This document shows positions 1 through 64,000 of a stretch of DNA of 64,000 bases, piece by piece (positions within the stretch are counted from its first letter, which is position 1; each line of letters begins with the position of its first letter). The notes under the pieces were generated by a model. That model saw only the letters and a program-made list of their open reading frames with translations. It did not search any database and was not told the DNA's origin. The stretch covers positions 1,830,001 to 1,894,000 of the forward strand of contig NZ_CP102258.1 of the NCBI RefSeq assembly GCF_025146565.1, read 5' to 3'. This stretch comes from Bacteroides eggerthii (lineage in GTDB: Bacteria; Bacteroidota; Bacteroidia; Bacteroidales; Bacteroidaceae). The position numbers and the translations under genes were made by a program.

Positions 1-2
1 AG

Positions 3-515
3 TACACTATTTACCGGGAGTTTACGGGCAGTCTTTTCGATGGCTTTTGGAGAAAACTTCTGTTTGGTATCTTTATCATTGTAGGAGTAATCCTGTTCTT
101 AGGTATTTTTAATTACAATAGATACGACAGTATCACCCCTGATTCGCCAGAAACTCCGTTCTTTAACGAGACTTGGCATTTCGTACTTGCTTTCGTTGCC
201 TATATGGCAGTATTGCTCTATTTGTTAAGAGATTGTGGTATTTGGATGAGCCTTTCGTTCACGGTGTTTGCTTTTGGTTTGGGAATTTCTTTTCTTGGAA
301 TGTTGAGCACCTTGATACTTGGAGCTTTACTGTGGCTGGGGCTGGCAGCATTCTCCGGCAGTGGAGGGAGCAATGGAAGTCGCGGAAATATCATAATTGA
401 AGATTATGACGGTACGTATGAAGCCTACGAACATGGCTTTGGAATCTACAAAGATGTAACAGGTTCAGGCAAGACGTGGCGAAAGGAGGATTCTCAATAT
501 ATCAGAATAAATTAA
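3..515 (+). CDS. membrane protein, 5' end outside window
   Basis: The reading frame is open from the first bases of the window to a TAA at 513-515, so the true start lies to the left. The visible 170 residues carry at least three hydrophobic segments: around KLLFGIFIIVGVILFLGIF near the left edge, a second around WHFVLAFVAYMAVLLYLL, and a long third one ending in LGALLWLGLAAFSG. A short polar C-terminal tail follows. A methionine at 204 is inside the frame and is not the start. I do not recognise the family. It lies 12 bp upstream of the WG-repeat lipoprotein and may share its transcript. Confidence 0.6.
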   Translation, partial: YTIYREFTGSLFDGFWRKLLFGIFIIVGVILFLGIFNYNRYDSITPDSPETPFFNETWHFVLAFVAYMAVLLYLLRDCGIWMSLSFTVFAFGLGISFLGMLSTLILGALLWLGLAAFSGSGGSNGSRGNIIIEDYDGTYEAYEHGFGIYKDVTGSGKTWRKEDSQYIRIN

Positions 516-527
516 ACATCGTCCATT

Positions 528-1892
528 ATGAAAACGATCAGAAGTATGCTCAAACATTTATTCTTGGCTGTTCCGCTTATGCTCATAGTGTCATGTAACA
601 GTCAACCACCATCTACCCTTATACCGCACCGTTGCGAAAACGGGAAATTCGGCTATGTCGATGAAAAAGGCAAGGAATGTATAGAAGGCAAATACGATTA
701 TGCCGAAGAATTTTCCGAAGATTTGGCAGTAGTGCAAGTGGGCAGGTACTTTGGGTACATAGACCGTAAAGGAGAAATCGTCATCCCGCTACAATATACT
801 CAGGCTGCTTACTTCCTCCAAGGCAGGGCATTGGTGGCAAAAGAGGAACTGTATGGTTTCATCGACAAGGAAAACAGGGAAATCATTCCCTGTATTTATG
901 AACGTATCACGCCGTTTGCCTCACACGAAGCCTATGCGGTAAAGAACGGAAAGACAGGCATCATCGATACGGAGGGTAAAGTGCTCGTGCCGTTTGAATA
1001 CGATAAAATAGAACAACTGAAAAGCGGGCTATTCGTTGTTAACCAAGCCGGCAGGGAGGGTTTCCTCAATGCGCAGAAACAAATGATTCTGCCCTGCCAA
1101 TACGGTTACTATACCATAGAGGATAAAGAAGGCAAGCCCCTGATAGTGCTGCGCACAAAAGACGACACTCCCTATTACCGCATCTCGTATAATTCCAGAT
1201 ACGGTCTGATGGACTTTGAAGGCAATGTACTGACACCATGCAAATACGAGAAAATAGGTGCGTTTACAGACGGAAACCTTGCCCATGTCATTCTCAACGA
1301 CAAGGTTGGCTACATTGACTCGAACGGAAAAGAGGTCATTCCGCCCATATACGACTATTCGAGAACGCTGCCGGGAAACAGGTATGCGCTTTATAAAGAC
1401 GGTCTTTGTTATCTGGTGGATAACCGGACAGGCAAGCAAGTCACATCCCAAGTTTATAACAAAATAGAGCAATATAGGGACAACCTGCTCAAAGTTTCCC
1501 TTGATGGGAAATATGGCATGATAGACCCGGACGGAAATATTGTGCTCGAACCAATCTATGATGAAATGTATGTATATGACGATTGGCTGAAACTTTATAT
1601 CAAAGGAAGCGGAAAGGATGGTTTTGCCGGACGTGCTACCGTAGAAGAAGCCAAGTTGGTTATTCCTTGTGACAGATATGTCCGCATTGAAAGCTTCAAC
1701 TTGGGTGGCGGCCAGTATGCCGAAGCGGTCAAAGCTGTCGCCAAATACACGTACCGGAACGGTGTTGTCAACCGGCAGGGAAAAGAGGTTGTCCCTTGCC
1801 AATATATCCACATTTACATGATAGAAAACGGAAAATGTCTTGTCATGGAGTCTGGTACTAACCAGCGAAAGTGGGTAAAATTGAATGAATAG
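528..1892 (+). CDS. WG-repeat lipoprotein
   Basis: The protein has 454 residues. An N-terminal signal peptide ends in a lipobox (LMLIVSC), so it is probably a lipoprotein exported across the inner membrane. The rest is a tandem array of roughly 40-residue WG/KWG repeats, recognisable by repeated 'GKFGYVDEKGKE', 'GYIDRKGEIVIP' and 'GYIDSNGKEVIPP' type units. WG repeats form beta-structured binding scaffolds and no catalytic residues are evident. The target is unknown. The gene follows a membrane-protein gene by 12 bp. A hairpin terminator lies about 140 bp downstream. Confidence 0.85.
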   Translation: MKTIRSMLKHLFLAVPLMLIVSCNSQPPSTLIPHRCENGKFGYVDEKGKECIEGKYDYAEEFSEDLAVVQVGRYFGYIDRKGEIVIPLQYTQAAYFLQGRALVAKEELYGFIDKENREIIPCIYERITPFASHEAYAVKNGKTGIIDTEGKVLVPFEYDKIEQLKSGLFVVNQAGREGFLNAQKQMILPCQYGYYTIEDKEGKPLIVLRTKDDTPYYRISYNSRYGLMDFEGNVLTPCKYEKIGAFTDGNLAHVILNDKVGYIDSNGKEVIPPIYDYSRTLPGNRYALYKDGLCYLVDNRTGKQVTSQVYNKIEQYRDNLLKVSLDGKYGMIDPDGNIVLEPIYDEMYVYDDWLKLYIKGSGKDGFAGRATVEEAKLVIPCDRYVRIESFNLGGGQYAEAVKAVAKYTYRNGVVNRQGKEVVPCQYIHIYMIENGKCLVMESGTNQRKWVKLNE

Positions 1893-2032
1893 CAACATTA
1901 AAGTATACACAATTATAATAAAAATCATAGAATAAAAAATAATTCGGCTGAATATAAAAGGAATAGAGTACCGGCTTAAACAAGGAAGCTGCCGACATAG
2001 AAAGACAACCGGAGAAATGACCGTGCAGAATA

Positions 2033-2068
2033 AAGTCTCCGAAACCTGTTTTACAGGATCGGAGACTT
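2033..2068. terminator. hairpin between convergent genes
   Basis: AAGTCTCCGA (2033-2042) pairs with TCGGAGACTT (2059-2068), with a further CCTG/CAGG pair inside. It sits between the 3' end of the WG-repeat gene and the 3' end of the minus-strand gene at 2097-3011, so it can serve both directions. Confidence 0.6.
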
Positions 2069-2096
2069 GTACTGCAAGACAATCCTCTGCCGGGGA

Positions 2097-3011
2097 TTAG
2101 CGTTTGCCATGTGTATGTCTGCAAAAATAGTTTTGCAGGGATTGGTAACGGTTCGGAATGACCGCATTCTCATTGAAACCGTTCAGGCAATGAAGCAATG
2201 CTTTTTCGAGCGTGATGTATCGGCGACTGAAAGTCTGTACATTATCCAAGCAACAGGCTTCCAAAGCGTATTTGAACGGTGCAAGATTTTCAGGTTCTCT
2301 CCGAATCCGCACATACCACAGGAAGAACAACTGAATCGTGAAACTGTCGGATTCACCTGCTTTCATCAAATGTTCTTCATCAAGCAGCCGTCGGACAAAC
2401 TCCGGGGTAAGCTGACAATCATTTTTCCGATAATACTTGCGTTTTGCCGTATTATAGGCTGCAAACTGTTCGATGTCCTGTGCCGTCAGCCTATATACTT
2501 CCGAGTAAAATGCACGTACTTCTTTACCTGTAACAACGATTTTCTCGTCTCCGAACTCGTATTCATACGCTTTTTCATCGGAGATTTCCTCTTCTGTAAA
2601 GGTCTTGAACCCGTAACATTCCGTTACGATGAACGGTTCTTTTCCGAACTTCGCCAGAGATTCGAGGGCATGGAGGCTGTTGCAGGAGAAGAACATGTCG
2701 TTTCCAATACTTTCACCGCTTTCCAGCAGCCGGATTTTTACGTCTTCGGAATCGTTGGTGTACTTCCATACTATCCGACAGCTTGCATAATGGGGATTCC
2801 TGCCGTTTGCCTCGACAAATCCGGCAAATCCGCTCTTGATGGCGGCCTTTGTCTTCTCTACATCCGTCAGGACGCTTCGTACCTTACAAGTTTCGCACCG
2901 GCCGAATTGCAAAGAATCGTCGGAAATTTCCGTTATCACTTTAGTGTTGGGGTTTATCGTGGCTTCGCATACTACCTGCGTGCCGCCACATCGTGTACAT
3001 ATTATACTCAT
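2097..3011 (-). CDS. hypothetical protein with N-terminal zinc-ribbon cysteines
   Basis: The protein has 304 residues. The N-terminus has two CxxC pairs, C5-x2-C8 and C39-x2-C42, consistent with a zinc ribbon. The remainder is charged and mostly helical-looking, without a signal peptide or membrane segment. I do not recognise a named family beyond the zinc-binding head. It is convergent with the WG-repeat gene and divergent from the serine recombinase at 3671. Upstream sequence (3012 onward) resembles the leader blocks preceding several other minus-strand genes in this accessory region. DNA or RNA binding is an inference from the ribbon only. Confidence 0.7.
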   Translation of the reverse strand: MSIICTRCGGTQVVCEATINPNTKVITEISDDSLQFGRCETCKVRSVLTDVEKTKAAIKSGFAGFVEANGRNPHYASCRIVWKYTNDSEDVKIRLLESGESIGNDMFFSCNSLHALESLAKFGKEPFIVTECYGFKTFTEEEISDEKAYEYEFGDEKIVVTGKEVRAFYSEVYRLTAQDIEQFAAYNTAKRKYYRKNDCQLTPEFVRRLLDEEHLMKAGESDSFTIQLFFLWYVRIRREPENLAPFKYALEACCLDNVQTFSRRYITLEKALLHCLNGFNENAVIPNRYQSLQNYFCRHTHGKR

Positions 3012-3670
3012 ATTTTGATAAGATTAAAAATTAATATATCCTTCTATCCGCTATTTTGAACTTGTCGATAAGGTTCTACCAACAGCTGCAATTCCTTTTC
3101 AACCAAACAGTTTGTCCAAATTCTGCTTAAAGCATAGCATTCGGAGACACTTCCTATCCGTCCCAAATTTTCCTGTCCGTAATTTGACTAACATTTGTAC
3201 GCATAATACATAAAAGTTAAATTAAACATCGTTTTTCTTTTCCCTCTCTTCGGAAGCTTTTCGGCTTTCCTTGCCGGGAGAGATTTTACATGCAAGTCAG
3301 ACAGTAGGGAAAGGACGGAAAGGCAAGCAAACGACCGGGGATTTCACGGAATACCCAACCCGACAGGTACGACATGGCGGGGGACTGAAAGGACATCTCT
3401 GATTTGGGAAGGCTGCCGGGCAAATCCACGAGCCGTTAGCATGGCGGTGCTTGACGCCGGACGACTGCTGTACCTTTGCATGGAAAAATCCAACCGGCGA
3501 GAGAATGTTAACGGGAAGAAAAGGGAAAAGGGTATAGCGGAAAGATATAAAATAATTGTAAAATAAGATGTTACGCCTACAATTATATACAAAATCCTTT
3601 CATATCGAACCATCATGCCTTATTTATACCGGACGGGAGCAATGTCGCTCCCGTAAAATAATTAAGGACT
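3012..3670. other. intergenic region with leader block and promoter
   Basis: There is no credible gene on either strand here. The first part resembles the leader blocks seen after 22448, 23635, 24396, 25710 and 27590. A consensus -7 box TACCTTTG lies at 3471-3478 on the plus strand, about 190 bp ahead of the serine recombinase start, and is the best candidate promoter for that gene. Confidence 0.5.
3471..3478 (+). promoter_or_regulatory. Bacteroides -7 box upstream of serine recombinase
   Basis: TACCTTTG matches TAnnTTTG exactly. The -33 region is weak (CTTGA around 3450). Transcription would start near 3485 and read into the recombinase gene at 3671. Confidence 0.45.
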
Positions 3671-4330
3671 ATGATAATAGGTTATTTAAGGGTCAGTACG
3701 GGCAAACAGAATCCGGCTAACCAGCAAGACGAGATCCGGCGTTTCGCCGACAGTAGAAATCTTTCCGTCAGCCAATGGGTAACGGAGGTCGCCAGCGGCA
3801 AGAAGAAGGAGTGCGACCGCAAATTAGGAGGGCTGATACGGCGCATGAAGCATGGCGACACGCTGATTGTCACAGAAATATCGCGTCTAAGCCGCACGCT
3901 AACGGACCTCATGGCCATCATGGGCAAATGTCTGGAGAAAGGAATCAACCTTTACACGACCAAGGAGGGGTATTCGTTTGACAACTCCATCAACAGCAAG
4001 GTGCTCTGCTTCGCTTTCGGCTTGGTAGCGGAGATTGAACGCAATCTAATTTCGATGCGCACCAAAGAGGCGCTCGCCCTGCGGAAAGCCGAGGGTGTCG
4101 TCCTCGGACGAAAAAAAGGCAGCTACACGAAAATGAATGTGCTGATCGAAAACCGGAAAGTCGTCGTCGGCATGTTGAAACGGGACTGCACGATTGCCGA
4201 TATATGTAGGCGTTTCAACATCTCGCGAGATACATTTCTGAAATTCCGCAGCCGCTATAAAGAAATAGATAAAGCCATGAAAGAAAAAGAGATAAGACGA
4301 AAAGGAATGTCACAAAAACGGACGGTATGA
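3671..4330 (+). CDS. serine recombinase (DNA invertase/resolvase family)
   Basis: The protein has 219 residues. The N-terminal catalytic domain begins GYLRVSTGKQ with the nucleophile at Ser9. The conserved 'ISRLSR' block and the 'EIERNLISMRTKEAL' E-helix follow. Residues about 160-205 form a Hin-like helix-turn-helix (TIADICRRFNISRDTFLKF). This is the size and order of small DNA invertases such as Mpi of B. fragilis. It ends only 6 bp before the left inverted repeat of an invertible promoter (4337-4506). The natural inference is that it flips that promoter and controls the fimbrial operon; the family and the location support this, but specificity is not shown. Confidence 0.9.
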   Translation: MIIGYLRVSTGKQNPANQQDEIRRFADSRNLSVSQWVTEVASGKKKECDRKLGGLIRRMKHGDTLIVTEISRLSRTLTDLMAIMGKCLEKGINLYTTKEGYSFDNSINSKVLCFAFGLVAEIERNLISMRTKEALALRKAEGVVLGRKKGSYTKMNVLIENRKVVVGMLKRDCTIADICRRFNISRDTFLKFRSRYKEIDKAMKEKEIRRKGMSQKRTV

Positions 4331-4336
4331 TTTTAC

Positions 4337-4506
4337 GTTGGTTAAATCGTTCGTTTTCAGCCACAAAATTACAAAAACATGAGCTATCCACAACAAAAAT
4401 CTGCAAAAAATTGCGTTTCAGCTCTTTGAGTAGGGCGAATTTTCCCGGAGTGTCCGAATAATACGACCTTTTTTCGATAGCTTTTTTAATGAACGATTTA
4501 ACCAAC
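4337..4506. promoter_or_regulatory. invertible promoter segment of the fimbrial operon
   Basis: A perfect 16-bp inverted repeat bounds this 170-bp segment: GTTGGTTAAATCGTTC at 4337-4352 and GAACGATTTAACCAAC at 4491-4506. It lies between the serine invertase gene and the first fimbrial gene. The best consensus promoter inside reads on the minus strand (see 4364-4397), away from the fimbrial genes, so the segment appears to be in the OFF orientation. Inversion would place the promoter near the right repeat, facing gene 4635. This matches the architecture of phase-variable Bacteroides promoters. Confidence 0.85.
4364..4397 (-). promoter_or_regulatory. promoter inside the invertible segment, pointing left
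   Basis: On the minus strand the -7 box is TAATTTTG (plus-strand CAAAATTA, 4364-4371), an exact TAnnTTTG. A TTTG (-33, plus-strand CAAA at 4394-4397) lies 22 nt upstream, slightly longer than the usual 19-21. In this orientation transcripts run into the 3' end of the invertase gene in antisense. Confidence 0.7.
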
Positions 4507-4567
4507 AAATAAATCGGCATAACAGACAGTTATCAGGCTGATTATTTGTTGGTTTGGTGTTTTTTTG
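4500..4567 (+). terminator. leader hairpin with T-run (possible attenuator)
   Basis: AACCAACAAATAA (4500-4512) pairs perfectly with TTATTTGTTGGTT (4542-4554), followed by a short spacer and a run of seven T near 4561-4567. It lies downstream of the invertible segment and before the first fimbrial gene, so transcripts from the promoter in the ON state must cross it. The left arm overlaps the right inverted repeat. It may insulate the operon or act as an attenuator. Confidence 0.55.
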
Positions 4568-4634
4568 CCTTTAAATGAAAAGGCATGGCACGAGAGAATT
4601 GAATAAATAGCTGATATATAAATAGGCATAGACT

Positions 4635-5897
4635 ATGACAATGAAACGAATACTGTTATTATTTCTCTTGTTCTGCGGCGGGTATGTTCATGCACAAGAG
4701 TTGGACTCGGTCCGTATCTATTACCGGCAGGGCCACAGAGAAGTGGACGTGCTCTTCAGGGATAATCGCGCGGAATTGGAGCGTTTTATCCGCATTCTAC
4801 GCGAAGAATACGGGGCGAACCGACTTGAAGGCGTTGTGGTACGTTCGTGGTCATCGCCCGAAGGTGTGAACCATCTCAACGAGGTGTTGTCAGATCGCAG
4901 GGCCGATTCCCTGAAAACCTATCTCGTGCGCCACGCCGAAATTCCCGACAACTTGGTCTGTATACATGGCGAGGGCATCGCATGGGATATGTTGCGCCGG
5001 ATGGTCGCCGCATCGGATATGCTCTATAAAAAAGAGGTATTGCACATCCTCGACCATACACCGGTATGGGTGTTCGACAAGGCGGGTCGCGTAGTGGACG
5101 GACGAAAAAAGCAGCTCATGGACCTGCGCGGCGGTATGCCGTACACCTACATGCTGGAGAACTTCTTCCCAGATTTACGCTCCAGCCTTTCGGTGGTCTG
5201 CTACCGGAAACCCGAACCGCCTGTAAAAGTCATTCCCCAAAAAGAGTCGGAAGTGAAAGAACCGGAACCGGTCCTGCAACCCGATAGCGTGGCGGAAACG
5301 ACCTCCGAACCAGCAACGGTGCGGCAGGAAGCGACCGTGCAACCTCAGAGAGCGATGGTGCAGCGACTGGCCATCAAGACCAACCTGCTTTACGATGCGA
5401 TACTGATGCCCTCGCTCGAAGTAGAGTACCGCATCGCCGACCGCTGGACGGTGAACCTTGAAGGCGAGATGGCATGGTGGAAGAACGACGGCAAGCACAG
5501 GTATTATCAAGTGGCAACAATCAGCCCGGAGGGACGCTGGTGGTTCGGGCAAAAGCAAGGCAGCCCGTGGCACGGCCACTACCTCGGCGTGTTCGGAGGC
5601 TTCACGTGGTACGACCTCGAAAACGGCAAGGAGGGCTATCAGGGCGAAGCCGAAATGGTCGGAGTCAGCTACGGCTACATGTTCCCCATCGGACGGCGGC
5701 TCTCCTTAGAAGCCGGTATCGGCGTGGGGTACATGCACAGCAAGTATGAGGTGTACGACCCGATACCTTATCTGGGCGGCACACATTACGTCTATCGGCA
5801 GACCAGCAAGCTGGACTACTTCGGGCCGCTGAAGTTGAAACTGACGCTCGTTTGGCGTTTGTGGGACACGGATAAGAAGAAAGGAGGCGCACGATGA
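4635..5897 (+). CDS. DUF3575 protein with OmpA-like N-terminal region
   Basis: The protein has 420 residues with a signal peptide (cleavage near VHAQ). Residues about 35-120 resemble an OmpA-type fold (RDNRAELERFI, ...LSDRRADSLKTYL). A Pro/Glu-rich linker follows, then a C-terminal DUF3575 outer-membrane barrel-like domain (about 245-415; KTNLLYDAILMPSLEVEY, GYMFPIGRRLSLEAGIGVGY). DUF3575 genes are usual first members of Bacteroidales fimbrial operons. ATG at 4641 (MKRILLL) is an alternative start. The stop overlaps the next start by 4 bp, indicating translational coupling. Expression should depend on the invertible promoter upstream. Confidence 0.9.
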   Translation: MTMKRILLLFLLFCGGYVHAQELDSVRIYYRQGHREVDVLFRDNRAELERFIRILREEYGANRLEGVVVRSWSSPEGVNHLNEVLSDRRADSLKTYLVRHAEIPDNLVCIHGEGIAWDMLRRMVAASDMLYKKEVLHILDHTPVWVFDKAGRVVDGRKKQLMDLRGGMPYTYMLENFFPDLRSSLSVVCYRKPEPPVKVIPQKESEVKEPEPVLQPDSVAETTSEPATVRQEATVQPQRAMVQRLAIKTNLLYDAILMPSLEVEYRIADRWTVNLEGEMAWWKNDGKHRYYQVATISPEGRWWFGQKQGSPWHGHYLGVFGGFTWYDLENGKEGYQGEAEMVGVSYGYMFPIGRRLSLEAGIGVGYMHSKYEVYDPIPYLGGTHYVYRQTSKLDYFGPLKLKLTLVWRLWDTDKKKGGAR

Positions 5898-6919
5898 GAC
5901 GCACACCGCTATATATGGCATTATACGCCGCCACGCTTCTGTTGTTGGGCGGTTGCCGAAAGGATCTCTGTTACGACCACCCCGACCATGCTTTCTCCGT
6001 TCAGGTAAACCTCACCGCCACGTGGGAGCAGGAATGGGAACGCAGCTACCAGACCGACTGGCAGTCCGTGTGGAACCCTGCATGGCCCCAACGCTATGAC
6101 GACCTTCGCCCCGACGTGCCCACCGGCATCCGTGCACGCATCTATACCGGCGGCACCGCCGAGAACGAGGGCAACCTGTCGCCCGAAGGAGGCCGTCTTT
6201 ATATGAACGAAGGTACGCACGACCTGTTGTTCTACAACAATGACACGGAATACATCGTCTTCAACGACATCGCCGCACTGGCTTCCGCAAGTGCCACCAC
6301 CCGTAGCCTGACGCGGGGGGCTTTCGAAGCCCTGCACGCGGGGGAACGTACCGTGAACCAGCCCGACATGCTTTACGGCGCATACATAGGCAGCTACGAG
6401 GCCCTGCCCACGCAGGAGACTGTCGGTCTGCCCGTGCGTTTGCAGCCGCTCACCTATACCTACCTCGTGCGCTACGAGTTCCAACAGGGGTTTCAGTACG
6501 TGGCCCTCGCACGCGGAGCATTGGCAGGCATGGCCGAGAGCGTCTATCTGAACGACGGACACACCGGACCGGAAGCGGCTACCGTGATGTTCGACTGTAC
6601 CCTGCGTGACTACGGTCCGGAGGCCACAGTGAAATCCTTCGGCATTCCCGACTACCCCGGCGACCACTACGGCGACGGCACCCGCACCACGGAACGCTCC
6701 TACCACCTCAATCTCGAAGTGCGTCTGCACAACGGCGCGATGAAGACCTTCGAGTTCGATGTGACGGACCAAGTGAAGGCCCAGCCCCGTGGCGGCGTGA
6801 TTATCGTCTCCGACGGCCTTGTCATCACCGACGAGGAAGGTGCGGCAGGCTTCGACAGCGGTTTCGACATCGACGTGGAGGGATGGGGCGATTACATCGA
6901 CATCCCCCTGCCATTGTAA
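5894..6919 (+). CDS. DUF5119 lipoprotein of the fimbrial operon
   Basis: The protein has 341 residues, with a lipobox signal peptide (LLLLGGC). After the lipid anchor it has the features of the DUF5119 family found in Bacteroidales fimbrial loci: an early TWEQEWER segment, a central beta-rich domain and a C-terminal acidic tail (DIDVEGWGDYIDIPLPL). It overlaps the upstream gene by 4 bp. It is probably a surface or periplasmic accessory or anchor subunit; the exact role is not known. G+C is high compared with the core genes to the right. Confidence 0.85.
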   Translation: MRRTPLYMALYAATLLLLGGCRKDLCYDHPDHAFSVQVNLTATWEQEWERSYQTDWQSVWNPAWPQRYDDLRPDVPTGIRARIYTGGTAENEGNLSPEGGRLYMNEGTHDLLFYNNDTEYIVFNDIAALASASATTRSLTRGAFEALHAGERTVNQPDMLYGAYIGSYEALPTQETVGLPVRLQPLTYTYLVRYEFQQGFQYVALARGALAGMAESVYLNDGHTGPEAATVMFDCTLRDYGPEATVKSFGIPDYPGDHYGDGTRTTERSYHLNLEVRLHNGAMKTFEFDVTDQVKAQPRGGVIIVSDGLVITDEEGAAGFDSGFDIDVEGWGDYIDIPLPL

Positions 6920-7004
6920 GAAGGGTGACCTGTATAAAACAGATGTATTGATAACTAAATGATTAACCAAACAATAATGTATTTTTAATTTAAGCTTTTG
7001 CATC

Positions 7005-8099
7005 ATGAAAAAGAGTTTATTTTTGCTGGGAGTCGCCGCAGCGGTGTTCTCCGGCTGTAGCAATCAGGAAGTGATGGACGTGGCCGAATACGCCAACCAG
7101 CCCATCGAGTTTACAACTTTTGTGGACAAGACCACCCGTTCCGGTGATGTCACATCACAAAATTTCCAGAAGTTCTGGGTATTCGCACAGAACAAAGGCA
7201 CAGGCGACCAGAACTGGGCAGACGCCTTTACCAACGTGCAGGTGAGCAAAGCAGGCGACAACGAATGGCTACCCATAAACACCTACTACTGGGAAAAAAA
7301 CAAGGAATTCCGCTTTGCGGGCTATGCCAACGGGGAAAGCCAGCTTAACAAGTCGATTGTCAGCTACGATGCGGGCTCGCAGAGCGGAGGATCGACCTCC
7401 GGCCTGCTGACTTTCACGGCGTACAGCACGGACGGGAAGAACGACCTCGTAGCCGCAATGGGCAACGAGTCCAACTACACATGGGACGGCACAGCGTCGG
7501 GCGAAGCCCCGAAAGTAAGCATGACGTTCCGGCACATGCTGTCCAAGCTGACCTTCACGTTCAAGACCAAGATGGCCAACACCTACACCGTGGCTGTGAA
7601 CAACCTACGGATAGAGAGCGCAACGACCAAGTCCACGGGAACGTACCACAAGGCCAACGAAGGCACAATCACGTGGAGTACTGACCAGCTCTCAAACACT
7701 ACGGGCACATACACTTTCGACAACATCACCGACGTGACTGCCGACGCTGCCAACGAACAGGGATACTTCAGCCAGACATGCGCACCGCTGTTCGTTATTC
7801 CGCAGACCTGCGGCACGTTGAGCGTCCAATTCACCGCAGTGGTAAAGAACGCTGCCCAAGAAACGATAGGACAGCAGGATTTCAGTGCCACATTGAGCTA
7901 CAATCCGAGCAACAGCGAAACCAGCTTGCAGAAGAACACATGGACAGCCGGGTACTACTACAACTACACGGCAGAGCTGAAGATGGAAGACATCAACACC
8001 GACCCGAACGCCAAGCCTATCAAGTTTGATGTAACCGTAGATAAGTGGAAAGATACTACGCCGGGTGATGACCTTAATTTGACTGATAAAAAGAACTAA
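7005..8099 (+). CDS. fimbrillin family protein (FimA/Mfa-like shaft subunit)
   Basis: The protein has 364 residues. It begins with an SPII signal (VAAAVFSGC), followed by the N-terminal strand IEFTTFVDKTTRSG. The TTR-S site corresponds to the arginine-specific cleavage region of FimA-type pilins, where lipidated pre-pilin is trimmed for polymerisation. The rest is two beta-sandwich domains typical of Mfa_like_1 fimbrillins, including the MTFRHMLSKLTFTFK motif. It lies 85 bp after the DUF5119 gene. It is probably the major shaft or a tip-proximal subunit; which fimbrillin is major cannot be decided from sequence alone. Confidence 0.88.
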   Translation: MKKSLFLLGVAAAVFSGCSNQEVMDVAEYANQPIEFTTFVDKTTRSGDVTSQNFQKFWVFAQNKGTGDQNWADAFTNVQVSKAGDNEWLPINTYYWEKNKEFRFAGYANGESQLNKSIVSYDAGSQSGGSTSGLLTFTAYSTDGKNDLVAAMGNESNYTWDGTASGEAPKVSMTFRHMLSKLTFTFKTKMANTYTVAVNNLRIESATTKSTGTYHKANEGTITWSTDQLSNTTGTYTFDNITDVTADAANEQGYFSQTCAPLFVIPQTCGTLSVQFTAVVKNAAQETIGQQDFSATLSYNPSNSETSLQKNTWTAGYYYNYTAELKMEDINTDPNAKPIKFDVTVDKWKDTTPGDDLNLTDKKN

Positions 8100-8358
8100 A
8101 CGCTTACCGTACCAGCCAATCCGTTTCCGTGAGTTGCGCGACCCACTTCCGTGAGTTGAGCAACTCAGCGCGGCGAGTTGAGCAACTCACCATGACGAGA
8201 AACTTAACTCAGCGAAACGAGATACGCAGCTCGGCCGGTTAGGCCAATCGGACCGAAGAATACAGGCCGGGCGGGGTTGAATGTTCCCTTCCCGGCCACA
8301 ATGATACAGGACAGACCGCACACATGCAGCTTTCCTGCAAGAACGGAATAACCTTTAT
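8100..8358. other. intergenic region between two fimbrillin genes
   Basis: This 259-bp gap has no coding potential. Its first half carries the 22-bp-periodic palindrome array (8129-8190). The second half is GC-rich with short inverted repeats (CTCGGCCGGTTAGGCC near 8230). No consensus TAnnTTTG promoter is visible ahead of the second fimbrillin. Confidence 0.5.
8129..8190. repeat. three 18-bp palindromic units at 22-bp spacing
   Basis: Units start at 8129, 8151 and 8173: GTGAGTTGCGCGACCCAC, GTGAGTTGAGCAACTCAG and GCGAGTTGAGCAACTCAC. Each is nearly self-complementary (GAGTTG...CAACTC). The exact 22-bp period is about two DNA helical turns, so bound proteins would lie on one face. As RNA the units would form three successive small hairpins. 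Confidence 0.75.
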
Positions 8359-9351
8359 ATGATGAGATATATGAACAGAAGAAAGAACACCCTCGGAATC
8401 CTGCCCCTGCTGGCGACGGTGCTGTTGTCAGCGGCTTCCTGCACGGAAAGCGTGGTGCAGGACATGGAGACAGCCGGAGACAGCGGGGCGATACGTTTTT
8501 CGCTACCCACGCTGACACGCTCCGCCATCGGGAGTGCGGACGACCTGAACACCGACGGCCAGTCGTTCAGCGTGTGGGGCAGCTACCGCCACACCAGCGG
8601 CACGGACAACGACGTGCAGATATTCGACAACACGACCGTGACCTACGGTTCCGGTACAGGCTGGACCTACGGAGGCGGCCTGCTGTACTGGCAGTCGGGC
8701 AACACCTACGACTTCTACGCCCTCTATCCGTCCACCGGAACGCTGGGCGATGCCGTGTCCGTCGCCTGCACGGACGGCACCTTTACCGTCAAGAACTTCG
8801 TCGCCACGAAAGGGCACGACCTGATGACGGCGGAACGAACAAATATAGTAATCGAGGCAGACAAAGCCCCCGAATCTGTCAGCTTCAAATTCTCCCATCG
8901 GCTCACAAGGCTGGCCTTCAATATCAGGGCCGTGGGGCGCGGTGTAACGGTTACTTCCTTCAAAGTGAACGGCGTGACTTACAAAGGCGACCTTACTTGG
9001 AATGCCTCCGGTGGAAGCTCGTGGAGCAACACCGCCAAGACAAACGACAGCGATGCCCTGTTGGCCGCAAAGGATATTTCCATCACAGCCGGCGAGACCC
9101 GCAACATGCTGGGCGACGTGCTGTTACTCCCGCACACCGACCTGACTGGTACCGAAATCGCCGTGAGCTACCGTTTCGAGGGCGAGACCGCCGACCGGAA
9201 TTCCACGGTCAACCTCTCTGGCGGGAATGCGAAACAATGGGATGCAGGCAGCCAATATGCCTACACCCTGACCGTTTCGGCCGCTTCGCTCGCAATCAAC
9301 GTGAAGGTTCTCGACTGGGATGAACAGGACACCTCCGTGTCATGGCAATAA
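8359..9351 (+). CDS. fimbrillin family lipoprotein
   Basis: The protein has 330 residues. A lipobox (LLSAASC) is followed by IRFSLPTLTRSAIG, again with an R-S cleavage-type site. The mature part is a two-domain beta protein of the Mfa_like_1 fimbrillin type, with SFKFSHRLTRLAFNIR in the N-domain and a final VKVLDWDEQDTSVSWQ strand, which resembles a donor-strand segment. The start could be ATG 8359 or 8371. It follows the first fimbrillin after a 259-bp gap with unusual repeats and precedes the anchor-like gene by 35 bp. Probable minor or alternative pilus subunit. Confidence 0.85.
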   Translation: MMRYMNRRKNTLGILPLLATVLLSAASCTESVVQDMETAGDSGAIRFSLPTLTRSAIGSADDLNTDGQSFSVWGSYRHTSGTDNDVQIFDNTTVTYGSGTGWTYGGGLLYWQSGNTYDFYALYPSTGTLGDAVSVACTDGTFTVKNFVATKGHDLMTAERTNIVIEADKAPESVSFKFSHRLTRLAFNIRAVGRGVTVTSFKVNGVTYKGDLTWNASGGSSWSNTAKTNDSDALLAAKDISITAGETRNMLGDVLLLPHTDLTGTEIAVSYRFEGETADRNSTVNLSGGNAKQWDAGSQYAYTLTVSAASLAINVKVLDWDEQDTSVSWQ

Positions 9352-9386
9352 AATGAGAAATTTATAGACAACAATACATACGGTGT

Positions 9387-10433
9387 ATGAAAGCATATAT
9401 AAAACGATATTTACCGCATCCTTTCTCCCTGCTTCTGCCAGCCGCCCTCGCATGGGCTGCCAGCCTGTTGGCCGGCTGCACGGACCGAGTGGACGAATGG
9501 ATACCCGACGGACGCACAGCCTCCGTTACCCTGCACGTACCAATGGCCGATATACGTTCCACGCACACCACGGACGAGGAGTACAAGGCCGCTGAAGAGA
9601 AGATAAACACCTTGCGCATATTGGTATTCTCGCAGGACAAACCTGTCATCAACAAACAGTTCAAGGAAGCCGACCTCTCCGGCGGCAGTGTCACCATCGA
9701 GGGTGTGCCGGTAGGTACTGTGGACATCTATGCCGTGGCCAACGAGGCCGCCCTCGGCAAGGACTATTCCGACATGGCAGACTTCGAGGACAACCTCGTG
9801 CAGGTCGGCAACACCAAAAAAGCTTTGGTGATGGATGAACACCGCACGCACTTCCCAAAACGCTTTACGGAGCAGGAAATCGCACAACACGGCCTACCCA
9901 TGAGCTGGCATCGCGATGTGCAGATAATTCCATCCGACGGCACGCCGCAGACCATCGAAGTGGAACTGGAGCGCTCCGTGGCCAAGCTCAACGTCATTAT
10001 GAACAACACGCTGAGCCACCCGATTACCATCACTTCCATGACTTTCGGCGAGTTCTTCGGCGACCGGCTCTACCTGTTCCGCGAGCAGACCCTTGACGTT
10101 CCCGACGACACGGAGTATGATGTTCAAAACTACGAGAGCCTCTCTGTCGAAATCGGAGGTTACGGCAGCAAGACGCTGGCCCTTTACATCTATCCCTCAT
10201 ACGCATGGACGGATGCAAGCAAGAACTCGCCATATACCATCGGTTTCACCACAAGTACAGCTCCCTATGACGCCATACCTTTCATCAACGAATACGGCGG
10301 CGCTCTGAACTCTATCGCCCGTAACAAGCAAGTGAACATACACGCCACACTCAGTTCGGAGGCCAACCTCACGCTAAAATTTGAAGTAAAGGACTGGGAT
10401 ACGGAAGAGATAACCGTTCCCCCGTTCAATTAA
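9387..10433 (+). CDS. FimB/Mfa2-like fimbrial subunit
   Basis: The protein has 348 residues with a lipobox (AASLLAGC). The N-domain has the INTLRILVFSQDKPVINKQF strand pattern characteristic of Bacteroidales FimB/Mfa2-like anchor and accessory pilins. The C-terminus ends in LKFEVKDWDTEEITVPPFN. Family knowledge suggests an outer-membrane anchor or length regulator; here that is inference from position and fold. It is separated from the large tip-like gene by 24 bp. Confidence 0.8.
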   Translation: MKAYIKRYLPHPFSLLLPAALAWAASLLAGCTDRVDEWIPDGRTASVTLHVPMADIRSTHTTDEEYKAAEEKINTLRILVFSQDKPVINKQFKEADLSGGSVTIEGVPVGTVDIYAVANEAALGKDYSDMADFEDNLVQVGNTKKALVMDEHRTHFPKRFTEQEIAQHGLPMSWHRDVQIIPSDGTPQTIEVELERSVAKLNVIMNNTLSHPITITSMTFGEFFGDRLYLFREQTLDVPDDTEYDVQNYESLSVEIGGYGSKTLALYIYPSYAWTDASKNSPYTIGFTTSTAPYDAIPFINEYGGALNSIARNKQVNIHATLSSEANLTLKFEVKDWDTEEITVPPFN

Positions 10434-10457
10434 ACGAAACTGCATGTCATTTGAGTT

Positions 10458-13400
10458 ATGAGAACAAGACATAAAAACATATTGACCTTGCTGGCGGCCA
10501 TGCTGCTGGCGGTAGGACTGTACTCGTGTACCGAGGACCCGTTGTTCGAGGAGCGTGCCCGCGTGGCAGAGGGGCTTCCCGCACGTGTAATGCTGGACTT
10601 CCGGTCCGAGAAGAGCTGCGTGGAGACCCGTGCCGCGCAGGACGCTACCTACGAGAACCGTGTGAACAACCTCTACGTGTTCATCTTCAACCCCGCCGGG
10701 GAGGTGCATTACCGCAATTTCTTTACTGACGACATCAGCTATAACGGAGACTACAGCAAAGGTTCCGTCATGATAGAGACCACCTCTCTGAACAAGGTAC
10801 AGATAGTCTGCATCGCCAATCTATCTACTGAATCCGTAAGTTCCGGCTATGATGTCAAAAAATCGGACATGGAGTCTATAACATCGCGGTCAGACCTCGA
10901 AGCCTTCGTAATGAAGATGGACGAGCATACCGTGGAACGCTCCACGCAGTTCATGATGACAGGCTATGCTTACGATGATAAAAATTCCACGAGCAACCTT
11001 GTCAACATTCCCGGTACGGAAAGCGGTCCCGCCTCGCTGGAGTGTACGCTGCGGCCCGAGCGGACGGACGCGAGGGTGGAGTTCGTGGTGAAAACCGAGA
11101 AACCCTCCGATAAGAACTGGACGGCACTTGACTTCCGTCCGCGCGGCTGGCGGGTGGTGAACGTGCCGGCCCAGTCGTTGCTGCTGCCCCACGGGACAGG
11201 CGATGCCGATGGTGACGGTTGCACCTACTTCACAACCGAGGAGATGCCTTTCGAGACTACCGAGCGGGATGACAATTACCTCTACACTTCCGGTGGCTTC
11301 GTGTTCTACATGCCGGAAAACCGCAAGACTCCCAAACAGGCCATCTCCGGCGAAGGGCTTAGCGCTGCGGAACAGTACGCCCTACGCGAGGAACGCGAAC
11401 ACAAAAACACGGGCGACTATACGGACAAACCCGGTCAGCAGTTCGAGAACGGCGACTTTGCCTACGCCCCCGCCAACGCCACCTACGTGGAAATGTCCGG
11501 CACACTGTCCTATAAGGATGACAAAGGCAATACCGTCAATGCCGACGTGACCTTCACCGTACATCTGGGCTACGCCGACGGCAACCCCAACGACTACGAC
11601 ACCCGCCGCAATACCCGCTACATCTACACCGTCACCCTGCGTGGTATCAACGATATACGGCTTGAAGTGGAGTCCGATGGGGAGGAGAACGAACAGAGGC
11701 CCGGCTACGAAGGCAACGTGATATTCAGTCAAGATGGGCTGTACGAGCTGGATGCACACTACGACCGCGAGCTCATTACGATAAACCGAAGCATGGTTCC
11801 AACCATGACATGGGGCGTGCAGACAGCTTTCGACAAGGCCATCTATGCGGGCGGTTTCGGCGAAACGGACAGTCCGGAAAGTACAGGTATCCATGACTAC
11901 AAGTGGATCAAGTTCGCCATCAACGAGGACTATGGCCAAGACGACGAGCTGTTCGTGAAATACCCCGGTGACCAGAACTACAAGGGCGGAAAGAACCAAC
12001 CTTCGGGGTATGACGGACATGCGGGCCATTCTGACGCCCGCCTACTCGACGTACACCAGTTGCTGCAACGCCTGAAGCAGGAGTACGAGGAAGGAAAGAC
12101 CACCGGTACGGTTACCGTTACCGCTTTCATCGACGAGTACGTGTACGTGCGCGAGCCGGATGACCCCAATACAGACGAGGACAATACCCCGCTTTTGTCG
12201 CAGTGGCGCCGATACGTGGAGGCCGAAGACCGCCTGCTCTATTTTATCAACGGAGACAACTCGCATTACAGTCCCGATGGCGCGTCGAGCGTGGTGGAAG
12301 CCATACAGACTTTCAAGCAGAAGTCCATACGCACGGTGTACAACGTGAAAAAGAGCGAGAATGAATTGTCCACCGCATGGGGGCTTGAAAGCCGCATGGA
12401 GGGCACGCGTTGGAAGGAAGGTGACGTGAGAAACAGTACTTCCTCCAGCAACGGCCGGCTCAATACCATACGTTGTATTCTGGGCGAAAACTATGTATCC
12501 AACAGATCCCTGCATTGGACGGAGGTGCTCAACCCCTCCGAGCACTACGGTCTGACCGATGACCACCAAGACGCCCTGCACGCTGTGCTGTTGCGTAACC
12601 GCGACCTGAACGGCGACAACATCGTGCAGCCTAACGAAATACGCTGGTATCTGGCCGCCATCGACCAGCTCGTGGATCTCTATATCGGCGAATATGCGCT
12701 GGACGACGCTTCGCGCCTCTATCCCCAAAATCCCGCGGACAGGGATTACCAGACCTATTGGCACTATACCAGTAGTTCCGCTGACGGCGACCATTCGTGG
12801 GTGTTGTGGGCAGAAGAATGTGCCGCATTGGGTAACTACGACGGCTCGCACAACACCGTGGGCGGACAATATGCCTACCGTTGCATACGCAACCTCGGTA
12901 TCGGTCTTGACGATCCGAATGTTGAACCCACACCACTCATTCCCAAAGTGACACAGGCCGAACCCGACGGTACCTACCTGATTGATGTCTCCAACCTTAG
13001 CGAGAAGGCACGCCGCCTAAGCTATGAAGCCAGTTCGTTGCCCACGCATAATGACCTGTCGCCTTATAACCGACCGTATGCCAAGTTCCGGGTAGCGGCA
13101 AATGACGCAGACTATCCTACACCGAGCATAGATGTGAATGCACTAAATCGTTGGAGTTGGGAAGGCGTTCAGGATTGGAGATGGTATCAGACCGCTTCTA
13201 TTACACCGAGCGGCTATCGCGTGCCCAACTTGCGCGAGCTGCTTATCATGGGTACCCGCTTACCCGATGACGCATGGCAAACGTATGAGGGTCGATGGCT
13301 TCTTTACAGACATGAGAGCAAAGCCATGTACATGACCTATACCAGCTTCAGCCGCGGAACTTATGACGGAGACGGCTCCATTTCAGGCAAGAACGGCGGT

Positions 13401-13490
13401 TTCCGTTTCAATGCCCAAGACCACTCCATCGGTGCGACCAGTTCAGATGCCGACGGCGGGTATGTACGCGGCGTGAAAGACGAACAATAA
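10458..13490 (+). CDS. large DUF4906-type fimbrial tip protein
   Basis: The protein has 1010 residues and ends the fimbrial operon. A lipobox (AVGLYSC) is followed by a fimbrillin-like N-domain (TRAA site, VNNLYVFIFNPAGEVHYRNFF). The long central and C-terminal part includes a block (GYRVPNLRELLIMGTRLPDD ... GGFRFNAQDHSIGAT) typical of DUF4906 proteins at the ends of such operons. The large size and the terminal gene position fit a tip adhesin. The ligand is unknown. A hairpin terminator follows at 13509-13556. Confidence 0.85.
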   Translation: MRTRHKNILTLLAAMLLAVGLYSCTEDPLFEERARVAEGLPARVMLDFRSEKSCVETRAAQDATYENRVNNLYVFIFNPAGEVHYRNFFTDDISYNGDYSKGSVMIETTSLNKVQIVCIANLSTESVSSGYDVKKSDMESITSRSDLEAFVMKMDEHTVERSTQFMMTGYAYDDKNSTSNLVNIPGTESGPASLECTLRPERTDARVEFVVKTEKPSDKNWTALDFRPRGWRVVNVPAQSLLLPHGTGDADGDGCTYFTTEEMPFETTERDDNYLYTSGGFVFYMPENRKTPKQAISGEGLSAAEQYALREEREHKNTGDYTDKPGQQFENGDFAYAPANATYVEMSGTLSYKDDKGNTVNADVTFTVHLGYADGNPNDYDTRRNTRYIYTVTLRGINDIRLEVESDGEENEQRPGYEGNVIFSQDGLYELDAHYDRELITINRSMVPTMTWGVQTAFDKAIYAGGFGETDSPESTGIHDYKWIKFAINEDYGQDDELFVKYPGDQNYKGGKNQPSGYDGHAGHSDARLLDVHQLLQRLKQEYEEGKTTGTVTVTAFIDEYVYVREPDDPNTDEDNTPLLSQWRRYVEAEDRLLYFINGDNSHYSPDGASSVVEAIQTFKQKSIRTVYNVKKSENELSTAWGLESRMEGTRWKEGDVRNSTSSSNGRLNTIRCILGENYVSNRSLHWTEVLNPSEHYGLTDDHQDALHAVLLRNRDLNGDNIVQPNEIRWYLAAIDQLVDLYIGEYALDDASRLYPQNPADRDYQTYWHYTSSSADGDHSWVLWAEECAALGNYDGSHNTVGGQYAYRCIRNLGIGLDDPNVEPTPLIPKVTQAEPDGTYLIDVSNLSEKARRLSYEASSLPTHNDLSPYNRPYAKFRVAANDADYPTPSIDVNALNRWSWEGVQDWRWYQTASITPSGYRVPNLRELLIMGTRLPDDAWQTYEGRWLLYRHESKAMYMTYTSFSRGTYDGDGSISGKNGGFRFNAQDHSIGATSSDADGGYVRGVKDEQ

Positions 13491-13508
13491 CATAGTAAGC
13501 CAGTCGAT

Positions 13509-13556
13509 AAAAGAAACGGCTCCGTTCCTATCATCGGGACAGAACCGTTTCTTTTA
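13509..13556. terminator. terminator after the fimbrial operon
   Basis: AAAAGAAACGG pairs with CCGTTTCTTTT across a GC-rich loop, with T-rich flanks on both sides. It lies 19 bp after the DUF4906 gene. Confidence 0.75.
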
Positions 13557-13561
13557 TCTTG

Positions 13562-13702
13562 TATCTCGATTTCGAGTTAACGGAAGAAGACAGAAAGGCA
13601 ATTCGCCGTCTGGACACCGGCAAGTTGAAAGTGGACCACAACAACCCTGTACTGGCAAAGTTCCTTTTGGATTACGACAAGAATTTCAATCCGGACAACT
13701 GA
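13562..13702 (+). pseudogene. C-terminal remnant of an aldo/keto reductase-like gene
   Basis: The frame reads YLDFELTEEDRKAIRRLDTG and then LKVDHNNPVLAKFLLDYDKNFNPDN to a TGA at 13700-13702. The 'DFELTxEDxxAIxxLD' pattern is typical of the C-terminus of aldo/keto reductases. There is no start or catalytic core; upstream sequence is the fimbrial terminator. It looks like the 3' scrap of a gene cut when the fimbrial cassette was inserted or rearranged. Confidence 0.5.
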
Positions 13703-13745
13703 TACGGTCTGCTTAAAGAATCCGGGATACAGCACATAACAAATA

Positions 13746-13780
13746 AAGAGAGTACCGATATTTATCATCGGTACTCTCTT
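13746..13780. terminator. 14-bp hairpin between convergent units
   Basis: AAGAGAGTACCGAT (13746-13759) pairs perfectly with ATCGGTACTCTCTT (13767-13780) over a 7-nt loop. It lies 6 bp beyond the stop of the minus-strand OmpA-like gene and terminates that operon; it may also serve the plus strand. Confidence 0.8.
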
Positions 13781-13785
13781 GCTTT

Positions 13786-15276
13786 CTACCTGTTTACGGA
13801 CGAACATTCGTTTTCTTCACATTTGCCGAAGAACAGTTCCACCCTTGTATGTCGGTTGGCTTCCGTGGGGGCGTAATCGGAAATGCCACCTTCGCCGGTC
13901 TTGGTCATCCTGTCGGGCGACAAACCCCGCTTGTTCAGCTCCGAGGCGATATAGTCGGCTCTCGAAGCACTCAAGGCATTGTTGATACCAATTGTTCCGG
14001 TCGCACTATCGGCCGCTCCCGTGACTTTAACTTTCAGACCGTATTTCTTTGCCACCCGTGCCAGTTCGTCGAGATTGACCAATTGGGAGGGGTCTGTCAG
14101 GTGCGACGTGCCGAGTTCGAAGAAAAAGAAGATGGGAGCACCGATGCATTCCCGTCCGGACTGCATCCGAACGGCATAGTCTGCCAAAGTGCTGTCGGGA
14201 AGATTCTCGAACTGTCCTGTTCCGAGACCAGGCACGCTATCCGGCCAGTGCTGCAGGCTGTCTGCCCGGCCATTCCCATTCGGGGCTTGTCCTTCCAATG
14301 GTGATTTTCCGTTCCAATGCTTGTTCTTCAACCTTGCCCGCAGGGAGTTCAGCCCGCTGTAATTGTTCCTCGGATAACCTTTGCGCTCGATAGCATCGTC
14401 ATCATCGAAGAAATGGCTGTACGTGTCGAGCAATCCTTCGATTTCCAGTATCTTCTTCAGCTCGGCCAGCGTCCGGCTATCCTTGTCATGCTGTCCCGCG
14501 TAGCGGCTGTTCTGTTCCGACAGTACATTGATATAATCGACGAGCTGCCGATCGCGGCGGATATAGGGGCTTGGGTCTATGGCCCGTTTCCAGCCGACCT
14601 TGCCGATATGGAAAGAGAATCCGGCAGTGAGTGAAAGCATGTGGTCGCCTAACCGATTCGCCTTGCCATACCCGTCGAAGTCTTGGAAGGTGGTCGTACC
14701 GGAGAGTTCCATGAGGGCGCTTACCCTTTTGGAAATGCGATACTGCCCTTGTATGCCGTAGGAGATTGCAAACGGGTTATGCCCGTTGGTCGCATGGTGC
14801 AGCAGTCCGATACCCGCAAAGGGTGCCAGATGCCAGCGCACCAGTTTCTGCCGGACATAGCTACCGCCAAGCACATTCCACAGCAGATCCGCATGGAGAT
14901 AATGGTACTCCTGCACGGCCAGCGTGCCGTCCTTGAACTGCAACCCGTTGTAATTTATGCGTGCACCTACCCACGGGGTAAACCACTTGCCGAGGGCAAG
15001 GCTGTACGAGGGTTTCAACCTCCCGAACAGGTCTTCGCAACCGAGCGGCGTGCCGAGAAAGGCTGTCGCACCTCCGGCGATACTGACAAACCAATTGCCG
15101 TTTCCCCGTGCCGGAACGACCACTCCGTCAAGGTATAAGGGCTGTAACGGCTGCAGCAGTTCTGTGTCATCGTAACGGTACGTGCGGTGTACAGTATCCC
15201 TTTCCGTAGGTTGTACATCCGCACGGGCTTGCAGCGAACAAAGCGCCGCAATAATGAAAATGATATTTTTCGTCAT
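13786..15276 (-). CDS. OmpA-family outer-membrane protein
   Basis: The protein has 496 residues with a signal peptide (CSLQARAD). Residues about 60-240 look like an outer-membrane beta-barrel (alternating aromatic strands, NGNWFVSIAGGATAFLG). The C-terminal 110 residues are an OmpA-like peptidoglycan-binding domain (FFFELGTSHLTDPSQLVNLDEL ... ADSATGTIGINNALSASRADYIASEL). It is the last gene of the minus-strand mobilization operon, 55 bp after the relaxase. OmpA-like proteins often travel with Bacteroides mobilization modules; a surface role in transfer is an inference. Confidence 0.85.
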   Translation of the reverse strand: MTKNIIFIIAALCSLQARADVQPTERDTVHRTYRYDDTELLQPLQPLYLDGVVVPARGNGNWFVSIAGGATAFLGTPLGCEDLFGRLKPSYSLALGKWFTPWVGARINYNGLQFKDGTLAVQEYHYLHADLLWNVLGGSYVRQKLVRWHLAPFAGIGLLHHATNGHNPFAISYGIQGQYRISKRVSALMELSGTTTFQDFDGYGKANRLGDHMLSLTAGFSFHIGKVGWKRAIDPSPYIRRDRQLVDYINVLSEQNSRYAGQHDKDSRTLAELKKILEIEGLLDTYSHFFDDDDAIERKGYPRNNYSGLNSLRARLKNKHWNGKSPLEGQAPNGNGRADSLQHWPDSVPGLGTGQFENLPDSTLADYAVRMQSGRECIGAPIFFFFELGTSHLTDPSQLVNLDELARVAKKYGLKVKVTGAADSATGTIGINNALSASRADYIASELNKRGLSPDRMTKTGEGGISDYAPTEANRHTRVELFFGKCEENECSSVNR

Positions 15277-15331
15277 ATTCTTATATCCTTAATTTGTTGT
15301 TTATCTGATTCTTTATTATAAACCTTGCCAT

Positions 15332-16789
15332 TCAACGCTTGGGCTTCTTGCCGATGGAAGGGCGCATCATGCGGCTCGCCATCCTCATGCAGCGAAGCGC
15401 CCATGCCCGGTTGTCCTCGTCTTCATCACGTCCCCATTTGAGGTCGCTTCCGCCACCTCCTCCGCCACGTGTTTCGGCAAACGTAGTGGCATCATCGACC
15501 ATACCGAGAAAGAGCATCGTGGCGCAGCGCATGACTTCCGCTCCCCGTTCCGCCACGGAACGCACGAGTGTGTCGTCGAAAAGTTGCCGTTCGGAAGGCT
15601 TCATCCGCGCCGACAGTTCCCTCCACTCATCGACCATATTTTCCAGCATGACGTCCTTGAGTAGGCTGTCCACTTTGGAGTGGACATCACGGGAGTATTC
15701 GTAGGCTTCCTCCTTGAGCTGTTCCGTGCGTTCCTCAATGGCATCCATGTTTGCCTTGAGGTCGGAAAGCTGTCGGTCGGCGGTTTGTAGCTTCTCCTGT
15801 TTGTCTGCCAGTTTCCCTTGGATAGCAGTCAGCTCTTTTTCGAGCTTTTCTTTCTCGGCAGATAGGGTCAAAGCATCACCTTTCCGGGTATCCATATCAT
15901 TTTCGAGTGCCGACAATTGAGCCTCTTTTTCGCTCTTCTCCCTTTTCAAGTTTTCCACCATCGAGGTCAAACCTTTGACTCTGCGCTCTGCCAGCCGAAT
16001 GTCCGAATGGAGGGCGGACAGGACTTCCTGATGTCGGCCAATCTGTTGCTCAATGGTGGTACATTCTTCCGAGAGCATACGGCGGTATTCTTCCGTCGTC
16101 CTGTGCCGTGCGCCGGTCTCGGCGACGCTCCGGCCTCTCTCCATTCCCCACTTCGTGTTGACCTCGGCGAAAAAGTCCGTATGGAGCTGTTTCATCCTCG
16201 CGCTATATTCGAACTTGTCCTTTCCGGCGAATATCTCCTTGTACGCAAACCTCCCGTCTTTGATTGGCAGAAGCGTACAATGCACGTGCGGATTTAATTC
16301 GTCGAGGTGTACAATGAAGGCGGCTATATTCTGCTCGCCGTATCTGCCGCAAACGAATGCATAGACATCCTTCGCCCAACGTTCGATGTCGCTCTTCCTT
16401 TTGATGCGGGTATTGTCCGCACCTTTTTCAAAATCCACCTTCTGCGTGCCGAAAGCGAGTTCGTGCATCCGCTTCCGCGAACCGCCGAAAATGATGTTTA
16501 CCACCGTGCGGTATTTCGGTTCAACCAATCCCTCGTTGGGGTCTTTGATCCCGCGACGGCCCAATATGTCCGCTATCCGTTCCGGGATATTGCGGCTCGT
16601 GTCGATGGGGCGAACCTTGCCTCCGGGCACAATCTCGAAGTTCAGATGTTTGCGGGTGGGGTCGTAGTTGCCCTTGCTCATGGCGTACTTCTCCGCCTCT
16701 TCGCTGCGATTACGCAGGTGTTCGTTGCCTTGGGCGGCGGTGATCCCTTTCGATACCTGAACATCGAGAACCTGTTTTGCATTTGCCAT
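15332..16789 (-). CDS. MobV-family relaxase (mobilization protein)
   Basis: The protein is 485 residues from ATG 16789 (MANAKQVLDVQVSKG); an upstream ATG at 16849 would add 20 residues that do not look like the family. The metal-binding motif HLDELNPHVH (about residues 161-170) is the HxDExxPHxH signature of Pre/Mob (MobV) relaxases, which nick oriT and lead transfer. A long coiled coil (about residues 240-390) and a basic tail follow. The gene lies downstream of the HTH-like gene and a putative oriT (16821-16876), and 55 bp before the OmpA-like gene. Transfer would need conjugation machinery in trans or outside this window. Confidence 0.9.
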   Translation of the reverse strand: MANAKQVLDVQVSKGITAAQGNEHLRNRSEEAEKYAMSKGNYDPTRKHLNFEIVPGGKVRPIDTSRNIPERIADILGRRGIKDPNEGLVEPKYRTVVNIIFGGSRKRMHELAFGTQKVDFEKGADNTRIKRKSDIERWAKDVYAFVCGRYGEQNIAAFIVHLDELNPHVHCTLLPIKDGRFAYKEIFAGKDKFEYSARMKQLHTDFFAEVNTKWGMERGRSVAETGARHRTTEEYRRMLSEECTTIEQQIGRHQEVLSALHSDIRLAERRVKGLTSMVENLKREKSEKEAQLSALENDMDTRKGDALTLSAEKEKLEKELTAIQGKLADKQEKLQTADRQLSDLKANMDAIEERTEQLKEEAYEYSRDVHSKVDSLLKDVMLENMVDEWRELSARMKPSERQLFDDTLVRSVAERGAEVMRCATMLFLGMVDDATTFAETRGGGGGGSDLKWGRDEDEDNRAWALRCMRMASRMMRPSIGKKPKR

Positions 16790-16820
16790 ACTGTTTTCGT
16801 GTTGTTTCGGACAATTCCCC

Positions 16821-16876
16821 GTGTCCCAGCTTGCTGCTTGCTTGGACACTTCTCCCTGCGACGTCAGTCAGCAGGG
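16821..16876. other. putative oriT region
   Basis: Two inverted repeats sit just upstream of the relaxase start. An imperfect 10-bp pair is GTGTCCCAGC (16821-16830) with GCTTGGACAC (16840-16849). The other is CCCTGC (16854-16859) with GCAGGG (16871-16876). MobV relaxases usually nick beside inverted repeats close to their own gene. The nick site itself was not recognised. Confidence 0.4.
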
Positions 16877-17010
16877 GTATTAGGCTCCCCCTTCCCTTTG
16901 TTCAGTGGCAGACGGGCAAGCCCGGATGCCTGCTATAACTGGAAGGATATTTGAACCTGAACTGGGGAGAATTGCCCGTGGTTATACAATCTCTGTCCGC
17001 GAATCCCCGT

Positions 17011-17859
17011 TCAGCTTTCCTCCTGCGCCTTCGCCAGAAGCGATAAAAAGGGTTTGCGAAGCGATTCAAGGCGTTCCGTCTCTTCGTCCGTACCGAAGCC
17101 TGTCCCGTCCGGTTTTCCGTCGATAACAAGCTCTGCAAGCTCTTTCGAGGCCTCGATGAACGCCGCCCATTCCCCGCTGAGGTCGAGCCGGAAGAACTGC
17201 ACGAGCGGCGAGCCGTCGTCGAACCTCGATTTACGCAGAACCCGCCAGAGGGCGGCATGGGCAATACATTCCAAGACGGTCTCACACAGCTGTTCTTCCG
17301 ACCGGACGGTCTGTGCCGATGCCGTGTCGGAATGACTGTCCGGATAGATACGACTGTCCCGTCCGGCTATCTCCGTCAAGGTCTGGCGCATGATTTGTCC
17401 ACATGATTTACCCACATCGAAAGAGGTTGCTTTGCCGATTATCCAGTCGTACAATGCTTCCTGTATTCTTGTGGCAAAGTCCGCTTCTTCCCGTCCGCTG
17501 TCCGGCATGGCAGGCGTGCCGGTCCGCAGGGGCATGGTAATGACGACGCTTTTTGCCAGCCGGATGCGTTCTAACTGTCCGAGCGCTTCGAGCGTGTCCA
17601 GAAACGAGCGGACAGTAGCCCGATGCCAATGCCACTCCGATGCAAGGTCGGAAACGGTTACATGGCACTGGCAGGGAGAGAGGTCGTAGTCCTGCCTTCT
17701 TAAAAACGGGGAGACGAAACCTGCCAGCGATTTATCCAACAAATCGCAGTAGGCTTCCGTTCTCGTTTTCCGCTCGCCGACTTTTTCTTTCAGGTAGTCG
17801 AACACTTCCACGTTCGCCAGTATGGCGGCGGGCGCTTCATTTCTATTTCTCATTTTCAT
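17011..17859 (-). CDS. hypothetical protein with winged-HTH-like N-terminal half
   Basis: The protein has 282 residues. Residues about 60-110 (CHVTVSDLASEWHWHRATVRSFLDTLEALGQLERIRL) have the layout of a winged helix-turn-helix with a recognition helix and wing. The C-terminal half is helical and acidic. It overlaps the upstream membrane-protein gene by 4 bp and precedes the relaxase. It is a plausible DNA-binding accessory for relaxosome assembly or operon control; the family was not recognised. Confidence 0.65.
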   Translation of the reverse strand: MKMRNRNEAPAAILANVEVFDYLKEKVGERKTRTEAYCDLLDKSLAGFVSPFLRRQDYDLSPCQCHVTVSDLASEWHWHRATVRSFLDTLEALGQLERIRLAKSVVITMPLRTGTPAMPDSGREEADFATRIQEALYDWIIGKATSFDVGKSCGQIMRQTLTEIAGRDSRIYPDSHSDTASAQTVRSEEQLCETVLECIAHAALWRVLRKSRFDDGSPLVQFFRLDLSGEWAAFIEASKELAELVIDGKPDGTGFGTDEETERLESLRKPFLSLLAKAQEES

Positions 17860-18434
17860 TCTGTTTTTGATGATTCATAATGTGCGGATAGTTTCAGGTT
17901 GCCATTATCCGCATTATCGTGGCAGCCTCGCGTGATGATACTATGATAACTGTCGGCTAATGCTCCGGGACATTCCAGCCATTCGAGGAATTTGCGTATG
18001 TCTGTCTTTTCGGACATGACCCTTGCCGACGGGTAGAACAGGGCAGCCAAAAGAACAAAGGCGATTGTTACGGCCATCGTGTACAGATGCGGCACGAAGC
18101 CGATGACCAATGCCAAGAGCGCAAACCAGACGAAACGTTTCGGCCGGTCGAGCAAGCCGCGCATCCATCGGTCCGCCCGCCTGAAAGAGACCCATGCGGC
18201 ACACACGATGGTAGATGGCACGATACCGAACTCGCCGGGGTGTCCACTCGTATAGACATAATGAAACAAGAGTAATACGATAAGCAGCACATGGGCGTAC
18301 AGCCTGCGGGCCTTTTCGCTCCACACCATTTTATCGTAGAATCTTGCCATGAAGCAACGCCTGCTTCTGTACAACAGTGCCGGAAGGACGACAGGCATTG
18401 CAAGAAATACGAATTGTAATATAATCCAGGTCAT
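17856..18434 (-). CDS. small polytopic membrane protein
   Basis: The protein has 192 residues, with hydrophobic segments near residues 2-20, 47-63, 70-85 and 105-135. The tail is hydrophilic. It overlaps both neighbours by 4 bp (ATGA), so it belongs to the mobilization-linked operon. The family was not recognised. Confidence 0.65.
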   Translation of the reverse strand: MTWIILQFVFLAMPVVLPALLYRSRRCFMARFYDKMVWSEKARRLYAHVLLIVLLLFHYVYTSGHPGEFGIVPSTIVCAAWVSFRRADRWMRGLLDRPKRFVWFALLALVIGFVPHLYTMAVTIAFVLLAALFYPSARVMSEKTDIRKFLEWLECPGALADSYHSIITRGCHDNADNGNLKLSAHYESSKTE

Positions 18435-18829
18435 AACAGGTAATAGGGTTTTGAAGGTATATGAACGGGCCGTACCACGAGTTCCAATCGGACAATCCCG
18501 TGGGTGGCCAAGCGGATAATGTTCTCGGTGTCTTCGGCTGTCAGGGACGACGCGCCTTTCTTCATCCGGGATTTGAATGTGCCGTTCTGCTTACGATATG
18601 TAGCCAGTGCCGTGTCCAGATCATGCTCCGGAATCGTCCACGTCATGCCCTTTTCGTATGGACCATGCGGTTTGTAGGCCCGCAGTACCAGCGTGCGGGT
18701 CACAAGGAAGTCGGTCCGGGTGTTTCTCGAAATGACGTGTTCCTTGTAGAGGTTGTCATCGGCCACTTCTATCCACGTGCGGTACGTGTCGATACAGAAA
18801 ACCATTTGGCGGTATATCGTGTTTCGCAT
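18431..18829 (-). CDS. hypothetical protein, 132 residues
   Basis: This is a soluble, basic protein of no family I recognise. A segment around WTIPEHDLDTALATYRKQNGTFKSRMKKG is helical. It overlaps the following membrane-protein gene by 4 bp and follows gene 18840-19292 by 10 bp, so the four genes are almost certainly co-transcribed. Confidence 0.6.
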   Translation of the reverse strand: MRNTIYRQMVFCIDTYRTWIEVADDNLYKEHVISRNTRTDFLVTRTLVLRAYKPHGPYEKGMTWTIPEHDLDTALATYRKQNGTFKSRMKKGASSLTAEDTENIIRLATHGIVRLELVVRPVHIPSKPYYLL

Positions 18830-18839
18830 AGGGGTTGTT

Positions 18840-19292
18840 TTACATGAAATCCAACAACACGTCTTCCTGATTCTTTTTGTACTTGAAGCTGCCGTTCCCG
18901 GCGTGGAGTTTCAGATCGAGACACAGGTCGCCGTACATCAGCTCCAACGAATCGTAAATGGTCGCGATGATACGGTTTACCTTGCCGTCCGCGTCTGTCC
19001 GGGCGTTCATCTTGAACATCTGCCCGAAAGCGGGATTGGAGTAGGCACAGGTGCTATGACCGGATTTCTCCAGTCCGACCGGCACATGGTGGTAGAGTGT
19101 AATCAGCTCCATGTCGTCCTCGAATATGTCCATGACCTCCTCCAGATCATAGGGGTCCCGCAGCGGGAATGTGAGCAGAACATAGTCACCGTAGAACTGC
19201 GGCTCCTCCATCGTTGCCACATTGAGAAGCTGCGGCATTTGCAGGGGTACGAACGACATGAAGTCATCCAGAAAGTGTCGTAACATAATCAT
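18840..19292 (-). CDS. hypothetical protein, 150 residues
   Basis: The protein is acidic and soluble, with no signal peptide. It includes a segment rich in aromatic and acidic residues (FPLRDPYDLEEVMDIFEDDMEL). The family was not recognised. It is second in the minus-strand operon, 26 bp after the lipoprotein gene. Confidence 0.6.
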   Translation of the reverse strand: MIMLRHFLDDFMSFVPLQMPQLLNVATMEEPQFYGDYVLLTFPLRDPYDLEEVMDIFEDDMELITLYHHVPVGLEKSGHSTCAYSNPAFGQMFKMNARTDADGKVNRIIATIYDSLELMYGDLCLDLKLHAGNGSFKYKKNQEDVLLDFM

Positions 19293-19318
19293 ATATCGTT
19301 TATTTTGTGAATAGGCTT

Positions 19319-20368
19319 TTACAACGAGGCGATGAATATCTCCATGAGCATACCGGGCAGTTCGTCCAACCGGTCGCCCTCCGACGGCAGGATTCTGCGC
19401 AGTTTCTCGAATGCGGCGGGTGTTTCTGCGGCCATCCTGTAAAGGGTTTCCTTATCTTCCGGGGACAATAGCGTCATGCAGAGGCCGTCCAAGGAAGCGT
19501 AGGGCTGTAGAATCATCCAGACATAGGCTTGTGCCTGTTCGGGCGTTACGACCTTTCCACGGCGTATGTTGTCAAGACAGGCACGCACGTTCTGGATCAG
19601 CCGACGGTCGGTACGTAAGGCCATGTATATCGTGGCGTCCTTGTAAGTGATTTCCTTGCGCCCAGCGGCGAAAAACACCTCGGAGCAGCATTTCTCTGTG
19701 TCACGGGTGATGTCGGCCATATTCGCTTCGCCAAGCTCGTGCAACCCGGACAGGAAAGCTCGAAAAGCGGCATCCTCCCTTTCGATGAATTTTTTGAGGT
19801 CGCCGTTCCCATGTATTCCATTGTTCAGGGTTTCGGCAAGCACGTTACGATATGCTGACAGAATTTGCTCCTTGTTACCCCGACAGGCCGGACGTTTATC
19901 CAATTCTGCGAAAAACGGACGGATTTCTTCGGCGGAACGATGCAGTTCCACGTCTCCGGTATAGGAAGAGAAACGTTCTTTCAGAATCAGCACTTCTTTA
20001 TAGGTGCGAGGTTTCGACATCGCCAGCCGAGAAAGTTCCGCACGGACGGAATCGTGCAGCAGAATGCACTCTTCACGTATGTCGGAATGTGCCCGATAGG
20101 TCGTGTCCCGGCGCATGGTTGCGGTCACGGAATCTTTCAAGGTCTGCCACTTCCCGATATACGCGGTCAAATCCTCAAAGGAAAGTTCTTTTTGCCCGCG
20201 TGTTTCGGACAGATACTCCCGATACAGACCGGCTGGAGTAGGTTGGGCTTCAACCAGTGATTTGACGTTCGAACCGTCGCACGATGTAAGTGTGAAAATG
20301 GCAATCGGAACGGCAGAAAGTCCAGCAATCGATAGTACAATTTTTAAGTATTGATTTTTACAATTCAT
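19319..20368 (-). CDS. helical lipoprotein at the head of the mobilization-linked operon
   Basis: The protein has 349 residues with a lipobox at the N-terminus (AIFTLTSC). The mature part appears all-helical. The family was not recognised. It is the first gene of a co-directional run (20368 to 13786) that includes the relaxase. It is divergent from the resolvase-like gene at 20604, with 235 bp between them. Confidence 0.65.
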   Translation of the reverse strand: MNCKNQYLKIVLSIAGLSAVPIAIFTLTSCDGSNVKSLVEAQPTPAGLYREYLSETRGQKELSFEDLTAYIGKWQTLKDSVTATMRRDTTYRAHSDIREECILLHDSVRAELSRLAMSKPRTYKEVLILKERFSSYTGDVELHRSAEEIRPFFAELDKRPACRGNKEQILSAYRNVLAETLNNGIHGNGDLKKFIEREDAAFRAFLSGLHELGEANMADITRDTEKCCSEVFFAAGRKEITYKDATIYMALRTDRRLIQNVRACLDNIRRGKVVTPEQAQAYVWMILQPYASLDGLCMTLLSPEDKETLYRMAAETPAAFEKLRRILPSEGDRLDELPGMLMEIFIASL

Positions 20369-20542
20369 AGTTCATTTTGTATTTTACAGCACAAATCTAA
20401 GTATTCTTTTCAAGATGACAAGCGCCGAAAATCGTTTTATAAACCATTTTTAACATTGCACTTAATAGTTTGATTTTCAATGAAAATAAGTGAAAGAAAC
20501 GAAGGACACAGAAAGCCCTTCATATCATTTTCGTTCAAAGTA

Positions 20543-20574
20543 TGGTTTAGTTTAAAATAAAACTCTTATATTTG
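20543..20574 (+). promoter_or_regulatory. promoter of resolvase-like gene
   Basis: TATATTTG (20567-20574) is an exact TAnnTTTG -7 box. GTTTAG around 20545-20550 is a weak -33 candidate. The predicted start is about 20581, just ahead of the ATG at 20604. Confidence 0.55.
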
Positions 20575-20603
20575 TACTTATTCTTATAGAAGTGCACAAT
20601 GAT

Positions 20604-21236
20604 ATGGCAAAAGTAGGTTACATATTCAAGGCGGATCGTTACGACGGATTCGAGGCTGATAAAGAGTGGATGCAGAAATACGGTTGTGTACAAGTGATAG
20701 AGGAACTTGTCGAAAACGAGGCTCTGCGCCCCAGATGGAAACAGCTTGTAGCGAATCTCGAAAGAGGTGACGAGATTGTCGTGGCCAAATTCAGCAACGC
20801 TCTCCGTGGGTCGCGCGAATTGTCCGCGTTTATTGAGTTGTGCCGAATCAAAGTGGTGCGTATCATTTCCATCCATGACCGGATCGACTCGCGGGGAAAA
20901 CTGTTCCCCGAAACGACGGCAGCCGATGTACTGGATATGTTCGGGGCGCTACCCGAAGAGGTGGCGGTATTGCGGTATTCGTCCGCACATGTCATGAATC
21001 TGCAACAGAAAGCGAAGGTCCCGAGAAAAACGATGAAGGCGATGGATAAGGCCGACCGGGAGAATACCATCGTTGATATGTATGTCAACGGTCATTCTTT
21101 CGAGGACATCATGGCGGTAAGCGGGTACAACAGCCGGAGTTCGGTGTTCAGTGTGCTCAACCGGCACGGGGTAAAGCTCAATAGGGGAAAATTCAAAGGA
21201 CCGTTGGGCAAGCGTAAGCCGAAAGATGGGCAATGA
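20604..21236 (+). CDS. resolvase-like protein lacking the catalytic serine
   Basis: The protein is 210 residues from ATG 20604; GTG 20592 is possible but less likely. The fold follows serine recombinases: N-terminal GYIFKADRYDG, a GDEIVVAKFSNALRGSRELSAFIE block, and a C-terminal Hin-like HTH (TIVDMYVNGHSFEDIMAVSGYNSRSSVF). The YxRVST nucleophile motif is replaced by YIFKAD, so no catalytic serine is seen at the usual place. It may be a DNA-binding regulator rather than an active recombinase. It is divergent from the mobilization operon, which it could control. Confidence 0.75.
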   Translation: MAKVGYIFKADRYDGFEADKEWMQKYGCVQVIEELVENEALRPRWKQLVANLERGDEIVVAKFSNALRGSRELSAFIELCRIKVVRIISIHDRIDSRGKLFPETTAADVLDMFGALPEEVAVLRYSSAHVMNLQQKAKVPRKTMKAMDKADRENTIVDMYVNGHSFEDIMAVSGYNSRSSVFSVLNRHGVKLNRGKFKGPLGKRKPKDGQ

Positions 21237-21345
21237 GCTTTCGTATTAGCCGGATTGAAATGGATTTTTTTGAGAATCAGGGCTATATGTTTTCTGTTCT
21301 CGTTGATTTTTAGTATCTTTATATTAACTTTAAGTAGTATAGAAT

Positions 21346-21450
21346 ATGGGAGAACTTATCGTTTTTATAGTGGTTTTCTATGTTATCGGAAAGATTCTGA
21401 AAGCTATATTCGGTGGTTTCAGCAAGAGTGATTACCATCATGACCGATAA
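21346..21450 (+). CDS. possible 34-residue single-pass membrane peptide
   Basis: ATG 21346 opens a frame MGELIVFIVVFYVIGKILKA and on to a TAA at 21448-21450. The first 15 residues form a hydrophobic helix and the tail is polar. The spacing after the resolvase-like gene (109 bp) is compatible with a short gene. There is no homology evidence. Confidence 0.3.
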   Translation: MGELIVFIVVFYVIGKILKAIFGGFSKSDYHHDR

Positions 21451-21670
21451 ATGGTGATCGGGTGTTTGCCTGCCTTGACTACAGGATACGGATTTGTATG
21501 TTTTTTATGTTTCTCTCCTTTTATCGGGGCTTTCCGATTGTCTGGTTCGTGCCGAAGGAACACCGTGAGATAAAGGTGGATTATCGTTTTCCGTAACATT
21601 ATCAGGCTGGCAATCCAGACGACAAAGAGATATGTTATTATCTTTGCAACGGATTTTATAATAAAACAGT

Positions 21671-21952
21671 CTGACAAAAGCAGATATTATTGCCCGGATC
21701 GCACAGGAGACCGGAATAGAAAAGTCGGTAGCGACAACTGTAGTGGAGGCATTCATGGAGAGTGTCAGGGAGTCGATGATTGCCGGGAACGAGGTGTTCC
21801 TGCGAGGATTCGGAAGTTTCATCATCAAACAAAGGGCAGAGAAAAAGGCTCGTAACATTTCAAAGAATACGACCATCGTGATTCCGGCTCACTCTGTTCC
21901 TGCGTTCAAGCCTGCAAAGACATTCTTAGATGCGGTAAAAGAGGGAAAATAA
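21671..21952 (+). CDS. HU/IHF-family DNA-binding protein with apparent CTG start
   Basis: The product is 93 residues if read from CTG 21671. The sequence after it (TKADIIARIAQETGIEKSVA) is a complete HU N-terminus, and GNEVFLRGFGSFIIKQRAEK is the HU beta-saddle. An in-frame TAA at 21662-21664 excludes any start further upstream. The first in-frame ATG (21743) would delete the dimerisation helices. HU proteins bend DNA and assist recombination or transfer complexes. It lies between the resolvase-like gene and small ICE genes. Confidence 0.75.
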   Translation: MTKADIIARIAQETGIEKSVATTVVEAFMESVRESMIAGNEVFLRGFGSFIIKQRAEKKARNISKNTTIVIPAHSVPAFKPAKTFLDAVKEGK

Positions 21953-22081
21953 AGAAAGTATAAACGGTTTTCTTCATAGTGTTTCGGGAGACCGTTGACA
22001 ATGGTTATACAGGATAACACGATACCGCGACTGTCTTTTGCGGACGGTTGCGGTATTTGTTTTGCCGTATGCTATAAAAAA

Positions 22082-22128
22082 GGAAGTGGCACAAAGAGCC
22101 GCCGATGAAAGCCGACTCTTTGTGTTCC
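22082..22128 (-). terminator. terminator of gene 22134-22448
   Basis: CACAAAGAG (22090-22098) pairs with CTCTTTGTG (22116-22124), extended by GGAA/TTCC. On the minus strand it is followed by a T run. Confidence 0.7.
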
Positions 22129-22133
22129 CTTGC

Positions 22134-22448
22134 TTAATCCGTCACCTCGTAATAATAACTTAACTCGTCATCTTTCAGGTTCTCTACCGCATATTGACCT
22201 GCCTGTTCCCAAAGGGTATTGTAAAGTGTCGCAAATTCCGGTTTCGTTTCATAATACTGCCAGATTTTATGATTGAGTACCAATATCAGTTCCGTGAGGT
22301 ATTTATAGTTATTTTTCCATTCCTCGAAAGCACGTTTGAAAGTGTCTTGTATAGCTGACAGACCGAATCGGTCCGCTATTGAGAAGTCCTCCCAAAAAGT
22401 TGTCTGTAACTCGTAACCGTTTTCTCGCATAAATTCTCTAAATGTCAT
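22134..22448 (-). CDS. hypothetical ICE-associated protein, 104 residues
   Basis: The protein is small, acidic and helical (MTFREFMRENGYELQTTFWEDF). Short proteins of this kind recur in Bacteroides conjugative-element accessory regions. It is followed by a clear terminator and preceded by an intergenic block of the repeated type. No function can be assigned. Confidence 0.65.
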   Translation of the reverse strand: MTFREFMRENGYELQTTFWEDFSIADRFGLSAIQDTFKRAFEEWKNNYKYLTELILVLNHKIWQYYETKPEFATLYNTLWEQAGQYAVENLKDDELSYYYEVTD

Positions 22449-23107
22449 ACGCTTTAAATTTTAAGTTTGAACTATTTTTTGTTTTTCCCTTTGGTACAAT
22501 CTCGTACCGAGAGGCTGGTTATTTTTCTGCCACAGGATTGACGGTCAGTCCAGACAAGGAGGCAACGGGAAATACGCTCTCCAACGAAGTCGGAGAGGAA
22601 GATTTTCCGGTTGCAAGCGCCAGCGGTCCTTGCCGGGACTGGCAGCCGGCAATCGAACTTTGCAGAAAAAATAAGCGGGCTTTCGGCATGGAGTGTGTCT
22701 GGGGAACGGCTGTAAGGAGTAAAATGGGGAAGCTAAGGTGTTATAAGAGGATTGCTTTCCGGTTGGTTAGCCGGAGTACAATGGGGTACGGAATACGCTT
22801 CGATAAAAGGGAAAGAGTCATGAAGATATAAAAGGGTAATTCCGGCAAAAGGATTCAGGACACATCCATTGCCAATGTATCCCGAACCCGTACCTGTCAT
22901 TATCTGTACCGAATGTTTAGGAGACCCACTCGTAACCTTCGTCCGTCAGTTCAAAATATTCGTCCATTCCCGGTTTCACAAAAAACATGAGATAAAAAAG
23001 GAACGAAGCTGATTATAAAAGGTGATGGTTCTGTATTTCAGTCATTCAATAAAGGATACCGCAACCACCTCTGGCGGGTGCGTTGCGGTATTTTGCGGGC
23101 AGCATTT
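22449..23107. other. intergenic block with only a tiny possible gene
   Basis: No convincing large gene is present. The sequence after the start codon of gene 22134 shares the AATTTTAAGTTTGA-like leader with that after 23635. A near-consensus GAACTTTG lies near 22660 on the plus strand. A 23-codon minus-strand frame at 22917-22988 is listed separately. Confidence 0.4.
22917..22988 (-). CDS. possible 23-residue peptide
   Basis: ATG at 22988 (minus) reads MFFVKPGMDEYFELTDEGYE and on to a TAA at 22917-22919. The composition is protein-like and acidic, similar to the neighbouring small genes. There is no other support; it may be a remnant. Confidence 0.25.
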   Translation of the reverse strand: MFFVKPGMDEYFELTDEGYEWVS

Positions 23108-23635
23108 TTATGCGGCCTTGTCCGGCTTGCGCTGCCTTGTTTTCCAGCCGTACACGGCGGCTACATACGGATAGAGGGAACGTGTTCTCCGGCGGAAGCC
23201 TTCTTCGTCGATTTCACGGTTGTAAATCTTATCGGCGATACGTTCCGCTTCGTCACGGCCTTTGGCGATACGGTATAAGGTATAGTTCGTACCGTCATGA
23301 TGGTCCATCCGTCCGCGAATGTTGTAGCCGTCGCCGTACCATTCTGCATCGTCGCACTGGGATTTCAAAATATCGGCAATGGTGCTGCCCAATATTTGAT
23401 AGCCTCGTCTCCGGCCGTTCCATAATCCCAAGTTGCCGAACACGACAATAATGCCGTCCACTTCTTTATTCAGATTGCTTCGTTCGTCGTCCAGCCGGCA
23501 ATATACTTCTTCTGCCCATTCTTCATCGCTGACCTCGTAACTGTCATCGTCCAATATTTCCCGCTGGGAATTTTGATATTCTTCTTTTGCCGTTTCGTCC
23601 AACAGGTCATAGCTTGACCAAATCATCTGTTTCAT
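23108..23635 (-). CDS. hypothetical ICE-associated protein, 175 residues
   Basis: The protein is acidic in its first half (WSSYDLLDETAKEEYQNSQ) with GIIVVFGNLGLWNGRRRGYQ in the middle and a basic C-terminus. There is no signal peptide. I do not recognise a named family. It belongs to the run of minus-strand genes each preceded by a similar leader block. Confidence 0.65.
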   Translation of the reverse strand: MKQMIWSSYDLLDETAKEEYQNSQREILDDDSYEVSDEEWAEEVYCRLDDERSNLNKEVDGIIVVFGNLGLWNGRRRGYQILGSTIADILKSQCDDAEWYGDGYNIRGRMDHHDGTNYTLYRIAKGRDEAERIADKIYNREIDEEGFRRRTRSLYPYVAAVYGWKTRQRKPDKAA

Positions 23636-24012
23636 ACATTTTGAATTTTAAGTTTGACTTTCGTTTTTATCCCTGCTTTCGGAGGGTTTCCCTCGTCCGG
23701 CGGGATTTGATTTACGTGCGGGCCACAAGGCGGACAGAAGGGAAATAAGGCAAGGAGGAAGCGGATAGTCCCGTGGACGATTTCATTTGTGTTGAACAAG
23801 TATTGACGAGCTTGCGAGTTGATGGTTGTTAACGACAAATGAAGCCGCGCCTTGCCGATTCCCGACCGCCTTAACTTTGCACGGGAAAATCAATGGACGG
23901 CGGCGGACTCTTCGTGTGGAGTATGAAGGAGTATAAAAGTGTGGACGTTCCGGAACGGTAACGAGTAAAACAAAAGCGGCTTTCAAGCCGCTTTGTCCGG
24001 ATAAGGCAGGAA
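23636..24012. other. intergenic module with plus-strand -7 box
   Basis: The block begins with the TTTTGAATTTTAAGTTTGAC leader and contains an exact TAACTTTG (23872-23879) on the plus strand, with no plus-strand gene after it. It ends with the hairpin at 23973-23994. Confidence 0.5.
23973..23994 (-). terminator. terminator of the SSB gene
   Basis: AAAGCGGCTT (23973-23982) pairs with AAGCCGCTTT (23985-23994). On the minus strand it is followed by TTGTTTTAC. It lies 18 bp after the SSB stop codon. Confidence 0.7.
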
Positions 24013-24396
24013 TTACTTCTTGCCTTTTTCCTGCTTCTTTACCGGTTCCGCAGGAGCTTCCTCCTCTTTCTCGACAGCGGGATAGAACTTGACGGCGACC
24101 GTTACGATGCGGTTGTGCAGCACGCCGTCTTTGTCGGTCCACTCTTCGGGCTTGAAGTAGCCCTCCACGGTAAGCAGCGTGCCCTTGGTGAGCTGGTCGA
24201 ACGACCCGGTATTCTCGTTCTTGCGCCACGCTTCAATGTTCATGAAAGCGGATATGCGCTTGGTTTCTTCGCCGTTCTTCTCCTGACGGGCTACTGCCAG
24301 CGGGAAACGTGCGACACTTGTGGTGGTGAACTGACGGACTTCGGCATCTTTTGCCACGAATCCGGTTACTGCGAAATTGTTCTCGATCTTTTTCAT
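24013..24396 (-). CDS. ssb: single-stranded DNA-binding protein (ICE type)
   Basis: The protein has 127 residues. The OB-fold starts ENNFAVTGFVAKDAEVRQF, continues with ISAFMNIEAWRKN, and has GTLLTVEGYFKPEEW. A charged tail (EEEAPAEPVKKQEKGKK) follows. It is shorter and more divergent than housekeeping SSB and resembles copies carried on Bacteroides conjugative elements, which protect transferred single strands. A terminator follows at 23973-23994. Confidence 0.85.
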   Translation of the reverse strand: MKKIENNFAVTGFVAKDAEVRQFTTTSVARFPLAVARQEKNGEETKRISAFMNIEAWRKNENTGSFDQLTKGTLLTVEGYFKPEEWTDKDGVLHNRIVTVAVKFYPAVEKEEEAPAEPVKKQEKGKK

Positions 24397-25152
24397 TGCG
24401 ATTGCTTTTTGAAGTTAATAAATCAGTTTTACGGTGCATAAAAAGTAGGTGCAGTAAAGGGCTGCACCAAGGATAGCGCATAAATACTCTTTATTTTGGA
24501 GGCGAAGCCCCAAACCGCAGGCCCGATAAAGGAAGATTTGTGCGATACGCCATTGGTCAAGACCACCAGGTCGCGCCCGTCTGCATACTAACTTTGCAAC
24601 GAAAAACGATATGGCGACTTCAAATAGAAAGCGGTCGCGAAAAAGTCGAGGCGAAACAATCCGCAGCGGATTCGGAGACATGAAAGACCTGTCCGTCCAC
24701 TGACACAAGACCGCTCCCGTTCCGGCAGGTGGGCGGGAAGAACATCTGGCAAGAAAGCGTATCGGTTGTTTGGGGTTGAAGCGGCAAGAACGATATACCG
24801 TTTATACAACCATGTACGCTGCATAGTGGAAAGGGGGCCCAAACGAAGAGCCGACAAAAGATGTATGCAGCGTATTGATGTCGCTGTCTCTATCCGGCAA
24901 GAGAAATGAGGGAAAGAAGAGGAAAAGGAAAAAGGGCTGAAGTCTGTCTTGAAACAAAGCGGAGGAACCGCCTTCGCACGAACGGACGTTTTCTACAAAA
25001 GGATATAGCCTGCCAAAAGGTATAAAAGGTTATTTCCGAAGGAAACGGTATGGATGTCTGTTACGGAGATAAAAAAGGGATTCCCGCCGGTGTGTACCTG
25101 TTTAGCCGGTATAAGCGGGCTGAAACCGATGCTACGTTCAGCCCGCTTGCTT
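24397..25152. other. 756-bp region without a credible gene
   Basis: It carries a plus-strand -7 box TAACTTTG at 24589-24596 and a hairpin at 25113-25148. Frames seen here lack coding character. It could be a decayed gene region or hold a non-coding RNA. Confidence 0.45.
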
Positions 25153-25154
25153 TT
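25113..25154 (+). terminator. strong hairpin terminator
   Basis: AAGCGGGCTGAA (25113-25124) pairs perfectly with TTCAGCCCGCTT (25137-25148), followed on the plus strand by GCTTTT. It lies just beyond the 3' end of the minus-strand gene 25153-25386 and could serve it too. Confidence 0.65.
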
Positions 25155-25386
25155 ACCTCTTTTCTGTTTCGGTCTGCAATTCCACCGGTTCATCATCCCA
25201 TGTCAGCTCCTTACCGAGTAGTTTGTAAACAGACCCCTTGGGGAGTTCTATCTCGATTGATACGTACCCTTGCTCGCTCTCGACGTACACTTTTTCCGAG
25301 TACTCCCAATGCCCGCACCAGCCTCGAACGGGCTTTCCGGGCATTATCCATTCTGTTCCGTCTTTATTTACTGCTAACCATGCCAT
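25153..25386 (-). CDS. hypothetical protein, 77 residues
   Basis: The sequence starts MAWLAVNKDGTEWIMPGKPV and includes IEIELPKGSVYKLLGKELTW. It is a compact beta-rich protein of phage/ICE type. It is probably co-transcribed with the LPD11-like gene upstream (36-bp gap). The function is unknown. Confidence 0.6.
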   Translation of the reverse strand: MAWLAVNKDGTEWIMPGKPVRGWCGHWEYSEKVYVESEQGYVSIEIELPKGSVYKLLGKELTWDDEPVELQTETEKR

Positions 25387-25422
25387 AAAATCACATTTTT
25401 AGTCTGTTCCTTAGTTGTAATT

Positions 25423-25710
25423 TTATTCTTCTTGAGCTATCATTTTCTTGCTGTATTCTAAAATCTCATCCATCGTAAGCCATTCTGGTTTTTCGTCCTC
25501 TTTGAAACTCTCATGCAGTTTTATCATAAATTCAATTTGCAATTTTTCGTCGCCAGCCCATAAGGATTTCGGGTGTCTGTTACCGTAATTAAGGTAATAC
25601 TCGCAATCTGACCGTAAGCGGTCTAACAGTTGGTATCTGAAAACCGAATCCTTGTGTATTACTTCGTCTGCCGTTACTCGTCCATTTGAATTTGTTACAT
25701 CGTTTGCCAT
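25423..25710 (-). CDS. LPD11-domain-like small protein
   Basis: The protein has 95 residues. The core YQLLDRLRSDCEYYLNYGNR, followed by HPKSLWAGDEK and a PEWLTMDEILEY segment, fits the LPD11 module, otherwise found in large polyvalent proteins of mobile elements and phages. Its molecular role is unknown. The start codon region is duplicated at gene 27297-27590. Confidence 0.75.
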   Translation of the reverse strand: MANDVTNSNGRVTADEVIHKDSVFRYQLLDRLRSDCEYYLNYGNRHPKSLWAGDEKLQIEFMIKLHESFKEDEKPEWLTMDEILEYSKKMIAQEE

Positions 25711-26033
25711 AATCTATAAAATTTTGAGTTTTCTTTTTTCCCTCTTGTAGCACCAGCTACTTTCGGGCCTGATTTAATTATGTCGCCTCGAAAGGTGTCA
25801 TGGCTCTTTATGCAAGGTTTCACGATTAAATACTACCCGTGCGGAGCGAAGGGTGGAGATTTTGTCGTGAACCGTCAGTCTTTGACCTTGCATACAAGAA
25901 TGACATGACAAGTACCTTTGCGACACAATTCATATCAGGCAGCCCGAAAGCGACGTGCGAACACAGGGAAAAGAAGGTCTCTTGCAAAAGGTTCGATAGC
26001 TTATATAAAAGGGTTGCAGCGAAAAGAAAATAT
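25702..26033. repeat. intergenic direct repeat, copy 1
   Basis: About 332 bp, from the start codon of gene 25423 rightward, is closely similar to 27582-27913. Shared landmarks include CCCTCTTGTAGCA, GATTTAATTATGTCGC, GGCTCTTTATGCA, a plus-strand -7 box TACCTTTG (25913-25920) followed by CGACACAATTCATATC, and TTGCAGCGAAAAG at the end. Confidence 0.85.
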
Positions 26034-26118
26034 AAATGGGCCTCCGGGTTGTATAAGAATTTTAATTATGAGGATAAAAAAGGTATTGCGCCGGCATGTC
26101 TGCCGAGAGAAAAAGAAA

Positions 26119-26150
26119 CGGGCTGAAACTGGCAGTTCCGGTTTAGCCCG
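26119..26150 (-). terminator. terminator of the small-gene cluster
   Basis: CGGGCTGAAAC (26119-26129) pairs with GTTTAGCCCG (26141-26150). The minus-strand continuation is TTTCTTTTT. It lies 35 bp beyond the stop of gene 26185. Confidence 0.65.
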
Positions 26151-26184
26151 CAAAAGTACATCGGAGGTCTCTTGCCCGTTCCCG

Positions 26185-26442
26185 TCAGAAATGGGCTACC
26201 ATAATCCGATTTTTGAAAATTCTGTTTTTATCACTCGGTCGCCGTTGGTTTATCCAGATATGGTGTGCTCCGTATCCGAATATAAAATACTCATCGAGTG
26301 AGGTCTCGTTCTTCAAACGTTCCATACTTGCACGAAGTTCGGTTTCGTCAGTTGCAAAAAGAATCGTGTTCATGATTCGGAAATAGATTTCTTCCGCTTC
26401 ATCGCTATAGCGGCAAAAGACGTGTTCGATTGTTACGTTCAT
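26185..26442 (-). CDS. hypothetical protein, 85 residues
   Basis: I choose ATG 26442 (MNVTIEHVFCRYSDEAEEIY) because it starts 4 bp after the upstream gene's stop; ATG 26478 would overlap that gene by 32 bp. The sequence is acidic with a positively charged C-terminus. The function is not recognised. It is the last gene of a co-directional cluster and ends at a terminator. Confidence 0.55.
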   Translation of the reverse strand: MNVTIEHVFCRYSDEAEEIYFRIMNTILFATDETELRASMERLKNETSLDEYFIFGYGAHHIWINQRRPSDKNRIFKNRIMVAHF

Positions 26443-26446
26443 GGTT

Positions 26447-26743
26447 CTATTGGTTTGATTGAGGTGTTTTAGGTACATTGGTCATTATTGATTCTCCGTC
26501 TTCGTTGAAAATCTCTATTGTCGGGTTGCCGTCGTTTTCTTCGGGGAGCATAGATTCCGATGTATCGGTCAATGCTTGCCACTCTTCATAGCAAAGACGG
26601 TTGTCAATGATGTTCGACACGTCCTCACAGTTCCATGAGCGGACGATTGCCTCGGCTTCTTCGTAACTATTTGCTTTTACACTGAAATAATCCCGTTCCC
26701 AACTTGTAACCTTACGGTCTTGATAAAATTTGTATTCTCCCAT
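26447..26743 (-). CDS. hypothetical acidic protein, 98 residues
   Basis: The sequence starts MGEYKFYQDRKVTSWERDYF and contains ANSYEEAEAIVRSWN, resembling small ICE proteins that handle substrate-like or antirestriction roles, but no family can be named. It is in an operon with 26185 and 26755 (11-bp gap). Confidence 0.6.
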   Translation of the reverse strand: MGEYKFYQDRKVTSWERDYFSVKANSYEEAEAIVRSWNCEDVSNIIDNRLCYEEWQALTDTSESMLPEENDGNPTIEIFNEDGESIMTNVPKTPQSNQ

Positions 26744-26754
26744 ATCCTTGTTGT

Positions 26755-27087
26755 TTAACTGTTTACTTCTACAATATCCTCGATTCTGCCGTACAGTATC
26801 GAGCGTAACGCTGTTTTGTCAATCGCATAATACTCGTGAATGCTTCCGTGCTGTTTGACGAAATACCGTTTGAGAACGTCGGAAAAATCAAAATGATAAC
26901 CGCTCAAGGCAATTCCACGTTTGAAATAGATGCTTTCCCACACGTTACGGGTAATCCAGTTCTTTTCTTTCCGGTTTAACTTGCCTCCGTTGTTCAGGTG
27001 TACCCGCAATTTGTAAACCTTGCTGTCCTGTAATGTCGCCAGTTCGGGAATATCCCATTTGACGAATTTTGTTGCTATCTGTGTCAT
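26755..27087 (-). CDS. hypothetical protein, 110 residues
   Basis: The sequence starts MTQIATKFVKWDIPELATLQ and includes LNRKEKNWITRNVWESIYFKRG. It is basic overall and soluble. It is a member of the small-gene run 27590 to 26185. The family was not recognised. Confidence 0.6.
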   Translation of the reverse strand: MTQIATKFVKWDIPELATLQDSKVYKLRVHLNNGGKLNRKEKNWITRNVWESIYFKRGIALSGYHFDFSDVLKRYFVKQHGSIHEYYAIDKTALRSILYGRIEDIVEVNS

Positions 27088-27101
27088 ACGTTTGCTATCG
27101 T

Positions 27102-27278
27102 TTAATCATGGATAATCACTTCATCACGGTATTCTGAAATTTCCTTGCCGCTTTCAAGGCGGACAACTATGGTGTTACCATAGTTGCCCACGATTGTACC
27201 TTCCGTGTAACCTTTGTATGGATTGAGCAGTGTGCAAGACAAACCGATAATATCGCTGTCTTCTTCGTATTCGTACAT
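27102..27278 (-). CDS. 58-residue hypothetical protein
   Basis: ATG at 27278 (minus) reads MYEYEEDSDIIGLSCTLLNP, then KGYTEGTIVGNYGNTIVVRL and an ending in IIHD with a TAA at 27102-27104. It looks like a small beta-barrel (SH3- or KOW-like pattern). It fits exactly between its neighbours (14 and 18 bp gaps), which supports it as a real gene. Confidence 0.55.
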   Translation of the reverse strand: MYEYEEDSDIIGLSCTLLNPYKGYTEGTIVGNYGNTIVVRLESGKEISEYRDEVIIHD

Positions 27279-27296
27279 AGTGAATGCGTTTTTAGG

Positions 27297-27590
27297 TTAC
27301 AGCTTAATGTCCCACTTGCCTTGCGAGAATATCCGAAAGCTCACGTATTCGTCCTCTAACTCGTATGTCAGTATGCGGATATAGATTTTATCTTTGGCTT
27401 CCAAAGAAGCTACCAGTTCGTCGATTTCTTTTTCTGGGTATTCCCAACGGGAAGAAAATTCTGCATCTACAGTGTCGCCATACCGATTGACAAAACCGTT
27501 GAAATTATCGTCCAGAAATGCCTCTATTTTATCGAGGTCTTGCTTGTTTTCCGTACTTGCGTGAAAAATGTTTGTTGCATAGTTCGCCAT
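27297..27590 (-). CDS. hypothetical protein, 97 residues
   Basis: The sequence starts MANYATNIFHASTENKQDLD and contains WEYPEKEIDELVASLEAKDK. It has a ferredoxin-like alternation of helix and strand. It is the first gene of the small cluster. Its upstream region and start codon are duplicated in front of the LPD11-like gene 25423. Confidence 0.6.
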   Translation of the reverse strand: MANYATNIFHASTENKQDLDKIEAFLDDNFNGFVNRYGDTVDAEFSSRWEYPEKEIDELVASLEAKDKIYIRILTYELEDEYVSFRIFSQGKWDIKL

Positions 27591-27913
27591 AATCTTAAAT
27601 TTTGAGTTTTCTTTTTTCCCTCTTGTAGCATCAGCTACTTTCGGGCTTGATTTAATTATGTCGCTTCAAAAGGTGACATGGCTCTTTATGCAGGGTTTCA
27701 CAACCAAATACTACCTCCGCAAAGCGGAGCGTGGAGATTTTGTCGTGAACCGTCAGGCTGTGACCTTGCATACAAGAAAGACATGTCAAGTACCTTTGCG
27801 ACACAATTCATATCAGACAGCCCGAAAGCGGATGTGCGAATACAGGGAAGAGAAGATCTCGTGTAAAAGGTTGATGGTTTATAAAAAGGGAGTTGCAGCG
27901 AAAAGAAAAATAT
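27582..27913. repeat. intergenic direct repeat, copy 2
   Basis: This is the second copy of the block at 25702-26033, same length, about 1.9 kb away. The plus-strand -7 box TACCTTTG is at 27791-27798. There is no plus-strand gene downstream. Confidence 0.85.
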
Positions 27914-28035
27914 GCCGTGGAATCTTTTTTTCTTTTGGCTGCACAATGGGACCAGAGTGTTTTACGAAGTTCGGGAAAAGGTTTAGTTTAGTCCATTAGC
28001 CTATATATATGCTAAATCAAAGTAAACTATATTTA

Positions 28036-28077
28036 GGCAGACAAATTTGCCTGCCTATAAGTTTTTCCTTATCTTTG
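28036..28077 (+). promoter_or_regulatory. strong promoter with palindromic operator
   Basis: TTTG (28046-28049) and TATCTTTG (28070-28077) are exact -33 and -7 boxes 20 nt apart, ideal for Bacteroides. A near-perfect 20-bp palindrome (GGCAGACAAATTTGCCTGCC, 28036-28055) covers the -33 box and looks like a repressor operator. No intact gene follows on the plus strand. Confidence 0.75.
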
Positions 28078-28349
28078 TATGAATTAAAGAAGGCTTGCTT
28101 TTCTTTTGGCTGCAATGGTTCTTGGAAGTTCAAATACAACCGTCGGACGAGGAAAAAAATTCTGGTAGGAAGCTGGTTCAAGAAGTCCCGATTATAAGTA
28201 AGTGCAAGGAAAGAAACAGAGTGAAAACAAAAAATCGGGAAATGCCTTTAATTAGCAATTTTGTTTCTTATTTGTTCCTCAATTAAAACTATAAAATTTT
28301 CAACACACTGAATTTCAAATCATTATATATACTATTTTTGAGAGATTGG

Positions 28350-28485
28350 ATTTATTACTAATGAACCTAATCCTATTCAAGTCAAGACTAAACTGATTGA
28401 TAAAATCAAAAGTTTTGGTTCAGATGTTACATCAAATATTATAGCTAATATTATTACCAATCCTGCTATATGGGGAAATTTTTAA
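28350..28485 (+). pseudogene. gene remnant between promoter and terminator
   Basis: A frame without a start reads TNEPNPIQVKTKLIDKIKSF and then DVTSNIIANIITNPAIWGNF to a TAA at 28483-28485. The NPAIWG-type ending looks like a genuine protein C-terminus. A good terminator follows at once. With the promoter at 28036-28077 it suggests a gene of which only the end survives. The family was not recognised. Confidence 0.4.
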
Positions 28486-28512
28486 TAAGGGTATTAGAAA
28501 AATACCCTTATT
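28484..28512. terminator. 12-bp perfect hairpin
   Basis: AATAAGGGTATT (28484-28495) pairs with AATACCCTTATT (28501-28512) over a 5-nt loop. It lies between the plus-strand remnant and the minus-strand gene 28521, so it can serve both. Confidence 0.8.
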
Positions 28513-28520
28513 ATTGATTC

Positions 28521-28793
28521 CTATAGAGTTGCCAATGTAGTAGCTCCTCCTTCCCCTTTCTGATGTAACAGAAGGAATATATCTCCAGTTTCAGCAGAGC
28601 ATACTTCTGAAATGACTGGTATTGTCAGCTCTCCAGTCTCCACCTTCCTTGAACAAGCTCCAGTTTCAAAGCCATAGACAAAGAAACACTTGCCAGTGTG
28701 TTCATTTCTTTTCACTTCAATCTTTTCCACATTGTGCTGTGCTTTAAATTCAGCCACACTCATTGTCTTTAAGAACTTTAAATTTCTTTCCAT
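28521..28793 (-). CDS. hypothetical protein, 90 residues
   Basis: The sequence starts MERNLKFLKTMSVAEFKAQH and ends LLLHQKGEGGATTLATL. The pattern is that of a conserved small Bacteroides mobile-element or phage protein, but no function can be given. It ends beside a bidirectional terminator. Confidence 0.65.
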   Translation of the reverse strand: MERNLKFLKTMSVAEFKAQHNVEKIEVKRNEHTGKCFFVYGFETGACSRKVETGELTIPVISEVCSAETGDIFLLLHQKGEGGATTLATL

Positions 28794-29050
28794 AATTGTA
28801 AATTTATTATTGTTGTAGGGGGACTATCCCCACCTTGAGTGATGGGGGAGGTGATTGGTTGGCATATATCTCGCTTTTAAATCCAAAGGAGAAAAAATAA
28901 AAAAATAATTTTGGATAATTCTTTAGGTCAGTAAAAACAGTTATACTATTACAATGCGATATATATACTAATCCCCTGCTCTCTGATTGAAAACAAGGGA
29001 TTATGAATAGATGCCGATTCTTACAAATCACATTTTATATAGCACAATAT

Positions 29051-30933
29051 TTAGAATTTAGCATTTTTGACTTTCCAGCCAAAGGTAAAAAATATCTTGT
29101 TCAGAATTTCAAAGCCATCAATCCTTTTGCCGAAATCTGATATTTTAACTTTTCTAACGTTAAAATACTGCTTAATGAAACTTGCTTTTGCTGTAATATC
29201 TATTCTCAATTTTTGGAAACATAATCCAAGCTGATATTTTATTTCTTTCAGAGAGTATCTACCGCCTTCTTTAAATGTAATCCTCAACTCCTCTTGTAAT
29301 GCAGCCTGAGTTTCAGGTGATTTAAAGTGTATCATATTCCTGATTTCAAGTTCATCATACTTCAACTCTGCCACTATTTCATCACCTAATATATTATATG
29401 CCAAAGGGATAATATCATTTTGCATTGCAATATCTTTTGCTAAATCTGACATTGCAACTGGATGTTCTTTTCTTTCTACGGAATACATTTTATAAAGTAT
29501 CTCAAATGCACTTTCACCCATTCCAAAACAAATATTATTATGTATGTTTTGTTCCCAAGAATTTTCATCTTCAACATCATATCCTGCTTTCAAATATGCT
29601 TCTCTTAATGAAATTCCGTTTGAATAAATATTATCAATAGTTTCAAATTTGTACTGTGCATGGGCAATTTTCATTTTATCTATCTCAACTTTTTTTTCTT
29701 CTGCATTATAACAAGCAAATTCTTCTGGGTCATCAAGCCTTATTTTTTCTACTATAACAGTTTTCAAATCATCTCTAAGATTGTGATATGCCTCAATTGT
29801 CTTTTCAGCACTAACTAATCTCTCATTCAATTTTTCTTCGTACTCTTTTCTGCTTTCGCACATAATTCCTGTGTTATATATATGAAGGATGACATTTCTA
29901 AAAGGATTTTCTTTAGTTCTGATTCTTCCAGCTATATTTGTACTATATCTGTTGATATATCTAAAAGGGAGCTTTTTGCATATCCTTCGCTTGTAATAAC
30001 CACTAATCCTGCTTTTGAATAAAAATCTGCTCCATAAAAAGCTGTTTTCGTGCAGAAAGTAAAAGTTTTATTCGTACCACTTGCCTCCCCAATAGTAAAA
30101 CCCTCTAATTTCTTTTTATTGATTTCATCCTTGGCACATATAATTTTCACTTCATTGGGAGATAATTTGGCTGATTTTATGATACCCCTAATTGCAGATA
30201 CCGAGTTTACAAAAAAGAAATATTCTTCAACTTTATTGCCTTTTAATTCAAAAGGATGTCCCAGTTTATGATTTCTGATAATGTTGGCAACTATAGCTAA
30301 TGGATGATTTGATTTTATTCTAAAGGGCATTATCCTGACTGAATTTTCCCATTCTATCTCATATTCAGGCAATCCTTCAAGTTCTGATGGTCTCCATTGA
30401 TATGGAATTGGGGTTGCAGAAAGATAGGTTACATTTGGAACACCTTTCAGTACATTCAATAAACTCCTTATTGCAGCATTTCTGTAAATATAAGCATCTA
30501 AAATTTCTTGGTACTCATCCACAACTATTTTGCATTCAATTGATTGCAGCTTCATTACAGCATATACTCTTGGAAAAGAATCATAAGTAACCATTATCTT
30601 GATAGGCTGTTTGCCTTGACACTCTTTGATATAGTCCTCAATATGATTTTGCCCGATACCTTTTTGCACAGCAAATAATTTGTAGGAACATCTTGTATTG
30701 GGATATTGGTTTACTTTATTGATTATCAGTTGTCTCGTAGGACAAGCAACAATAACATTTTCTCCATTTTCCAATACAACAGTAGTTGCTCCACAACCAG
30801 TTTCTTTTTTATTCAAAATTCCTGCTGGCAATGTTTCCATAAATTCACTGAGATATACTGCTCCAGTAGGTGCAGTTATCACAGTCTTTCTACCTATCTC
30901 ATGAGTAGAAAGACCTAATTCTTTTTTTCTCAT
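29051..30933 (-). pseudogene. frameshifted helicase-like gene
   Basis: Two abutting frames form one gene. The upstream part (30933 to 29932, 333 codons) has a P-loop-like block KKETGCGATT, a DExx-type VVDEYQ and SATPIP, as in superfamily-2 helicases. It stops at a TAG (29932-29934) after DISTDIVQI. Shifting frame at CAAATATAGCTGG restores AGRIRTKENPFRNVILHIYN and runs into the frame 29863-29051. The rejoined QIAGRIR is helicase motif VI. The break therefore lies inside motif VI and should inactivate the protein. The intact homologue is at 39285-41087. Confidence 0.75.
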
Positions 30934-30958
30934 TTTTTTTGTTGTTAAATTACTAATA

Positions 30959-31011
30959 TTGTCGAAAAACTATTCTACTCCTTTTAAGGAGTAAGGTAGA
31001 AAATTCGACAA
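30959..31011. repeat. nested palindrome in leader
   Basis: TTGTCGAA (30959-30966) pairs with TTCGACAA (31004-31011), and inside it TACTCCTT (30976-30983) pairs with AAGGAGTA (30986-30993). It lies just upstream of the helicase-like pseudogene on its leader strand. Confidence 0.65.
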
Positions 31012-31088
31012 AAAGATATCACTTACTTGTACAGCCACATACAAGCATACATTTCTTTTCTTCCCACGAAAGTTTTATGAATTTTACT

Positions 31089-31121
31089 CAGAGGTATTGC
31101 TTTTTGCCACCTCTCGGAGTA
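31089..31121. repeat. leader hairpin
   Basis: CTCAGAGGTATTGC pairs imperfectly with GCCACCTCTCGGAG across TTTT. It lies between the promoter at 31165-31196 and the helicase-like gene. Confidence 0.5.
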
Positions 31122-31164
31122 CACTAAACAGAATAGCATGAAGCTATTTGTTAGAAAGGGGTTG

Positions 31165-31196
31165 CAAAGTAATGTCTTTTTATCGACAAAAACAAA
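31165..31196 (-). promoter_or_regulatory. promoter of helicase-like gene
   Basis: On the minus strand, TTACTTTG (plus-strand CAAAGTAA, 31165-31172) is one base from TAnnTTTG, with TTTG (plus-strand CAAA, 31193-31196) 20 nt upstream. The predicted leader to 30934 is about 225 nt and holds both hairpins. Confidence 0.55.
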
Positions 31197-31238
31197 TAAA
31201 TTGGGATATTTATTTTTATACGACTAATTATCAGAGAT

Positions 31239-31277
31239 AAAGAATCCCCATAATCCAATTAACTACAGAGATTCTTT
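31239..31277 (-). terminator. weak terminator after integrase
   Basis: AAAGAATC (31239-31246) pairs with GATTCTTT (31270-31277). It lies just beyond the integrase stop at 31283. Confidence 0.35.
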
Positions 31278-31282
31278 TAAGC

Positions 31283-32560
31283 CTATTTCAACTCTTCACT
31301 CCCAAATACATATTGAAGAACCTTCAAGTTTGCTTCATTCTCAATCTTGAAGTCTCTTTCAATGTATATATCTGTGACTTTCATGGCTTCATCAATGTGA
31401 TTAAGTGCTGCATGAACAGCATATTTATCAATACCTACCTTGTTGACTGCTAAAGTAGCCCATGAGTGTCTTGCTGCATAGTACTCCAAATCATCTATTT
31501 TCAAAAGTTTTCCAATCTCTTTGAGTCCTATATTTATAGCCTTATTGAAGTTGCCAGCAGTTGAATAAGTATGATAGAAATTAAATATTCTATTTTTTGT
31601 TTGGTCTTGGTATTTTTCCATTAGTGGTTGAAGAATAGGGGGAACTATAACTTTCATTTTGGCTTTATCTAACCTTCTGTCTTTGGTTTTACTTCTGTAG
31701 TAGGTGATTGCTTTTCCTTCCAGTGTAGAGCAACTGTATAAGTCTATTGAGTTCATTCCCATCAGGCAGAAAGATATAATGAAGCAATCTTTGGCTAAAT
31801 TATATGGGCATTTCTTCTCTTTTCCTGTGTTGTTGTATTGATAAGGTAATTCCCATATCTTTTTGATGGCTTCTGCTGGTATGGCTCTCTTTCTTGTAGC
31901 CTCTTGCTTAGGTATTTCTAAGTTATCAAAAGGTGAATTGGGCACTAAGATGATATTTCTATCATAGTCATTATATCTTTTTTTGATTTCATTGTATAGA
32001 TGTCTGAGGCATCCAATATATAAAGAGAGCATTCTGTTGGAAGGTATTCGTTTTCCATGTTTCTTTAATTCCTCAATTCTTTGGGCTCTTTTTAATTGTA
32101 GATAGTTCATGAAATCTTTTAATAGCTTTTTAGTTATTTGGTCTGTATTCAAGTGTTCTTTTCCAAGATAAGTGATGAAAGCATTAATAGATGTCTGGTA
32201 GTTGGCTTTTCCTTTTAATTGAGTAGTCTTCAACCACTCTTTTGAGAACTGAATGAAATCTATGGTAGTCTTTCTTTCATTTTTAACCTTGATGCACTCT
32301 ATTATATCATTTAAGCTGTAATTAGCTGTTTCCAATGGGAGGGAAGCACATAATTCTTGATATTGCCTAACAATATTATTTGCTTCCTTAATAAACTTGG
32401 GATTCTTTATTTTGAATGCCTTGGTGAGGTCTTCCTTCCTTACATAGATAGAAGTAGGCAGTCTTTTGACTTCTCTCTTATAAGTCATTCTGATTTTGAC
32501 ATTATACGTACCATCACTCTTTTGTTTGCCTTTTAATACTTCGGCTTTGATTGTTATCAT
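31283..32560 (-). CDS. tyrosine recombinase (element integrase)
   Basis: The protein has 425 residues with an N-terminal arm-binding domain, a SAM-like core-binding domain (about 110-215) and a catalytic domain. The visible active-site elements are ARHSWATLAV (H-x-x-R box), ALNHIDEAMKVT and the nucleophile tyrosine in DIYIERDF. The first arginine position reads ISFCLMGMNSIDLY, without arginine, as in IntDOT-like Bacteroides integrases. It starts 127 bp from the att repeat at 32687, so it is the integrase of the left element. Confidence 0.9.
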   Translation of the reverse strand: MITIKAEVLKGKQKSDGTYNVKIRMTYKREVKRLPTSIYVRKEDLTKAFKIKNPKFIKEANNIVRQYQELCASLPLETANYSLNDIIECIKVKNERKTTIDFIQFSKEWLKTTQLKGKANYQTSINAFITYLGKEHLNTDQITKKLLKDFMNYLQLKRAQRIEELKKHGKRIPSNRMLSLYIGCLRHLYNEIKKRYNDYDRNIILVPNSPFDNLEIPKQEATRKRAIPAEAIKKIWELPYQYNNTGKEKKCPYNLAKDCFIISFCLMGMNSIDLYSCSTLEGKAITYYRSKTKDRRLDKAKMKVIVPPILQPLMEKYQDQTKNRIFNFYHTYSTAGNFNKAINIGLKEIGKLLKIDDLEYYAARHSWATLAVNKVGIDKYAVHAALNHIDEAMKVTDIYIERDFKIENEANLKVLQYVFGSEELK

Positions 32561-32653
32561 ATCTATTGTTTTTGGGGGAACAACAATAGACCAACAATTA
32601 CATAATTTATAGTATAATGAAAGGGTTTTCCAAAGAATTCATATAAAAGAAAA

Positions 32654-32681
32654 GGATTGATAACCTTTTGATTATCAATCC
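32654..32681 (-). terminator. hairpin next to att
   Basis: GGATTGATAA (32654-32663) pairs perfectly with TTATCAATCC (32672-32681), followed on the minus strand by TTTTCTTTT. It lies directly downstream of the tRNA-like 3' end and looks like a tRNA terminator provided by the left element. Confidence 0.7.
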
Positions 32682-32686
32682 TCTCT

Positions 32687-32742
32687 AAGAGCGGAAGACG
32701 GGGCTCAAACCCGCGACCCTCAGCTTGGAAGGCTAATGCTCT
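32687..32742. repeat. attachment site, left copy
   Basis: This 56-bp sequence is identical to 44439-44494. It equals the 3' part of tRNA-Gly plus two flanking bases. It marks the left boundary of the 11.75-kb element and the integrase-proximal end of the element to its left. Confidence 0.9.
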
Positions 32743-32796
32743 TCTACGGCTGCCAAAAGCTGCGCTTTCGTCAGCAACCAACTGAGCTACTTCCTT
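32690..32796 (-). pseudogene. tRNA-Gly-like sequence with hairpin in the D-loop
   Basis: Compared with the intact 73-nt tRNA-Gly(UCC) at 44442-44514, the 3' portion is identical and the 5' part has GGAAGTAGCTCAGTTGG. The D-loop, however, carries 34 extra nucleotides that fold as a hairpin (AAAGC-GCA-GCTTT core with flanking GGTTGC/GCAGCC). The first two acceptor pairs are also lost (AA instead of GC). It is unlikely to be a functional tRNA. Confidence 0.75.
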
Positions 32797-32942
32797 TTAC
32801 AATAGTTATCTTTCTTACTGATTATTTTTAGAGTTTCTGCGGTTTAACTTTTGGTTTAACTTTAGGATGATACCAAGAATTGATTAATAAATATGTTAAT
32901 AATCTGTTTTAAATACTGCTTCTCTTATTTTGTATCATTTAT

Positions 32943-33239
32943 TTAGATAAGAATACCCGTTCTTGCAATGTCGCAGTAAAGAGGATTGTTCATATCCTCT
33001 ATAAGCAAGACGGGTTCTATAAGGTTACTTATCTTACGTCTAAGTTTCCATAATAGAGGGGTGTCTTCAAAATAATTGTCGTTCAAACTCTCTACTACTA
33101 CGGCAATGTCTATATCGCTATCCTCTCTGTAATTCCCCTTACTATACGAGCCATAGAGGTAGAGAGCCTTTAATGGTAATTTCTCTGCTACCATTTCTTT
33201 ATATCGTTTGGCGAGGGCTATAGCTTGTTCTTTATCCAT
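32943..33239 (-). CDS. MNT-type nucleotidyltransferase (antitoxin of HEPN/MNT pair)
   Basis: The protein has 98 residues. GSYSKGNYREDSDIDIAVVV is the GSxxxGxxxxxSDxD signature of minimal nucleotidyltransferases. In HEPN/MNT modules such proteins neutralise the HEPN partner, in known cases by AMPylation. It overlaps the upstream HEPN gene by 22 bp. It is the last gene of the element next to its left att. Confidence 0.85.
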   Translation of the reverse strand: MDKEQAIALAKRYKEMVAEKLPLKALYLYGSYSKGNYREDSDIDIAVVVESLNDNYFEDTPLLWKLRRKISNLIEPVLLIEDMNNPLYCDIARTGILI

Positions 33240-33604
33240 GACTGTAATTCTTTAGTTTGACTTAAAAGTCCTGTGCAATATTCTTTAGTCAGACTTTTCA
33301 TCAATCTTTCTTTATAAGAGGGATAACGGGCTTCAATGTTGAGAGGCTCAAGTTTATCAATGAAATCCAACTGTTCTTCTGATAGCTCTTTATCTAATTC
33401 TGTTTTCTCTGCTAATCTGGATAGTGAATGTATCTTTAAAGGTACTTCTGTCAAACAGTTAGTCCAATATGCCTTGAGTATTTTCTCTATCGTTTGGTGA
33501 CACATGAAACCCACATAGAGATAACGACCTGTAAGCAACATCGCATCTGCTGTTTCCAAGTCATAATCTGACATTTCAATCCAATAGGTAACTTTACTAT
33601 CCAT
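33218..33604 (-). CDS. HEPN-domain protein
   Basis: The protein has 128 residues. It is all-helical, with the HEPN hallmark YVGFMCHQTIEKILKAYW in the middle and an ARYPSYKERL segment near residue 95. It pairs with the MNT gene (22-bp overlap), forming a HEPN/MNT toxin-antitoxin-like module, here probably an element-stability or defence module. A canonical Rx4-6H RNase motif was not clearly seen. Confidence 0.85.
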   Translation of the reverse strand: MDSKVTYWIEMSDYDLETADAMLLTGRYLYVGFMCHQTIEKILKAYWTNCLTEVPLKIHSLSRLAEKTELDKELSEEQLDFIDKLEPLNIEARYPSYKERLMKSLTKEYCTGLLSQTKELQSWIKNKL

Positions 33605-33722
33605 GCTTAATATGTTTAATACAAAGATAATTATTCCCTTTTAAATCACAATGATTTAGCTGTAACATTTAAAAAAGACAGCAAATGAATTACTTCAAAT
33701 GCTGTCTTTTTGGATTAAATGA

Positions 33723-34097
33723 TTACTTGATTCTTTTTAAAATCGTATATTCTCCCTCATAATTAATATATGACCATTTCATCAGGCTATTATCTGTAAT
33801 TTCTAAATACACTTTTTCATAGCCATCACCATCTTCATAGTCAATAGCCAAAATGGTATTATCAGAATTAAGATTATAATTATAGACATTGGTTTCTCCC
33901 TCAATGTCAACGGAAACTGTTCCATTTGAATAAAATGTATATATATCTCCAATGTCATAAATATCACTACCGCCTGTAATTTCCCACGTTCCAATAACAG
34001 GATTAGATTGTTTGTCTTCATCATCACTACAAGCAATAAAGCTAATACTTATAATTGTAGTCATAATGGCTATACCCAAAAATTTCAGTACTTTCAT
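33723..34097 (-). CDS. lipocalin-like lipoprotein
   Basis: The protein has 124 residues. A lipobox (ISFIAC) is followed by SDDEDKQSNPVIGTWEITGG. The IGTWxxxG opening and the repeating beta strands (YTFYSNGTVSVD) fit a lipocalin-like fold common among Bacteroides lipoproteins. The ligand is unknown. It lies downstream of gene 34150, with a similar leader. Confidence 0.75.
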   Translation of the reverse strand: MKVLKFLGIAIMTTIISISFIACSDDEDKQSNPVIGTWEITGGSDIYDIGDIYTFYSNGTVSVDIEGETNVYNYNLNSDNTILAIDYEDGDGYEKVYLEITDNSLMKWSYINYEGEYTILKRIK

Positions 34098-34149
34098 AAA
34101 AATACAATATTATTATAGATAATACATAATTTATATCGTACAGCACTTT

Positions 34150-34662
34150 TTATTTCATTTTCGTATATGTCTCTGTAAAATCTCCACTATGACGATGTTC
34201 AGGGTCATAATCGGGGTCAGTCTGTACATTATCATACTTTATACGGAGAACTAATTTATCCGTTGTCAGTGTTTCTATTGCAGGATTTGCATACTCAAAC
34301 CAACCGTCATGCTCTTTTAATACAATTGTCTTTCCGTCTAAAGTACCTGTTTGACTACCGTCCATTTGCCAACCTGAACCTGAATAATAATATGAAGTTA
34401 TTGAATAAGTGTTATCTGAAAGTTTTTTGATAACGATTTTTTCACTATCATAATCGGGATTGTATGGGTCATTAGTATAGTCCCAAGTGTCTTTTTCTGT
34501 TTCTTCACTGCAAAGTTCCCAACCTGCACTACGTACAAGTCCCCAAGTTCCCTCTAAAGAACTTGTATCTATCGTATCATCGTCATCATCGCTACAAGCT
34601 GCAAAGTTAACACTCATAATTACGGCAATTACTGCCATTCCGATTAATCTTAAAGTTTTCAT
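34150..34662 (-). CDS. lipocalin-like lipoprotein
   Basis: The protein has 170 residues. Lipobox VNFAAC, then SDDDDDTIDTSSLEGTWGLV. Its leader and N-terminus (MKTLRLIGMAVIAVIMS) closely resemble those of the next gene, so the pair is probably a duplication. A promoter and a large palindrome lie upstream (34855-35117). Confidence 0.75.
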   Translation of the reverse strand: MKTLRLIGMAVIAVIMSVNFAACSDDDDDTIDTSSLEGTWGLVRSAGWELCSEETEKDTWDYTNDPYNPDYDSEKIVIKKLSDNTYSITSYYYSGSGWQMDGSQTGTLDGKTIVLKEHDGWFEYANPAIETLTTDKLVLRIKYDNVQTDPDYDPEHRHSGDFTETYTKMK

Positions 34663-34854
34663 TGTTTTAATATAGTTTGTGCTTCCTCATTCCCATAGAA
34701 AGCGCGGTTAATAAATAGTTATGGAATAGTGCGGGGAACACAGCAATAGCTGCACACCGTTTTAATAATTAGCTACATTAGAAAATAGTACTGTCTGTTT
34801 CTTGGCGATATGTATTGTAGTCAGTGTTCCCTACTGGCTGTTATACAAAAAAGA

Positions 34855-35056
34855 AGCGTGGGAACATTGAATATTATCTGTTCAGAGGTATCGCCAAACA
34901 CCCACAACTCAAATAATAAACAATGCCCACGCCAAACGATATATAGTTCACTTGTTCAAGTGAATATATAACATTGACGTGAGCGTTCTTGTCTATCATC
35001 CTTGAGTTGTTCATTAATTTGGCGATTTTCTGAACAAGGATAATATGTCAAACGCT
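34855..35056. repeat. about 200-bp imperfect palindrome
   Basis: The centre is near 34955: TATATAGTTCACTTG (34940-34954) pairs with CAAGTGAATATATA (34957-34970). The outer arms also pair: left ATATTATC, GTTCAGA, ATCGCCAAA and ACAACTCAA (34869-34912), with the reverse complements in order at 34999-35048. The outermost AGCGT and ACGCT blocks (near 34855 and 35052) are placed symmetrically. The structure is non-coding. Confidence 0.8.
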
Positions 35057-35109
35057 CTTTGTTAACTATGTCCTTTCAGCCTTAACTCATTAAGTGTCTG
35101 AAATTGCTG

Positions 35110-35117
35110 CAAAGTTA
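35110..35117 (-). promoter_or_regulatory. -7 box reading into the palindrome
   Basis: On the minus strand TAACTTTG (plus-strand CAAAGTTA) is an exact TAnnTTTG. Transcription would start near 35103 and read through the palindrome towards gene 34150, giving a leader of about 440 nt. The -33 box is weak. Confidence 0.5.
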
Positions 35118-35176
35118 CTATTTTACGTTTGATTAACAAGAACTATTGTTTATTAAAAGCGGATTGCTATTGATAT

Positions 35177-35824
35177 TTACATTCTTATAAACAGATTTTT
35201 AACCCTTTGAACAGTCGAAACACCTATACCCTGTAATTTGGCAATATTCCTCACTGAATAGCCTTTCTTTAATAAAGCTATCGTTTCCCTGTATTCTTCC
35301 CTTTTCCTTTCCTCTGTCTTAATACTTCCAACCTTGCGACCTAATTTCCCACCTTTAGTAATGTAGTTTGCCCTACCACTGTTCAAACGGTATTGTATGT
35401 TTGCCCGTTCTATGTTAGCCATTTCAGCAAGTACAGTTACCATAATCGAAGCAATCGGGTTTACCTCTCCGTTTGGCTGCAATGTGTATAAGCCCAAGTT
35501 CTGTATGTAAACGGATACCTTTGCATCATGCAGTATCTCTAAAGAGCGAAGCACCTGTAATGTACTTCTTCCCAGTCTTGAAAGTTCGGATAATAACAGG
35601 TAGTTAACACCCTCTTTCGTACAGTATTCCAAACATTCCGCAAGTACCTGCCTTTCCTCAATCTTCTTTGCTCCGCTTATATGCTCTTGGAATATCCGTA
35701 CTATTTCTATATCCTGTAAAACGGCATATCTCTTTAAATCCTCTATCTGCCTTGTTGTATCCTGTCTGTCATTTGCAGACGAGACACGTGCGTATATTAC
35801 TGCTCTTTTCTCTTTTGTTTTCAT
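35177..35824 (-). CDS. serine recombinase (resolvase family)
   Basis: The protein has 215 residues. AVIYARVSSANDRQ holds the nucleophile serine (about residue 15); SELSRLGRSTLQVLRSLE and MANIERANIQYRLNSGRANY are the conserved catalytic and E-helix blocks. The C-terminal HTH is KKGYSVRNIAKLQGIGVSTVQRV. It is typical of Tn3-type resolvases and plasmid-borne recombinases. Nearby DNA includes the large palindrome, a possible site. It lies downstream of a small membrane-protein gene. Confidence 0.9.
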   Translation of the reverse strand: MKTKEKRAVIYARVSSANDRQDTTRQIEDLKRYAVLQDIEIVRIFQEHISGAKKIEERQVLAECLEYCTKEGVNYLLLSELSRLGRSTLQVLRSLEILHDAKVSVYIQNLGLYTLQPNGEVNPIASIMVTVLAEMANIERANIQYRLNSGRANYITKGGKLGRKVGSIKTEERKREEYRETIALLKKGYSVRNIAKLQGIGVSTVQRVKNLFIRM

Positions 35825-35915
35825 ATTATTCTTTGAATTGGTTGATAACAGAAAGAAGCGTGTTCAAACCACCTTTTCAGATTTATTTGAACACAACTTC
35901 CTTTTGATTACATTT

Positions 35916-36122
35916 CTATGCGTTACGCTCCTTGTTCCTGCGTATTCCGCTATAATACCTATGCTGTTTCCTCATTTCTTTTTCCGCTGCACGTTCGCTT
36001 TTCTCAATACTCCAATGTCTTATAGGAAAATAGAACAGTACAAACAATATAATAGGCACACAGCCTGTAAAAAGTGAGACAATTAACACAAACAGCCAAA
36101 CAAGCAATCTTCTATAAAACAT
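35916..36122 (-). CDS. small membrane protein, 68 residues
   Basis: Two hydrophobic stretches (LLVWLFVLIVSLFTG and VPIILFVLFYFPI) precede a very basic tail. It lies between DUF3871 and the recombinase genes in the same direction, so co-transcription is likely. The function is unknown. Confidence 0.5.
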   Translation of the reverse strand: MFYRRLLVWLFVLIVSLFTGCVPIILFVLFYFPIRHWSIEKSERAAEKEMRKQHRYYSGIRRNKERNA

Positions 36123-36190
36123 GATTTTTAATCTTTAAATAGTCAGACAAAAAGGAGAATACCCGTTTAAAAGAATATTCTCCCGTTCAC

Positions 36191-37213
36191 TCAATCAATA
36201 AACCACCTGTAACGTTCCTCACCATGCAAAGCGGCATTTATCCCCGTTGCAAGTTCCGTAGCGTTATAAGCCCTATCCAAAAAGCTGTCTATATAACTGC
36301 TTTTGTTGCTTCCTGTCAACAGATTATAGAATTTCCACATAGACAATTCACCGCCAAAACCGCCAAAATCATTATCACTGATATATGCCTTAGCCACTGC
36401 ATTAACCTGTGTATCTGTAAGTAGCATACGTGGCAACCGCTTTTGATAGCCTTGTGGCAAACACTGGTACAAACGCATCTTACCCAATAATGTGGCAAAC
36501 TGGTGCTCATTCATAAAGGTATCGCCCAAACTCTGCATCAGATGTATGTGCTTTGCGGGATTGTAGGCATGAAGCATTTCCAATACACCCCTATACAGGT
36601 CTTTTGTATTGGTTACTTCCAAATTGCTTAAATAGCCGTCAGTAGATACGCATAAGTTTGTACATACCTTACAAATAAAGCCTACAAACACCTTAAACCG
36701 TTCCATGCCTTTTTTGCTGTACAAGTTAGTGTGATTATAGGCACGAACACCGCCAACGGTCAAAGTAAGCCTGTTCCCGTTTACCGTCTCATAAACGGTT
36801 GGTATTTCTATCGCAAAGGCACATCTTTCGTAATAAATGGTCTTGTCACTTTCCAACAGTTGGTTGGCTGGCTTGTGTATGGCTTCGGGTATTCTTCCCT
36901 TAATTACATGGGACACCCTTATATCGGGTAGTCCAATCTTTTCACCTTGAAAGAATGTGCTTGCGGCATCCTGCACAGTCTCTATAAATGCAGGGTGGGA
37001 CAAGGTGGCTTCATTATCCTTTGCAAATACGGGGATAATGCAGTCGTTCTTTAAATGCTCCATAGTAACGTCAACCGTATTGGCTTCAATGAATAGCGGT
37101 CTTTTCTGCTTTGCAGGTTCTTCTTCCGTTATTAAAACGGCTTCTTCCGCATAATCACCCAAATTTAACGTCTTTCTTTCCTGTGGCATACCGCCAATTA
37201 CTAAATCGTTCAT
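36191..37213 (-). CDS. DUF3871 family protein
   Basis: The protein has 340 residues. It includes GEKIGLPDIRVSHVIKGRIP and LTLTVGGVRAYNHTNLYSKK, features of DUF3871, a family carried by small Bacteroides elements and resembling phage-type DUF932 proteins. The role is unknown, though proteins of this type occur near replication and recombination genes. It is divergent from the gene at 37861. Confidence 0.8.
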   Translation of the reverse strand: MNDLVIGGMPQERKTLNLGDYAEEAVLITEEEPAKQKRPLFIEANTVDVTMEHLKNDCIIPVFAKDNEATLSHPAFIETVQDAASTFFQGEKIGLPDIRVSHVIKGRIPEAIHKPANQLLESDKTIYYERCAFAIEIPTVYETVNGNRLTLTVGGVRAYNHTNLYSKKGMERFKVFVGFICKVCTNLCVSTDGYLSNLEVTNTKDLYRGVLEMLHAYNPAKHIHLMQSLGDTFMNEHQFATLLGKMRLYQCLPQGYQKRLPRMLLTDTQVNAVAKAYISDNDFGGFGGELSMWKFYNLLTGSNKSSYIDSFLDRAYNATELATGINAALHGEERYRWFID

Positions 37214-37525
37214 AATGAATTAATTTTAAATGGTTTATAAACTGATAGAATGAAATGATAAACATTTCGTTTATCTTCAAGTACTCTAAGGGGGTGTTAG
37301 AGCGTACTCAACACATATATGCGTAACTTTCAATCAGTAAACCTGTGGATAATCAAGCTGATATATATTCCAGCTTCAAGAAAAGAGGGTAGGGGGTGAT
37401 TTATATAAGTACCTGTACTTTAGTGTGCGTGTTTTCCTGTATTTTCAAGACTGTGGAAGAAACGGATATATTGTGTAAATCCCGTTTCTATGTATATGCG
37501 GATTTTAAAGAATAGCCGCCATTCG

Positions 37526-37557
37526 TTTTTTTACCTTATTAAAGATGACTATCTTTG
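37526..37557 (+). promoter_or_regulatory. promoter of candidate ncRNA
   Basis: TATCTTTG (37550-37557) is an exact -7 box; the -33 is a T-rich stretch at 37526-37532 in the right position. The predicted start is about 37564. Confidence 0.55.
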
Positions 37558-37563
37558 TATATC

Positions 37564-37787
37564 CCCATGAAACGGACGATATTTTTCTATTCATGGTATA
37601 ATCTTCCTATTTATTATTGATAGTTTCATTTGTAGTTTGACCTGTCCGTTTCACTGCTGATAAAAAATCTGCCAACAGTGTAAAAATCAATGGTGCTATA
37701 TACAACGTACTAATAGGCATTATGGACTTTACACAAAAAAAGCCGCATTTGAGTATGATTAGACGTCTACTCTTGTGCGGCTTTTTA
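37564..37787 (+). ncRNA. candidate structured small RNA
   Basis: It is bounded by a consensus promoter and an intrinsic terminator, about 224 nt, without an open frame of note. GAAACGGAC (37569-37577) pairs with GTCCGTTTC (37644-37652), giving a long-range stem. It may be a replication-control or antisense-type RNA, since a probable replication gene follows; this is inference. Confidence 0.45.
37737..37786 (+). terminator. intrinsic terminator
   Basis: AAAAAGCCGCA (37737-37747) pairs with TGCGGCTTTTT (37776-37786), with an inner GAGTA/TACTC pair. The T tail is part of the stem. Confidence 0.8.
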
Positions 37788-37860
37788 TCATCCCTCTAAA
37801 ACCTGTATCCAAGTAAAAATCAGATAATCTTATTTTTAAATCATTAAATCACAATTATCT

Positions 37861-38106
37861 ATGAACGAAGCAACCATTTACACAGCCCCCGATGCCAATA
37901 TAACCATTACGGACGATACGGTGGAGCATATCATCTACAACACCCATACTATAAAGATAGACAGAAACCGATTGAAGGAAATTACCCCCGAATTGCTCCG
38001 CCAATTGGCAAAAGTGGCAGAAAAGCTGGAGTTACTCCCTCAAAAGAACCTTGTAAAAAAACATAGGTGCGGTAATGTAAAAAAACATGGTGCGCTATAC
38101 TATTAA
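37861..38106 (+). CDS. hypothetical protein, 81 residues
   Basis: The sequence starts MNEATIYTAPDANITITDDT and has DRNRLKEITPELLRQLAKVAE followed by a basic end with C and H residues. The family was not recognised. It is in line with the two following genes and may be the first gene of a replication-type operon. Confidence 0.5.
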   Translation: MNEATIYTAPDANITITDDTVEHIIYNTHTIKIDRNRLKEITPELLRQLAKVAEKLELLPQKNLVKKHRCGNVKKHGALYY

Positions 38107-38180
38107 TTAAAAAGACAGTAACAAATAAGCATGGACTTCTTCCGAAGTCCGCATGACGTATTCATCTCAATTTCTATCCC

Positions 38181-38369
38181 ATGTACATAAACCGACTGAC
38201 TAAAGAAACCTATCGAAACAGGAAAGAAGCCAAAATCGCTCTTGGCACTTCAAGGTTCAACAGGATGCTTAAGGAACAGATGCTCTCTTTTGTTAACGAT
38301 ATACCATTTGCAAACTATGGGGTACGTACTAATACCGAAGAAAAAGATACTGGGGCTTACAGCCAATGA
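38181..38369 (+). CDS. small HTH-like protein, 62 residues
   Basis: The sequence MYINRLTKETYRNRKEAKIA, followed by LGTSRFNRMLKEQML, has the pattern of small proteins often carried next to replication genes in Bacteroides elements. The frame overlaps the following gene by 53 bp in another frame, implying translational coupling. Confidence 0.5.
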   Translation: MYINRLTKETYRNRKEAKIALGTSRFNRMLKEQMLSFVNDIPFANYGVRTNTEEKDTGAYSQ

Positions 38370-39117
38370 AGCATATACCTATTTTTGTTTGTTGACAAAA
38401 TCAGATTACAATACATACGTATCCCATGTAAGGCTTGACACACTTTCGGAACTTACAGGCATAAATAAGGAATACATATCAACGCACATTAAAACACTAA
38501 TATCCAAAGAACTAATCCTTTACAAAGACAAACAGCATCATACGGGTAACAAGGGATATTTTGACACCTGTACCTATCATCTTTATAAACCAGCTACGGA
38601 ATGGGTACGTATCAGTACAGATTTATTACATGCAGACATACCGAATAAATTGAAAGGTTTCCTTATACTGCTGAAATGTATATGTCTGAGTAACACAAAC
38701 TATACAGGGTATGGCAAATCTGCAATCAGCAAGCTGCTTCATATCTCCCGACCTACAATAAATGCCTATCTTGCCTTATGTACCAGATTACAATTGCTGC
38801 GTGAGGAAGAAAACGGTTACACACTTACAGACACAAGGCTCTTTATTGTAGATTTGGCAAAGACGGGGAAAGACGCTTTCTATATTTCCGTTCGTAATTA
38901 CCTGTGCCAGCAAGGACTGATACCGCCCGCCTATGACAGACCTTCCGTATGGAAGATGATATACCACTTTAGCGGCAGTTCCGACTATATGGTCGATGCT
39001 TTAAAGAGGAAGAGAATACCCAAAGGCACAAATTGCACTTGGACATATCTTGCAAAAGTATTGAATGTGGACATTGCGGAAAAGCCACAAAAGGAATATC
39101 CGCCTGTGCTGTTATAA
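38317..39117 (+). CDS. HTH-containing probable replication protein
   Basis: The protein is 266 residues from ATG 38317 (MGYVLIPKKKILGLTANEAY); the longer frame from 38242 has no family-like sequence at its start. Two winged-helix-like units are visible: LDTLSELTGINKEYISTHIK and ISKLLHISRPTINAYLALCT. This is the layout of plasmid or element replication initiators and of DnaD-like helix-turn-helix proteins. It may replicate the excised element. Confidence 0.6.
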   Translation: MGYVLIPKKKILGLTANEAYTYFCLLTKSDYNTYVSHVRLDTLSELTGINKEYISTHIKTLISKELILYKDKQHHTGNKGYFDTCTYHLYKPATEWVRISTDLLHADIPNKLKGFLILLKCICLSNTNYTGYGKSAISKLLHISRPTINAYLALCTRLQLLREEENGYTLTDTRLFIVDLAKTGKDAFYISVRNYLCQQGLIPPAYDRPSVWKMIYHFSGSSDYMVDALKRKRIPKGTNCTWTYLAKVLNVDIAEKPQKEYPPVLL

Positions 39118-39284
39118 ACCGCAGGCTTGCAAACGATATAAATCCGACCTTTTTCGGATAATTCCTTTTGAAGAAACCCTCTTTTCTGCAACCAAACCAT
39201 GCTTTAGCTTTAAAGGTTAGGAGTGTGGGACATTTTTTGGTCGGGGACTATAAAAGTGTTTTCTTCAAAAAAATGTCCTTGTCC

Positions 39285-41087
39285 TTATATAATTTCACTG
39301 ATGAGCAAATATCCTCTGTCTCCTCCAACCTTGCAGTCGGATACCGTAAAAAAGTCGCATATTGTTTTACTTGTAACGGCTTTCGGGGGATATATCTGTA
39401 ACAGGTCATAAATCCGCAGGATTTCCTTTTTTATATATTTACGGGAATACTTGCTGCCTACTTGGAAGGAATTCTTTATTAGACGTATGACTTCCGTTCC
39501 TGTCGCTTTTTCATGGTATTGTTTCTGTATCATGGCTTCCGTAATCCTCTTTTTGGAATAGTTCAGTTGTTCAATGACAGCCTTGCCCACTGTATCGTAA
39601 GCATCGACGATAAACGGGTCAGCCGCAATCAAGTCCCTCTTATATTCCAGTTCCATTTCGGTGACGCATTCTCCAAGCATCTCCAACTGTCGGACAATTT
39701 CCCTACGTTTCTCCTTAAGTGATACCGACTTGTTCTCCCTTTTCAGACGTTCGCAGTCCCCTACGGAATAATAGAAGCCTTTTTTATATACGGTGAACGA
39801 AGTACAATTATCGTATGCGTCATAAAGGGTAGCTTCTTCATGATAGTAACCCTTTGTAAGTTCCTCATCCATGTAGTTATCCATTGCAAACCAGTTCTCT
39901 TTACCGTCCCTGTCAAGCATACGGTTGAAGGGAAGGCTTTCCAGTGCGGCATGATATGCTTCGCGGGAAGCCCTGTCTGTGGCGCAGTTATAAAAGTTCT
40001 TCATTGTTTTATATATCTCCTTGCAACAGACGAGATAGCCTTTTATCTCTTCCTTTGTCCGCTGTGGTAATCCGTTGTTGGTATTGCTTATATGCGTGAC
40101 AGAAGATATACCATTTCTGAAACGTCCGATTATCTGAATGGCATCCGTATGCGGGTCTATCATGGTGTGTTCCGCAAAGAAGACATCGGTCAGCATTATT
40201 ACATGAGGTTTTTCTTCCAATTCCATATCCACAGCATTAAAAAAACGGCTTGTAAAGAAATTGTATTTCTTCATCCTGTCTGCTTTCCACTGCTCGTAAG
40301 CATTTTTAAATTTGTCTTTTTTCAGTTTGTCTACACTCTTGGAAGCACAGAACACCGCAGAGCACTCCAATAAATTTAGCTGCCTCATAACGGAATGGAC
40401 TATATCCGTTGAGTTTATAAATATACAAACAGGAACTGGGTCGTATTCCAATGTGTCAAGCTGGAGTTTCAGCGTTTGCAGTGTATTGTTGGTATGATAT
40501 ATCCATAGTTCTTTCTTATAGTCGAAAGAGGGCTGTACCTCTATTGTTTGGAAATGCTGTTCCTTGAAACGGGGGTCATGCAACGGTATCGGTGTTGCGG
40601 AAACCAGTGCTTTATGTTCAAAACGGAAGAAATCATTCAACGGAAATATTATATCACTTCGATAATCCATATCTTTTACAAGTTTATGGCATTCATCAAA
40701 AAGAAGAAAACAGGTACTGTACATATCAGTCTCCATATCCTCAAAGGCAGCCTTAACCTTCTGAAAACTTTCGGGGGTAGTTAGTATCTTATAGTATTTC
40801 TTACCGCTTTTCTCTAAATATTTTACGATGTCATCTGTATATATGCCTTCATAAACTCCGAACAGGTTGTCATTCCGGTGTTTAGGGTCATTGCATTTAC
40901 CGATAATTACAGGTACATTCGGTTCTATGATAATGGAGTTCCGTTTAGCCTTGATTTCACCGTAAGTCGCTCCAAGTCCTGTCAGTTTCTTATACAAGAT
41001 TGTATCAGTCGGTATTTGGGGGAGGACTTCGGTAAGGTATTGTACCTTACCGAGTTCATTGACACTAATATTGATTGTCTTCGTCAT
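39285..41087 (-). CDS. helicase-like SF2 protein with atypical P-loop
   Basis: The protein is 600 residues from ATG 41087 (MTKTINISVNELGKVQYLTE); ATG 41120 adds 11 unconserved residues. Motif order: KKLTGLGATYGEI in place of Walker A, LLFDECHKL (DExH), VSATPIP (motif III), and AIQIIGRFRNG (motif VI). Walker A lacks the usual GKS/T lysine. A helical C-terminus follows. The family is the same as that of the pseudogene at 29051-30933. The role is unknown; replication or defence are possible. Confidence 0.75.
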   Translation of the reverse strand: MTKTINISVNELGKVQYLTEVLPQIPTDTILYKKLTGLGATYGEIKAKRNSIIIEPNVPVIIGKCNDPKHRNDNLFGVYEGIYTDDIVKYLEKSGKKYYKILTTPESFQKVKAAFEDMETDMYSTCFLLFDECHKLVKDMDYRSDIIFPLNDFFRFEHKALVSATPIPLHDPRFKEQHFQTIEVQPSFDYKKELWIYHTNNTLQTLKLQLDTLEYDPVPVCIFINSTDIVHSVMRQLNLLECSAVFCASKSVDKLKKDKFKNAYEQWKADRMKKYNFFTSRFFNAVDMELEEKPHVIMLTDVFFAEHTMIDPHTDAIQIIGRFRNGISSVTHISNTNNGLPQRTKEEIKGYLVCCKEIYKTMKNFYNCATDRASREAYHAALESLPFNRMLDRDGKENWFAMDNYMDEELTKGYYHEEATLYDAYDNCTSFTVYKKGFYYSVGDCERLKRENKSVSLKEKRREIVRQLEMLGECVTEMELEYKRDLIAADPFIVDAYDTVGKAVIEQLNYSKKRITEAMIQKQYHEKATGTEVIRLIKNSFQVGSKYSRKYIKKEILRIYDLLQIYPPKAVTSKTICDFFTVSDCKVGGDRGYLLISEII

Positions 41088-41238
41088 TGTAATAATCGGG
41101 TATATTAATAAAATTCTCAAATTCTTCCTGCTTTATCATGTCGAAGTCGGGTGTTTCTTCTAAGGTCTGAACTTGAGAGCTGGCTTCGTTGACAAACTGG
41201 GTTGCTGCCGCAAAGGTCGTAATTTTAATCTTTATCAT
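41065..41238 (-). CDS. 57-residue protein overlapping the helicase-like gene
   Basis: ATG at 41238 (minus) reads MIKIKITTFAAATQFVNEAS and ends DYYNDEDNQY at a TAG (41065-41067). It is acidic and well formed. It overlaps the start of the helicase-like gene by 23 bp in another frame, suggesting coupled translation. It is found just downstream of gene 41307. Confidence 0.5.
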   Translation of the reverse strand: MIKIKITTFAAATQFVNEASSQVQTLEETPDFDMIKQEEFENFINIPDYYNDEDNQY

Positions 41239-41306
41239 AATATCTATCGTTTAAAATGTTTATGAATGTGAGGAAGGGAGTTTCCCTTCCCCTTTGGATA
41301 ATCGGT

Positions 41307-41789
41307 TTATGCTATAAGTTCTCTTTCTGTTAAATCATCTACAAGTTCGGTAGTTCTTGATACACGAAAGAATATCTTTCCTTTCATGTAGGATGCGTAT
41401 GCACTTATATATTCACCCTTTTCGCGAAACAGAGGGATGAACTGCAATCTTTTCGGTTCGTTTGCGATTAGCTGCATGAGGATTGCAAGCTGGATGTCTT
41501 TGTCCTCTTCTTCTGAATAGGCTTCAATGTTATTCGGGTTGAAGCCGAAATCTTCCGTTTCGCCTGTTTGCAGGTAAGTGCGCAACCAGTTCAGACCCTC
41601 TTGATTTAATATCAGTTTAAAGCCTGCTATCTTCTTGGACTCAATCCATGCGCAAGGAAAGTTGTCCTTGCTTGTATAGAATTTAACTGACAACTGCTCA
41701 CCTCTGTTCATTATAACTTTCAATGCGTTCATTGCACTTGCGTTGTCATACTTCTTTTCAACCGTTTTTTCTGAAAAATTTAATACCAT
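41307..41789 (-). CDS. hypothetical protein, 160 residues
   Basis: The sequence starts MVLNFSEKTVEKKYDNASAM and contains EDKDIQLAILMQLIANEPKR. It is soluble and acidic-neutral. It is upstream of, and probably co-transcribed with, the 57-residue and helicase-like genes. A -7 box TACCTTTG (plus-strand 41861-41868) lies 72 bp upstream. The family was not recognised. Confidence 0.6.
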   Translation of the reverse strand: MVLNFSEKTVEKKYDNASAMNALKVIMNRGEQLSVKFYTSKDNFPCAWIESKKIAGFKLILNQEGLNWLRTYLQTGETEDFGFNPNNIEAYSEEEDKDIQLAILMQLIANEPKRLQFIPLFREKGEYISAYASYMKGKIFFRVSRTTELVDDLTERELIA

Positions 41790-41860
41790 AGCTTTTAATT
41801 TTTTATTAATTAAACATTGAAATCTCGAACGAGGTGCACACCATGTTTTTGATTACAGTG

Positions 41861-41868
41861 CAAAGGTA
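41861..41868 (-). promoter_or_regulatory. -7 box for the helicase-like operon
   Basis: On the minus strand TACCTTTG (plus-strand CAAAGGTA) matches TAnnTTTG exactly. It is the best promoter candidate for 41789 to 39285. No clear -33. Confidence 0.45.
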
Positions 41869-42045
41869 TATGGTAGGACTGGCGTATGAAATGAAGAAAA
41901 AAACATAAAGAAATCCTTTTTTTTATGTTTTATTTTTTATGTGGAAGCGTAGTACGTAACTCTCTTATCTTTAATAAGATATGTATATAAAGGAATAGCC
42001 ATGTAATTGAATACACAGCTATTCCTTTTTTTAATTTTATGTGTT

Positions 42046-43041
42046 TTACCAATAGGATTTCAGATGTTCAACGGGATTGTTGGGGGAGGTCTTGCATATC
42101 GGTATGTTCCACCAGTTGGGACGGACTTCATATTTTTGCAGGTTTCTGATAGTGGCTCGCAGGTTCAGTATGTCATTCTTGGGGCTGTCTTCATCAAGCA
42201 GTCCAAGATATTTCAGCAATTCGAGGATAAAGTTGCCCTCATTGTCTGTCAGCCCCTTACCTTTAATGGCAAAAGAGGAATGGCGTAGCAGGTTATAGAC
42301 ACTTAAGGTTACTGTGTCAAGTATCGCATTCTCCCGTTTTCTGCCTCTTTTACCGATGCTGGGATAATCCTTTTCAAGTTCTGTCTCCACTTCTTCCAAA
42401 GAGGAAACTCCCAAATACTTGTCAAGATAAGGAGTTATCATCTGAAGAAACCAGTTGTCGTCATTGGCAAGTTCTATCTTCTGTTTGTTGTATTCGATTG
42501 TAACGGTATCGTGCTTCGTCTTTTTCTTTTCGTGGAACATCTTGTAAAGACGCAGCATATCGGGACGGACGGAATAGGTGTATTGCAATTGCACAGGGTC
42601 TGCAATGTAATCACCGAAATCGAAATAACCGCATGTCTGTTTGTATTTATGGTAAATGCAGACAATAAGAAGAATGCCGTAAAATATGTCTTGGTCTTGC
42701 TGTATGCAGGTTTCATCCTCATTTGTATTATAGGTATTCCATAGCGTCTCAATGTATTCAGCCTGATAGCTGCCACTTTCAAGTATAAGGTTCTTTCCAA
42801 CGGTCATGCAGAACTCGTATATGTCCTCGTCTGTTCCCCTGTTGGGATACGGTATATTCTGTTCCTCTTTCCTTATTGACAGATACAAGTCCTGTACTTC
42901 TGCAAATTTCTTTGGCAGAAGATACACATCTGAAATGTAATCCAGTTCACAATGCAGCATTGAACGGCTGAAACCAGTTTCAGTCGTTAGCCATGTCTCA
43001 ATACGCTTTATGCTTTCAATAGGTATTATCTGATATTCCAT
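42046..43041 (-). CDS. hypothetical protein, 331 residues
   Basis: I choose ATG 43041 (MEYQIIPIESIKRIETWLTT); the longer start at 43104 adds 21 unrelated residues. The protein is rich in acidic and aromatic residues, with a basic patch around GKRGRKREN at residues 230-240. It lies just downstream of the integrase (70 bp from the chosen start) in the same direction. The family was not recognised. Confidence 0.6.
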   Translation of the reverse strand: MEYQIIPIESIKRIETWLTTETGFSRSMLHCELDYISDVYLLPKKFAEVQDLYLSIRKEEQNIPYPNRGTDEDIYEFCMTVGKNLILESGSYQAEYIETLWNTYNTNEDETCIQQDQDIFYGILLIVCIYHKYKQTCGYFDFGDYIADPVQLQYTYSVRPDMLRLYKMFHEKKKTKHDTVTIEYNKQKIELANDDNWFLQMITPYLDKYLGVSSLEEVETELEKDYPSIGKRGRKRENAILDTVTLSVYNLLRHSSFAIKGKGLTDNEGNFILELLKYLGLLDEDSPKNDILNLRATIRNLQKYEVRPNWWNIPICKTSPNNPVEHLKSYW

Positions 43042-43110
43042 GTTGTTGATTTTGTCTGTAAAGATAGGAAAATGCCACCTTATCATAAAGAGACAAAGCG
43101 GCATTTATTT

Positions 43111-44325
43111 TTACAGCAGGTTTTGCATAGCGGCATCTATCTGTTCATTATCGAAGCTGTCAAGATAGACTTGCGTTGTAGATAAGTCTGAATGTCCCAA
43201 TGCTTCACTTATCAATGCTATACTTACACCTGATTTTTTCAGAACACTGGCGAATGAATGGCGTGCGACATAGGTTGTCATATTGGCATCAACATTTAAT
43301 TGTGCTGCAATTAGCTTTAGGTTCTTATTGACGTTACCTAACATCTTATGTATTCTGTTCTGTTTTTGGAGTGGTGTCTTGTGAATATTGGCATTTAAAA
43401 TGGGGAACAGATAGCCTTTACTTTCGCTCTCATATTTTTTTATGATTTGCATAGCTTCCTCTGATATACCTAATTTTATCAGTTTGCCTGTTTTCTGACG
43501 TATATAGTGTATCCTGCCATTTGTGATATTGGCTTTTGTCAGATTTGCGATGTCTGTAAAATTAATGCCGCCACACAGATAACTGAAAATAAATATGTCT
43601 TTGCTAAGTTGGACGTATTGTCGTTTACCAATGTAATCAACTTCTTTAGTGAATTTCAATACTTCTGTTTTGGCTATTGCACGTTTCTGTGTTTTCGTAT
43701 CGAACTTATTGATTTTATATTCGTTAAAAGGATAATCAGATTTACGGGCACATTTAGCTTTTATGGCTTTATTGTATGCACTACGGAGAGTACGGAACAT
43801 TAAGCTCATGGTTGTTTCCTTATTGCATTTTGAACGTAACCATTTCTCATATTTATTGAGCCACGATATGTCTATTGCGCTGAACGGTATATCCAATTGA
43901 TTTTTTGTAAATACTTTCAAAGAGTTATAAGAACTTTTATAGATAAGTCTGTTGCCGCATTTATCATTGTTTTTGTATTGTTCGATTAGTTCTTGATAGA
44001 ATTGACAGACTGTTTTCAATTCAAACTTTTTGTTTTTGTCATTGAGTAGAGTAGTGGTAGTATATTCTTTCTGTTCAGAGTTGAACTCTAACACTCGTTG
44101 TTGTAACTCTGTTTGTTTATCAAGAATGATTTTCTGAATATACTCTTTATTGGGACAGTTTGGTTTTGGCTTATTTCGTGTAAAGTCCCAATAACGGGGT
44201 AGGACAGATATACCTAAACTTTGGTATTTCTTCTTTCCGTCTTTACAGATACGGAGCATTAATGGATATTCGCCATTTGATAGTGTCTTTGACTTGTAAC
44301 ATACCACTGAAATTGTAGCGTTCAT
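43111..44325 (-). CDS. tyrosine recombinase (integrase of the 11.75-kb element)
   Basis: The protein has 404 residues. The C-terminal catalytic domain has YVARHSFASVLKKS (H-x-x-R), EALGHSDLSTTQVYLDSF with the nucleophile tyrosine, and KLIKLGISEEAM. The position of the first arginine reads FSYLCGGINFTDIANL, again without arginine. It starts 113 bp from the tRNA-Gly att repeat (44439-44494), as expected of the element's integrase. Confidence 0.92.
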   Translation of the reverse strand: MNATISVVCYKSKTLSNGEYPLMLRICKDGKKKYQSLGISVLPRYWDFTRNKPKPNCPNKEYIQKIILDKQTELQQRVLEFNSEQKEYTTTTLLNDKNKKFELKTVCQFYQELIEQYKNNDKCGNRLIYKSSYNSLKVFTKNQLDIPFSAIDISWLNKYEKWLRSKCNKETTMSLMFRTLRSAYNKAIKAKCARKSDYPFNEYKINKFDTKTQKRAIAKTEVLKFTKEVDYIGKRQYVQLSKDIFIFSYLCGGINFTDIANLTKANITNGRIHYIRQKTGKLIKLGISEEAMQIIKKYESESKGYLFPILNANIHKTPLQKQNRIHKMLGNVNKNLKLIAAQLNVDANMTTYVARHSFASVLKKSGVSIALISEALGHSDLSTTQVYLDSFDNEQIDAAMQNLL

Positions 44326-44400
44326 ACTGATTTTGGTTTAACTCTCGGTTTAACTCATGCGGTTAAACCATAGCCAAATCGGAAGTGCCTAAAAACAAAA

Positions 44401-44432
44401 ATCAGATAGAAATCTTGCGATAACTATCTGAT
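44401..44432 (-). terminator. hairpin after tRNA-Gly
   Basis: ATCAGATAG (44401-44409) pairs with CTATCTGAT (44424-44432), followed on the minus strand by TTTTTG. It is element DNA that acts as the tRNA operon's terminator. Confidence 0.65.
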
Positions 44433-44438
44433 TTTCAG

Positions 44439-44494
44439 AAGAGCGGAAGACGGGGCTCAAACCCGCGACCCTCAGCTTGGAAGGCTAATGCTCT
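44439..44494. repeat. attachment site, right copy
   Basis: Identical to 32687-32742 over 56 bp. It covers the 3' part of the intact tRNA-Gly gene, so integration leaves the tRNA whole. With the left copy it defines an element of about 11.75 kb. Confidence 0.9.
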
Positions 44495-44514
44495 ATCAAC
44501 TGAGCTACTTCCGC
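44442..44514 (-). tRNA. tRNA-Gly (UCC)
   Basis: 73 nt without CCA. The GCGGAAG / CTTCCGC acceptor pairs, the anticodon loop CTTCCAA (anticodon TCC), and the T arm around GGGTTTGAGCCCC are all complete. It is the target of two integrated elements. Confidence 0.95.
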
Positions 44515-44522
44515 AATTTTAG

Positions 44523-44605
44523 TGGGCAAAGATGGATTCGAACCACCGAAGGCGTAAGCCAGCAGATTTACAGTCTGCCCCATTTGGCCACTCTGGTATT
44601 TGCCC
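44523..44605 (-). tRNA. tRNA-Tyr (GUA)
   Basis: 83 nt with the long variable arm of tyrosine tRNAs. Acceptor GGGCAAA/TTTGCCC; anticodon loop CTGTAAA (GTA). It lies 8 bp upstream of tRNA-Gly, in one transcript. Confidence 0.95.
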
Positions 44606-44677
44606 TTTTGCTATCGAGAACTACTTTAAATCTCTTTTTAAGTAGCTTTGTTTCTCAATTGTGGTGCAAAGATACGA

Positions 44678-45172
44678 CTATTTTTGTAAACTCCAAGCAA
44701 AATCGATCATTTTTATTGCAGTAATTGCACATTCATCGCCTTTATTTCCCAGCTTGCCACCTGCGCGGTCCTCTGCTTGCTCCATTGTGTTGGTGGTAAT
44801 TAATCCGTAAATTACTGGTACATCGCCACTTGCGTTTAGCTGAGTAATTCCTTGTGTTGCGCCCATGCAGACGTAATCAAAATGTGGCGTATCTCCACGA
44901 ATTACGCAACCAATTGCAATTACTGCATCAACTTCGCTGTATTCTATGATTTGATTGGCTCCGAAAGTCAACTCAAAACTACCGGGTACGGTTTTTATCA
45001 TGATGTTTTCATCTTTCGCTCCATGTTTTTTTAAGGTGTCGACTGCTCCTTTTAAAAGAGCACCGGTGATATTGTAGTTCCATTCGGATACTACAATGCC
45101 GAATTTCATATTCTCAGCGCTGGGTACTGAATTGAAATCATAATCCGAAAGGTTGTGATAAGCTGTAGCCAT
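44678..45172 (-). CDS. ribH: 6,7-dimethyl-8-ribityllumazine synthase
   Basis: The protein has 164 residues. It joins 5-amino-6-ribitylaminouracil with a butanone phosphate in riboflavin synthesis, in the cytoplasm. The family motifs are complete: [54 protein letters not shown], and [20 protein letters not shown]. The length fits. It follows the TPR-protein gene in the same direction, with a terminator between. Confidence 0.95.
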
Positions 45173-45215
45173 GATAAATTAAAGTTTAAGATTTGAAAAT
45201 AGAGAGAGAAAAAAA

Positions 45216-45271
45216 CACGAATTATACGGCACTTACGGCGTTGACTTCCGTATATATCCGTATAATTCGTG
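45216..45271 (-). terminator. terminator of the TPR gene
   Basis: CACGAATTATACGG (45216-45229) pairs perfectly with CCGTATAATTCGTG (45258-45271), followed on the minus strand by a run of T. Confidence 0.85.
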
Positions 45272-45304
45272 CTCGAAATGTCTTATTATATAATAAGGTG
45301 TAAA

Positions 45305-45988
45305 TTATTTCTTCAACAGTTTAGCCTGCTCGATGTATTTATCAATATCCATAGCCTGATATGAGCGGAAGTATTTCTCCTTAATGGAAGTATATGCTTT
45401 GATAGCATCATCATACTTACCTTGCTTAACCAAGATTTCTCCGGCCTGTTTCAGATAAATAGGGCTGAGTGTGGTGTTGTCTGCTTCATCAGCAGCTTTC
45501 AGCAACATGGAAGATGCTTTGTCGAGCTGACCGAGCTGAGCGTAGCAATTACCCATGGCGCCTTTCATGGCGGGAGCTACCATTTGGTCGTTTCCATCGA
45601 AGCTATCCAATGCTTTTACGGCTTCATCAAATTTGCCGAGGTGTGCGTAGCAAAGGCCTGCGTATGCTTTTGCAAGGTTGGCTGCATCTGTGCCGCTATA
45701 TTGATCGGCTATCTTGATGAAGCCAACGTAACCGATGCTGTCACCGTTCAAAGCTTCTGCAAAAGCATCAGCCTCAAAATATTCTTGTCCTTTGAAAAGG
45801 GCTGCCTGTGCTTTTTCCTCGCGAGGTTCCGCATAGAGGTTTTTGTACATTACTATACCTGCTATAATAATGATTATAGCTAAAATAGCACCGATAATTG
45901 CCTTTTTGTTTTTGATGAGAAATGCCTCTGATTGTGTAAGTGCGTCTTCCACGTTTAAGGCTTCATTCGTCTTTTTTTGTTCTGCCAT
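45305..45988 (-). CDS. TPR-repeat membrane-anchored protein
   Basis: The protein has 227 residues. One transmembrane helix (about 34-50, AIIGAILAIIIIIAGIVMY) precedes TPR-type helices (AYAGLCYAHLGKFDEAVKAL, MGNCYAQLGQLDKASSMLLK, QGKYDDAIKAYTSIKEKY). It is similar in layout to YfgM-like ancillary proteins of the secretion machinery in other bacteria; that role is inference. It is divergent from recF. Confidence 0.85.
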   Translation of the reverse strand: MAEQKKTNEALNVEDALTQSEAFLIKNKKAIIGAILAIIIIIAGIVMYKNLYAEPREEKAQAALFKGQEYFEADAFAEALNGDSIGYVGFIKIADQYSGTDAANLAKAYAGLCYAHLGKFDEAVKALDSFDGNDQMVAPAMKGAMGNCYAQLGQLDKASSMLLKAADEADNTTLSPIYLKQAGEILVKQGKYDDAIKAYTSIKEKYFRSYQAMDIDKYIEQAKLLKK

Positions 45989-46169
45989 TTTTTATATATT
46001 CTTTTTGTTATTATTCATTAATAGCTGATTCGACCCGCAAAAGTAAGTTTTTTATAGCTATCAACGAAATTTAGCGGCATCTTTTTTTATTTTACATCTC
46101 AAAACCGTAGAATTATTTTGCTTTGCATTATCTTTGCCCTGAAAAGCAAAGAAAAGATAAGCCGCCAAT

Positions 46170-47306
46170 ATGATACTGAAACATATATCCATACTCAACT
46201 ACAAGAATCTGGAACAAGTGGAACTTGCCTTCTCTCCGAAACTGAATACTTTTTTCGGGCAAAACGGAATGGGAAAGACGAACTTGCTGGATGCTGTTTA
46301 TTTCCTCTCTTTCTGTAAGAGTGCCGGCAATCCCATCGACTCGCAGAATATAAGGCATGATGCGGATTTCTTTGTTATTCAGGGATTTTACGAGGCCTCC
46401 GACGGTACGCCGGAGGAGATTTACTGTGGTATGAAGCGCCGGCAGAAGAAGCAGTTCAAACGGAATAAGAAAGAGTACACACGTTTGTCCGACCATATCG
46501 GCTTTTTGCCGTTGGTGATGGTGTCGCCTGCCGATTCGGCATTGATAAACGGAGGTAGTGATGAGCGTCGCCGTTTTATGGATGTGGTGATTTCACAGTA
46601 CGATAAAGAATATTTGGATGCACTGATCCGCTACAACAAAGCATTGGCGCAGCGGAACACCTTGCTTAAGAATGAGATGCCGGTGGAAGAAGAACTTTTT
46701 CTGGTATGGGAAGAGATGATGGCACAAGCCGGTGAAGTGGTGTTCCGTAAGCGGGAAGAGTTCATCAAGGAGTTCATACCGATTTTCCAGTCTTTCTATT
46801 CATTTATTTCTCAGGATAAGGAGAAAGTGGGGCTGATTTACGACTCGCATGCTCGTGACGCTTCTTTGCTGGAGGTGTTGAAGGAGAGCCGTACGCGTGA
46901 TCAGATTATGGGATTTTCCCTGCGTGGGGTTCATAAGGATGAATTGAATATGTTGTTGGGTGACTTTCCTATCAAACGGGAGGGTTCGCAGGGACAGAAC
47001 AAAACTTACCTGGTGGCTTTGAAGCTGGCGCAGTTCGATTTCCTGAAACGGACGGGTGCTACGGTTCCGTTGCTATTGCTCGATGATATTTTTGACAAGC
47101 TGGATGCTTCGCGTGTGGAGCAGATTATCAAGCTCGTGGCAGGTGATAATTTCGGGCAAATCTTTATAACGGATACCAACCGGGAGCATCTGGATCGTAT
47201 TCTGCATAAGGTAGGTAGCGACTATAAAATGTTCTGCGTAGAGCAAGGGGCCGTTTCCGAAATGGCGGAGAGCCAAGCGCTGAACGATGAGGAGAGTGAG
47301 GGATGA
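46170..47306 (+). CDS. recF: DNA replication and repair protein RecF
   Basis: The protein has 378 residues. Walker A GQNGMGKTN (about 30-38), the ABC-type signature region QGQNKTYLVALKLAQF, and Walker B LLLLDDIFDKLD are all present. RecF loads RecA at gaps with RecO/RecR. The stop overlaps the start of the DciA-like gene by 4 bp. The start at ATG 46170 gives the normal N-terminus MILKHISILNYKNL. Confidence 0.95.
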   Translation: MILKHISILNYKNLEQVELAFSPKLNTFFGQNGMGKTNLLDAVYFLSFCKSAGNPIDSQNIRHDADFFVIQGFYEASDGTPEEIYCGMKRRQKKQFKRNKKEYTRLSDHIGFLPLVMVSPADSALINGGSDERRRFMDVVISQYDKEYLDALIRYNKALAQRNTLLKNEMPVEEELFLVWEEMMAQAGEVVFRKREEFIKEFIPIFQSFYSFISQDKEKVGLIYDSHARDASLLEVLKESRTRDQIMGFSLRGVHKDELNMLLGDFPIKREGSQGQNKTYLVALKLAQFDFLKRTGATVPLLLLDDIFDKLDASRVEQIIKLVAGDNFGQIFITDTNREHLDRILHKVGSDYKMFCVEQGAVSEMAESQALNDEESEG

Positions 47307-47593
47307 AACGGAATGACGCTGAACAGATTGGTAAACTGATACGTAATTTTCTGAGGCAGGAAAGTTTGGAATCGCCATTGAATGAACGGCGGCTCATCAG
47401 TTCATGGGCGGAGGTGCTGGGACCTACCATTGCGTCTTATACACGCGAACTCTATATCAAGAACCAAGTATTGTACGTGCATCTTACTTCCGCAGCCCTT
47501 CGTCAGGAACTGATGATGGGCCGGGATTTGCTGGTGCGCAATCTGAACAGGCACGTAGGAGCGCAGGTGATAACCAATATTATATTCAGATAG
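47303..47593 (+). CDS. DciA-like DUF721 protein
   Basis: The protein has 96 residues. The SWAEVLGPTIASYTRELYIK and LYVHLTSAALRQELMMGRDL motifs are those of DUF721. DciA proteins help load the replicative helicase. It overlaps recF by 4 bp, the usual partner arrangement in Bacteroidetes. Confidence 0.88.
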   Translation: MKRNDAEQIGKLIRNFLRQESLESPLNERRLISSWAEVLGPTIASYTRELYIKNQVLYVHLTSAALRQELMMGRDLLVRNLNRHVGAQVITNIIFR

Positions 47594-47621
47594 TGCAACC
47601 GGGCGGCGGTCAGCTTTCTCT

Positions 47622-48161
47622 TCACTCGCAGGTTATGACCTCATCCATACGGATGTCGAACGTCTCCGCCGGGACTTCTTCTACAATCTGAAACGGGAAA
47701 CAGATGCCTGCTTTGTATGCGGAAGGTATGCGGGGAAGCAGACGGTCATAATATCCTTTTCCTCTTCCCAAGCGGTTTCCGTTACGGTCAAACGCTACTC
47801 CCGGAACGACAATAAAGTCTATCGCGTCATAGTCGGTAAACAAAGCTCCGGTGGGCTCCTCTATGCCGTAGGCTCCGGTGGCAAGGTCGCCCGGCCCGGT
47901 ATAGACGCGAAGCTCCAGATCGTCACCTGTGACAACGGGCAGCAATATTTGTTTTTTCGCACTCCATTTCCTGATGAAGCTGTGTGTATCTACTTCATCA
48001 GGCAGTGAATGGTACAGTAATATAGTGCTTGCCGCCCTGAAAGCCGGATGGGCTTCGAGGGCGGCGAGTATTTCAGCAGATTGTGACTGATGCGTAATGG
48101 TAGATTTGTGAAGGGTCTTCAGTAAAGCCATACGCTTGCGCAGTTCTTTTTTCTTTTCCAT
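47622..48161 (-). CDS. 5-formyltetrahydrofolate cyclo-ligase
   Basis: 179 residues from ATG 48161 (MEKKKELRKRMALLKTLHKS), the start that fits the family; ATG 48221 adds 20 residues. It converts 5-formyl-THF to 5,10-methenyl-THF with ATP. Family motifs are FIVVPGVAFDRNGNRLGRGK and GYYDRLLPR. The chosen start overlaps the end of the protease gene by 89 bp in another frame. Convergent with recF-dciA. Confidence 0.88.
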   Translation of the reverse strand: MEKKKELRKRMALLKTLHKSTITHQSQSAEILAALEAHPAFRAASTILLYHSLPDEVDTHSFIRKWSAKKQILLPVVTGDDLELRVYTGPGDLATGAYGIEEPTGALFTDYDAIDFIVVPGVAFDRNGNRLGRGKGYYDRLLPRIPSAYKAGICFPFQIVEEVPAETFDIRMDEVITCE

Positions 48162-49839
48162 TGTTGTTATTGTCCTCTTCCTGACCGGCTTGTAGCGGGG
48201 CTTTTGGGAAAGCCTCGCCACGTTCCAAGATTTCCAATGCTTTCTTTACGGTAGCGTCACTCTCGTTGATATATCGGATATAGGCCTCTTTGCCTAAGGT
48301 ATTGTAGATGATATTGCCGTAGAGGTTTCGTTCCAGCAGCTTGTAGGAGCGATGTATCAGGAGGTTACGCCTTTTTACCCCTTTGGAGTCGGCAAAACGT
48401 ATGAATTGTTCCACGATGCCCTGACGTCGCAAGTATTTCAGTAAGTCCTGTTCATTGCCGAATTCGGCCAGTTTGGCACGATTACGGTCGGTGTACTGGA
48501 AACTGAACTGTATGATCAGTCCCTTGTTGCTCACCTCTATCAGATAGGAAGATACTCCGGTTGTGTCTTGCGGCACAAATACATCGGGCATGATGCCTCC
48601 TCCGCCATAGACGGGGCGTCCCAGTCCGGTGGAGTAACGCAGGCTCTCGTCGAGTTTGATACTGTCTTTAGAGAAAAACTCTCCATGTTCGTAGCGGGTC
48701 AGCCAGTCCATTTCGTACTTGGAGTCTTTGCCGCTTTCGTAGGGGCGTTGGATGCATCGTCCGGAAGGGGTATAGTAGCGGGCGATGGTCAGGCGAATGG
48801 CGGAACCGTCGCTGAAGTCGATGGGTTGCTGTACCAATCCTTTGCCGAATGAACGGCGTCCTACGATAGTTCCCCGGTCGTTGTCCTGAATGGCGCCTGC
48901 AAAGATTTCGCTGGCTGAGGCAGAACCTTCATCCACCAGTACCACAAGCGGCATCTTCTGGCAACTGCCCGTACCGTTGGCATATTCTTCCATACGCGGA
49001 TATTTGCGTCCCTTGGTGTATACAATGAGCTTTCCTTCCGGCAGGAACTCATTGACCATGCGTGTAGCCGCTTCCATATAACCTCCGGTGTTGCCGCGCA
49101 GGTCGATAATGAAACCTTTGCATTTCTGGTGACTTAGCTGGGCAATGGCATTCAGTAGTTCCACGTGGGAGGTGCGCCCGAACTTGCTGACTTGTATGTA
49201 GCCGAAATCATCATTTAGCATATAAGCGGCATCAATCGTGTTTTGCGGAATATCTCCACGTGTAATGGTGAAGTCCAGCAAGTCTTTTTCAGTCGCCCGC
49301 TTTACTCCTAACTTCACTTGTGTGCCTTTTGGCCCTTTCAGGTTACGCATGGCTTTTTCGTTGGTCAGTCCTTTGCCGGCAAACAGGCTGTCGTTCACCA
49401 TGACAATGCGGTCGCCCGCCATGAGTCCTACTTTCTCGGAAGGGCCTCCCTGGATCACGCTGTTTACGTGTATGGTATCTTCCTGTATGGTAAACTGGAT
49501 ACCGATGCCGCTGAAACTGCCTTCCAGTTCGGAGTTCACTTCTTCCAACTTCTGTGCAGGGATATAGGTGGAGTGGGGGTCAAGTTCTGCCAGTATCTGC
49601 GGCATTGCTTTTTCTACGAGGTCGGTCATGTTGACGCTGTCCACATATTGATCGTCCACCACCCGTAACAAAGCATTCAGTTTGTTGGACGAGCCGTTGA
49701 TAATACCCAAACGGTTTCCTGCGAAATGTTTGGCATAAAACGTTCCGATAAGGATGCCCGCCACTACGCTGATTGCGATAATAAGCGGCGTGAAGCGGGA
49801 AGAGTTTTTTGTGCCCATAATGATATGTACTATTTTCAA
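48073..49839 (-). CDS. S41 C-terminal processing peptidase
   Basis: The protein has 588 residues. Signal anchor (about 17-35), a PDZ domain (GIGIQFTIQEDTIHVNSVIQ...), then the S41 serine protease core. The catalytic Ser is in GSASASEIFAGAI and the Lys in SFGKGLVQQP. Periplasmic cleavage of misfolded or tail-marked proteins is the usual role. The C-terminal 29 codons overlap the folate-gene start. Upstream is the deaminase gene (53 bp). Confidence 0.92.
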   Translation of the reverse strand: MKIVHIIMGTKNSSRFTPLIIAISVVAGILIGTFYAKHFAGNRLGIINGSSNKLNALLRVVDDQYVDSVNMTDLVEKAMPQILAELDPHSTYIPAQKLEEVNSELEGSFSGIGIQFTIQEDTIHVNSVIQGGPSEKVGLMAGDRIVMVNDSLFAGKGLTNEKAMRNLKGPKGTQVKLGVKRATEKDLLDFTITRGDIPQNTIDAAYMLNDDFGYIQVSKFGRTSHVELLNAIAQLSHQKCKGFIIDLRGNTGGYMEAATRMVNEFLPEGKLIVYTKGRKYPRMEEYANGTGSCQKMPLVVLVDEGSASASEIFAGAIQDNDRGTIVGRRSFGKGLVQQPIDFSDGSAIRLTIARYYTPSGRCIQRPYESGKDSKYEMDWLTRYEHGEFFSKDSIKLDESLRYSTGLGRPVYGGGGIMPDVFVPQDTTGVSSYLIEVSNKGLIIQFSFQYTDRNRAKLAEFGNEQDLLKYLRRQGIVEQFIRFADSKGVKRRNLLIHRSYKLLERNLYGNIIYNTLGKEAYIRYINESDATVKKALEILERGEAFPKAPLQAGQEEDNNNNGKEKRTAQAYGFTEDPSQIYHYASVTIC

Positions 49840-49892
49840 TTTTACTATACTATATTTAGTTGGCTGCGTGCAAAGCAGTTAACTTCCAACTC

Positions 49893-50330
49893 TCAATTCT
49901 CAACTGAAACGAATACCACTTCGATACCTGCCCGTTTCAATAGATTGATACCGTCTTCCAAGCGGTATTTTTCAGAGTATACAACACGTTTGATGCCTGC
50001 TTGGATGATGAGTTTGGCACATTCAATGCAGGGAGATGCCGTAACGTACATCGTGGCGCCGTTGCTGCTGTTGTTGGAGCGTGCTATTTTGGTAATGGCA
50101 TTGGCTTCGGCGTGGAGAACGTACGGTTTGGTAATGTTGTTTTCGTCCTCGCATACATTTTCAAATCCGGAAGGCGTGCCGTTGTATCCGTCAGAGATAA
50201 TCATTTTATCTTTTACGATGAGTGCACCGACCTGGCGCCGTTGGCAGTAAGAGTTTTCCGCCCAGATACTTGCCATGCGTATATAACGTTTGTCCAACGC
50301 TTCTTGTTTGTTTTTCGTAGTTTCGTCCAT
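49893..50330 (-). CDS. dCMP deaminase (ComEB-like)
   Basis: The protein has 145 residues. Zinc ligands HAEAN (His73-Glu75) and PCIECA (Cys101, Cys104) are typical of cytidine/deoxycytidylate deaminases. ISDGYNGTPSGFEN is the substrate loop of dCMP deaminases. It makes dUMP for thymidylate synthesis. It is part of a co-directional set: 52956 to 47622. Confidence 0.92.
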   Translation of the reverse strand: MDETTKNKQEALDKRYIRMASIWAENSYCQRRQVGALIVKDKMIISDGYNGTPSGFENVCEDENNITKPYVLHAEANAITKIARSNNSSNGATMYVTASPCIECAKLIIQAGIKRVVYSEKYRLEDGINLLKRAGIEVVFVSVEN

Positions 50331-50344
50331 ATCTTTAGCTGAAT

Positions 50345-50863
50345 TTAGCGGGCTGTAAATCCCATGACTTTTGTTGTATTTCCGTCTTTAAAGTAGAGGG
50401 TGAGGTTGTGCACGTCCCCTTCGTACTTGAAAACATTGAACAGGCCGCTGATGAATACTTTTGCCAGCTTGTCGCTTTCACTGCCGTAGGCTTTCCCACT
50501 GATGCTTATGGTGTGTTCCTTTCCGTCTATTTTCAGGATGGCGTCGCTGATGTTTGCTTTGACGGCATGGGCGCTGACCGTACCGGTCACCTCGCCGTTC
50601 ACATCGGCACAGTTGAAGTTCAATGTGAAATTTTCTGTTATCTTGAGCAGTTCCCTGCTGGCTTTCTCTTCAGCCTCATTACTCCACAAACCTTGATAGA
50701 ACTGTTCCTTTCCTTTTTCAGTAGTTATGCGGCTCAGTTTCCAAGTCTTGTCGTTGAAGATTTCCATTACGTCGTCTTCGTTGTTGCAAGCACTGAAACC
50801 AAGTAACATGGTCAGCATCATCAGGACATAGCCTATTGATTTTATATTTATTCTCTTTTTCAT
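50345..50863 (-). CDS. DUF4847-like lipoprotein
   Basis: 172 residues from ATG 50863 (MKKRINIKSIGYVLMMLTML); the upstream frame is not family-like. Lipobox LLGFSAC. The mature part (DKTWKLSRITTEKGKEQFYQ) fits the lipocalin-like DUF4847 group of Bacteroides. The start overlaps the M3 peptidase stop by 4 bp. Confidence 0.8.
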   Translation of the reverse strand: MKKRINIKSIGYVLMMLTMLLGFSACNNEDDVMEIFNDKTWKLSRITTEKGKEQFYQGLWSNEAEEKASRELLKITENFTLNFNCADVNGEVTGTVSAHAVKANISDAILKIDGKEHTISISGKAYGSESDKLAKVFISGLFNVFKYEGDVHNLTLYFKDGNTTKVMGFTAR

Positions 50864-52956
50864 TTCTTTATTCCGTTTCTGATTAATAGTGCATCTATGG
50901 TCGGTTCTTGTCCGCGGAAACGTTTGTAGAGCGTCATGGGATGTTCCGTACCTCCTTTCGACAGGATATTCCGGCGGAAAGAATCGGCTACTTCCGGGTT
51001 GAAAATGCCGCGTTGCTTGAACAGCGAGAAAGCATCTGCATCCAGTACTTCCGCCCATTTATAGCTGTAATATCCGGCAGAATATCCACCTGCAAAGATA
51101 TGCGAGAACTGGGTGCTCATACAAGTCTCTTCCACAACAGGGAGTATTTGCGCTTTTTCCCAAGCCTTCTTTTCGTAGGCTTTGGCATCCCCCTCAAACG
51201 GGGTGTTGCGTGTGTACCATGCCATGTCCAGCAATCCGAAGCTCACTTGGCGCAGGCAGGCATAAGCTACGTTGAAGTTCGATGAGTCTACAATGCGCTG
51301 CACCAGTTCGTCAGGGATGAGTTCGCCGGTCTGGTAATGGCGGGCAAAGGTGTGTAGGAACTCTTTTTCAATGGCAAAGTTTTCCATGAACTGGGAAGGC
51401 AGTTCTACAAAGTCCCAATAAACATTTGTACCGCTTAAACTTTCGTAAGTGGAGTTGGCAAACATCTCGTGCAGGCTGTGTCCGAACTCGTGCAGGAAAG
51501 TTTCCACTTCGTCGAAAGTCAGTAGGGCGGGCTTGTTCTGTGTGGGCTTGGTGAAGTTCATCACGATAGACACGTGCGGACGGCTGTTTTCGCCGCTTTT
51601 CTCATCTATCCACTGCCCTTTGTAGCTCGTCATCCATGCACCGGAGCGTTTTCCGGCTCTGGGATGAAAGTCCGTATAGAGTACGGCAAGATATGTGCCG
51701 TCTTTATCAAACACTTCGTAGGCTTCCACATCCTTGTGATAGACGGGGATGTCAGGATTCTTCTTGAATGTGATGCCGTACAACCTGCTTGCCAGTCCGA
51801 ATACCCCTTCTTTTACTTTGCTTAGCTCAAAGTAGGGGCGAAGCATTTCATCATTAATGTTGAATTTCCGGTCTTTCAGTTTTTGAGAATAGTAACTCCA
51901 GTCCCATGGCATAAGGTTGAAGTTTTCTCCTTCTTCGCTACGTGCCAGTGCCTGCACTTCAGCATATTCTTTTTGTGCGGCGGGTGTATATGCTTCCAGC
52001 AGTTGGTTCAGCAGTTTGTATACGGCGTCGCTGTTTTGTGCCATTCGTTCTTTCAGGTTGTATTCGGCAAAGTTGTCGTAGCCCAGCAATTGGGCAATTT
52101 CCATGCGGACGTTGGCAATTTTCTTTACGATTTCCAAATTGTTGCAGGCATTGTCGTGCGTGCATTTTGTATTATATGCCATGTAGAGTTTGCGGCGCAG
52201 TTCGCGGTTGTCGGCATACGTCATGAAAGGGCTGTAACTTGGGGCATGCAGGGTGAATACCCAACCTTTCACTCCTTTTTCCTGCGCTGTTTCTGCGGCG
52301 GCATCAACGGCGCTTTCGGGCAGACCGGACAATTGTGACTTATCGGTCAGTGCCAGTTGGTAGTCGTTTGTCTCTTTCAGGGCATTTTCACTGAATTGCA
52401 GCGTCAGCAGGCTTAGCTCTTTGCATAAGCTGCGGTACTTTTCTTTGGCATCTCCTTGCAGGTTTGCTCCGTTGCGGACAAAACCGGTGTAGATGTCTTC
52501 CAGTAACTTGGATTGTTCCGGAGTAAGTTTGTTTTTGTCTGTCAGCTCATATACGGCTTTGATGCGGGCAAATAGCTTTTCGTTGAGGCTGATGTTATTC
52601 TCATGTTCGCTCATCAGCGGCATGATTTCCCGGGCAAGTTCCTGCAATTCATCGCTGGTTTCGGCGCTGAGCAGATTGCCGAATACGGTATTTACACGCT
52701 GCAATAGTTCTCCGGACTTTTCGTAAGGCACTATTGTGTTTTCAAAAGTCGGAGTGGCAGTATTATTGATGATAGCATCTATCTCTGCATTTTGCCGGCG
52801 GATGCCTTCGTGTATGGCAGGTGCATAATGTTCAGTCTTTATCAGATTGAAAGGAACAGTTCCGTACGGAGTTGAATACTTTTCAAAGAAAGGGTTTGAG
52901 GCTTGTATCATGGTCATAAAACAAAGTAATATTAGTGTAAGTTTAAATCTTGTCAT
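50860..52956 (-). CDS. dcp: M3 family peptidase (dipeptidyl carboxypeptidase type)
   Basis: The protein has 698 residues with a signal peptide (MTMIQASNP). The zinc motif HEFGHSLHEMF lies in the last third, followed by the Glu-containing helix. GYYSYKWAEVLDADAF is the conserved C-terminal substrate region. Probably periplasmic; releases dipeptides from peptide C-termini. The family also includes oligopeptidase A, so the symbol is by resemblance. Confidence 0.9.
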   Translation of the reverse strand: MTRFKLTLILLCFMTMIQASNPFFEKYSTPYGTVPFNLIKTEHYAPAIHEGIRRQNAEIDAIINNTATPTFENTIVPYEKSGELLQRVNTVFGNLLSAETSDELQELAREIMPLMSEHENNISLNEKLFARIKAVYELTDKNKLTPEQSKLLEDIYTGFVRNGANLQGDAKEKYRSLCKELSLLTLQFSENALKETNDYQLALTDKSQLSGLPESAVDAAAETAQEKGVKGWVFTLHAPSYSPFMTYADNRELRRKLYMAYNTKCTHDNACNNLEIVKKIANVRMEIAQLLGYDNFAEYNLKERMAQNSDAVYKLLNQLLEAYTPAAQKEYAEVQALARSEEGENFNLMPWDWSYYSQKLKDRKFNINDEMLRPYFELSKVKEGVFGLASRLYGITFKKNPDIPVYHKDVEAYEVFDKDGTYLAVLYTDFHPRAGKRSGAWMTSYKGQWIDEKSGENSRPHVSIVMNFTKPTQNKPALLTFDEVETFLHEFGHSLHEMFANSTYESLSGTNVYWDFVELPSQFMENFAIEKEFLHTFARHYQTGELIPDELVQRIVDSSNFNVAYACLRQVSFGLLDMAWYTRNTPFEGDAKAYEKKAWEKAQILPVVEETCMSTQFSHIFAGGYSAGYYSYKWAEVLDADAFSLFKQRGIFNPEVADSFRRNILSKGGTEHPMTLYKRFRGQEPTIDALLIRNGIKK

Positions 52957-52999
52957 ATACCTATTTATAGAAAAAAATAATTTAATTGCAAATGTGCAA

Positions 53000-53039
53000 A
53001 AAAAATAGGCGACTTCATAAAAGAAGCCGCCTATTTTTT
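53000..53039. terminator. terminator of gap
   Basis: AAAAAATAGGCGACTTC (53000-53016) pairs with GAAGCCGCCTATTTTTT (53023-53039) with one mismatch. It is effective on both strands; 20 bp from the gap stop. Confidence 0.85.
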
Positions 53040-53058
53040 ATTATTTTCTAACTGTATA

Positions 53059-54114
<1,056 letters not shown>

Positions 54115-54210
54115 TCAAACTTTTTCTGCATTTCTTTTACGAATTGCGGTGCAAAAGTAAGAAAATGTTTTTATATTCGTATCCAAAATCATAATTAAAT
54201 AATTGAAAAG

Positions 54211-54645
54211 ATGGGAAAAAGTTCATTTTTACAGGAATTTAAGGCTTTTGCCATGAAAGGCAATGTGGTCGATATGGCTGTCGGTGTCATCATCGGAGGT
54301 GCGTTTGGCAAGATTGTATCCTCTGTTGTGGCTGATGTGATTATGCCTCCTTTGGGTTTGCTGATAGGGGGTGTGAATTTCACCGATTTAAAATGGGTGA
54401 TGAAGCCTGCTGAAGTGGTGGACGGCAAGGAGATAGCCGCTGTAACGCTGAATTACGGTAATTTCTTGCAGGCCACTTTCGACTTTCTCATTATCGCTTT
54501 CTCTATTTTTATGTTTATTAAGCTGATAACCAAGCTGACCGAGAAGAAAAAGGCAGAAGAACCTGCCACACCGCCGGCACCACCTGCACCCACTAAGGAA
54601 GAAGTGTTGCTCACCGAGATTCGTGACATTTTGAAAGAAAAATAA
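54211..54645 (+). CDS. mscL: large-conductance mechanosensitive channel
   Basis: The protein has 144 residues. N-terminal [20 protein letters not shown] is the hallmark of MscL TM1; TM2 is [16 protein letters not shown]. The Pro/Ala-rich linker and charged C-terminal helix are normal. Emergency valve in the inner membrane on hypo-osmotic shock. A terminator follows (54687-54728). Confidence 0.95.
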
Positions 54646-54686
54646 TTCTCGACTGCCCGTTGGTATAAGGGCTGTCTGCAAAATGT

Positions 54687-54728
54687 AAATATCCTTGGAA
54701 GATGATCAGATTTCTTCCAAGGATATTT
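54687..54728 (+). terminator. terminator of mscL
   Basis: AAATATCCTTGGAAGA (54687-54702) pairs perfectly with TCTTCCAAGGATATTT (54713-54728), followed by ATATTTGTG. Confidence 0.85.
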
Positions 54729-54775
54729 ATATTTGTGACTTTGTAATAATTTTATGGGTGGAGCCTGAAGCGTTC

Positions 54776-55951
54776 TCACTTTATCAGTTCTTTCATTTTT
54801 GCTTTCAGCGAACCTTTACCGTAGCCTGCCCATATATGTTGCACCTTTCCTTCAGGCGAAATCATTACATAGTGAGGGATGCCTTTTACTTGATAGCTGG
54901 CTCCGAGTTTGGTGCTTCCTTTGCGGAGTTCATTCCATTGGTTACCTTTCAATTGTTTTTCGGCTATAAACTTTTTCCATTCGTCTTTGGGATCTTGACT
55001 GATGCTTATCACTTCCATCCTGCCTTTATACATTTCGGTGATCTCTTCCATTTCGGGAAGCGATTGTACACATGGACCGCATCCCTGACTCCAGAAATCC
55101 AATAAAATATATTTGCCTTTGAACTCGGTCAAGTGGCGGACATTTCCATCCAAATCGTATAAATCACCATCTACCATTTCATCACCCACGTTCACTTCTT
55201 CCGGCAGATTTAAATAAGCAGTAATAAGCTGTCCTGTTTCGGTCTGCTTGTCGGCTTCGGACATGCGTGTGTAGAGCGAACGGATTAAGTCTTGATTGCC
55301 AAATTTCTGATTGTATTGCAAAAAGGAGCAAAAGAGTTGATATTTGTCCAGCCATACAGGCGTAATCGGAGCTTTTTTCATGTAGTTCAGTTCGGCCATG
55401 TAGACAAGGCTGTCCAATGGATTGCGCAATGCACGCAAGGAATCTATCTTTTTCCAGTCAAGACCTTGTTCTTTTTCAAGCCGAAACAGGTCATATTCCT
55501 GAGCCGTCCATTGCATAATGCGTTTTCTTTCTGAGGAGCATAAAGCCATAAAATCATTGGATGCTTTTTGCTGGGGTATGTCACTGCTGACGTTCCATAA
55601 AGGAAGGAGACGGTCGTTTCCTGTTATGTGGATGTATTTTCCGGATTGTATCCATACATTCAGCAACATGCCGGGGAATCCTTTGTCATTGGATAGTAAG
55701 AATAATTTTTTAGGGGTTACACCGCTGATAGTATCTTGGAAAGAGAATTTTCCGTTGATTACTGTATCTTTTTGGATGGTTGTGAGTAGATTTCCGTTTT
55801 CTTTCAATAGTAGAATTACCGTACTGTCCGGTACATTCGTCAGCTCTCCTTGCATAAGAAATTCACCTTCGGGCACTTTGGGGGTAGAGGAACAACCAGC
55901 CAACAGTCCTCCTGTCAGCAGGAAACAGATAGTCATAATACGTCCTTTCAT
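54776..55951 (-). CDS. TlpA/ResA-like thioredoxin-fold lipoprotein with DUF4369-like N-terminus
   Basis: The protein has 391 residues. Lipobox GGLLAGC; an N-terminal DUF4369-like beta domain (about 30-130); a helical middle; and a C-terminal thioredoxin domain with the redox site WSQGCGPC (residues near 285). Likely a periplasmic disulfide-handling enzyme. The family is expanded in Bacteroides; no specific partner can be inferred. It is just left of the capsule locus. Confidence 0.88.
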   Translation of the reverse strand: MKGRIMTICFLLTGGLLAGCSSTPKVPEGEFLMQGELTNVPDSTVILLLKENGNLLTTIQKDTVINGKFSFQDTISGVTPKKLFLLSNDKGFPGMLLNVWIQSGKYIHITGNDRLLPLWNVSSDIPQQKASNDFMALCSSERKRIMQWTAQEYDLFRLEKEQGLDWKKIDSLRALRNPLDSLVYMAELNYMKKAPITPVWLDKYQLFCSFLQYNQKFGNQDLIRSLYTRMSEADKQTETGQLITAYLNLPEEVNVGDEMVDGDLYDLDGNVRHLTEFKGKYILLDFWSQGCGPCVQSLPEMEEITEMYKGRMEVISISQDPKDEWKKFIAEKQLKGNQWNELRKGSTKLGASYQVKGIPHYVMISPEGKVQHIWAGYGKGSLKAKMKELIK

Positions 55952-56238
55952 TTTGTCGGTTTTTAGTTACACATTATGTTGGCGAAATAATAAAGCTAAA
56001 ACCTTGATTTTTACAAATACTATATCCCCAAACTCGTATGCAATATTCGTAAAATTTTTAGTCATCTGCAAGCAAATGGTAGGAAATTTGATTAACAATC
56101 AGGATAATGACTGTTTTTGAAACTTTTTCTGATTTTTCCAACTTAAAGATTGTTGGAATTCCATGTATAATTAGATTAAAGTATGATTGGAAAATAAATG
56201 TGCAATAGCTTGTTCTTAGAAGAGTCTGAAGAACGTAG

Positions 56239-56475
56239 AAAGTGTTTTTTAAACGTTCGTTTAATGTTCGCAAAGATAAGAGGTATTTTTGAAATGAACA
56301 AAGTGTTTAATAAAAATATTATCTCTGTTATTACAATGTAGGGTTTAAGTGTTTGTGTATTAGTTAATTATCGTTTTTATATATTATTTGAAGTTTCTAT
56401 CTGTTTTTCTGTATTTCAATAGTTCTCTATTCTGAAATATTGACGTTTTTTAAACGAACGTTTAAAAAACACTTT
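56239..56475. promoter_or_regulatory. invertible promoter segment of the capsule operon
   Basis: A perfect 26-bp inverted repeat (56239-56264 and 56450-56475) bounds 237 bp. The repeat contains AAACGTTCGT, which matches the ARACGTWCGT core I recall for Mpi-flipped capsule promoters of B. fragilis. The promoter inside points left (see 56271-56302), so the capsule operon is in its OFF orientation in this sequence. The invertase need not be nearby. Confidence 0.92.
56271..56302 (-). promoter_or_regulatory. promoter inside the capsule invertible segment, pointing left
   Basis: On the minus strand TATCTTTG (plus-strand CAAAGATA, 56271-56278) and TTTG (plus-strand CAAA, 56299-56302) are exact -7 and -33 boxes with 20 nt between. 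It reads away from upxY. Confidence 0.85.
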
Positions 56476-56613
56476 TTGCTTTTAACTCATTCGTTTGCAA
56501 TGCTTTATAGACGCTAAACTAACATCGTACGGTTTGAATGGTCAGAAATGTCCCGTTCAAACCGCGAAGCGCACCCTAACCCGAAGGATTCCTTTAAATT
56601 ATATTACTTTTAA

Positions 56614-57147
56614 GTGTCTGAAACACAGAAATATTGGTTTGCTGCCCGCACTCGTGACAAGCAGGAGTTTGCCATATGCAAATCCCTTTCCCGGTTGAAG
56701 TCTGAGGAGCATTTGGATGTCGATTATTACCTTCCCACCCGTATTGTGGTTTCCCAGTTGAAGTACCGCCGCAAGCGCAGTGAAGTCCCTGTCATCCGCA
56801 ATCTGGTCTTTATCCGTACCACCAAGCAGACGGCCTGCGACCTTTCCAATGTCTATGGCGTGCGTCTTTTCTATATGAAAGACCTCTTCACCCGTTCCAT
56901 GCTTGTGGTTCCGGACAAACAGATGTCCGATTTCATGTTCGTGATGGACCTGAATCCCGACGGTGTCAGCTTCGACAATGTCTCCCTTGTTGTAGGCGAC
57001 AGGGTGCGTGTTGTCAAGGGCGATCTCACCGGTGTTGAAGGCGAGGTTGCCACAAATGCCAACAGGACGTATGTCGTTATCCGTATCAAGGACATCCTGA
57101 CCGCAAGTGTCAAGGTTCCCAAATCTTATTTGAAGATAATCAAGTAA
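56614..57147 (+). CDS. upxY: UpxY-family antiterminator
   Basis: The protein is 177 residues from GTG 56614. NusG-like N-domain (WFAARTRDKQEFAICKSL), then a KOW-type C-terminal domain (GDRVRVVKGDLTGVEGEVAT). UpxY proteins act on the leader of their own capsule operon to prevent early termination. It is the first gene after the invertible promoter. Confidence 0.92.
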   Translation: MSETQKYWFAARTRDKQEFAICKSLSRLKSEEHLDVDYYLPTRIVVSQLKYRRKRSEVPVIRNLVFIRTTKQTACDLSNVYGVRLFYMKDLFTRSMLVVPDKQMSDFMFVMDLNPDGVSFDNVSLVVGDRVRVVKGDLTGVEGEVATNANRTYVVIRIKDILTASVKVPKSYLKIIK

Positions 57148-57202
57148 TAATTCAAACATTGTTTTCAAGAAACAATAATATTCCATCAAAATCCCTTTCT
57201 CA

Positions 57203-57685
57203 ATGAATAATTTGACTTCTCGCGCTCTTGAGCTCCAGCGTTTGGCTCACGAGCTGATTTATCTTGGTGTAGACGGTGAGCCTATCTATTCAGACACCTT
57301 TTGCCGTTTGAATAAGGATGTCCTTCTGCAGTGCGATTCTCTTTTCTTGCTCCGGGGTAGCACCTCCGATGAAGAGGCCAATCTCTGTCTGGCTCTCCTT
57401 TTAGGTTATAATGCCACGATTTATGACTACGGTAATAAGGAGCGTAATAAGCAGTCTGTGCTTGATCGTGCTTTTGAGGTGCTCGAACAGCTTCCCGCCT
57501 CCTTGCTGAAAGTGCGCTTGCTCACTTATTGCTATGGTGAGGTCTATGAAGAGGCCCTGCTTCGTGAAGCCCACGAGATAATAGGAAGCTGGGACAATAC
57601 CTCACTGTCCTCCGGACAGGCCGAGATCATTGAAGAGCTTCGTAACATTGAGGAGAACCCTTATCCTTACGAAGTGATAGAATAG
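57203..57685 (+). CDS. upxZ: UpxZ-family inhibitor of other capsule operons
   Basis: The protein has 160 residues. RALELQRLAHELIYLGVDGE and LCLALLLGYNATIYDYGNKE are typical of UpxZ. Known UpxZ proteins inhibit UpxY of other capsule loci, giving hierarchy between capsules. Position after upxY is as expected. The gap is 55 bp. Confidence 0.9.
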   Translation: MNNLTSRALELQRLAHELIYLGVDGEPIYSDTFCRLNKDVLLQCDSLFLLRGSTSDEEANLCLALLLGYNATIYDYGNKERNKQSVLDRAFEVLEQLPASLLKVRLLTYCYGEVYEEALLREAHEIIGSWDNTSLSSGQAEIIEELRNIEENPYPYEVIE

Positions 57686-57722
57686 GAAGAAAATAGAACT
57701 AAACTAAGACTTTTATATTTTT

Positions 57723-58358
57723 ATGGAACCAATTGAGAAGGATGATCATTTCATTCCCGACGGAATGAATGCCTTTGAGCGTAACGTAAAGCGCATCGGC
57801 GACTGTATTCTGGCCCTTGGCGCGCTCATTGTTTTTTCTCCTTTATTTTTACTCTGTTATATAGCGGTGAAGCGTGAAGACGGTGGTCCCGCTATCTTCA
57901 AGCAGGAGCGTATCGGGCGTTTCGGTCGTCCTTTCAACATCTATAAGTTTCGCAGTATGAAGCTGGACGCTGAGAAGCATGGCCCGGCCCTGTATGCCGG
58001 TGAGGGAGACTCCCGTATGACTAAAGTAGGCCGTTTTCTTCGCGACCACCACTTGGATGAGCTTCCCCAGCTTTGGAACGTGTTCTGTGGTGATATGGCC
58101 TTTATCGGTCCCCGTCCCGAACGTCAGTTCTTTATCGACCAAATAATGAAGGAGGATCCTCGCTATCGTTATTTGTTCCAGATCCGTCCGGGCGTCACAT
58201 CGTATGCCACTCTTTACAATGGCTATACCGATACTTTGGAGAAAATGCTCCGCCGTCTGCGTTACGATTTGTTCTATCTGGAACACCGTTCTTGGGGCTT
58301 TGACATCAAGATACTTTTTATGACGTTTATGAATATAGTGTTCGGGAAGAAATTCTAA
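57723..58358 (+). CDS. undecaprenyl-phosphate sugar-1-phosphate transferase
   Basis: The protein has 211 residues. One N-terminal membrane segment (ILALGALIVFSPLFLLCYIA) precedes the bacterial sugar-transferase domain, with FKQERIGRFGRPFNIYKFRSM and DELPQLWNVFCGDMAFIGPR (the DELPQLWNV and GPRPE motifs). It transfers the first sugar phosphate to the lipid carrier. It is of the short WcaJ/WbaP type with only the catalytic half. Confidence 0.92.
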   Translation: MEPIEKDDHFIPDGMNAFERNVKRIGDCILALGALIVFSPLFLLCYIAVKREDGGPAIFKQERIGRFGRPFNIYKFRSMKLDAEKHGPALYAGEGDSRMTKVGRFLRDHHLDELPQLWNVFCGDMAFIGPRPERQFFIDQIMKEDPRYRYLFQIRPGVTSYATLYNGYTDTLEKMLRRLRYDLFYLEHRSWGFDIKILFMTFMNIVFGKKF

Positions 58359-58569
58359 ACTATTTTCCGGGATAAGCAGAATCCTGTTAGGAAGTCTCGA
58401 TATTTGTGTTTTTTTGTAACTTAGTTTTTGGACGCGGTAGTGTTTACTATTTTATAATATTTGCTTGTATTCATTCTTTTCTGCATGTATAGTATATATT
58501 TATTTATAGTTGCGTAACTATTGCTTTTCATACTTGTGTGTTATTCTTAAGATGTTTTTTTGTTATCAA

Positions 58570-59922
58570 ATGACTTTAAGGTTAAAAAGAAACGGACAAT
58601 CTAATTTATCTCAGACTGTTAAGCGTAATATTATAATGTCAATAGGAATTAAGACTGTTGGTGTTTTTGTATCTTTATTTATTGTACCTATTACGTTAGG
58701 ATATTTGTCGGAAGAAGAATATGGAATATGGCTGACCTTGTCATCTATGCTGGCATGGATTGTTTTTTTTGATATAGGGCTAACGAACGGATTGCGTAAT
58801 AAACTTACAGAAGCTTTGGCTGTCAAGGATAATGAACGTGCAAAAATATATCTAAGTACCACGCTTTTCCTATTGGTGAGTTTGATGTTTGTATTGCTCG
58901 TAATATTTGGACTATGTTGTGGCTTTATAGATTGGCAAACAGTTTTCAATTCAAAAACTATTTCATTAGAAACATTAGGAAAAGTTGCATTTTATACTAT
59001 TACTTTTTTCTGTATCCAATTTGCCTTAAAAGTTGTTACTGCACTTTTCTATGCAACACAGTGTGCGGCTATTGCCGACTTTCTGAATATGCTTGGCTCT
59101 TTGGGGGCTTTGATTGTGATTTGGTTATTAACGTTAGTAACTCCTAAAGGTAATTTACTAGCTATTGCTTTAACATTTTCGATTGTTCCGGTTGTGGTTT
59201 TAATGATAGCCTATATTATCGTTTTTGGGGGTAAATATAGAAGTATAAGTCCATCTGTTAAGTATATAAAATTTAAATATACTAAGGATCTTGTAGGCCT
59301 TGGTATTAAGTTTTTTATCGTTCAAGCTGCAGCTTTAATTCTTTTTACAACTTCAAACTTTATTATAACTCAACTTTTTGGTCCTTCGGAAGTAACTATG
59401 TATAACATAGCATTTAAGTATTTTTCAATAGCAACGATGGCTTTTACTGTTTTGATGGCTCCCATGTGGAATGCTTATACAGAAGCCTATGTTAGAGGAG
59501 ACTATATTTGGATGAGGAATGCTTTTCATAAAACTTTGTTGATTTGGGGAAGTATTGTACTTTGTTCAGTGTTAATGTTAGTCTTTTCTAGATGGGCATA
59601 TGAATTATGGGTTGGTGTGAAAGTGGCTAGTCAGATTCCAATTTCTTTGTCTATTGGATGTACTCTTTTTGTTACCATAGCAAATTGGGGTAATGTAACA
59701 GCAATGTTGCTAAATGGTATTGGTAAGATTCAAATTCAGTTGATTGTTGGTAGTTTAATGGCTGTATTATATATCCCTTTATCTGTGTTAATGGGTAATT
59801 ATATAGGAGTAGCGGGAGTTTTGTATGCTTTATGCGTTGTATCACTTCCTGGGGCAATACTTGGAATGGTGCAAGTAAACAAAATACTAAATAGGACTGC
59901 TGGAGGAGTTTGGGCTAAATAA
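58570..59922 (+). CDS. Wzx-type polysaccharide flippase
   Basis: 450 residues from ATG 58570; ATG 58552 and TTG 58510 are in frame upstream. There are about 12 hydrophobic segments; the pattern resembles polysaccharide flippases of the MATE/MVF group (GIKTVGVFVSLFIVPITLGY). It moves lipid-linked repeat units across the inner membrane. From here on the genes are markedly AT-rich compared with upxY-57723. Confidence 0.85.
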   Translation: MTLRLKRNGQSNLSQTVKRNIIMSIGIKTVGVFVSLFIVPITLGYLSEEEYGIWLTLSSMLAWIVFFDIGLTNGLRNKLTEALAVKDNERAKIYLSTTLFLLVSLMFVLLVIFGLCCGFIDWQTVFNSKTISLETLGKVAFYTITFFCIQFALKVVTALFYATQCAAIADFLNMLGSLGALIVIWLLTLVTPKGNLLAIALTFSIVPVVVLMIAYIIVFGGKYRSISPSVKYIKFKYTKDLVGLGIKFFIVQAAALILFTTSNFIITQLFGPSEVTMYNIAFKYFSIATMAFTVLMAPMWNAYTEAYVRGDYIWMRNAFHKTLLIWGSIVLCSVLMLVFSRWAYELWVGVKVASQIPISLSIGCTLFVTIANWGNVTAMLLNGIGKIQIQLIVGSLMAVLYIPLSVLMGNYIGVAGVLYALCVVSLPGAILGMVQVNKILNRTAGGVWAK

Positions 59923-59931
59923 TAAGATTGA

Positions 59932-60570
59932 ATGAAACAAGATATATACATATTCGGAGCCGGAGGACTTGGTAAAGAGACAGTATGTCTGTTACAAGAT
60001 TTACCGCAATATAATGTTGTGGCTTTTGTAGATAAAGACGATATCACTCGTACTAGCGTGGTAGCTAATGGTATTCGTTTTCCTATTATAAGTGAAATGG
60101 CATTTGAGAAACGTTGTATGGAAGATAGGCGGGTTTGTGCTGTTATTGCGATAGGGAAGCCAGGTCCTAGATTTAGTGTAGCTCAACGGTTTGGAGATCT
60201 TTGTCTGTTTCCAAATATCATTCATCCTAGTGTAGATTTTGTAGGGCAAGTAAGCCTTGGACGAGGAAATTTGATTGCTCACCATTGTTTCTTTACCGAT
60301 AATATACAAATTGGAGACTTTAATTATTTCAATGTTTTCAATTATGTCGGGCATGATGTTGTTATCGGTAGTTATAATTCAATACTCCCTTCTTGTAATA
60401 TATCGGGATGCGTGACGGTTGGAAATCGAAACCTTATAGGTGCACAAGCATTCATAATTGAAGGGAAACATGTGGGAAATGGCAATTCTATTGGAGCTGG
60501 TAGTGTAGTTTTGAAGCCAATAGAAGATTGTTCCACATGGGTTGGCGTGCCTGCCAAGGAAAAGTTGTGA
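59932..60570 (+). CDS. NeuD/PglD-like sugar O- or N-acetyltransferase
   Basis: The protein has 212 residues. N-terminal Rossmann-like (IFGAGGLGKETVCLLQDL), then a left-handed beta-helix with hexapeptide repeats (IIHPSVDFVGQVSLGRGNLI, VTVGNRNLIGAQAFI). Works together with the aminotransferase downstream to make an acetamido sugar. It starts 10 bp after the flippase. Confidence 0.88.
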   Translation: MKQDIYIFGAGGLGKETVCLLQDLPQYNVVAFVDKDDITRTSVVANGIRFPIISEMAFEKRCMEDRRVCAVIAIGKPGPRFSVAQRFGDLCLFPNIIHPSVDFVGQVSLGRGNLIAHHCFFTDNIQIGDFNYFNVFNYVGHDVVIGSYNSILPSCNISGCVTVGNRNLIGAQAFIIEGKHVGNGNSIGAGSVVLKPIEDCSTWVGVPAKEKL

Positions 60571-60657
60571 ATTTTATAATTTAATTAATAATAAAAAGTT
60601 TAAGTCATCTTGTATATTCTTAAATGGATTACTGGACAGTTTAAACGCTTGTAGCTT

Positions 60658-61749
60658 ATGAAATATCCTGTATACCAGCCATACTTTAATGGCAAGGAGA
60701 AAGAGTTTGTTAACGACTGTATTGATTCGTCATGGATATCATCCAAAGGAAAGTACGTTGAACGTTTTGAGAGAGAATATGCTGATTATATCGGCGTGAA
60801 GTACGCGGCTTCAGTGTGTAATGGTACGATGGCGTTACATTTAGCTCTTATGGCGCTTGGCATTGGAGAGGGAGATGAGGTTATTGTTCCAACATTTACT
60901 TATATTGCTTCGGTTAACACTATTATTTATTGTGGTGCTACTCCTGTTTTTGCAGATTCTGAAAAGGATTATTGGCAATTGGATCCTGCGGGTTTAGAAG
61001 AACTTATAACTCCTCGCACCAAAGCAATCATGCCTGTACATCTCTATGGACATGCTTGTGATATGAAATCAATTTGTGATATTGCTCGAAAATATAAGTT
61101 ATTTGTTCTTGAGGATTGTGCGGAAGCCATTGGTACAACTATCAATGGGCAAAGAGTCGGTTCTTTTGGTGATATATCAGCTTTTAGCTTTTTTGGAAAT
61201 AAAAGTATCACTACTGGCGAAGGCGGGATGGTATTGACAAATGATGAAACACTTTATGGACGTTGTATGCATCTTAAGGGGCAAGGGCTTGCTAAATATC
61301 GTCAATATTGGCATGATATAATTGGGTATAATTATCGAATGACTAATATTTGTGCGGCTATAGGAGTAGCCCAAATGACAACAATAGACAATATTCTTGT
61401 GAGAAAACGTCGAATAGCACAATGGTATAAAAAATATTTGACTACAAAGGTTGAATTTCATGGAGAACGTCAGGGAACACTTAATACTTATTGGATGTGT
61501 TCAATTTTAGTACCCGATTCTAAGGATAGAGATCCATTGAGAGAACATTTGGCTGATGTCGGCATTGAAACTCGCCCTTTATTTTATCCTGTTCATACGA
61601 TGCCTATGTTTAGCACAAAATACAAACGTTTTCCCATAGCAGAAAATATTGCTCATCGTGGAATAAATCTGCCGTCTTATCCCGGATTGAATGAGGGGGA
61701 TGTGCGATTCATTGCGGAACAGGTTAATAATTATTTTTGCAATGATTAA
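60658..61749 (+). CDS. DegT/DnrJ/EryC1/StrS sugar aminotransferase
   Basis: The protein has 363 residues. Family blocks: YAASVCNGTMALHLALMALG, VLEDCAEAIGTTINGQRVGS and FSFFGNKSITTGEGGM, where the lysine of GNK binds PLP. It probably aminates a keto sugar, giving the substrate for the acetyltransferase. The stop overlaps the next start by 8 bp. Confidence 0.92.
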   Translation: MKYPVYQPYFNGKEKEFVNDCIDSSWISSKGKYVERFEREYADYIGVKYAASVCNGTMALHLALMALGIGEGDEVIVPTFTYIASVNTIIYCGATPVFADSEKDYWQLDPAGLEELITPRTKAIMPVHLYGHACDMKSICDIARKYKLFVLEDCAEAIGTTINGQRVGSFGDISAFSFFGNKSITTGEGGMVLTNDETLYGRCMHLKGQGLAKYRQYWHDIIGYNYRMTNICAAIGVAQMTTIDNILVRKRRIAQWYKKYLTTKVEFHGERQGTLNTYWMCSILVPDSKDRDPLREHLADVGIETRPLFYPVHTMPMFSTKYKRFPIAENIAHRGINLPSYPGLNEGDVRFIAEQVNNYFCND

Positions 61750-62935
61750 GGTTGTTGTCCATACAGAGGGGCTTCTTGGATGGGGAGGAGGAATTGACTT
61801 TCTGAAATATTATCTTTCAATTCTTAATCAACTTGAAAATATTAGGACGATAGTAGCTATACCTTATGATCAATATGATCAAAAGATAATTCGTTTGATT
61901 AAAAATTGTGTCAAGAAAATTGTAGGCTATTCAACTTGTAAATGTTATGATTATGGCACATTTTGGTCTGATTATCAAAATATTAAAATTCAAATGTATC
62001 GTAGAGGTTCGATACCGACTTGTATGCAAGAGGCAGATGTCGTTTTTTTGAACATGAGTCCTATTAAGAATGTGAAACGCAATAAAATCATTGGTTATAT
62101 TCCGGATTTGCAGCATATTCATCTTCCATATTTGTTTACAGAAGAGGAGAGAGCTTCTCGTAATAGACATTTTATCAAGATGATGAGGGAATGTGGAACT
62201 ATTTTTGTGAATTCACAACATACCTGCAAAGATTTGAAAGAACAATATTTGGAGGAAAGTAAAAAATGTAATTTTTTTTCAATGGATTTCTTGCCGTTTG
62301 GAAGTAATCTTTATGATGTATTAAATGTTAATATCGAAAAATACAAATTGCCCAAACGATACTTTATGTTTTCCAATCAGTTATGGGTACATAAAGACTT
62401 GCCAACAGCTTTACGAGCTATGAGGCTGCTGTTGCAAGATGAACGGTATAAGGACGTAGAATTGATATGTAGTGGTGTTACCTATGATTATCGTAATCTA
62501 GATTATTGGGGACAGGTTGAACAATTGATACAAGATTTAGAGATTCAAAACCATGTTCGCTTTTTGGGTTATATACCTAAAAATGAGCAATTAGCAATTT
62601 TGAGAAGTAGTATTTCGGTGATTCAAACAACATTGTTTGAAGGAGGACCTGGTGGAGGAGCAACGTATGATGCAGTGGCATATGGGGCTTCTGCTATAAT
62701 ATCAGATATTGAGATAAATCAGGAAATTGAAAACGATAGAGTTAGCTTTTTTAAAGTTGGAGATTCCGAGGATTTATGCTTAAAAATGAAAGGACATTTG
62801 GATCATCCATTGAAACCGTTGCCGGTCGCAATTGTTGAGAAGCAGTGTGAGCTTAATTTCCAACAGGCTTGTTTTGATATTGATAAACTCATAACTGAGG
62901 TTGCACAGTGTAATGATAAATGTTCATCCGTCTAA
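61742..62935 (+). CDS. glycosyltransferase (GT4-like)
   Basis: The protein is 397 residues from ATG 61742 (MIKVVVHTEGLLGWGGGIDF), overlapping the aminotransferase stop by 8 bp; the ATG at 61691 would overlap far more. GT-B fold: RYFMFSNQLWVHKDLPTALR and SVIQTTLFEGGPGGGATYDA, the latter being the usual ExxP/G-rich nucleotide-sugar site region. The donor and acceptor are unknown. Confidence 0.85.
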   Translation: MIKVVVHTEGLLGWGGGIDFLKYYLSILNQLENIRTIVAIPYDQYDQKIIRLIKNCVKKIVGYSTCKCYDYGTFWSDYQNIKIQMYRRGSIPTCMQEADVVFLNMSPIKNVKRNKIIGYIPDLQHIHLPYLFTEEERASRNRHFIKMMRECGTIFVNSQHTCKDLKEQYLEESKKCNFFSMDFLPFGSNLYDVLNVNIEKYKLPKRYFMFSNQLWVHKDLPTALRAMRLLLQDERYKDVELICSGVTYDYRNLDYWGQVEQLIQDLEIQNHVRFLGYIPKNEQLAILRSSISVIQTTLFEGGPGGGATYDAVAYGASAIISDIEINQEIENDRVSFFKVGDSEDLCLKMKGHLDHPLKPLPVAIVEKQCELNFQQACFDIDKLITEVAQCNDKCSSV

Positions 62936-62978
62936 GAACTAGAGACCACTCGTTTATAAACAGTAAATAGATTTTTTT

Positions 62979-64000
62979 ATGAAACATATCGCACTCATCA
63001 CCGGCATCACCGGTCAGGACGGCTCTTTCCTTGCCGAATTTCTTCTTGAAAAAGGATACGAAGTACATGGAACCATTCGTCGTTCTTCAGTAGATTATCG
63101 TGAACGCATTGCCCATCTTGAAGGCACTCCAAACTTCCATTTGCATTATGCCGATTTGGGAGATTCCATGAGTATCATGCAGATTATCGGAAAGATACGT
63201 CCTACGGAAGTTTATAACTTGGCTGCACAAAGTCATGTTCAGGTCAGCTTTGATGCGCCGGAGTTTACGGCAGACGTGGATGCCACAGGCGTATTACGTG
63301 TGCTGGAAGCCGTTCGTCAGAGTGGATTGACGGAAACCTGTAAGGTGTATCAGGCTTCCACTTCGGAACTCTATGGCAAGGTGGAAGAGGTTCCGCAGAA
63401 CGAGAACACGCCTTTTCATCCTTATAGTCCGTATGCGGTGGCAAAGCTCTATGGCTATTGGATTGTGAAGGAATATCGTGAGGCTTATAATATGTTTTGT
63501 TGTTCGGGTATTCTCTTTAACCATGAGAGTGAGCGCCGGGGCGAAACATTCGTTACACGAAAGATAACTTTGGCTGCTGCCCGTATTGCACAAGGTAAAC
63601 AGGACAAACTGTATTTGGGTAATTTGTCTTCATTGCGCGATTGGGGCTATGCTAAAGACTATGTGGAATGTATGTGGCTTATTCTGCAAAACAAGACTCC
63701 GGAAGATTTCGTGATAGCCACAGGTGAGCAACATTCGGTTCGGGAGTTTTGTCAGTTGGCTTTCCACTACGCAGGTATCGAACTGGAGTTCCGGGGCGAA
63801 GGGCTTGAAGAAAAAGGCATAGACAAAGCTACGGGACGTGTGCTGATAGAGGTGTCGGAGGATTTCTATCGCCCTACGGATGTGGTGAACCTTTGGGGAG
63901 ATCCCACTAAAGCCCGTAAGGAGTTGGGATGGAATCCGATGAAAACTTCGTTTGAAGAGTTGGTAAGTATCATGATGAAACATGATATGGAAAAGGTGGC
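62979..64000 (+). CDS. gmd: GDP-mannose 4,6-dehydratase, 3' end outside window
   Basis: The frame from ATG 62979 is open to the window edge (340 codons visible of about 357). [20 protein letters not shown] (Rossmann), [14 protein letters not shown] and [19 protein letters not shown] (YxxxK), [15 protein letters not shown]. It makes GDP-4-keto-6-deoxymannose, precursor of GDP-fucose. A GDP-fucose synthase would be expected just beyond the edge. Confidence 0.95.

Follow-up and report, generated by a model that had tools for sequence, protein, structure and literature searches.

In Escherichia coli, the type 1 fimbrial switch fimS inverts a promoter upstream of the fimbrial genes by means of locally encoded recombinases. 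These are tyrosine recombinases, and they act on different repeats and upstream of chaperone-usher pili, unlike the system described here. The capsule promoters of Bacteroides fragilis resemble it in several respects: a small serine recombinase (Mpi), short inverted repeats with CGTTCG at their centre, a consensus TANNTTTG promoter near one arm and a surface structure as the target. According to PMC12632263, these capsule promoters are inverted by one global invertase, and the Mpi core has been given as ARACGTTCGT (PMC8375218). Invertible segments upstream of fimbrillin genes have likewise been reported from gut Bacteroidota (groups 112, 122 and 137), where, in the main text of PMC11892184, invertase and integrase families are over-represented close to invertons and in most cases are not transcribed from the inverton promoter. 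Both invertible promoters before fimbrillin genes and invertases adjoining invertons are already described (PMC11892184, PMC12632263). The same main text of PMC11892184 names tyrosine-type and site-specific integrases, whereas the word "serine" is absent from it and the enzyme at the present locus is a serine invertase; nor does that text mention units that move between repeat arms. A literature search at main-text level gave no description of such moving crossover units, which is a weak negative.

Invertible promoters are usually detected by combining inverted repeats with sequencing reads. In this work we analysed a 64,000-nt stretch of Bacteroides eggerthii (contig NZ_CP102258.1, positions 1,830,001 to 1,894,000; the window, to which coordinates refer unless another locus is named) and interpret one of its loci as a serine-invertase-linked phase-variation switch of a type V pilus operon, seen in the OFF state (probability roughly 0.88). 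In the proposed mechanism, the adjacent Mpi-like invertase would pair two repeat arms and invert a 138-bp segment, so that a single promoter would point either into the six-gene pilus operon (ON), probably driving all six genes, or left across the invertase gene (OFF). Each arm would offer two alternative crossover centres of CG-TT-SG type, 12 bp apart, with exchange presumably at the TT. Equal registers would usually pair, and unequal ones would sometimes do so, moving a 12-bp unit from arm to arm while the total stays unchanged. The cassette would pass between species on mobile DNA, and the segment presumably still inverts in this strain today. The features are as follows, with L003 to L007 denoting the five closest relatives.

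3451–3478, plus strand: candidate invertase promoter TTG-N17-TACCTTTG, about 190 bp upstream of the ATG (consensus match only; also in L088)
3671–4330, plus strand: serine invertase, 219 aa, resolvase domain and C-terminal HTH (PF00239, E 3.3e-35)
4337–4352, plus strand: left arm of the inverted repeat (sequence and repeat search)
4338–4339 and 4350–4351: outer and inner TT of the left arm, crossover-like centres placed by comparison with relatives
4337–4348, plus strand: left-arm 12-bp unit GTTGGTTAAATC, absent in L003 and L006
4353–4490, no strand: invertible segment, 138 bp (sequence and repeat search)
4364–4393, minus strand: Bacteroides-type promoter TTG-N19-TAATTTTG, pointing left (OFF)
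4491–4506, minus strand: right arm of the inverted repeat (inner centre 4492–4493, outer centre 4504–4505)
4495–4506, minus strand: right-arm 12-bp unit; two units at the right arm in L003 and L006
4500–4554, plus strand: leader hairpin with 13-bp perfect arms (4500–4512 and 4542–4554), then a T-run
4635–5897, plus strand: first operon gene, DUF3575 protein (profile match; 86–88% identity in L003–L007)
5894–6919, plus strand: DUF5119 protein (profile match)
7005–8099, plus strand: fimbrillin-like protein, Mfa_like_1 (profile match)
8359–9351, plus strand: fimbrillin-like protein, Mfa_like_1 (profile match)
9387–10433, plus strand: Mfa2 family protein, likely anchor (profile match)
10458–13490, plus strand: large protein with FimA-type N-terminal match (P_gingi_FimA), likely tip

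The PF00239 match of the invertase covers residues 2–143 and lies above the cut-off, and an HTH_28 match (residues 165–198, E 9e-5) falls just below it (22.9 bits versus 25). The YLRVS motif, read from the sequence, occupies residues 5–9 and contains what we take to be the catalytic serine. By domain content the enzyme is a small serine DNA invertase, and inverting activity is predicted. Scored against the model of the master DNA invertase Mpi family (NF009949), it reaches 247.1 bits, below the curated cut-off of 272. Two proteins of the same genome served for comparison: L107, the genome's own Mpi-family protein, passes with 292.4 bits and L108 fails with 239.7, their identities to the local invertase being 54% and 63%, respectively. 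On this evidence, we regard the local enzyme as an Mpi-like recombinase. Compared with the Mpi capsule system, it lies 6 bp from its segment and below the Mpi cut-off, the arms have a second centre 12 bp further out, and the target is a pilus operon. A stem-loop (ACGGGAGC...GCTCCCGT, 3633–3654), located 16 bp upstream of the invertase start and also present in L088, possibly controls invertase translation.

The repeat GTTGGTTAAATCGTTC is a perfect 16-bp inverted repeat (4337–4352 on the plus strand, reverse complement at 4491–4506) that encloses exactly 138 bp, and TTG-N19-TAATTTTG runs inside this segment on the minus strand from 4393 to 4364. The TAATTTTGT of this promoter agrees with TANNTTTGY, the -7 consensus published in PMC12632263. 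The window has two places with perfect 16-bp inverted repeats at a distance of 100–250 bp (the switch and 56239–56475), and 1 of 200 dinucleotide shuffles yields one. Shuffling the segment 5000 times produced the promoter pattern, counting both strands, in 18 cases; the 64-kb window has 6 matches. Repeat and promoter at the switch are thus above chance. With up to two mismatches, the 16-mer is found in the 4,206,509-bp genome only as this pair; since the pattern written backwards, our control, gives three matches, this uniqueness is unremarkable alone, and the perfect pairing is what counts. The promoter claim does not draw on a sigma-70 scan, which is built for E. coli-type promoters, and Rfam gave no match in 3400–4900. 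As in invertons, short inverted repeats flank a consensus promoter that lies ahead of a surface operon. An earlier note, made from the letters of this DNA, had described a perfect 16-bp repeat around 138 bp with a promoter directed away from the fimbrial genes, a serine invertase gene 6 bp to the left of the repeat, an OFF orientation and a six-gene fimbrial operon. Coordinates and promoter match confirm the first, and the others hold as well: the ORF ends at 4330 and the repeat starts at 4337, the promoter lies on the minus strand and points left from the operon, and six ORFs carry DUF3575, DUF5119, two Mfa_like_1, Mfa2 and P_gingi_FimA matches.

The six plus-strand ORFs right of the switch (4635–13490) constitute a type V pilus operon, with stalk, anchor and tip proteins of FimA/Mfa type whose roles are assigned by family name. 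The P_gingi_FimA match sits in the 1010-aa protein, and the NCBIfam models Mfa1 and FimD match operon proteins below their cut-offs only. The leader RNA (4490–4634) folds with -37.1 kcal/mol (z -4.15), a value equalled by none of 200 shuffles. The 5' arm of its hairpin overlaps the right repeat arm, and the hairpin arms are identical in L003–L007. The hairpin is represented by three distinct sequences. This hairpin may serve as an attenuator or as a block to read-through from the invertase gene. We also considered 4542–4554 as a third repeat copy that would act as a recombination site and set this aside, an RNA hairpin being the simpler reading.

The claim in the earlier note that the repeat lacks an Mpi-type core was overstated. 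The left arm reads on as AATCGTTCGT and shares 9 of the 10 core bases, including the CG-TT-CG common to Mpi sites, and the right arm reads AATCGTTCAT and shares 8. Calling the switch private likewise went too far, with arms this near the Mpi core and an Mpi-family invertase elsewhere in the genome, although the adjacent invertase does fall below the curated Mpi cut-off.

For a broader comparison, genome contigs were scanned with the enzyme and 80 of 104 relatives were kept. The five closest enzymes (95–96% identity) come from B. ndongoniae, B. ilei, B. propionicigenes, P. coprocola and B. cutis, and enzyme, switch and operon start are kept in all five. Along the operon, identity to these relatives is 86–88% for the DUF3575 and 63–64% for the DUF5119 protein, 34–35% and 43–44% for the fimbrillins and 23–24% for the tip, and Mfa2 found no match among the five. 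Judged by these values, the pilus subunits diverge faster than the switch; the locus presents a self-contained adhesin switch that moves with its enzyme between gut species while the pilus subunits diverge.

The switch unit is present in all five named relatives, each time OFF. Within the window's genus, 3 of 157 other genomes have near full-length copies of the switch, as do 2 of 61 genomes of the genus of G013; to judge from the arms, these copies probably belong to the same five strains and were counted once. Four further matches in the genus search were short. An exact-repeat search of 399 family genomes, which is blind to copies with the other variable base, with shifted arms or in undrawn genomes, returned G000 and G245 only. 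Across the order (392 genomes), a DNA search gave eight short matches beyond the window, each covering at most 49 of the 351 query bases, and the genus around G022 (18 genomes) gave no switch match. Viral and plasmid copies were dismissed as candidates: IMG/VR contained neither an invertase relative nor an exact promoter-side arm, and there was no plasmid match.

The near-identical copies across species bear out the suggestion that switch and fimbrial operon are carried on mobile DNA. The G+C content is 55.5% in the operon and 42.9, 37.8 and 42.4% in three stretches from 17 kb to the window end. An invertase tree of 84 rows covers 79 of the 80 relatives, L039 being too short to include. In it, the window enzyme groups with five Bacteroides/Phocaeicola copies (100/99) and next with the Alistipes record L008 (100/93); 22 of the 78 inner branches are open. 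By our count, 39 of the 79 relatives' rows are labelled Rikenellaceae, and a donor from this family is a fair inference. A Mob_Pre relaxase (15332–16849) is encoded downstream of the operon, and an ORF at 20592–21236 has a partial serine-recombinase match (29 bits, profile positions 17–107 of 145); both would be consistent with mobile DNA.

The arms of the close copies contain a 12-bp unit, GTTGGTTWAATC, whose eighth base is A or T. Written as [left; right from inside out], the window and L005 are [A;A], L007 is [A;T] and L004 is [T;A], while L003 and L006 are both [0;T,A], that is 0+2 units instead of 1+1. These differences stand out from nearly invariant surroundings. L005 and L007 have 2 mismatches in 20,657 bp, of which one falls on the variable base of the right arm, and L006 and L007 show no mismatch over about 20.6 kb, with two gaps that correspond to the 12-bp arm changes. 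The near-identical copies in three species (L005–L007) thus differ at the switch arms and at one other base. Between L003 and L004, a unit is missing on the left and added on the right, and L004 has a 46-bp duplication; the compared stretch is otherwise alike, the one mismatch lying inside the duplicated copy. This tandem duplication in L004 (B. ilei, about 11009–11055) is near the start of the DUF3575 gene and, not being a multiple of three, should disrupt its reading frame.

We modelled these states by a search in which any left centre may join any right centre by inversion. For either pair (L007 to L006, L004 to L003), the shortest route would take two inversions; an even number is required because all copies are OFF. 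Every two-inversion route listed includes at least one unequal pairing, with centres 12 bp out of register. As inversion conserves units, the model offers no route from [0;T,A] to the [A;A] of the window and L005, which would need a further event such as a base change or gene conversion. An inner centre as the sole crossover point was rejected, since neither the A/T variant nor the moved units can be explained without the outer centre as well. Under this simple model, the arm redistribution suggests that the switch flipped recently in the relatives. Past inversion would then be legible from uniformly OFF assemblies, with the exchange point confined to centres spaced by 12 bp.

Double centres are also found beyond this element. 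In the 80 loci (1,344,984 bp), GTTSGTT-N5-GTTSG, which sets the centres 12 bp apart, has 20 matches, compared with 2, 0, 0, 3, 0 and 4 at spacings of 9, 10, 11, 13, 14 and 15. Eight of the 20 derive from the five copies of the window's element, and five are switch arms of L013, L014, L018, L029 and L041. The double centre of L023 has a partner repeat and an imperfect promoter box; that of L008 has an outward promoter box, its partner not being found in the available locus DNA; and four matches have no promoter nearby. L030 has a three-centre array 328 bp beyond the invertase, without an assignable promoter (about 10958; GTTGG-type centres spaced by 12 bp, near the invertase and a DUF3575 gene). 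Outside the element, all 5 loci with both arms and a clear promoter box carry the double centre on the promoter-proximal arm (read by eye). The window's element breaks this rule, both units being promoter-distal in L003 and L006 and one unit lying on each arm in the other copies. The genome's four Mpi-type pairs all lack a 12-bp-spaced double centre, and the capsule pair has a related motif at 11 bp. A more speculative idea, which we consider doubtful, is that the invertase shuttles tandem 12-bp units between the ends as in a vernier and thereby creates heritable states beyond ON and OFF (0, 1 or 2 units on the operon side). Vernier-like double or triple centres do exist at switches of Rikenellaceae relatives. 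Unit counts would then tune the leader length, the leader hairpin, whose 5' arm is in the repeat, and perhaps the switching bias; if they alter expression, phase switches could have more than two heritable states.

In promoter-plus-repeat scans, 18 of the 80 loci proved to have a usable switch near the invertase. This number leaves aside L077, where the promoter box and the end of the repeat are 41 bp apart instead of 15 or 27 and no DUF3575 gene was found in the available locus DNA. L027 and L036, whose available DNA likewise showed no DUF3575 gene, stayed out of the orientation count. At 14 loci, a promoter-bearing repeat pair is followed by a DUF3575 gene in the same direction. Twelve of these are OFF, a number that includes the five copies of the window's element, the mutually near-identical L033 and L038, and the doubtful L012 and L037 (weak repeats, 7-bp core, 13 of 32 compared positions alike). 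The other two are ON: L013 and L014, both Rikenellaceae MAGs, are syntenic and more distant. In the window and the five named relatives, all assemblies are OFF and none ON. Two more loci, L041 and L080, have a divergent DUF3575 gene, with the promoter directed away from it. OFF therefore dominates, which may reflect culture bias, mapping bias or a real bias. In L014 (about 10700–10760), a 17-bp inverted repeat with one mismatch overlaps the left arm and is followed by a T-run; it looks like the terminator of the L014 invertase gene.

The invertase adjoins the switch in the five named copies and in several Rikenellaceae loci, the arm sequence recurs nowhere else in the genome at up to two mismatches, and the double centre is absent at the four Mpi-type sites. 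All three observations speak against inversion mainly in trans by another enzyme, such as L107 or L108, which we hold to be very unlikely, even though the left arm is close to the Mpi core, L107 exceeds the Mpi cut-off and the genome has at least four exact AACGTTCGT pairs 165–195 bp apart. A B. fragilis invertase is also said, in the title of a 2007 paper, to have a local and a distant target. A separate possibility is that OFF has a job of its own, with the promoter transcribing the invertase gene antisense, damping switching and stabilising OFF. In the window and in each of the five close copies, the OFF promoter faces directly into the invertase gene, a terminator scan of 3000–5000 found no minus-strand terminator, and the dominance of OFF in assemblies would fit. 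At L041, L080 and L108, however, the fimbrial gene is divergent and the away-pointing promoter faces the invertase in sense, so that this logic is not general, and OFF may simply be favoured in culture. We consider such antisense damping unlikely.

The moved units, too, could have another origin, namely slippage, gene conversion or assembly error instead of out-of-register inversion. Short inverted repeats are prone to misassembly, the repeat region of L006 and L003 might in principle be an assembly artefact, and the [A;A] arms are unreachable by inversion alone. Yet two lineages about 89% identical display the same 0+2 state, and slippage would be expected to alter the unit total. For each of the two pairs, the loss of one unit at one arm is matched by the gain of one at the opposite arm, the A/T variant tracking with it, and between L006 and L007 the rest of the 20.6 kb is unchanged. 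Such origins seem improbable, and out-of-register inversion is the reading that we retain.

Two further switches of the same genome were noted. A second, Mpi-type invertible promoter lies in the window at the capsule-type switch (56239–56475), with AAACGTTCGT cores at 56251–56260 and 56454–56463; by eye, its TATCTTTG box points left, away from the plus-strand ORFs that begin at 57203. Immediately upstream of the gene of the Mpi-like invertase L108 (G000:C1, about 1792470), a TACCTTTG box and a CTGAAAACGAACGATTT site point into the gene. The L108 locus has a divergent DUF3575 gene (34% identity), and the away orientation there would read the invertase in sense.
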